Origin: a virus
Strand: one strand, 5' to 3'
IMG/VR virus record: IMGVR_UViG_3300008111_001195
Span: 1-23,627 of that record
Length of the DNA: 23,627 nucleotides
Shown here: positions 1 through 23,627 of the stretch, in pieces
How positions within the stretch are numbered: position 1 is the stretch's first letter
How the letters are laid out: each line of letters begins with the position of its first letter
The notes under the pieces: model-generated
The model's database searches: none
What the model saw: the letters and a program-made list of their open reading frames with translations, nothing else
Told to the model about the DNA's origin: nothing
Made by a program: the position numbers and the translations under genes

Positions 1-318
1 ATACGGATCGTATGCGCCCATGGCAAGTTTTAAGAACAGCATAAACTTGTCACGGTTCTTATATTCGCCAATCTCAATACCTAGACGTTTAATTTCGTGG
101 TCATCTGGCAGTGCGTGATATTCTTCCAGTGCTTTAAACAACGGTTTGAATTCAAACTTGTATTGATCAACAGCCGCGGGCTTGACCATGTTGCCTTCTT
201 TCTTATGTTCTGCCAACACAAGTCCTTTACAAATTTCATAATGTAATGCTGAAAAGCCTTCTACATCAATGTGAAGGTCTAAGTTAATATAGGGTAAAGA
301 ATTTATTCCGCGGATCAT
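1..318 (-). CDS. Unknown protein, 5' part only (gene runs off the window)
   Basis: An open frame of 106 codons on the minus strand starts with ATG at 318 and is still open at base 1, so only the N-terminus is seen. An in-frame stop (TAG) lies upstream, and 318 is the first ATG after it. The protein begins MIRGINSLPYINLDLHID and continues with a mixed, soluble, lysine- and glutamate-containing sequence without a recognisable motif, signal peptide or membrane segment. Codon choice is like the minus-strand genes at the right of the window, not the plus-strand cassette next door. It diverges from the gene at 361 across a 42-base gap. I do not recognise the family and assign no function. No clear Shine-Dalgarno sequence precedes the ATG. 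Confidence 0.75.
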   Translation of the reverse strand, partial: MIRGINSLPYINLDLHIDVEGFSALHYEICKGLVLAEHKKEGNMVKPAAVDQYKFEFKPLFKALEEYHALPDDHEIKRLGIEIGEYKNRDKFMLFLKLAMGAYDPY

Positions 319-324
319 ATGGCC

Positions 325-332
325 TATAAATA
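325..332 (+). promoter_or_regulatory. T4-type late promoter motif TATAAATA
   Basis: The exact T4 late-promoter octamer TATAAATA lies 28 bases before the first gene of the plus-strand cassette. T4-like phages use this element with a phage sigma factor (gp55 type), and cyanophages use the related NATAAATA. A TATAAT hexamer follows at 341-346 but has no good -35 partner. I infer late transcription of the 361-6551 cassette from here; no other promoter candidate was seen ahead of the six genes. Confidence 0.55.
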
Positions 333-360
333 AGGTATACTATAATTTATCACGAAAACA

Positions 361-1056
361 ATGCTCGATACTTCAAACTGGAACTTATATTGGAACACTG
401 AAAACGGCGAAACTATTCGCGGCAATTTGGTTTATAGTTCTTATATTAGCCCAGACAGCAAACAATATTGTCAAAAGTTTCAGAGAGATATACGATACCA
501 TCCATTTGCAGAAGAAAATGCTCAATGGACTGATGCACTTTTAGAAGACAGATTTCGTCGAGAATTAAAATACCATGCCAGGGCAAAAGAAACAATGCCT
601 GTGTTAGAAATGATAGATGTAGACGAACCAAGTCGTACTATTGTGTATAACTGGCCAGGTGACGATTTTCTTATGCAAGGTATACAGGCAGGAAGTTATG
701 AAGCAGTATTACCTAATTGGCAAGAGCAATGGATCGAACGTATTAAAGAAATGCGTAGAGCAAACATTGTTAAATTAAGTCTGCATCCGAATAGTTGGAC
801 AGTACAACACGGAGTATTAGTTCCTCTAAATTGGTTCTATTGTTATGATGCTGATACAGGATATGATAGTTTTGCAAATATGAATATACAGATTAGCAGT
901 GGCCGTAGAGAGAATCTATATCCTATATTAAACACATATGGCATAGACTTTGACACTGACTATCCCGTTACAAAATTACAAATAATTGCGTTTAATAGTT
1001 TTCGTAAAAATTACCCAAACGAGTTAATAGATAAAATTTTAGAGGAAATACAATGA
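361..1056 (+). CDS. Degenerate kinase-like (APH/RIO-fold) protein, putative
   Basis: A 231-residue soluble protein heads the plus-strand cassette. It has kinase-like landmarks in the right order: a lysine in a strand (QKF, near 38-40), a helix with RREL (near 66-69), a hinge-like IVYNWPGDDFL (near 94-104), and a late block LSLHPNSWTVQ-H-GVLVPLNWF. That last block resembles the aminoglycoside-phosphotransferase catalytic loop (HxDxHPxN...vxlIDW), but the catalytic and metal-binding aspartates are replaced by Ser and Asn. The fold assignment is my inference from pattern only, and activity would be doubtful. The start codon ATG has no good Shine-Dalgarno sequence. The 3' end overlaps the next gene by 4 bases (ATGA), so the two are probably translationally coupled. 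Confidence 0.5.
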   Translation: MLDTSNWNLYWNTENGETIRGNLVYSSYISPDSKQYCQKFQRDIRYHPFAEENAQWTDALLEDRFRRELKYHARAKETMPVLEMIDVDEPSRTIVYNWPGDDFLMQGIQAGSYEAVLPNWQEQWIERIKEMRRANIVKLSLHPNSWTVQHGVLVPLNWFYCYDADTGYDSFANMNIQISSGRRENLYPILNTYGIDFDTDYPVTKLQIIAFNSFRKNYPNELIDKILEEIQ

Positions 1057-1766
1057 CTATAGCATGTATACCTGTTGACATTGATGTGTCGCTACCCGAC
1101 GAGCAGAAGATTTTAGATTATGTTCAAGCGCATCAGTTCCCGTCAATGTTACATTTACCAAGTCCGAGATTTGACCCGTGGATTGTTAGTCCAATACTTG
1201 GTCGTATGCCCAGCAAGGATTGGGCCGATCCTATTAAGATTCGTAATTTAATTTTTAATAGACAGAATCCCAATTATGGCGGCAAGTTAGAGTACGCCAA
1301 TGACTTTGATAAGTTGTTTCCTGAAGTTGTTGATATGATTAATCAAATACCTATTCTTAACCCTATTTGTATCTTTATGCAACAAACTGCACTATCGACA
1401 GCCCATGTAGATACACACGGTGCAAATGATATTAGGATTATTCCTAATTTATGGGGAATAGATACTGAACCCAAACGATATAATATTCAAATGACAAAGT
1501 TTCATTATCAAAGTTTCTTTGTTAGCAAGACTAGAGAAAGCGAACATATTCCTTATACACACGTTAGTAAAGAGTTACCAGCCTACGCTTTTTGTGAAGA
1601 TCACTATTTTCACGGAGCAGAATTTTGCGGAGTAGATAAAGTAAATCTGTGTTTCCTGGGAACACCTGACTGGCCCAAACACAATGCACTAATTAAACGA
1701 TCATTAGAAAAGCATAGAGATAAAGCAATTATATTTGAGGATGACAATGACTTTTTACACAACTGA
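1053..1766 (+). CDS. Double-stranded beta-helix (2-oxoglutarate/Fe(II) oxygenase-like) protein
   Basis: A 237-residue protein. Residues 109-200 carry an oxygenase-type metal site: HVD (H118, D120) after a strand, and a distal histidine in FHGAE (H187), followed by a terminal beta strand (KVNLCFLG). This HxD...H order is that of Fe(II)/2-oxoglutarate dioxygenases and the related aspartyl-hydroxylase group. I see no unambiguous 2-oxoglutarate-binding arginine, so the cosubstrate is uncertain. A GAGGA Shine-Dalgarno sequence sits 6 bases before ATG 1053. The gene overlaps its neighbour on each side (4 bases upstream, 20 bases downstream), which places it in one polycistronic unit with two radical SAM and two glycosyltransferase-like genes. 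A role hydroxylating a sugar or peptide made by that cluster is only an inference. Confidence 0.6.
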   Translation: MTIACIPVDIDVSLPDEQKILDYVQAHQFPSMLHLPSPRFDPWIVSPILGRMPSKDWADPIKIRNLIFNRQNPNYGGKLEYANDFDKLFPEVVDMINQIPILNPICIFMQQTALSTAHVDTHGANDIRIIPNLWGIDTEPKRYNIQMTKFHYQSFFVSKTRESEHIPYTHVSKELPAYAFCEDHYFHGAEFCGVDKVNLCFLGTPDWPKHNALIKRSLEKHRDKAIIFEDDNDFLHN

Positions 1767-2820
1767 TTTGATTGAAATTCAAATCGAAAACAGTAGCATT
1801 TGTAATGCTGCCTGTCCTCAGTGTATTAGAGAATTTAAAGAACCTACTAAGGCATGGCTAAATGAAACTTATCTAGACATATCTTTCTTTGAAAACATTC
1901 CAGACGAAGTTTATCAAAAATTAAAAATATTTTATTTTACAGGCAATATCGGCGACCCATGCACTGCACCTAATTTTTTAGAAGTGTGCAAATTTGTTAG
2001 AGCAAAAAATCCCGACATGTTTATTAAGATTAGCACTAACGGCGGAATGAAGACTCCCGACTTTTGGACACAGTTAGGAATTATACTTGGATCAAAGTCG
2101 GAAGTAGTGTTTGCCATAGACGGCCTGGAAGATACAAACCACATTTATAGAGTTAATGTAAAGTGGGACAAAGTAATAGCAAATGCCAGTGCGTTCATTG
2201 CAGCCGGCGGACAAGCATTTTGGCAATTTATTGCCTTCAAGCATAATCAACATCAGGTAGAACAGGCACGAACATTGGCAACAGAAATGGGCTTTGCTAA
2301 GTTTATGATGAAACCTAGTCATAGATTTGCATTAGATGCAGTACTTGGTGCAGAACGGTTTAACAACTCTGATACAAAGATTGAACCGCCGGATGATGCG
2401 TCATTAACACATACTGTGGTAATTGATAGAACTGCTAAAAATCTTAAAGAATTAAAAGAACAATCAAATACGTCCTGCATTGATTGCCATGTAAAAAATA
2501 CATATCAGAGCGTGTATATTGATCATCAAGGTAGACTGTGGCCGTGTTGTTATCTTGCCGCGGGCTTGTATGTAACGGATGGATTACCAACACACGATGG
2601 ATGGTTGGCATTATGGCGCACATACGGTGACGACAAGATTAATCTTAAAAATCACAAATGGCATGATATTTTAAGTGGCGGCTTCTTCAATGCTATACAA
2701 GATAGTTGGACAAAGGATTACAGTACTGGTCGAGTCATTACTTGTGCAATCACATGTAGTAAATTTCAAAGCCGTGTAAATATTCCTTCAGAGATGAATA
2801 GGATAATTGAGGAAGCATGA
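1747..2820 (+). CDS. Radical SAM protein with SPASM-like C-terminus
   Basis: A 357-residue radical SAM enzyme. The [4Fe-4S]-SAM motif CNAACPQC (C19, C23, C26, CxxxCxxC) follows a first strand IEIQIEN. The usual GGEP is replaced by TGNIGDP, and STNGG and FAIDGLED follow in the expected order. The C-terminal third holds cysteine clusters (CIDC, then WPCC after IDHQGRLW, then CAITC) typical of SPASM auxiliary iron-sulfur domains. SPASM enzymes act on peptides or sugars; the substrate here is unknown. I chose ATG 1747 because GAGG lies 6 bases upstream. Two further in-frame starts (TTG 1735, ATG 1741) are possible. It overlaps the preceding gene by 20 bases and the next by 4. Confidence 0.85.
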   Translation: MTFYTTDLIEIQIENSSICNAACPQCIREFKEPTKAWLNETYLDISFFENIPDEVYQKLKIFYFTGNIGDPCTAPNFLEVCKFVRAKNPDMFIKISTNGGMKTPDFWTQLGIILGSKSEVVFAIDGLEDTNHIYRVNVKWDKVIANASAFIAAGGQAFWQFIAFKHNQHQVEQARTLATEMGFAKFMMKPSHRFALDAVLGAERFNNSDTKIEPPDDASLTHTVVIDRTAKNLKELKEQSNTSCIDCHVKNTYQSVYIDHQGRLWPCCYLAAGLYVTDGLPTHDGWLALWRTYGDDKINLKNHKWHDILSGGFFNAIQDSWTKDYSTGRVITCAITCSKFQSRVNIPSEMNRIIEEA

Positions 2821-4151
2821 TGTATCAAGATGGGTATAGTCCTACTGCGTATGATAAAGTTATTCTATATGAGCGATTGTTTATCGATGATGATCGTCCT
2901 TCTATAATCTTATCAGATGGCACTAGAGTGTTCGACGAAGATTCTGCATACTATTTTCATTTCTATAAATGGGCATTGCAACCAACTTGGATTGATCAGG
3001 AACTGACACCTCACATGATATTCGGATCTAAAGGTTATATTCCCCAACTTGAGTCTAGACAGTTTGATACAAACACTATTGATTATCTAAACAAACATGG
3101 ACTTAATATCTATCTATATGAAGTTTTGTCATTTACAAAGTGTCTAATCGATCGTCCTATATTTGCTATTAGCAAGAACAGTGGGTTGATAGATACTCTC
3201 AATAAGCATTATAGCGAGTCTATGTTGGGCGAATGCCACCAAGACAACTATACAGATTTAAAATGTTACGAATTAGAATCTATAAATCTGTTTGCTAAAA
3301 ACAATAATCTGACCAATGTAAACGTTCACACTTGTCATTATAATATAGGATTTATACAAGACAAATATCCCAACATTAATTTATTTTGCAAAGACTTACA
3401 TCTAGCAAGCATGGTAGATTACCCCGAAGAAGATGTTTATCAGTTTCAAAAAATAGAATCTGTAAATTTGATAGAAAAAAAGTTTATATCGCCTAACTGG
3501 AGATATCACAGTGCCAGACATTTATTAATGACTTATCTTATTGACAAGTCGGGGATATACTCTTGGTATTACAAGAGCAATGTAAAAGGTTTACAATCTA
3601 ATCTGTGGTTTAATTTATCTGAGTCAAAATTGAATTCCGTAGTAGAAGCAGGGTTACCACTACTTAATCAATCTGCTCCTTTAGAAATAAATTGTAAACA
3701 AGAAATTAATACTATAAATGGTAAATCGGAATATCTAAAATATCCAGGCGGCACCCAAGGCGCTCCGGGAGATTATCGCATGGACGAAGCATACTTAAAG
3801 TGTTTTTGTGCAGTAGTAACTGAAAGTTTCTTTGCTATGCCTACTGGCATTGTCAGCGAAAAAGTACTTAATGCTATCAAATTAGGAAGGCCATTTGTAC
3901 TCGTAGCACCTCCTAGAACACTAGAGTACATGCACAAACTTGGATTTCAAACATTTGGTAGGTACTGGGACGAGGAATATGACATAGAGTCTAATCACGA
4001 ACAACGCATGATAAAGATCTTAGCAGTACTGGACTATATCAATAGTATGAGCATAGACGAACTCAAAGTATGGTATTCTAATATGAAAGATATTTTAGAC
4101 CATAATGTTAGTGTGCTGAACAGTCTCAAAGAGCCTGGTAATATATTATGA
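2817..4151 (+). CDS. Glycosyltransferase-like protein, paralogue 1
   Basis: A 444-residue soluble protein closely related to the gene at 5211-6551: both share a middle block NWRY...R-H...DKS...SWYY and a long C-terminal block. The C-terminus (about 340-420) reads VTES...SEKVLNAIKLGRPFVLVA...LEYMHKLGFQTF...WDEEYD, which resembles the donor-binding end of a GT-B glycosyltransferase-like family found in marine phages and cyanobacteria (SEK...PF...GS-L..L...GF.TF...DE.YD). Donor and acceptor are unknown. No membrane segment is visible. Start: ATG 2817 and ATG 2820 are adjacent after GAGG; the second has the more usual spacing of 7. The gene overlaps the radical SAM genes on both sides by about 4 bases, so it is likely a partner of one of them. 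Confidence 0.65.
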   Translation: MMYQDGYSPTAYDKVILYERLFIDDDRPSIILSDGTRVFDEDSAYYFHFYKWALQPTWIDQELTPHMIFGSKGYIPQLESRQFDTNTIDYLNKHGLNIYLYEVLSFTKCLIDRPIFAISKNSGLIDTLNKHYSESMLGECHQDNYTDLKCYELESINLFAKNNNLTNVNVHTCHYNIGFIQDKYPNINLFCKDLHLASMVDYPEEDVYQFQKIESVNLIEKKFISPNWRYHSARHLLMTYLIDKSGIYSWYYKSNVKGLQSNLWFNLSESKLNSVVEAGLPLLNQSAPLEINCKQEINTINGKSEYLKYPGGTQGAPGDYRMDEAYLKCFCAVVTESFFAMPTGIVSEKVLNAIKLGRPFVLVAPPRTLEYMHKLGFQTFGRYWDEEYDIESNHEQRMIKILAVLDYINSMSIDELKVWYSNMKDILDHNVSVLNSLKEPGNIL

Positions 4152-5227
4152 CATGGTGCCCGTTTCCATTTAGAAGTGTAATGGTCAAAACCGATGGTCA
4201 TATTACTACATGTTGCTATGGAAAAAATATACCAGGCATTACCAGAGATGTCTATACAATTAATCAAGCATTTGACACTAAAGAATTTAGTCAAATACGA
4301 GAAAATTTATCCAATGGTATTAAAGATAGTAACTGTCAAAAATGTTGGGACTTAGAAGCACAGGGTATAGAAAGTTTAAGGCAACAAGAAATTCGTACTG
4401 AAGAGTTCTCTTTAGACATAAAAACTAATCCTAGAGTTGAATATTTGTTTCTGAGTCTTAGTAATCAGTGTAATTTAAAATGCAGAACTTGTAGTCCCAC
4501 TGACAGTAGTTTTTGGATTAAAGAATATGAACAGATTCACGGAGTTAAACAAGCAATATATTTAGAACCAGATGACAGCAAATTTTTCTCAAGTTTTAAA
4601 ATAGACACATTACCTTATCTAAAAGAGATAGCATTTACTGGTGGTGAACCATTGATGATGAAAAGTGTACATCGTATTCTTGAAACTTTAGATCCCAATG
4701 TGTCTTTAACATTCTATACTAATGGCACAATATATAATCCCAATATCCTAAATAAATTTGTCGATGTTAATCTTGCAGTTAGTATAGATGGTATAGGTAA
4801 ACGATTTGAATATTTAAGACATCCTGCACAATGGGATCTAGTGTTAGACAATTTAAAATTAATGGGCGACAAATTAAAAGCAATTACGTGTACAGTTAGT
4901 GCTTATAATGTTTGGTATATAGATGAAGTTGCAGACTTGGCAAAACAATTCAATGTTGAGTTCATGGCTCATATATTGTTTGAACCCAACAATTTATCTA
5001 TTATGTCATTGCCTCGTGATGTTAGAATAACAACCGCAAATAAACTAAGTTCTAGTAATAATCAACAGATTTTAAAAATAGTTGATTATTTACAATCCCC
5101 GCAAGAGTATGATTACAGTAAGTTTGTTGACGAAGTCACTATACGAGATCAAGTTAGAAATGAAAGTTTTAAAGATATATTTCCAGAATTTTATCAAATA
5201 ATATTAAGTCATGACAAAACAATTTAA
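4148..5227 (+). CDS. Radical SAM protein with N-terminal SPASM/twitch-type domain
   Basis: A 359-residue radical SAM enzyme with an unusual domain order. The N-terminus carries the cysteines of an auxiliary cluster domain (C4 in WCPFPF, C22-C23 after KTDGHI, and CQKC at 63-66). The core follows with CNLKCRTC (C108, C112, C115), TGGEP (164-168), YTNG and VSIDG. A twitch or SPASM module placed before the core is known in the group annotated as twitch-domain radical SAM proteins, common in marine phage and picocyanobacterial contigs; their substrates are undefined. ATG 4148 overlaps the previous stop as ATGA, and the 3' end overlaps the second glycosyltransferase-like gene by 17 bases. The radical SAM plus transferase pairing thus repeats that at 1747-4151, but with a different radical SAM subtype. 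Confidence 0.87.
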   Translation: MTWCPFPFRSVMVKTDGHITTCCYGKNIPGITRDVYTINQAFDTKEFSQIRENLSNGIKDSNCQKCWDLEAQGIESLRQQEIRTEEFSLDIKTNPRVEYLFLSLSNQCNLKCRTCSPTDSSFWIKEYEQIHGVKQAIYLEPDDSKFFSSFKIDTLPYLKEIAFTGGEPLMMKSVHRILETLDPNVSLTFYTNGTIYNPNILNKFVDVNLAVSIDGIGKRFEYLRHPAQWDLVLDNLKLMGDKLKAITCTVSAYNVWYIDEVADLAKQFNVEFMAHILFEPNNLSIMSLPRDVRITTANKLSSSNNQQILKIVDYLQSPQEYDYSKFVDEVTIRDQVRNESFKDIFPEFYQIILSHDKTI

Positions 5228-6551
5228 CGAACGTGATGAAACTTATTTTTGTGTGGTATATGAAAATCTATACCCCCAAATCTGCGGAACAAGAAATTTA
5301 TTATTAGAAGATGGTACTGTATTCAACGAACACAATATTACAGAGTCGTATTCTTTTTTCAATTACTATGACGATTACTATAGAGATACTATTCTAGATA
5401 AAGAAACAGACCCGCATTTGCTATATACCGGCATGGGATCTATCAAGCAATTTGAAACATTACAGTATCCTAATGATACAGTCAATTATCTAAACAGTGT
5501 GGGTCTAAAGATTTATCTATATGAAACTACTGTAGTTGATCTATTACCTGCAAAAAAATTCTATGTAAGTCAAAATAAAGAATATAGTGCAGACTATCTA
5601 CAGTTTAGATTTGAATCCGATAAAGATTTCTATGTACTTGAATTTGAAAGTATAGAACAGTTTGTAACACGCAACAAATTAACCAATGTTACTGTTTATA
5701 CATGTGAAGGCAATACTTTTAGTGTTGCTACTCGATACGGGTTCGACATTAAAAGCAAAGAGATATTTTTAGTATCACTATTAAAAGAAACCGATAAAGA
5801 TATCAACGGATACGAAATCAGCAATAAACTAGTTGAAAGTTTTGATCCCGATATTATCACACATAAATTTTGGTTAGGTAATTGGAGATATGATGTGCAT
5901 AGGCATGTACTTTGTGCATATATGGCTGACAAGTCTGTAAAGATGTCTTGGTATTATAATTCAACATTTGATGATGTTAAACAGTTCTTTTGGTTCGACA
6001 TACACGCATGGAAGCAAATAAATCCCGACATGTATGTTAAGTTGATCGACGGTGTTAATTTATTAAATGCTAACACGCCATGGGTATTAGATATTAAAGC
6101 ACCTGCTATCCCTGTAGCACTAGATCAAATGTGGACCATACCTACAGAAGAATTTTATTGTCCTAGTAGTTCATCTACGCCCTATGACTCATATGTTAAT
6201 AGTTTCTGTGCCATAGTAACTGAAAGTAACTTTGCACATCCTTTTCCTATGTTTAGTGAAAAAGTCATTAATGCAATGAAAGCAGGCCGGCCATTTATTG
6301 TTGCTAGTAGTGCAGGCACATTAGAGTACTTACGCCAACACGGATTTAAAACGTTTAGTGAATTCTGGGACGAAAGTTATGATCTAGAAGTAAACCACGA
6401 ACTACGTTTACAAAAGATAATAAAGTTAATTGACTACATTGATAGTATGAACATAGACGAACTTAAAATACTATACTTAAAAATAAAGCCAACGATCGAA
6501 TATAACTTTCGTTGGCTTAAAGAAATACGAGATAAAGACTTGAGTTTTTAA
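5211..6551 (+). CDS. Glycosyltransferase-like protein, paralogue 2
   Basis: A 446-residue protein, almost the same length as the product of 2817-4151 and alignable along much of it. Shared blocks include YLN..GL.IYLYE, LTNV.V.TC, NWRY...RH.L...DKS...SWYY and the C-terminal VTES..A...SEKV.NA...GRPF...TLEY...GF.TF..FWDE.YD...NHE.R. The last block resembles GT-B transferase C-termini, so I infer a glycosyltransferase of unknown specificity. It ends the plus-strand cassette: its TAA overlaps the thyA stop on the other strand by 4 bases, with no plus-strand terminator. The last 70 bases also contain the hairpin that appears to terminate thyA, so this coding end carries a second, antisense constraint. 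Confidence 0.65.
   Translation: MTKQFNERDETYFCVVYENLYPQICGTRNLLLEDGTVFNEHNITESYSFFNYYDDYYRDTILDKETDPHLLYTGMGSIKQFETLQYPNDTVNYLNSVGLKIYLYETTVVDLLPAKKFYVSQNKEYSADYLQFRFESDKDFYVLEFESIEQFVTRNKLTNVTVYTCEGNTFSVATRYGFDIKSKEIFLVSLLKETDKDINGYEISNKLVESFDPDIITHKFWLGNWRYDVHRHVLCAYMADKSVKMSWYYNSTFDDVKQFFWFDIHAWKQINPDMYVKLIDGVNLLNANTPWVLDIKAPAIPVALDQMWTIPTEEFYCPSSSSTPYDSYVNSFCAIVTESNFAHPFPMFSEKVINAMKAGRPFIVASSAGTLEYLRQHGFKTFSEFWDESYDLEVNHELRLQKIIKLIDYIDSMNIDELKILYLKIKPTIEYNFRWLKEIRDKDLSF
6478..6518 (-). terminator. Rho-independent terminator of the thyA unit, inside the opposing gene
   Basis: A perfect 10-bp inverted repeat (AAGCCAACGA at 6486-6495, TCGTTGGCTT at 6509-6518) with a 13-base loop. On the minus strand it is followed by a T-rich run (TTTATTTTTAAG). 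It starts about 30 bases after the thyA stop. On the plus strand no T-run follows, so it points one way only. It lies wholly within the coding end of 5211-6551. Confidence 0.75.
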
Positions 6552-7444
6552 ACTGCCATCTCTGCTTTGATTGCAGGATGTGGATCGTATTTTTCTAATA
6601 CAAAATCTTTCAAAACATACTCGTTCCACTTCTTGTTTACTGTCATAAACAATGTAGGAAGTGCTCGTTCTTCTCTAGCAAGTTGTTCTTTGACTGCATC
6701 AACGTGATTAGTGTATATATGGCAGTCTCCACCGGTCCAAACAAAGTCTCCCACCTTTAAACCGCACTCGCGAGCGATGATGTGTGTAAGCAATGAATAA
6801 CTGGCAATGTTAAAAGGCACACCTAGAAACATATCACAACTACGCTGATATAACTGACAACTCAAATATCCGTCTGTTACGTCAAACTGACTTAATATAT
6901 GACAAGGAGGCAAAGCCATTTGATCTAGTTCTGCAGGATTCCATGCTGTCATAATATGTCTACGACCACTTGGATCTTTCTTAATACCGTCAATCAAATT
7001 TTGCAACTGATCGATATCGTGTCGGTCAGTGGCAATTCTAGTACCGCCTAAGTGGGCAGGACCCATATCTTTTTGTTCAACATACTTGCGCCAGTGCCGC
7101 CATTGTACTCCGTATACTCGTCCAAGGTCGCCTTCGAATTCTGCGTTAGGCTTCCAATAATCTGCATCGGCATTTGCTGACCAGATTGTTTTCTTTTCCG
7201 GATCACTTGTACTGTGAAGAATCTCAGCAAGTCTACGTTCATCACCGCTGCCTTCTAGAAACCACAACAGTTCGGAAACAACGGATTTCCATGCCAATCG
7301 CTTGGTAGTGACTGCGGGAAAGCCTAGTCTGAGATCGAAACGCATTTGATGTCCAAATACGCTAATAGTGCCTACACCTGTACGATCAGTCTTCTGTTTT
7401 CCGTTTTGTAGAATGTGCTCTAGTGCTTGATGGTATTGTTTCAT
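6548..7444 (-). CDS. thyA: Thymidylate synthase
   Basis: A 298-residue ThyA-type enzyme making dTMP from dUMP with methylene-tetrahydrofolate. Visible motifs: DRTGVGT with phosphate-binding R21, the SELLWFLEGS strand, GRVYGVQWR, DPSGRRH, the catalytic cysteine in LPPCH (C181), the QRSCD...GVPFNIASY substrate block, and HIYTNH. The length and an insertion of roughly 35 residues before C181 relative to E. coli (C146) are usual for some bacterial and phage enzymes. The N-terminus MKQYHQALEHIL matches the normal family start, so ATG 7444 is secure although no strong Shine-Dalgarno precedes it; translation is probably coupled to folA. The gene ends head-on against the plus-strand cassette. With folA it recycles folate during phage DNA synthesis. 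Confidence 0.97.
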   Translation of the reverse strand: MKQYHQALEHILQNGKQKTDRTGVGTISVFGHQMRFDLRLGFPAVTTKRLAWKSVVSELLWFLEGSGDERRLAEILHSTSDPEKKTIWSANADADYWKPNAEFEGDLGRVYGVQWRHWRKYVEQKDMGPAHLGGTRIATDRHDIDQLQNLIDGIKKDPSGRRHIMTAWNPAELDQMALPPCHILSQFDVTDGYLSCQLYQRSCDMFLGVPFNIASYSLLTHIIARECGLKVGDFVWTGGDCHIYTNHVDAVKEQLAREERALPTLFMTVNKKWNEYVLKDFVLEKYDPHPAIKAEMAV

Positions 7445-7919
7445 TGTGATATTCTTCGACAGTGCAAGATCCGAGGTTGACAGTATTTACTAACTTCATA
7501 CCTTGTAAAAATTCATCTACGTTAATGTAAGTATCATGGATAAATTCGCCCTTGATTCTTGTAACATAGACTCTATCTAATACAGGCTTTGATTGTAACA
7601 GTAAATCCGGACCACCTATTACATATATTTTCTTCTTTTTATGATGTGCAGTTAGTGCTTTAAGGGCTTCGCATACATCACCTTTAACCTGTTCAACTGT
7701 ATCAGAGTCAAAAAAGTTATTAGTAAAAATTACATTAAACCGCCCAGGCAAAGGTTTAGGCATATCGGGACTATCCCAAGTACGTCGACCCATAACAACG
7801 ATTTCATTTTGAGTTTGAGTTTTAAACCAAGTCATATCGTCTTTGTTATGTGGCCAGGACAGTTGTCCTTTAAACCCCATACCCCCTACATCATCGACTG
7901 CAAATAAGGCTGCTATCAT
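7386..7919 (-). CDS. folA: Dihydrofolate reductase
   Basis: A 177-residue DHFR that reduces dihydrofolate with NADPH, regenerating the cofactor consumed by the adjacent ThyA. Motifs: MIAALFAVD at the start, GxLSWPHNKDDMTWFK (proton-donor acid near D27/D28), VVMGRRTW (42-48) and YVIGGPDLL (99-107). The fold should end near CTVEEYHN. The frame then continues for about 20 polar residues and overlaps thyA by 59 bases, far more than the 4-base ATGA overlap used elsewhere here, so the tail looks like a read-on after loss of an earlier stop. ATG 7919 overlaps the stop of the upstream gene (ATGA). Confidence 0.95.
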   Translation of the reverse strand: MIAALFAVDDVGGMGFKGQLSWPHNKDDMTWFKTQTQNEIVVMGRRTWDSPDMPKPLPGRFNVIFTNNFFDSDTVEQVKGDVCEALKALTAHHKKKKIYVIGGPDLLLQSKPVLDRVYVTRIKGEFIHDTYINVDEFLQGMKLVNTVNLGSCTVEEYHNETIPSSTRAHSTKRKTED

Positions 7920-8248
7920 TCTTCTTTCTTTTTAGGTCTTTTTTTCTTTAGGAATCGAGTAGTTTCTTTGATAACATCTTTTTTAACTTTTTCAACATCC
8001 AATCTAAAATCAATATGTTCGATTTCATTCTCGTACGAAGACAACAGTTCTCTAAGATGATCCTCGAGATTATCAGAACCGTGAGCCCTTGCTTGACTAG
8101 CAATGTTGATATCCCACACTTTGCCACCCTTGAAGATAATCCTCATGGAGTCTAGATATGCTAACGGTACTGCTTCAACATTAATCTCGCCAAATATTTC
8201 AGGCCATTGATCGATGACATCTTTAGGTAATGACTTACCTTTAATCAC
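7916..8248 (-). CDS. Conserved-looking phage protein of unknown function
   Basis: A 110-residue soluble protein starting MIKGKSLPKDVIDQWPEIFG. It combines an N-terminal DxWPEIFGEI helix, a central beta region (MRIIFKGGKVWDI), an acidic helix and a very basic lysine-rich tail (KKKRPKKKEE) that could bind nucleic acid or a protein partner. The start codon is GTG at 8248. That GTG overlaps the TAA (8241-8243) ending the out-of-frame continuation of the upstream gene, which supports both this start and the reality of that continuation. The 3' end overlaps folA by ATGA. It recalls proteins of T4-like cyanophages, but I cannot name a function. Confidence 0.75.
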   Translation of the reverse strand: MIKGKSLPKDVIDQWPEIFGEINVEAVPLAYLDSMRIIFKGGKVWDINIASQARAHGSDNLEDHLRELLSSYENEIEHIDFRLDVEKVKKDVIKETTRFLKKKRPKKKEE

Positions 8249-8432
8249 TCTCTTTAACTGCTGTTTTCTTCTTAGTAGGAGCCAGACTCTCCGCCTGACG
8301 ACGAAGTTCAGCAGCCTCCTTGCTTAGACGATCTGCATCACTACGAAACTTTTTGGCTAAGTCTTCATCAGTTAACGGACTAGTGGCCTGCACTGGAGTT
8401 TTAACTTCACGGGCTTGCTTGGCGGCATTTCG
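8241..8432 (-). other. Out-of-frame C-terminal part of the 8372-8854 gene
   Basis: This frame encodes about 63 residues beginning RNAAKQAREVKTP, rich in Ala, Lys, Glu and Arg, with a predicted coiled-coil helix (DEDLAKKFRSDADRLS, then KEAAELRRQAESL) and a basic end (PTKKKTAVKESD). Codons are ordinary for the phage and there is no ATG at its head. It has an in-frame TAA just upstream (8433-8435). Its stop overlaps the GTG start of the next gene, the same joining style as elsewhere in the operon. I therefore read it as the displaced C-terminus of the preceding gene, not an independent gene. Confidence 0.7.
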
Positions 8433-8854
8433 TTAACAGATGCAATAGTTTTAGGCATTTCGGTACTGTTACCCAGTGCAAGATCGTTGACACTAATACC
8501 TTTTTGCTCGGCAATCATCTGATTTAGTTGTGCCAATTCAATACTTGCTTGCAAGTTAGGAATCATATCGACATCAGATGTCTTTACCTTTACTAACTTC
8601 TTGCTGAAGTGCAATTGGTTAAGCATGATTTGACCATCAGGGAAATGTGAACGAGCCAATGCTTCGGCAAATTCATATGCAGCCTGACCAGCATTACTTT
8701 CTACTAGTGTGATGAGAGCATCGTGTTGTTCTGGGCTTAGTGCTTCTGTTGGAATCACTAAGGCAGCATCGCTTTCACCGGGCAGTGTGCGGTATGCAAC
8801 CACAACTTTCCTACCAGTGGCTCTCATTCTGCCAATATGTTTAATATCAGACAT
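8372..8854 (-). CDS. Phage protein of unknown function, apparently truncated by a frameshift
   Basis: The open frame gives 160 residues starting MSDIKHIGRMRATGRKVVVA, with a beta-rich first third (VVVAYRTLPGES, ALVIPTEAL) and helices such as LITLVESNAGQAAYEFAEALARS. ATG 8854 has GGAG 8 bases upstream and overlaps the previous gene by 8 bases. After about residue 142 the sequence turns into an unconvincing tail (PPSKPVKLKLQCRPLVR). A better coding continuation lies in the -1 frame from about 8432 down to 8241. Adding one A to the AAA at 8428-8430 (minus strand GAAATG to GAAAATG) would join both parts into one protein of 204 residues. I cannot tell a real mutation from a sequencing error. Function unknown. 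Confidence 0.7.
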   Translation of the reverse strand: MSDIKHIGRMRATGRKVVVAYRTLPGESDAALVIPTEALSPEQHDALITLVESNAGQAAYEFAEALARSHFPDGQIMLNQLHFSKKLVKVKTSDVDMIPNLQASIELAQLNQMIAEQKGISVNDLALGNSTEMPKTIASVNEMPPSKPVKLKLQCRPLVR

Positions 8855-9095
8855 TAGGCTTGCTCCCTTGTTTACTCACAGCCTCTAAAAATCCTGCAAG
8901 TTTATTGTACACTGTACCGACTGCTTGCATTTCGTTTGGTTTAAATGAACCTCGTTGTGCGGCAACATCGATGATGTTTTTTAGAGCACCTAGGTCCTGC
9001 ACTGTAAGATCAAAGTTTTGTTCTTGTGCTGGTGTCTCAGCGGCTGGTGCCTCTGTTGGTGCTTGTGTTTGTTCTACTTGGTTTTCTTCTGCCAT
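8847..9095 (-). CDS. Small phage protein with acidic, Pro/Ala/Gln-rich N-terminus
   Basis: An 82-residue protein. Residues 1-26 are low-complexity and acidic (repeated Glu, Gln, Thr, Pro, Ala), likely disordered. Residues 27-75 form a compact helical domain (NFDLTVQDLGALKNIIDVAA, then GSFKPNEMQAVGTVYNKLAGFL). Start ATG 9095 follows AAGGAG by 6 bases, one of the best ribosome sites in the window. It overlaps the next gene by 8 bases. Similar small proteins occur beside the same neighbour in T4-like marine phages as far as I recall, but no function is known to me. The 40-base gap before it (9096-9135) holds only this ribosome site and no convincing promoter. Confidence 0.75.
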   Translation of the reverse strand: MAEENQVEQTQAPTEAPAAETPAQEQNFDLTVQDLGALKNIIDVAAQRGSFKPNEMQAVGTVYNKLAGFLEAVSKQGSKPNV

Positions 9096-9135
9096 AATGT
9101 ACTCCTTCAGATGTTAGGCAAACTTATATATCCTA

Positions 9136-9423
9136 CTAAACCGAAGAGTTCTTTAAATGTGGACAAGCAATTAAAAAGAAACTGGCTTCTTTAGGTTCTT
9201 CGAAACCGATCTTGATCTTAATAGCAAATTGGTTACCTTCTAATGCCAATGTTTCTCCTATGTAGAACCGATGTTTAAGATTGGAGATAATCCAATCGTA
9301 TATAGACTTTTGTAAGTTATATTTTAACCCTAGTTCTACATAATGGAAGTGGAGAGGTGGATCACGCACCTCCCTACAATCCAAAACATTAAGCGGGTTA
9401 ATTTTTTCTACTAGATTGTTCAC
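9136..9423 (-). CDS. Unknown phage protein
   Basis: A 95-residue soluble protein starting MNNLVEKINPLNVLDCREV. Alternating charged helices and strands (FHYVELGLKYNLQKSIYDWI, FAIKIKIGFEEPKEASFFLI) suggest a small alpha/beta domain, without motifs I recognise. The start codon is GTG at 9423, overlapping the TGA of the VWA-domain gene as GTGA. Only weak ribosome-binding sequence precedes it, so it likely depends on translation of the upstream gene. It belongs to the unit reading from the promoter at 10625-10653 towards thyA. Confidence 0.65.
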   Translation of the reverse strand: MNNLVEKINPLNVLDCREVRDPPLHFHYVELGLKYNLQKSIYDWIISNLKHRFYIGETLALEGNQFAIKIKIGFEEPKEASFFLIACPHLKNSSV

Positions 9424-10595
9424 TTGCGTACAGGTGCTTCGTAGTATGCGTGAGCACCAAAGGGAGGAACAATAGTATCATTGCCGTGGATGATAAAGAT
9501 AGTGTCGCAATAATCTTCGTCTCCCCAACTGCCCCATGGATAACCGTCTGTGAACATGATAAACTTTTTAGGAACGATATCGTTTTCTTTCATGTATTCC
9601 CAGTTGCAGTCAAATTCAGTACCGCCGCCGCCCATTACTTCATATTCTTCAATGTCATCTGCACTGTAGCCATCAAAGTCTTGTTCGTTATATACACGAG
9701 TGTCAAAACACCAAACTTTAATTTGGAAGTCCTTGAACTCTTGCATGATACCTTTAATCTCACTCATAAAATCCATTGCTTGATCATCTCCGATAGAACC
9801 GGACATGTCAATGCCAACACAGATGTCAATGCTAGTATCAAAGTTACATCCGGGTAAAATCGCACCCGACATTTGACTCTTACGACTTGGTCGACTAAAA
9901 CTATAATCATTTTTAACAGTACTTTGGATTTGCTGACGTAATAGTTCACGCCAGTTCATCTTAGGTTCAGTCATTTCTTTAATCATACGTGCAATGTCAC
10001 CGGGCACATTGCCAGCGCCGGCAGCATTGGCTGCTTGGATCATTGCTTCTTTGATCTCATCGCGGATTTTACGCAGATCTTCTTTGCTGTGCTTAGGCTG
10101 GCCATCTTTACCGTCACCTTCGGGATCTAAATGCTCATCCAACATTTCGCCTAGTTGTTTGAGTTCTTCTTCATCGTATTTGTTATAGATTTCGTCATAG
10201 ACTTGTTCAGCACTCCAACCGTCATACTTGCGGTCATGGAAGAATTTAACAGGAGGATCATCACCAATTCGTTCACGCTTTAGCAAACCATTTACACAAT
10301 AGTCAGCGGCAATGTTAAAAATTTGTGGGTCACGTCCTTCACGACGCCCCATATGATCGTAAACACAATGTAGAATTTCGTGTGCAACTACAAACTCAAC
10401 TTGACGTGGTGTCATCTTTTCAAAGAACTCACGATTGTAATAAAAATTACGGAAGTCTGTTGCGGCAGTAGCAAGCCAATCACTAGCATCGACCAATTTC
10501 ATGCGTGTAGCCATATTGCCAAAGAATGGGTGTCGCAACAGCAACCCCACACGGGCAATAACAATTTTATCTACGATTGGGTCCATATAAGACAT
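9420..10595 (-). CDS. Metallopeptidase-like/VWA-like (DUF2201-type) protein, partner of MoxR ATPase
   Basis: A 391-residue protein in two parts. The N-terminal part (about 1-230) has a zinc-peptidase-like HEILH (72-76) in VVAHEILHCVYDH, matching the putative metallopeptidase domain of DUF2201 proteins, and an acidic linker (140-185). The C-terminal part is VWA-like with a metal-ion-dependent adhesion site: DMSGS (263-267), GGGGTEFD and FTDGYPWG. Such proteins are usually encoded beside a MoxR AAA+ ATPase and are thought to act with it as a chaperone or metal-insertion machine, like the CobST/ChlID pairing; here the ATPase gene is directly upstream. AGGAG lies 5 bases before ATG 10595. The gene has its own strong promoter. 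Confidence 0.88.
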   Translation of the reverse strand: MSYMDPIVDKIVIARVGLLLRHPFFGNMATRMKLVDASDWLATAATDFRNFYYNREFFEKMTPRQVEFVVAHEILHCVYDHMGRREGRDPQIFNIAADYCVNGLLKRERIGDDPPVKFFHDRKYDGWSAEQVYDEIYNKYDEEELKQLGEMLDEHLDPEGDGKDGQPKHSKEDLRKIRDEIKEAMIQAANAAGAGNVPGDIARMIKEMTEPKMNWRELLRQQIQSTVKNDYSFSRPSRKSQMSGAILPGCNFDTSIDICVGIDMSGSIGDDQAMDFMSEIKGIMQEFKDFQIKVWCFDTRVYNEQDFDGYSADDIEEYEVMGGGGTEFDCNWEYMKENDIVPKKFIMFTDGYPWGSWGDEDYCDTIFIIHGNDTIVPPFGAHAYYEAPVRK

Positions 10596-10624
10596 AAATG
10601 CTCCTAGTGTTTCAGTATATATGT

Positions 10625-10653
10625 ATTATACATACATTCGATGTTTTTGTCAA
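10625..10653 (-). promoter_or_regulatory. Consensus sigma-70 promoter for the VWA gene
   Basis: On the minus strand TTGACA (10648-10653) and TATAAT (10625-10630) are separated by exactly 17 bases: both hexamers are perfect. It sits directly after the terminator of the MoxR gene and 29 bases before ATG 10595, so it should let host RNA polymerase start the VWA-to-thyA unit. Confidence 0.85.
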
Positions 10654-10654
10654 G

Positions 10655-10680
10655 AAAAAAGGTGCATCTTTGCACCCTTT
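10655..10680 (-). terminator. Rho-independent terminator of the MoxR gene
   Basis: On the minus strand GGTGCA, a 4-base AAGA loop and TGCACC form a hairpin, extended by a G-T and A-T pairs, and followed by TTTTTT. It begins 11 bases after the MoxR stop and ends two bases before the -35 box of the next promoter, cleanly insulating the two genes. Confidence 0.85.
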
Positions 10681-10690
10681 CTCTTTTGGA

Positions 10691-11797
10691 TTAACGGCCT
10701 TTGTCTTGTGCCGCCGCAATGTACTTGCCGTACTTGTCGTGGAAAGCGTCAAAGCAATCGATCTCGTCTGGGTCCAACGGCAGTTGATATTGTGTCAACG
10801 CCAATTTAGTACCCATTACAACCAATTCAGTTTCAAAATTATCCATGATAAATTGGAAGAAGTGATTAACCATGCTGTTAAACTTCTTATCGTTCTTGTC
10901 AGATGCATCCTTCAACTCGTAGCACAATGACACAGTTAAAGAGTACATGGCACTAATTTCTTTACTGTCCATTTTCTTTACTTTGCCTGACAGAATGTCT
11001 TCTGGCTTTGGCATCTTGCTGGCAATCTTGCGATGAGCCATGAACTTAATAGCAAGACCTTCACCAACAGCACCGGAAATCAAATCCATCATAGTGTTGT
11101 CATCTGTGTCATCTTCTTCCAACAGTTCGGAAACAAAATTCCAAGAACGTGGAGTAGCAAACGAGCGGCTTGCACTCTTTGGATCAAAGTCGTACAAATC
11201 TTTCTTTGCAAAAGTGCAGTAGCCAACCACATCTTTGTGTACACGATTATCGGTAGCCCATTGTGCCCAGTCATCAAAGTCCACACGCATTTCCAAATGC
11301 AGGAAACGATTAGCCAGGGGAGCAGGCATACGATAAGTAACACCTTTGTCTGCTTCACGGTTACCAGCGGCAACAATTAGAACGTTGTCTGGCAGTTTGT
11401 ATTGACCCACTCGACGATTCAAAATCAACTGATAAGCAGCCGCTTGTACGCTGGGAGCCGCCGAATTCATTTCGTCCAAGAACAAAACAACAAATGGATA
11501 TTTACTGGCCAGTTCTTCGTCTGGAAGTTCGCTTGGACTGCCCCAAACCATTTTACTCTTACTTTGATTAGAATCAAAATACGGAATACCTTTAATGTCG
11601 GTAGGTTCCCAAAGACTCAAACGGATATCGATAACATGGGCCTTGATCTCGCCCCCAATCTGGTGAATAATATCGGACTTACCAATGCCCGGAGGGCCCC
11701 AAAGGAAAATCGGACGTTGTTTTTTGAACGCTTTACGAATTGCGTTCTTTGCGCCGTTAGGGCTAACTTGACGATTGATAATTTCTACTGTTTCCAT
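10691..11797 (-). CDS. MoxR-type AAA+ ATPase
   Basis: A 368-residue AAA+ ATPase. Walker A GPPGIGKS (34-41), Walker B VVLFLDEMN (103-111), sensor-1 region IVAAGNRE (141-148) and an arginine-finger-like PLANRF (160-165) are all present, followed by a helical lid and a C-terminal helical extension. This is the MoxR/RavA/CobS style of ATPase that partners VWA proteins, here encoded immediately downstream. The pair is found in many T4-like marine phages; the client is unknown, with metallo-enzyme or virion protein remodelling proposed by analogy. Start ATG 11797 follows AGGAG by 6 bases. It appears to be a single-gene unit, with a consensus promoter at 11845-11873 and a terminator at 10655-10680. 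Confidence 0.92.
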   Translation of the reverse strand: METVEIINRQVSPNGAKNAIRKAFKKQRPIFLWGPPGIGKSDIIHQIGGEIKAHVIDIRLSLWEPTDIKGIPYFDSNQSKSKMVWGSPSELPDEELASKYPFVVLFLDEMNSAAPSVQAAAYQLILNRRVGQYKLPDNVLIVAAGNREADKGVTYRMPAPLANRFLHLEMRVDFDDWAQWATDNRVHKDVVGYCTFAKKDLYDFDPKSASRSFATPRSWNFVSELLEEDDTDDNTMMDLISGAVGEGLAIKFMAHRKIASKMPKPEDILSGKVKKMDSKEISAMYSLTVSLCYELKDASDKNDKKFNSMVNHFFQFIMDNFETELVVMGTKLALTQYQLPLDPDEIDCFDAFHDKYGKYIAAAQDKGR

Positions 11798-11844
11798 TAA
11801 ATGCTCCTGATTAAAGTGTGTTAAAACTGTTTCGCAGTGTAACT

Positions 11845-11873
11845 ATTATACGATAGATCTGCGTTAGTGTCAA
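11845..11873 (-). promoter_or_regulatory. Consensus sigma-70 promoter for the MoxR gene
   Basis: Minus strand TTGACA (11868-11873), 17-base spacer, TATAAT (11845-11850): a perfect host-type promoter. It lies in the 82-base gap after the stop of the 11880-12272 gene and gives a leader of about 40 bases before ATG 11797. No terminator was seen between the upstream gene and this promoter. Confidence 0.87.
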
Positions 11874-11879
11874 CTACTT

Positions 11880-12272
11880 TTAGGAGTTTTGGCTAGAGTC
11901 TTTGCGTTTCATTGCCTTAATTAGGCCATAATGACGGACATCGCCCGAAAACAAATGTAATTCAAAACTTTTACGCTCGCTCAAAACCGTAATTGTTTCG
12001 GGTGTAAGGTAATACGGACAGTCGATGAACTTGTCCAAAAACAAAATAACTTGCGGTTTCAAATCCAAAGTAGCCGGGAATGGGATTTCGTAGACTTGTA
12101 GATCCAAAGTATTTCTAATGTAGTCCAATCCTTCTTCAGTCAATCTAAGACCGCCTTCGCTCTTTTTACGGGTATTTACAAACCACCTACGTGAGTACGT
12201 TGCGACATTTACCAAAGACAGGGCTTGCATACCAGCCTTTAGAAAAATCCTAGTGTACACTTCTTGATTCAT
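11880..12272 (-). CDS. Unknown phage protein
   Basis: A 130-residue soluble protein, MNQEVYTRIFLKAGMQALSL at the start. A helix, a basic stretch (NTRKKSEGGLRLTEEGLDYI) that could be a small winged-helix-like element, and a beta-rich half (YEIPFPATLDLKPQVILFLD, FELHLFSGDVRHYG) follow. A basic C-terminus ends it. The winged-helix idea is only an impression. ATG 12272 overlaps the upstream stop as ATGA. It is the last gene before the MoxR promoter and probably the end of the unit that begins at folE. Confidence 0.65.
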   Translation of the reverse strand: MNQEVYTRIFLKAGMQALSLVNVATYSRRWFVNTRKKSEGGLRLTEEGLDYIRNTLDLQVYEIPFPATLDLKPQVILFLDKFIDCPYYLTPETITVLSERKSFELHLFSGDVRHYGLIKAMKRKDSSQNS

Positions 12273-12553
12273 TCGATTGATTCGCCCTGAGTTAGTTTAA
12301 CCACACCAAAATCTTTAACACCAAACATAGTGTTCAATTTTTTAGATAAGTTATGTGCATGTCCTGGATTTGAAAAACTAACTTTTTTGTATTTGCTACC
12401 AGCATAGCCGCCTAGACTATTTTGGCTCTTCAAATTAAAAGGCTGTCCTTTGTAAAAGACAGCCCAAATGGCGTCCGCCTCGAGAATTTGATCGCTCTTA
12501 AAGGTTTTCTTGTTGATATTTTCTAAAAGTACTTTGGGTTTGGGGCGACTCAT
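12269..12553 (-). CDS. Unknown basic phage protein
   Basis: A 94-residue lysine-rich protein starting MSRPKPKVLLENINKKTFKS. It has a beta-hairpin-like IWAVFYKGQPFNLK, a flexible SLGGYAGSKYKKVSF segment and a helix (GHAHNLSKKLNTMF). I chose ATG 12553. A GTG two codons upstream (12559) is also possible, because GGAG (12564-12567) is 4 bases from GTG and 10 from ATG. Its 3' end overlaps the next gene by ATGA. The gene is preceded by a late-promoter-like motif. Function unknown. Confidence 0.62.
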   Translation of the reverse strand: MSRPKPKVLLENINKKTFKSDQILEADAIWAVFYKGQPFNLKSQNSLGGYAGSKYKKVSFSNPGHAHNLSKKLNTMFGVKDFGVVKLTQGESIE

Positions 12554-12579
12554 ACACACATATCTCCGTTATATGCGTA

Positions 12580-12587
12580 TATTTATT
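12580..12587 (-). promoter_or_regulatory. Late-promoter-like motif AATAAATA
   Basis: On the minus strand AATAAATA, matching the NATAAATA form of late promoters described for T4-like cyanophages, lies 27 bases before ATG 12553 and overlaps the stop codon of the upstream gene. Placement upstream of a gene in one of the few gaps makes it plausible, but an AT-rich octamer can arise by chance. Confidence 0.4.
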
Positions 12588-12828
12588 ACTTTTCGTCCCA
12601 ATTTCCTCCGTCCATTTTGACCTGTATATTAGGATCTTCACGTTGAATAGACTGCATCAATCCTTCATAGTTACCTGCCAATCTAGTCATAACCAGCGAT
12701 AACGTATGATTTAGCGTTTTTGCAGTAGCAATGTCTATACGAATTTCTTTTTGATTGCCAAGTTCTGCTCCACGCACTTGATTCATAAATTGCTGAATGG
12801 CAATTGTGTTAATTTTATCGCCTTGCAT
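12586..12828 (-). CDS. Unknown small helical phage protein
   Basis: An 80-residue protein, mostly helical and soluble: INTIAIQQFMNQVRGAEL, then a strand KEIRIDIATAKTLNHTLSLV and a helix ending in an acidic tail (VKMDGGNWDEK). ATG 12828 overlaps the upstream gene by 14 bases and no independent promoter is evident. I do not recognise a function. Its stop codon is shared with the late-promoter-like motif at 12580-12587. Confidence 0.65.
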   Translation of the reverse strand: MQGDKINTIAIQQFMNQVRGAELGNQKEIRIDIATAKTLNHTLSLVMTRLAGNYEGLMQSIQREDPNIQVKMDGGNWDEK

Positions 12829-13294
12829 TAGATAACCTTTGTTTCATTTCAATGTCTGTTCTAAAGGGGCCTTCATACGGATAACGTTCAACGGTAATTA
12901 GTTTAGGGCAAAAAGATTTAATCCATCCCTTTTCAAATTTAATGATATAGTATCCTGCACAGTATACACTTTTACTTTTTGAACTTTTAGTAAACAACGG
13001 CAAATTACGCTTAACATCAAACATAGGGTTATGAGGTTCGCTACTGGCCAAATATCCGTGAACATCTCTACTTGTAACCTCACTACTGCTACTCAAAAAA
13101 GTTTTTGTTACGAAGAAATCTTTACCGAATGTTTCGAACAGTTTCTTTTTATTGTCAAACGTAGTTACATTTTCTTTACTGCTGAACACATATTTCTTTT
13201 GTTCGGTTACTTTAAGAATGCCAATCTTTGTTTCACCTTCTTCAACAATCCAAAATTTTCCATCGATTACTGGCTTTGCGTGTATTTCTGTCAT
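12815..13294 (-). CDS. Unknown phage protein downstream of the exonuclease
   Basis: A 159-residue protein with a beta-rich N-terminal half (VIDGKFWIVEEGETKIGILK, KYVFSSKENVTTF) and a C-terminal region ending in a basic tail (MKQRLSNARR). The open frame extends to 13345, but I place the start at ATG 13294 because GGAG (13302-13305) lies 7 bases upstream and the longer versions would overlap the exonuclease gene by up to 35 bases without a ribosome site. The C-terminal block YCAGYYIIKFEKGWIKSFCP with YPYEGPFRTDIEM looks like a conserved core. Function unknown; it lies in the folE-to-11880 unit. Confidence 0.68.
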   Translation of the reverse strand: MTEIHAKPVIDGKFWIVEEGETKIGILKVTEQKKYVFSSKENVTTFDNKKKLFETFGKDFFVTKTFLSSSSEVTSRDVHGYLASSEPHNPMFDVKRNLPLFTKSSKSKSVYCAGYYIIKFEKGWIKSFCPKLITVERYPYEGPFRTDIEMKQRLSNARR

Positions 13295-13310
13295 ATCGGG
13301 TCTCCAACTT

Positions 13311-14279
13311 TTATTTGTGGTATCTTGCATTAAGCGGTTCTGCATATTGCTGTGCTTGATCTGAAATCTTTTTCAAATCGTATAGTTGACAAAACTTAAG
13401 AAGTCGTATGCCAACTTGCGATACATTCTTTTCTTTTTCAATATTAGTTTTAATTGTGTCGAACAACTTTTCTTTAATGTCGTCGGGCTGTTGTGTCAAG
13501 TCAATCAATTGTCGGTTACGTTCGTAATCTTCTAGCACACGATGTTCTTCACCATTATGATCAACCCAACGTTGCAACATGAGATTGTTCCACGAGAATC
13601 CTTTATTGTCTTTATCTTTAAAAGCATCTTCTAATTTGTTCTTACGTACCTTAGGATATGCACTAAACACATTATCACTACTGTCACCGCGAATACATTT
13701 CTCAAATAGCAACCATTTAGGATCAGGAATAGCCTTAGGCATTCCAGTTTTTGTATCCTTAACCAGTTTACCTTTTTTGTCAAAGATTCCTTCGTAGGTA
13801 ATATGATGCTCTAGGACACCGTTATACTGACTCACTGTGGGGCTAATCAATTGTACAAAATCTGTGTCTGTTGAAATGATTACATGTTTGTCGTTAGGAT
13901 GACTTTGAATCCACCCTGCAATCAAATCATCTGCTTCTAGTTCTTTATGCTGTAGCACAGTACAGTTAGTCTTTTCTTCGATGAACGTTTTAAACATGTC
14001 AAAACTTTCCCAGAACAAAGTATCTTCTTCTTGTTCTTTAACTGTCTTTGCCGCACGAGCCTCTGTTCTGTTGCGTTTATACGGAGCATAGTAATCTTTG
14101 CGCCACGAGCGACCTTCAAGGCAGAACACTACGTGAGTGCCGCCAAAGTCTTGCCATGCTTTTTTGATACTGTTTAAAGTAATATGAAAGGCCATGCCCA
14201 ACTTAATGTCAGCATCGCCTTTGATAACGTGACGAGCACGAAAGAATGTGTTAGCAGTATCAACTAAAATATATGTCAT
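13311..14279 (-). CDS. 5'-3' exonuclease / RNase H of the T4 Rnh-T5 D15 (FEN) family
   Basis: A 322-residue FEN-family nuclease, of the size of T4 RNase H. The conserved metal-binding acids are in order: D7 in YILVDTAN, E115-A-D117-D118 in KELEADDLIAGW, D138 and D140 in STDTDFVQL, and D199/D202 in RGDSSDNV, followed by a helix-hairpin-helix-like region. Basic residues of the active-site arch occur at SWRKDYYAPYKRNR (58-71). Such enzymes remove RNA primers and flaps during phage lagging-strand synthesis. ATG 14279 overlaps the upstream stop (ATGA). It is the clearest replication gene in the window and supports a T4-like phage assignment. Confidence 0.93.
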   Translation of the reverse strand: MTYILVDTANTFFRARHVIKGDADIKLGMAFHITLNSIKKAWQDFGGTHVVFCLEGRSWRKDYYAPYKRNRTEARAAKTVKEQEEDTLFWESFDMFKTFIEEKTNCTVLQHKELEADDLIAGWIQSHPNDKHVIISTDTDFVQLISPTVSQYNGVLEHHITYEGIFDKKGKLVKDTKTGMPKAIPDPKWLLFEKCIRGDSSDNVFSAYPKVRKNKLEDAFKDKDNKGFSWNNLMLQRWVDHNGEEHRVLEDYERNRQLIDLTQQPDDIKEKLFDTIKTNIEKEKNVSQVGIRLLKFCQLYDLKKISDQAQQYAEPLNARYHK

Positions 14280-14728
14280 GAAACTTCCGATTTACCTTCA
14301 GCAATTTTCTTAACGTTAATATACCCAGCACCACGCTCGGACATATTAACACCTTCTTCTCCGGCAATATCTCTGCACAGTGTTCTAAACCAACGATCTA
14401 CAATCTCTTCGTCTGGATCACCGTCGAAACCATAACCTTGTTGTTTCAATTGTAACACAAACTCATCGTTCCAGTCAAGTTCCAGAAAGCCGTTACGCAA
14501 ATTCTCTTTGTTAACGTGTGTTTCCAAAACTGCAATATAAGGCTCGCCGTTTCGTGTAGCACGATCCTTTGGAGTCAGTTTGGCAAGTTCTTCTGCATTT
14601 TTAGCACGTTCAGCAGCCTCAGTTGCTTTGGTTGCAGTCTCAGCGGCCGCTGCCGCAATAGCCAGTGATCTTTCGGCTTGTGCTTCAATCTTATCTATTC
14701 CAAATATCTTTTTAATAATTTTTTTCAT
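14276..14728 (-). CDS. Conserved-looking phage protein with Ala-rich coiled coil
   Basis: A 150-residue protein. It starts with a basic amphipathic segment (MKKIIKKIFGIDKIEAQAER), then a strongly Ala/Glu/Lys coiled coil (about 20-50), then a globular domain with GEPYIAVLETHV, FLELDWNDEFVLQLKQQGY and EEIVDRWFRTLCRDI. The LDWNDEFV...IVDRWFR core recalls an uncharacterised family of T4-like cyanophages, from memory and not checked. The N-terminal amphipathic stretch could attach to a membrane, and the two genes just upstream encode small membrane proteins. ATG 14728 overlaps the stop of the 44-residue gene as ATGA. Confidence 0.75.
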   Translation of the reverse strand: MKKIIKKIFGIDKIEAQAERSLAIAAAAAETATKATEAAERAKNAEELAKLTPKDRATRNGEPYIAVLETHVNKENLRNGFLELDWNDEFVLQLKQQGYGFDGDPDEEIVDRWFRTLCRDIAGEEGVNMSERGAGYINVKKIAEGKSEVS

Positions 14729-14859
14729 TTTGGTCTACTCCATTCATCTTTTGCTATTTTGGCTTCAATCCAAATCTTTTTAGTTATGTTCCAAACGGGA
14801 TGCCAAAAATACCCAATGACAAGTCCGTAAATAAAAGATTCAAAATTATTCCATTCCAT
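14725..14859 (-). CDS. Small (44-residue) protein between the DUF2061-like gene and its neighbour
   Basis: A 44-codon frame begins at ATG 14859, inside the end of the DUF2061-like gene (14-base overlap), and ends in a TGA that overlaps the next ATG. The product MEWNNFESFIYGLVIGYFWH continues with a basic helix (ITKKIWIEAKIAKDEW). A short hydrophobic stretch near residues 9-19 could enter the membrane. Overlap at both ends in the operon's usual style is the main evidence. It fills what would otherwise be the only unexplained 117-base gap in this unit. Function unknown. Confidence 0.62.
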   Translation of the reverse strand: MEWNNFESFIYGLVIGYFWHPVWNITKKIWIEAKIAKDEWSRPK

Positions 14860-15058
14860 TGTGTCGTCCCCATTTAAATAAATTCCAAATTCGTTCGTGT
14901 ATGTAGTACAAGATTGTATTAGATATTAATTGTGTTAATCCAATTGCACCAGCAATTGCAAAGTTTCCTATCATTAGGTATGCAATTAAAAATGTTGCCG
15001 ACGACCCAGTTATACGCCATGTAACTGTTTTAACTAGACTTCGTTTATTTGTTTCCAT
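14846..15058 (-). CDS. DUF2061-like small membrane protein
   Basis: A 70-residue membrane protein with the DUF2061 hallmarks: a basic start with RSLVKTVTWR, two hydrophobic segments (about 17-27 and 30-46, including LIAYLMIGNFAIAGAIGL), and the end motif YYIHERIWN. These proteins occur in bacteria and marine phages; no function is established. ATG 15058 shares one base with the TGA of the kinase/nucleotidyltransferase gene (TGATG); an upstream GTG at 15061 is less likely. It is followed by overlapping genes encoding a second short hydrophobic protein and a coiled-coil protein with an amphipathic start, perhaps one membrane-associated set. Confidence 0.85.
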   Translation of the reverse strand: METNKRSLVKTVTWRITGSSATFLIAYLMIGNFAIAGAIGLTQLISNTILYYIHERIWNLFKWGRHNGME

Positions 15059-15852
15059 CACACCAATCCGAGATCTTTCCGAATTTTTGTAGCACTAATA
15101 TCTGTAACAGCATCGTCAAATGTTTCTTCCCCGCTAGTATAACCAACGCCTCGTCCCCAGCCAATATGTACAATGTTAGGAACAACTTGTATTTCATATT
15201 GTCCTTGGTACAATGGATCTAGATCACGTCGGATAAAACTTTTAACTTTTGCTACTTCGAACGGATTGCTTCCTTGCCATCCTTGAACATCACGTACCTG
15301 AATAATTACCTGTCCAGTCTTGTCTAACAATCTTTCAAATAACGCACGATGTCCGTCGTGCCACGGTTGCCAACGACCTAGCATTTGCACTGTTTCTTTC
15401 TTCCAATCAAACACAGGTCGTCTACGGTTATCTATAATGTGTGCGGCAATAAACTCACTCCACTTTTCTGCCTTTTGTTCAGTGATGCGGAAGTCATATA
15501 CTTCGGGTTCTACAAACATAGCGTTGGTATCTGCATAGCGACCTTCACGGATAGTGTCGACCCATACAGTCCAATCTGCTTTAAAGTTATTTCTCATCTC
15601 AACCAACGGAGCAACGAAATCACAAATGACAAAATCCATATCAGTCATAGCATCTGCTAGATCACGCATACGTTTGCTTTGACGGATGCGCCCGGCTTCG
15701 CTAAAATCCCAGTCATCGTATTTTTTACGTACATCGTCGGCATTCAACCAACCAACTTTTTTCTTCTCTGCTTGCAGATGATCAACAATATGCTGTGCCA
15801 GATAAGTTTTGCCAGCACCTGGCAATCCCATCACTAGTATCTTTTTAGTCAT
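15058..15852 (-). CDS. Bifunctional APS-kinase-like / nucleotidyltransferase-like protein
   Basis: A 264-residue fusion. Residues 1-125 resemble adenylylsulfate kinase: P-loop GLPGAGKT (9-16), a LNADDVRKKYDDWDFS block corresponding to the DGDNVR...LGFS region, and VICDFVAP. Residues 155-264 resemble cytidylyltransferase/NMN-adenylyltransferase enzymes: GRWQPWHDGH (159-168) with the HxGH signature and SATKIRK near the end, matching the (S/T)xTxxR-type motif. The combination suggests phosphorylation of a small molecule followed by transfer of a nucleotide, but the substrate is not evident; the N-terminal half need not act on APS. ATG 15852 overlaps the queE stop (TAATG) and follows GGGGA; the longer frame to 15864 lacks support. 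Confidence 0.82.
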   Translation of the reverse strand: MTKKILVMGLPGAGKTYLAQHIVDHLQAEKKKVGWLNADDVRKKYDDWDFSEAGRIRQSKRMRDLADAMTDMDFVICDFVAPLVEMRNNFKADWTVWVDTIREGRYADTNAMFVEPEVYDFRITEQKAEKWSEFIAAHIIDNRRRPVFDWKKETVQMLGRWQPWHDGHRALFERLLDKTGQVIIQVRDVQGWQGSNPFEVAKVKSFIRRDLDPLYQGQYEIQVVPNIVHIGWGRGVGYTSGEETFDDAVTDISATKIRKDLGLV

Positions 15853-16718
15853 TAAGTTCCCCATTCATTTTTAAATAATGGCACTTGCAATCTATCACTG
15901 TAACGTAACCCGTGCTTCATAGCCATGTCTGCCACTCGACGATTGTTTAGTGCATAAACACTTTCCACACCACCTACTGGCATTAGATAAACGTGTCCTT
16001 GAAATCCTGCTTTTCGGTATGCGGCAATGGCACATTCAGCATCAGCAAAATCTTGTTCTGTGGCAATAACAAATTTCAAATATGCTGTACCATATTCTTC
16101 ATATTCACATACCACTTCTGGGAGAATTGCTTCTTCCCACTTCTCGCCACTACACGGAAGTTTTGCACTGACACTAAATGTAATCTCGCGCCAAAAGTCT
16201 TTGTCGTGATGGCTTTTCCATTGATGCAAGTAAGCGGCAAATTCTGGTGTTAGTTTTTGAGTGCCATTTGTTTCGAAAGTAATTTCTTTAAGACCTTGCA
16301 TCTTGGGATGATCTAATAATTCTGGATAAGCACGTTGCCAGCCTAGCAAAGGCTCGCCACCTGTGATAACTAGATGTTCGTCTCGCCATTCTCCAAATGG
16401 AATAATTTCCGCAATTCTGTCGGCGATTGCTTCTGTAGTGAGCATTGGACTAAGATCCTTAAAATCAGGATGCCAACTAGCATAACTATCACAGCCCGTA
16501 GAAACCAAAGGAAGTTCTTCATATTTGTGAAATGCCTCAATCATAGTATGTGTGGCCGCAATGTCTGTGGCTTCGTGACTTACCTCACCACGCGGCATAC
16601 CAAAGCCGGCACATTTAAAGTTACAACCAAATGTGCGTAGAAACACACTCGGGACGCCCATGTAGCGTCCTTCTCCTTGGATACTGTAAAACAGTTCCGC
16701 AATTTTAATTTTACTCAT
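15852..16718 (-). CDS. queE: 7-carboxy-7-deazaguanine synthase, variant cluster motif
   Basis: A 288-residue radical SAM enzyme that forms the 7-deazaguanine ring from carboxy-tetrahydropterin on the way to preQ0. Evidence: the N-terminus IAELFYSIQGEGRYMGVPSVFLR (QueE signature FxSIQGEG), TGGEP (120-124), ETNGT and SVSAKL. The cluster-binding cysteines are unusual: C32 and C36 (GCNFKC) are normal, but the third is not at 39 (Phe); it appears 40 residues on as C76 in TGCDSYASW, giving CX3C-X39-C with the CDS tripeptide kept. A shorter displacement is known in one bacterial QueE. folE lies three genes upstream. ATG 16718 overlaps the previous stop (ATGA). Confidence 0.92.
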   Translation of the reverse strand: MSKIKIAELFYSIQGEGRYMGVPSVFLRTFGCNFKCAGFGMPRGEVSHEATDIAATHTMIEAFHKYEELPLVSTGCDSYASWHPDFKDLSPMLTTEAIADRIAEIIPFGEWRDEHLVITGGEPLLGWQRAYPELLDHPKMQGLKEITFETNGTQKLTPEFAAYLHQWKSHHDKDFWREITFSVSAKLPCSGEKWEEAILPEVVCEYEEYGTAYLKFVIATEQDFADAECAIAAYRKAGFQGHVYLMPVGGVESVYALNNRRVADMAMKHGLRYSDRLQVPLFKNEWGT

Positions 16719-17017
16719 GATTTTAAATTTTCCATTGTTGCTATTTTTGCAATGCGTTCGCCAAAATCTTGATCCTGATTAATAATATAAACCTGATGGT
16801 CATGTCTATCACTTTTACGATCGTAGCGACTAAACTCTACAATCTTACCGCCGACGGCACTGTACACCTTGAACTGTAAAGTTGGGTCACTGTTAATTCC
16901 ATCACGAGTACTAATATTACTAACACTCATTTTAGAACTTGGATAACAATCATCTTGCGGAATTTGACCGCGATCTTCTTTAACCCAATTAACAATCATT
17001 CGTTTAACCCATTTCAT
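16715..17017 (-). CDS. Unknown phage protein
   Basis: A 100-residue protein starting MKWVKRMIVNWVKEDRGQIP. An amphipathic, basic N-terminal helix precedes a soluble beta-rich domain (FKVYSAVGGKIVEFSRYDRK, HDHQVYIINQDQDFGERIAK). I place the start at ATG 17017, which overlaps the upstream stop as ATGA; the longer frame to 17095 starts inside the previous gene. A final helix ends in MENLKS. It sits between folE and queE, but nothing in it ties it to deazaguanine synthesis. Comparable small proteins occur in T4-like marine phages; function unknown. Confidence 0.7.
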   Translation of the reverse strand: MKWVKRMIVNWVKEDRGQIPQDDCYPSSKMSVSNISTRDGINSDPTLQFKVYSAVGGKIVEFSRYDRKSDRHDHQVYIINQDQDFGERIAKIATMENLKS

Positions 17018-17232
17018 ACACGATCCTTTAACCATGTGTCTACTTGTGCTTCTGCTTCTTCTTGAGTTACAGCATAAGTATAGATCCAATAACACTCGTC
17101 TTTGCCTTTGATATCAAACGGTATAGGCTCGCCACTAAACATTATGCCATTTTCCAGCATACGTTTAACTTCGAATCTTTTTAAATTTTTTGCACGATTA
17201 ATTAAATCGTTAGCCATATCTACTGTATTCAT
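17014..17232 (-). CDS. Unknown small phage protein
   Basis: A 72-residue soluble protein starting MNTVDMANDLINRAKNLKRF. Two helices surround a short beta region (MFSGEPIPFDIKGKDECYWI). The C-terminal helix (TQEEAEAQVDTWLKD) is acidic. ATG 17232 overlaps the stop of the CDGSH-like gene (ATGA), and its own stop overlaps the next ATG the same way, so it is firmly within the folE-queE run. No motif I recognise. Confidence 0.68.
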   Translation of the reverse strand: MNTVDMANDLINRAKNLKRFEVKRMLENGIMFSGEPIPFDIKGKDECYWIYTYAVTQEEAEAQVDTWLKDRV

Positions 17233-17396
17233 ATTTCGTCACCTTTTGTGTCAAGTTGGTTAGTCATATACTTTTCTAAAGCATCTTGATATTGTTCTTC
17301 AGTTAGTCCATGCCAACCAATACATTTACCATTGGGACTGCGCCCGCAACCACAACGTCCGATATCCTCAACATTTTCTTTTACTCTAATTTGCAT
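17229..17396 (-). CDS. 55-residue CDGSH-like cysteine/histidine motif protein
   Basis: A 55-codon gene: ATG 17396 follows GGAG by 7 bases, 11 bases after the folE stop, and its TGA overlaps the next ATG. Residues 15-29 read CGCGRSPNGKCIGWH. The spacing C-x-C-x2-S-...-C-x-G-x-H resembles the CDGSH iron-sulfur motif (CxCxx(S/T)x3PxCDG(S/A/T)H) with one residue fewer and the acidic residue after the third Cys replaced by Ile. It could hold a [2Fe-2S] cluster or a zinc ion through three Cys and one His. The rest is a single acidic helix. An electron-transfer or accessory role for the neighbouring pterin/deazaguanine enzymes is speculation. Confidence 0.72.
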   Translation of the reverse strand: MQIRVKENVEDIGRCGCGRSPNGKCIGWHGLTEEQYQDALEKYMTNQLDTKGDEI

Positions 17397-17407
17397 AGTC
17401 TATCTCC

Positions 17408-18238
17408 TTATCTTGGCGCAAAGTCTTGTTGGAGTTTAATGTTATCAAAAAACTCTTTCTTTGTATTGCCGTCTGTATTGAATGCACCTTTAAGCACAGT
17501 AGTCTGTGTCAAACTAGAGTGTGCCATAATGCCGCGATTCTCGCAACACCCGTGTACTGCTTGAACATACACACCTACGTTCTCGCTTCCTGTTGCTCGC
17601 ATTATTTCGCGGGCAATGTCATTGCAGAGTTCTTCTTGTAGTGTGCCACGTCTAGCACACCATTGTGCAATGCGTGTGTACTTTGAAAGGCCAATTAGTT
17701 TTTCTGCCGCAATAATGCCAATATAAGCAACCCCAGCAACGGGTTGGTGATGATGACTACACATACTACGAAGTTCACTGCGAACCACGAGCATACCTTC
17801 GTAACGGTCTGCTGAATCATTTGGAAATGCTGTTGCGTCTGGTGCTGGTTCATATCTTCCTGCCATTATTTCGTTAAAGTACATCTTGGCCAGCCTACGT
17901 GCTGTGCCTTTTGAGTTGGGGTCGTTTTCACGGTCGATGAGCAATGTATCTAGCACTTGTTCAAATGCAAGTGTTGCTTCGTCGATTAGTCGTTCTAAGT
18001 CGCCTTCGTGCAAGTAGTCACTGACGTTATCGCCTGCCCAGAAACGTTTATTTTCACGTTTCATTCTAGCACGAATATTAGCGCCAAGGTATCCTTCTTG
18101 ATAACCGCCATCGCCTGCCATGGCATCTAGTCCGGTTTCTTTTTTAACGTACACTTCTTTCTTTAAAGGTACATATTCTTCTGCTTTAAATTCTGGTGCA
18201 GATTTAAGTGCAGGATCTGGTTTAAATTCTGTTGTCAA
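17408..18238 (-). CDS. folE: GTP cyclohydrolase I with N-terminal extension
   Basis: A 276-residue FolE, which converts GTP to dihydroneopterin triphosphate, the entry to folate and to 7-deazaguanine synthesis. The catalytic core (about 80-260) shows DPNSKGTARRLAKMY, the zinc and catalytic residues SMCSHHHQP (C160, H162, H163), the LIGLSKYTRI block, and HGCCENRGI (H229, second zinc cysteine C231, RG). About 75 residues precede the core, longer than usual in bacteria, rich in Lys, Glu and Pro with a conserved-looking AGDGGYQEGYLG stretch. The start is TTG at 18238 with GGAG 8 bases upstream; no ATG occurs before residue 40 (Met40). A sigma-70 promoter stands upstream. Paired with queE, a preQ0 role is likelier than folate supply. 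Confidence 0.95.
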   Translation of the reverse strand: MTTEFKPDPALKSAPEFKAEEYVPLKKEVYVKKETGLDAMAGDGGYQEGYLGANIRARMKRENKRFWAGDNVSDYLHEGDLERLIDEATLAFEQVLDTLLIDRENDPNSKGTARRLAKMYFNEIMAGRYEPAPDATAFPNDSADRYEGMLVVRSELRSMCSHHHQPVAGVAYIGIIAAEKLIGLSKYTRIAQWCARRGTLQEELCNDIAREIMRATGSENVGVYVQAVHGCCENRGIMAHSSLTQTTVLKGAFNTDGNTKKEFFDNIKLQQDFAPR

Positions 18239-18278
18239 TTATTATTCTCCGAGTTAATGACGTGGATGTCTTTGTATT

Positions 18279-18308
18279 ATTATACAACTTTATTTAGGTC
18301 GTTGTCAA
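18279..18308 (-). promoter_or_regulatory. Sigma-70 promoter for the folE unit
   Basis: Minus strand TTGACA (18303-18308) and TATAAT (18279-18284) with an 18-base spacer. The -35 begins 4 bases after the stop of the preceding gene. The leader to TTG 18238 would be about 34 bases and contains GGAG. Both hexamers are perfect; the spacer is one base longer than ideal. Confidence 0.82.
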
Positions 18309-18311
18309 CCT

Positions 18312-18506
18312 TCATGTGGTTATTTTATTTGAATCTTTTATCAATTTACGGCATTCTTGTTTTACTTCTACGGGATAGTCCGGATGAAATTCTGCTATTC
18401 TACAATCGTAGATAACTGTGGTCCCAGCACCAAAGTTTGTACTGACAAGGATTGTAACGGCAATTATTACCAATACAATAATTAGGATAATGTCTCTAAG
18501 TGCCAT
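18312..18506 (-). CDS. Small single-pass membrane protein
   Basis: A 64-residue protein: a short MALRD start, one strongly hydrophobic segment (about 6-22, LIIVLVIIAVTILV), then a polar domain with two cysteines (YDCRIAEFHPDYPVEVKQEC) that could be exported and disulfide-bonded. I place the start at ATG 18506, giving a 25-base overlap with the upstream gene; the open frame continues to 18566 but adds sequence read out of frame over that gene. Similar short membrane proteins occur in T4-like marine phages, function unknown. It ends 4 bases before the folE promoter and has no evident terminator. Confidence 0.7.
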   Translation of the reverse strand: MALRDIILIIVLVIIAVTILVSTNFGAGTTVIYDCRIAEFHPDYPVEVKQECRKLIKDSNKITT

Positions 18507-18853
18507 ACAAGTATACCAATATAAGTTAGATAGTGAAGTAGTTGATCCAATCCCAGCAACCACCAAAACTGTTCGTGCGTAGTTGGGCCCCAGCCCATTT
18601 TGGCATTGATGTTTGTCTTTGCCCAGTCAATGTGATAGTGAATACACATGTCAACTACTGCAAATAAAACAGCGAGTGGGCTAAAAACTATCAAACACAG
18701 AAATGTGCCAATGCCGTGTAGCCCTGCATGGAGTATGCCGCCAAGGTGTCCGTATGTACCTTTATTAGTATACTGATACGCACTCTGTAAGGGAAAGTCC
18801 ACTATAAAGTGTTTGGTAATTAACAAAGTCAACATTAATAAGACCGGATCCAT
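18482..18853 (-). CDS. DUF3307-like membrane protein
   Basis: A 123-residue integral membrane protein with the DUF3307 pattern: KHFIVDFPLQ near 14-23, a HAGLHG histidine pair (42-47), hydrophobic spans (about 47-70 and 107-119), HYHIDWAKT (72-80), and FWWLLGLDQLLHYLTYIGI at the end. Four or so hydrophobic stretches predict a polytopic protein in the inner membrane. No biochemical function is known for the family. Start ATG 18853 overlaps the upstream TAA (TAATG). The next gene encodes another small membrane protein and overlaps by 25 bases. Confidence 0.85.
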   Translation of the reverse strand: MDPVLLMLTLLITKHFIVDFPLQSAYQYTNKGTYGHLGGILHAGLHGIGTFLCLIVFSPLAVLFAVVDMCIHYHIDWAKTNINAKMGWGPTTHEQFWWLLGLDQLLHYLTYIGILVWHLETLS

Positions 18854-19062
18854 TATAATCTTTCACTTAGTAGGATGCGACAAAGGTCTGCATCTCTTTT
18901 TGATTTGAAAGTAAAGGTCATATAATCTTCGGTAGGGTGTGATAGGAATCTATCTCCAGGTAGTCCAAATACTTCGACAACCATGGCACAGGTTTCGTTC
19001 CACCATATATTATTTTGTCCGGTGTGCCAGTCCACGATAACTTCGTGATCACTTGGAGACAC
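18853..19062 (-). CDS. Unknown small phage protein
   Basis: A 69-residue soluble protein with IVDWHTGQNNIWWNETCAMV, a loop GLPGDRFLSHPTEDYMTFTF and a C-terminal helix (KSKRDADLCRILLSERL). I chose GTG 19062 because AAGGA lies 7 bases upstream and it gives a short 14-base overlap with the HIT gene. The open frame runs on to a GTG at 19104, adding 14 residues with no ribosome site. The later half has a beta-beta-alpha look like small phage regulators, but I cannot assign it. Confidence 0.62.
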   Translation of the reverse strand: MSPSDHEVIVDWHTGQNNIWWNETCAMVVEVFGLPGDRFLSHPTEDYMTFTFKSKRDADLCRILLSERL

Positions 19063-19423
19063 GATAGTTTCCTTTTTCTGGAATAACGTGACGAACACCC
19101 CCACGAGGATCAGCCATGTCGCCCTTACGTCTTGGTATCATGTGTACATGTGGATACATCACAGTTTGTCCAGCACTTTCTCCAAAGTTTTGTCCAACGT
19201 TGAATCCGTCCCATTGTTCTGCAATCACACCTTCCATGCCCATACTGTATGCGGCTTCATAGCATTTCATAACACAGGTATAGTTTTCATGTGTGGGTAC
19301 AAATAACAAATGACCTTCAGTGACAGGATACTTGTCATAGAATACCCATACACTATCAGTCTTGTGTGCAAGATCAGTCCATACTGCACGACCTTCGTTT
19401 AATGCTTGTTCAATATCTGTCAT
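19049..19423 (-). CDS. HIT-family nucleotide hydrolase/transferase
   Basis: A 124-residue HIT-fold protein. Supporting motifs: VFYDKYPVTEGHLLFVPTHE (substrate-binding first half), GFNVGQNFGESAGQTV, and the signature PHVHMIPRRKGD near the end. H92 is the likely catalytic (middle) histidine and H94 the third; the first position of the HxHxH triad is Tyr (Y90). HIT enzymes cleave or transfer from nucleoside phosphoramidates and dinucleotides. ATG 19423 overlaps the phosphoribosyltransferase stop (ATGA), so the two are coupled and a nucleotide-recycling role is likely. The frame open to 19447 adds residues from within that gene and is not favoured. Confidence 0.88.
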   Translation of the reverse strand: MTDIEQALNEGRAVWTDLAHKTDSVWVFYDKYPVTEGHLLFVPTHENYTCVMKCYEAAYSMGMEGVIAEQWDGFNVGQNFGESAGQTVMYPHVHMIPRRKGDMADPRGGVRHVIPEKGNYRVSK

Positions 19424-20007
19424 TGATGTTCCTCTTGTGGATTCCATCTACGCCACCATTCTTCCCAGGGAAACACGATCCATTGCGGGTCTTCGTATTT
19501 GTTAATATTCTCAGAGGCATAGTTAGCAGACAATGTGCTAGTGCTTGCGGCATTGTCGTATAACACTGCAACACGAACATTGTCGCCCCAGATGCTTTGC
19601 CATGCAGGATCATTAGGCATACAACCACTTGGCCAATCTTTGTGAATCCAACTGAGTGTTGCTCCACTGTCGTTGATATCATCAACAATTAGTATTTTCT
19701 TTCTTAGCGCAGGATCAGTCATCACTGTACCTTCAGGCACAGGAACCTCTCCTTGGTAAGTCTTGTAACCAAATGCATCCTCGGCCATCCAAAGATTTGA
19801 TTCGCAATTGTCAGTGTTGTCTCTAAGACTAACATTGAGCGTTTCCATTCGACAGCCTAAGTACTGGCTAATTAAATTAGCAGGAACAAGGCCGCCTCTG
19901 GTAATGCCTACGACATAGTCGGGAGTCCAGCCATCGATCCACATTTGTCGAATTAATTCTTGAACTTGACGTTGTACGTCATTCCAACTAACGTAAACTT
20001 TTTTCAT
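19420..20007 (-). CDS. Phosphoribosyltransferase (purine-type)
   Basis: A 195-residue type I phosphoribosyltransferase. The PRPP-binding loop ILIVDDINDSGATL (105-118) matches the VDDxxxTGxTL signature with Ser for Thr. Upstream, YVVGITRGGLVPANLISQYL (31-50) matches the R-G-G beta-loop of the xanthine/hypoxanthine-guanine enzymes. The C-terminal half (aromatic, WPWEEWWRR-like end) holds the base-recognition region but does not let me name the base. Similar genes occur in marine T4-like phages. ATG 20007 overlaps the previous stop (ATGA). With the HIT protein, purine salvage or clearing is the simplest inference. Confidence 0.9.
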   Translation of the reverse strand: MKKVYVSWNDVQRQVQELIRQMWIDGWTPDYVVGITRGGLVPANLISQYLGCRMETLNVSLRDNTDNCESNLWMAEDAFGYKTYQGEVPVPEGTVMTDPALRKKILIVDDINDSGATLSWIHKDWPSGCMPNDPAWQSIWGDNVRVAVLYDNAASTSTLSANYASENINKYEDPQWIVFPWEEWWRRWNPQEEHQ

Positions 20008-20237
20008 AGTGTAAGAGCGTATGCTAAACGTTGAAGTTCTTCTTTGGTCATGAAGTAATTGTAAGTACTTGCATCTCTTACAAGACCGTCTTCGTCCAGT
20101 GATTCGTTAATTAACTCAATGCTAAACAAACCTTTTGGGTTTAATACTTCGTGTTTGACCAAACGTACTCGAAAACCTTCGCTTTCTTTAACTGTTGATT
20201 CGATTCGTGTGCTACGCACTGATTCATGTAGTTCCAT
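20004..20237 (-). CDS. Unknown small phage protein
   Basis: A 77-residue soluble protein, MELHESVRSTRIESTVKESE at the start, with a beta-rich middle (FRVRLVKHEVLNPKGLFSIE) and a helix NYFMTKEELQRLAYALTL at the end. Two adjacent ATG codons exist (20240 and 20237); GGAG is 4 and 7 bases away, so I favour the second. The gene shares bases with the neighbours on both sides. Function unknown; it precedes the phosphoribosyltransferase gene and overlaps it by ATGA. Confidence 0.65.
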   Translation of the reverse strand: MELHESVRSTRIESTVKESEGFRVRLVKHEVLNPKGLFSIELINESLDEDGLVRDASTYNYFMTKEELQRLAYALTL

Positions 20238-20605
20238 CATTCATCTCCTTTAATTGCTTCGAATGTTCTATACTTTGCCAAAGCCTTGATATAGTCGTCA
20301 TACATCTTTTTAAGTTTTGGATGTTTAGACTCTAGTTTAACATCTCTCTCGGGAATAGTCAATACTTGTTCGATTGTCTTTAGCCGTTCTTCTAAGTCAA
20401 CACCGTTGATAACCATATTACCGTTGACTTCTATAGTGGCTGGGTTTGTTTGATTAATCTTCATTACGGTGTCATACGGATTAGAGGAACTAGTAGCCCA
20501 ATTAGACGCACCAGTTCCGGTAGTAGTATAAACTTGTCCAACAGTTAACGGTGCTGTAGTATATACAGGAGGAACAGCACCGTACCCGGGCTGTTTAACC
20601 CCCAA
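20237..20605 (-). CDS. Unknown phage protein, Thr/Gly/Tyr-rich head and helical tail
   Basis: A 122-residue protein. The first half is Thr, Tyr, Gly and Pro rich (PPVYTTAPLTVGQVYTTTGT) and looks like a flexible or beta-structural element. A short VNGNMVINGVDLEERL follows, then a helical tail (ERLKTIEQVLTIPERD and LKKMYDDYIKALAKYRTFEA) with coiled-coil potential. The LEERLKTIE...IPERD pattern recalls structural-type proteins of T4-like cyanophages, from memory only. I chose TTG 20605 because GGAG lies 7 bases upstream; the longer frame from ATG 20662 would overlap the amidinotransferase by 68 bases with no ribosome site. An 11-base overlap with that gene remains. Confidence 0.62.
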   Translation of the reverse strand: MGVKQPGYGAVPPVYTTAPLTVGQVYTTTGTGASNWATSSSNPYDTVMKINQTNPATIEVNGNMVINGVDLEERLKTIEQVLTIPERDVKLESKHPKLKKMYDDYIKALAKYRTFEAIKGDE

Positions 20606-21656
20606 AATAACTCTCCAAGGAGCCTTTACGTTTGACGTCCAATGTTTGGCAATGGAATCCACCGCTCATTGTACGTGCTTGACGTTGTGGTAATCCAATA
20701 GTTTCAATACCATGCTTTGCCAAAACTCTACGCATGACATCCTGATCCTTGTCTATGATAACTAGATTTGGATTAACACTCAGCATGTTCATACCGATCC
20801 AAGGACTGCATGGAGGAATGCCGCCCGGTAATTGTGTTGGAGCAGTGTACATCATTTCGGGAGTGATCCAAATCTTATCCCAGTCTTTGAAAATCTGTGG
20901 GTAATGATCTTCCCGTAGTCTTGCTCCATTGAACGCAACTAGGCCTGGACGCAATGGAATAACCGTTGAGTCAAAGTGTGCAAAGAAGTAAAAGCCTTCT
21001 GCCAAGTGTAGTTTATAGCCACGCTTTTCAACAATGTTCTTCATCCACTGGTAACCTTTAAGCGTACCTGTATTAGACACTTGATACAATAAATCTTTAC
21101 CCAGTCGCACAACATTAGGTGCTTCCCAGATAATCTCGTGATTGTTAACAGTGGGCTTGCTTAGGTCTTCCACTTGATACAAGTCGTCTAGCAAAATAGG
21201 CTTGGGTGCTGAAATCCATTCTACGCCTTCTTCCACTTGCTGTGTTAGGTAGTCGTAGTAAGCACGACTTTCGTATTGACGGCAACGGCCTGGACTTGCT
21301 GCCTCTAGTACAAGATTATCTAAGGGTAATAACAAGTCTCTGGGACAGAATGTATACCAGCCAGTTGTAGTCCAATCTGGACTGCTAAACTCTTTACTAT
21401 GATCAACACTCTTAGGACGATGTACTTTAACACCCAGCCCTTTAAGTGTGTCAGCAAGTGTTTCTAAGTCTTCATTTGCTTCATCGCGGATGCGTTGGTC
21501 ATGTGGACCTTGCAGTACTTGTAATTCTTCTAATGTGTATTCTGCGTAACTAAACGCTTGTACTGCTTTACTCATTGTGGGTAACATTGAGTGGTCTGCG
21601 GTACCTACGATGATCTCCTCTAATGGATCCCAATCGTTATGTGAGCAAATTGCCAT
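20595..21656 (-). CDS. Glycine amidinotransferase-like enzyme
   Basis: A 353-residue member of the AGAT/inosamine-phosphate amidinotransferase family, which moves an amidino group from arginine to an amine. Family features: N-terminal WDPLEEIIVG, PRDLLL (105-110) with EAAS (118-121), AHFDST-VIPLRPG (H227 catalytic, D229 of the HxD motif), and the nucleophile C336 in SGGFHCQTLDVKRKG. Length fits the family. The acceptor amine is unknown: glycine, ornithine, an aminocyclitol or an amino sugar are all possible. AGGA sits 5 bases before ATG 21656. The gene overlaps the PLP enzyme upstream by 20 bases, so an amine formed by that enzyme may be the acceptor (inference). Confidence 0.9.
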   Translation of the reverse strand: MAICSHNDWDPLEEIIVGTADHSMLPTMSKAVQAFSYAEYTLEELQVLQGPHDQRIRDEANEDLETLADTLKGLGVKVHRPKSVDHSKEFSSPDWTTTGWYTFCPRDLLLPLDNLVLEAASPGRCRQYESRAYYDYLTQQVEEGVEWISAPKPILLDDLYQVEDLSKPTVNNHEIIWEAPNVVRLGKDLLYQVSNTGTLKGYQWMKNIVEKRGYKLHLAEGFYFFAHFDSTVIPLRPGLVAFNGARLREDHYPQIFKDWDKIWITPEMMYTAPTQLPGGIPPCSPWIGMNMLSVNPNLVIIDKDQDVMRRVLAKHGIETIGLPQRQARTMSGGFHCQTLDVKRKGSLESYFGG

Positions 21657-22575
21657 ATTCTTCCTTTATTATGTTTATGAATTCATCTTTATCTAGATGT
21701 AGATACTTGTGGAAACTCAATCGATTCATTGGGCCTCCACGATTGTATTCTTGCCACTTACTGTCTCCTAGTGCAAACATTACAGTATTAGAAGGTTCTA
21801 ATCCTAATAGACCGGCAAATTCTATTTGCTTGTGTTTGTAGTTGACCGTAATGTAGTCTGGTGAAAATTGTTGTAAAAAATAACTACCTAGTTTTGCACC
21901 GTACTTGTTATTATAACTTCTATACTGGTAAACAAACAATGGGTCGTCATCATTTATTCTTGTCAAACGCATACCTACTCTTGCGTGTGCAATAGGAAAA
22001 TACTTGCTGACACTAAATGCAAGATCTGTAATACATGGGTATGTAAAGTCGTAGACTATATTTGAACTGATACCATAATAGGCACAATCAATTAGTACAG
22101 GTATTCCTAGATGAGTACATTTTTCCATTAACCATTCGTAGGAATCATGTTCATTACCAGTGTCAGCAAATGGGAAACTAATAACCACAGCATCGTTGGC
22201 GTCTAACAAGTCGTCTTCTAGATATTTCCAATTAGGCCAACTGTTACGCCACGCTAGTTGATGATACATGTACTCACCTTTGAAACAACGGAATCTACGT
22301 GTGTGATTCCGCATGTAGAATTTATCAAAGGCCTCCGTAGTTCCTGCACTGAATACTGAATGTTTAAAATCTTCTATGCCACTAAATCTACTTAGGCTAG
22401 TACTTTTGATCCATGTCAGGTACTGCTCACAGAACTCATCTGTGGTATACTTGCCAAAGAAGGTATGTTCGTTATATGCTTGGTAGGACACTAAGGCATT
22501 TATAAACTCAGGGTCTTGTATAGCAAAGGCACCACCTAGTGTTTTGTCACGATGGTCATAGGTAATCTTAACCAT
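21637..22575 (-). CDS. PLP-dependent aminotransferase-like (fold type I) protein
   Basis: A 312-residue protein with a compact aminotransferase core: GTTEAF (78-83, phosphate or substrate loop), a strand-plus-loop SFPFADTG (133-140) where class I enzymes have PNNPTG, ID-CAYYG (D163, the pyridine-nitrogen aspartate position), and SVSKYFP (K191, the Schiff-base lysine) followed by VGMRL (R203). It is shorter than typical aminotransferases (about 380-420) because the N-terminal and C-terminal small-domain parts are reduced. Substrate unknown. ATG 22575 overlaps the upstream gene by 8 bases. Adjacent amidinotransferase and oxygenase-like genes suggest a small biosynthetic module. Confidence 0.8.
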   Translation of the reverse strand: MVKITYDHRDKTLGGAFAIQDPEFINALVSYQAYNEHTFFGKYTTDEFCEQYLTWIKSTSLSRFSGIEDFKHSVFSAGTTEAFDKFYMRNHTRRFRCFKGEYMYHQLAWRNSWPNWKYLEDDLLDANDAVVISFPFADTGNEHDSYEWLMEKCTHLGIPVLIDCAYYGISSNIVYDFTYPCITDLAFSVSKYFPIAHARVGMRLTRINDDDPLFVYQYRSYNNKYGAKLGSYFLQQFSPDYITVNYKHKQIEFAGLLGLEPSNTVMFALGDSKWQEYNRGGPMNRLSFHKYLHLDKDEFINIIKEEYGNLLT

Positions 22576-23173
22576 ACAGATAAGTTACCTGCATGACTGT
22601 GAAATCTTCAATGCCAAAGTTTGCGGCACCGTGCCATGTATCGCCCGTCCATGTAAAAACATCGCCTGCGTTCCAATCAGAGTAAACAGTTGCTCCAATT
22701 TGTAATACTTGACCAAACGACCAATCTGTTAGCATAACAGCCGAACGTTGAATATCTTTGTGACGCTTTGCATCAATATTATTATGTTTAACAAATGTGG
22801 CGTAACTATCAAAGTGCCAGAAACTTACATGTCCTGGTGTAATTTTAAGAAAATTATAATGCTTCTTTCCAGCATCGAATGAATCATATGCTTTTTGTAA
22901 ACCTGAACTTAGTTCGGGAGCAAGACACATATAATGCAGGGTTGGCTCTTTGGGTACACGCCACTCTGCGTATAAATCTTCTAATTGTAGTTTTAAATCT
23001 GTAGCATGAGTGTCCCATTTGTCTTCTTTTGGCACTTCATGTGTTTGATAAGTTTCTAACCATTCAAACGACAAAAGGTCCTCGTGGGACCATGTTACAG
23101 GAACTGAAGTGCGTATGCCTCCAGTTTTCTGCCAGTTCTTAAATCCTTTAGATTCAAGTAACGGATTTTGCAT
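22568..23173 (-). CDS. 2-oxoglutarate/Fe(II)-oxygenase-like protein
   Basis: A 201-residue protein with an N-terminal helical part and a C-terminal double-stranded beta helix. The iron ligands expected for a dioxygenase are HFD (H120, D122) in SFWHFDSYATF and H181 in TGDTWHGAANFG, with a strand VMQVTYLYG at the end. An arginine (R143 in QRSAVMLTDW) lies before the central strands; the exact 2-oxoglutarate-binding residue is not clear. The AGDVFTWTGDTWHGAANFG stretch is very like the end of many phage DSBH oxygenases and of prolyl-hydroxylase relatives. ATG 23173 overlaps the cupin gene by 20 bases. Substrate unknown. Confidence 0.72.
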   Translation of the reverse strand: MQNPLLESKGFKNWQKTGGIRTSVPVTWSHEDLLSFEWLETYQTHEVPKEDKWDTHATDLKLQLEDLYAEWRVPKEPTLHYMCLAPELSSGLQKAYDSFDAGKKHYNFLKITPGHVSFWHFDSYATFVKHNNIDAKRHKDIQRSAVMLTDWSFGQVLQIGATVYSDWNAGDVFTWTGDTWHGAANFGIEDFTVMQVTYLYG

Positions 23174-23627
23174 TTTTCTTATCCTCTAGATATTGTTCGT
23201 GTTGCACCCACTGGTTATTTACAAGAAAACCCCATTCACGCTTGTGAGGTCCTGGCATAAACATAGTCCAACATTCAACAGCAGGGTCTAGTTCGATTCT
23301 GTGATAACTATTGGCACTACATGTTCTAAAATGTCCGGGACCACACCATTTGGCAATTTCGCCAATTTTTCGACCTTGTGAATCGAACTGCGGGCGCCAT
23401 TCCCAGTAGCCGCCTTTTAAAATTAAAGTAGCGTAAGGCCATGGATGATCGTGTACATCATCTGGATCACTCTTTAGAAACTTATGGATGAATACATTGA
23501 ATGGGAACCAACTACGTTCCTTGAGAAAAATATAATAACGTTCTAGGTACGGTTCGTTTGATTCACGATCCATGATAATACGTTTACGACCTAGTCGTTC
23601 TAGCAAATGTAAAAATGCTTTAATCAT
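23154..23627 (-). CDS. Cupin-fold protein
   Basis: A 157-residue protein whose ATG occupies the last three bases of the window, so the true start could lie further upstream; the N-terminus (MIKAFLHLLERLGRKRIIMD) reads like a complete one. A cupin metal site is visible: DVHDHPWPYATLILKGGYWE (H59, H61) corresponds to cupin motif 1, and SANSYHRIEL (H109) to motif 2. Such proteins often bind sugars or metals or act as dioxygenases or epimerase-like enzymes; the exact activity cannot be told. It heads the visible part of the right-end tailoring block and overlaps the oxygenase-like gene by 20 bases. Confidence 0.78.
   Translation of the reverse strand: MIKAFLHLLERLGRKRIIMDRESNEPYLERYYIFLKERSWFPFNVFIHKFLKSDPDDVHDHPWPYATLILKGGYWEWRPQFDSQGRKIGEIAKWCGPGHFRTCSANSYHRIELDPAVECWTMFMPGPHKREWGFLVNNQWVQHEQYLEDKKNAKSVT

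Follow-up and report, generated by a model that had tools for sequence, protein, structure and literature searches.

The genes p1 to p6 lie at the left end of the window, by which we mean the whole 23.6-kb IMG/VR virus record analysed here (W in comparisons). We consider it fairly probable that they contribute an exchangeable module for tailoring a glycan or glycoconjugate, located in a large biosynthetic island of an uncultured tailed phage.

Gene layout and borders

Positions 361-6551 of the plus strand hold six ORFs (231, 237, 361 or 356, 444, 359 and 446 aa), each overlapping the next by 4-17 bases counting from ATG starts, or by 32 bases for p3 from its TTG start. Minus-strand genes, a 2OG-oxygenase-like gene (u9) and thyA, form both flanks (Table 1), and these coordinates bear out the layout given in the initial annotation. 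The u9 product is 82-96% identical to its relatives, and thyA is the conserved right border of a variable p4-p6 insert. The six genes do not stand together by chance, because the same order recurs on other viral contigs and all comparisons gave a dN well below dS. The overlaps leave no room for a precursor-peptide gene within p1-p6, in agreement with its absence from the initial annotation. No RiPP-specific partner was recognised and a RiPP cluster was rejected.

The sequence TATAAATA is found once in the window (both strands scanned), in the AT-rich gap just upstream of p1. It is kept in contigs A, B and L083, and contigs D, E and G have ATAAATA instead. It was considered as a candidate late promoter, for which the evidence is weak.

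Other genes in the window include dhfr beside thyA and genes for a 5'-3' exonuclease-like protein, a QueE-like protein and a FolE-like protein. The QueE-like and FolE-like genes (15855-16718 and 17411-18238) suggest 7-deazaguanine metabolism in the phage. The closest cultured relatives of a MoxR-like ATPase (52%) are jumbo Pseudomonas phages, e.g., PA5oct. The product of 15061-15864 combines an N-terminal adenylylsulfate-kinase-like domain with a C-terminal part resembling a nucleotidyltransferase, and similar proteins recur in the islands of relatives (L111, L146).

Table 1. Features of the cassette, its borders and the right end of the window (window positions).
Feature	Position	Strand	Assignment	Basis or remark
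u9	1..318	-	2OG-oxygenase-like, 5' part, cut at window end	begins MIRGINSLPYINLD; core gene; matches L090:7811-8587
TATAAATA	325..332	+	like T4 late-promoter box	28 bases upstream of p1; weak evidence
p1	361..1056	+	protein-kinase-fold, pseudokinase-like	predicted model and alignment of 22 sequences
p2	1053..1766	+	putative Fe/2OG oxygenase	H118-x-D120...H187
p3	1735..2820	+	radical SAM, SPASM-like	TTG start 1735, more likely ATG 1750; wider-core member
p4	2817..4151	+	glycosyltransferase-like protein A	GT-B inferred via 35% identical paralogue p6
p5	4148..5227	+	N-terminal-twitch radical SAM, exchangeable allele	NF033640
p6	5211..6551	+	GT-B glycosyltransferase-like protein B	model; two allele classes among relatives
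thyA	6548..7444	-	genuine thymidylate synthase	TIGR03284 348.5 bits, NF002497 359.3 bits
w7	20595..21656	-	StrB-like inosamine-phosphate amidinotransferase homologue	1bwd E 1.2e-84, 288 bits
w8	21637..22575	-	PLP-aminotransferase-like (weak)	NCBIfam E 6e-4; resembles core u5 by eye
w9	22568..23173	-	2OG-oxygenase-like	resembles domain fused to p4-like glycosyltransferases (by eye)
w10	23154..23627	-	cupin, cysteine-dioxygenase-like, cut at window end	phrog_4786 E 3e-38

Conserved core and variable insert

The six-gene order is kept in six viral lineages (W, A/B, C, D, E/F and G) with protein identity of 36-94%, so that the six genes are found together elsewhere, as the initial annotation had anticipated. 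A is contig 3300042691_022332, C is 3300017978_000188, D is 3300046820_000462, E is 3300032323_000739 and G is 3300017917_000784. B is the same virus as A, cut at p5; F is identical to E in the shared genes, with p1 cut. In C, p1 is cut by the contig end. G carries a DegT gene and an amidinotransferase gene inserted between p4 and p5.

More than a dozen further contigs have p1 and p3 adjacent or nearly so, together with upstream genes from the u4-u9 set (radical SAM, PLP-like and 2OG-like), and p4-p6 were not found on these contigs within the DNA fetched. Since p1 and p3 occur without p4-p6 on so many contigs, p1-p6 is not a natural unit; the six-gene module of the initial annotation was rejected, and p1 and p3 were assigned to a wider core. 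This core comprises p1, p3, further radical SAM genes, a PLP-enzyme-like gene and two oxygenase-like genes (u4-u9). It was reconstructed from relatives, and the window holds only its edge (u9). Accordingly, p1 and p3 are core genes, p2 comes and goes, and p4-p5-p6 is an exchangeable insert between p3 and thyA in one clade. Cultured phages in INPHARED gave no match to p1, p2 or p6. A small protein with a weak match to ATE_C (C-terminal part of an arginyl-tRNA-protein transferase; L090:1487-1951) is conserved upstream of the cassette.

Core and tailoring proteins of the cassette

The p1 model (pLDDT 93.2) matches the folds of RIOK3 (Z 12.9), PRPK (12.8) and Rio1 (12.7). Catalytic positions were assigned via the secondary structure of the model. 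In the 22-sequence alignment the HRD Asp is replaced by N/S144 (loop HPN or HPS, 142-144), the DFG Asp position is an invariant N157, and the VAIK Lys (residue 39) is not conserved. The kinase fold is present and the canonical residues of an active kinase (HRD Asp, DFG Asp, VAIK Lys) are replaced, therefore we call p1 pseudokinase-like; the earlier term kinase-like fits its fold and not its catalytic residues.

The predicted metal triad of p2 (H118, D120 and H187) is invariant in 8/8 sequences. Profile searches and sequence searches of solved structures matched p2 to neither a family model nor a structure, and its earlier description as oxygenase-like is retained with the HxD...H motif as the sole basis. 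Against solved structures, sequence searches with p1, p2 and p4/p6 gave nothing credible. In contig 3300008262_003234, p2 is shortened to 180 aa (L086:10693-11235) by a frameshift or a sequencing error; it is whole in the near-identical contig A.

The radical SAM proteins p3 and p5 differ from each other, as originally described: p3 has C-terminal SPASM-like cysteines and p5 is an N-twitch protein. p3 contains an invariant CxxxCxxC motif (C18, C22, C25) and C-terminal cysteines C246, C266, C267, C332 and C336. Its Pfam scores are below gathering (PF04055, 20.3 vs 29.5 bits; SPASM, 12.5 vs 21.5 bits), and its NCBIfam scores (W_rSAM_matur 51 bits, mycofactocin 27 bits) are far below cut-off. By cysteine pattern and these sub-threshold matches, p3 is classified as a divergent radical SAM/SPASM member. 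p5 passes NF033640 with 266.6 bits (cut-off 170). No description of twitch radical SAM proteins in phages was found in the literature searched (most subscription journals were outside its scope).

The glycosyltransferase family of p4 and p6

p4 and p6 share 35% identity over 434 columns, which confirms that radical SAM and transferase-like genes occur twice and that the transferases are paralogues. The structure of p6 was predicted with AlphaFold2 from an alignment with 22 relatives (pLDDT 85.7). The top VIA matches of the model are GT-B enzymes: T4 beta-glucosyltransferase (BGT; Z 11.6, rmsd 4.9 over 266), alpha-1,3-fucosyltransferase (FucT; Z 10.2) and exostosin-1 (EXT1; Z 10.0). The expectation that the transferases would resemble known glycosyltransferases in structure was thus upheld for p6. 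Plain Foldseek gave weak PDB matches (best E 2.8e-3) and strong matches to many uncharacterised proteins of uncultured Caudovirales. We conclude that p6, from its model, and p4, from homology to p6, are predicted GT-B proteins.

p6 shares its fold with GT-B enzymes such as T4 BGT, GT10 fucosyltransferase and the exostosins, but has no sequence match to solved structures. The p4/p6 family is unmatched in Pfam and PHROGs, and none of 22 members has a Pfam glycosyltransferase match. A search of the window for CAZy GT10 (Pfam PF00852) was empty and its positive control was equally silent. An SEK motif after a conserved E in the family recalls what we take to be the TEK motif of GT10. Bacterial relatives were not found in genome contigs scanned with short peptide patterns, a scan that does not prove their absence.

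In the glycosyltransferase (GT) tree, p4 clusters with GTs of other viruses, apart from p6 (support 95/93). Some of the GTs grouping with p4 carry an N-terminal oxygenase-like domain, for which the best weak Pfam match is PF05118 (Asp_Arg_Hydrox; E 0.003). A local duplication of the GT gene was therefore rejected, as p4 groups with these fused-domain GTs and not with p6. The topology argues against a recent local event and suggests that the pair is old, or else that p4 and p6 were brought together from different lineages. The fused proteins are L016:7419-9137, L018:7377-9104, L019:8758-10542, L020:7374-9155, L021:7518-9242 and L024:7470-9128; an amidinotransferase is adjacent in five of the six.

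Allele exchange at the p4-p6 insert

Pairwise identities divide p5 into allele classes {W,C} and {A,D} and p6 into classes {W,A} and {C,D}. Every one of the four possible p5/p6 allele combinations is represented, in sequences that are all metagenome contigs and in which assembly chimerism could produce allele combinations. The p5 tree rejects W+A (delta lnL 180, p about 1e-5) and the p6 tree rejects W+C (delta lnL 288), so that the comparison of transferase and radical SAM trees proposed in the initial annotation ends in decisive conflict. When DNA identity is scanned along the sequence, the switch falls at the p5/p6 junction, at about 5150-5250. E and G differ little in u9, p3, thyA and dhfr (95-98% identity) and much more in p1 (65%), p2 (52%), p4 (36%), p5 (53%) and p6 (46%). 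From the conflicting trees, the breakpoint and the low dN relative to dS, the p4-p6 variants look like functional alleles replaced by recombination. The initial annotation had proposed a block duplication of the transferase with exchange of the radical SAM partner. The exchange stands, as a recent event that proceeds by allele replacement; the local duplication does not.

Island context and amidination genes

For w7, the closest solved structure is StrB of streptomycin biosynthesis (1bwd), with 288 bits vs 178 for glycine amidinotransferase. Its orthologues are 97-98% identical in three related contigs, and w7 probably belongs to the same chemical programme as the cassette. A 31% homologue of w9 lies beside the cassette in contig G.

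Contig E (89 kb) has tail-fibre genes at about 25-31 kb, followed by an island of about 45 kb. Along it come genes for GTs, for SGNH-hydrolase-like proteins (identified by eye), for a sugar nucleotidyltransferase and a 4,6-dehydratase-like epimerase, for a short DegT-family aminotransferase (only 195 aa) and for an amidinotransferase, with more radical SAM genes before the cassette. The sugar-nucleotide genes sit on the contigs of relatives, outside the 23.6-kb window fragment. Each related contig has 7-15 radical SAM genes. Several contigs that are more distant but share the GT or p3 family carry the T4-type capsid gene gp23, which was not seen on the fragments of near relatives.

Among 61 GT-family loci, the GT adjoins a radical SAM gene 36 times (15.4 in shuffles) and an amidinotransferase gene 10 times (4.3 in shuffles), and DegT-amidinotransferase-GT is a recurrent run. 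The short DegT aminotransferase (about 195-215 aa, roughly half the usual length; L146:14438-15022, L016, L018-L021, L023, L024, L098) is conserved near an amidinotransferase in many of these phages. A sugar-phosphate cyclase (L146:987-2045) is found in 5/5 near relatives, outside the window fragment; it scores 262 bits with 4p53, which we take to be the valiolone-type cyclase ValA, vs 146 bits with the DHQ synthase 6lk2. A valiolone synthase in phages was not described in the literature covered, which likewise excluded most subscription journals.

Comparison with known phage modules

Interchangeable radical SAM/amidinotransferase modules of phages are already known: Timms et al. (2010, PMC2853527) described one in the Campylobacter phages CP220 and CPt10, in which an amidinotransferase accompanies five radical SAM genes. 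As presented there, these T4-like phages have radical SAM/amidinotransferase clusters that differ as a block between close relatives. Our locus behaves likewise: a block is replaced while its flanks stay nearly identical, and an amidinotransferase occurs along with several radical SAM genes. F379 is similar in having a nucleotide-sugar transferase gene in the same run and tail genes nearby. The modules differ in that no p1, p2 or p6 homologue was found in the CP220/CPt10 type, its p3 counterpart is only about 23% identical, and GT-B pairs and allele-level shuffling are absent from the accessible description (PMC2853527).

Pelagimyophages have hypervariable host-recognition clusters with tail-fibre genes and glycosyltransferases, and two genomes differ by radical SAM cassettes, according to the part of the report available (Zaragoza-Solas et al., 2020, PMC7029224). 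In that part, however, GT8 is dominant, and the p1/p3/u4-u9 core and the GT-radical SAM-GT insert do not appear. In Synechococcus phage S-SCSM2R (PQ898602) a single run combines GTs with a short aminotransferase, an amidinotransferase, 2OG oxygenases and a radical SAM gene, but some of its GTs are annotated as GT2 and GT25 and there is no p6-family match. The locus goes beyond the known modules in four respects: its GT-B family is unmatched in Pfam/PHROGs, its core is defined, one partner is pseudokinase-like, and the shuffling of its alleles has been mapped.

Proposed role and alternative explanations

We show the anatomy of the locus, its conserved gene order, the two folds (GT-B and kinase), co-occurrence, and both purifying selection and the exchange of alleles; the activities, donor, acceptor, step order and purpose of the cassette are inferred, as follows. 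The core radical SAM, oxygenase-like and PLP-like proteins would make or edit a building block together with p1 and p3. p4 and p6 would take sugar units from nucleotide sugars and attach them, and the product would be edited with radical and oxygen chemistry by p5 and p2. An amidinated amino sugar is the probable sugar, because members of the GT family repeatedly lie in an operon-like run beside genes for a sugar aminotransferase and a StrB-like amidinotransferase. Most likely the product would be a modified glycan at the surface of the virion or of the host, and allele swaps would alter its structure. On our best reading, allele exchange diversifies the product, as expected of surface structures under selection. 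The initial annotation had suggested a decorated glycan or small molecule; this remains the best inference and is strengthened by the sugar-nucleotide, aminotransferase and amidinotransferase genes of the same island. Several findings go against the surface-glycan reading. A GT-B fold leaves the substrate unfixed, and the enzyme that matches best is a DNA glucosyltransferase; p1 is without kinase catalytic residues and p2 without a family match; the sugar-nucleotide genes come from contigs of relatives; the tail-fibre genes are about 45 kb away from the cassette; and most of the evidence also suits a small-molecule product.

The island might produce a diffusible small molecule (e.g., a guanidinylated aminocyclitol or pseudo-sugar) to which the GTs add sugar, a proposal that we regard as rather unlikely. 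The cyclase of the near relatives, w7, the recurrent DegT-amidinotransferase-GT modules and a tryptophan-halogenase-like protein in L120 (by eye) are all consistent with it. No resistance or export gene was recognised, however, tail-fibre genes adjoin the island, allele replacement is more typical of surface structures, and the cyclase lies outside the window fragment. A full route can also be drawn, as a proposal somewhat more doubtful still: a valiolone-type cyclase, the short DegT aminotransferase, the StrB-like amidinotransferase, a kinase, the GT-B enzymes and radical SAM and 2OG tailoring could yield a guanidinylated C7-cyclitol or pseudo-amino-sugar that would be linked to glycans of the virion or host and varied as GT and radical SAM alleles are swapped.

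Hypermodification of phage DNA, with p4 and p6 as DNA-base glucosyltransferases, is kept only as a low rival since thyA, with DHFR beside it, is a real thymidylate synthase and not a recognised hydroxymethylase. T4 BGT as the closest fold match, the position of thyA next to the cassette and the 7-deazaguanine chemistry suggested elsewhere in the window speak for this explanation, but FucT and exostosin match p6 nearly as well, and genes for amidinotransferases and sugar aminotransferases accompany the GT family. Just as improbable is a protein or peptide target, of virion or host origin, that the radical SAM and oxygenase proteins would modify and the GTs would glycosylate. p3 does resemble SPASM-type maturases, at the sub-cut-off scores given above, and tail proteins are present in the island of E; against this stand the lack of space for a precursor ORF and of a RiPP-specific partner.

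Phage islands that combine glycan and radical SAM genes are known and little understood. The locus offers testable chemistry: its core is conserved, its exchangeable insert is defined and the breakpoints are mapped, and an aminotransferase-amidinotransferase-GT module recurs. If the surface-glycan reading holds, phages would make and vary unusual amidinated sugars via oxygen and radical chemistry, which would bear on phage-host recognition and help in finding new glycan enzymes.
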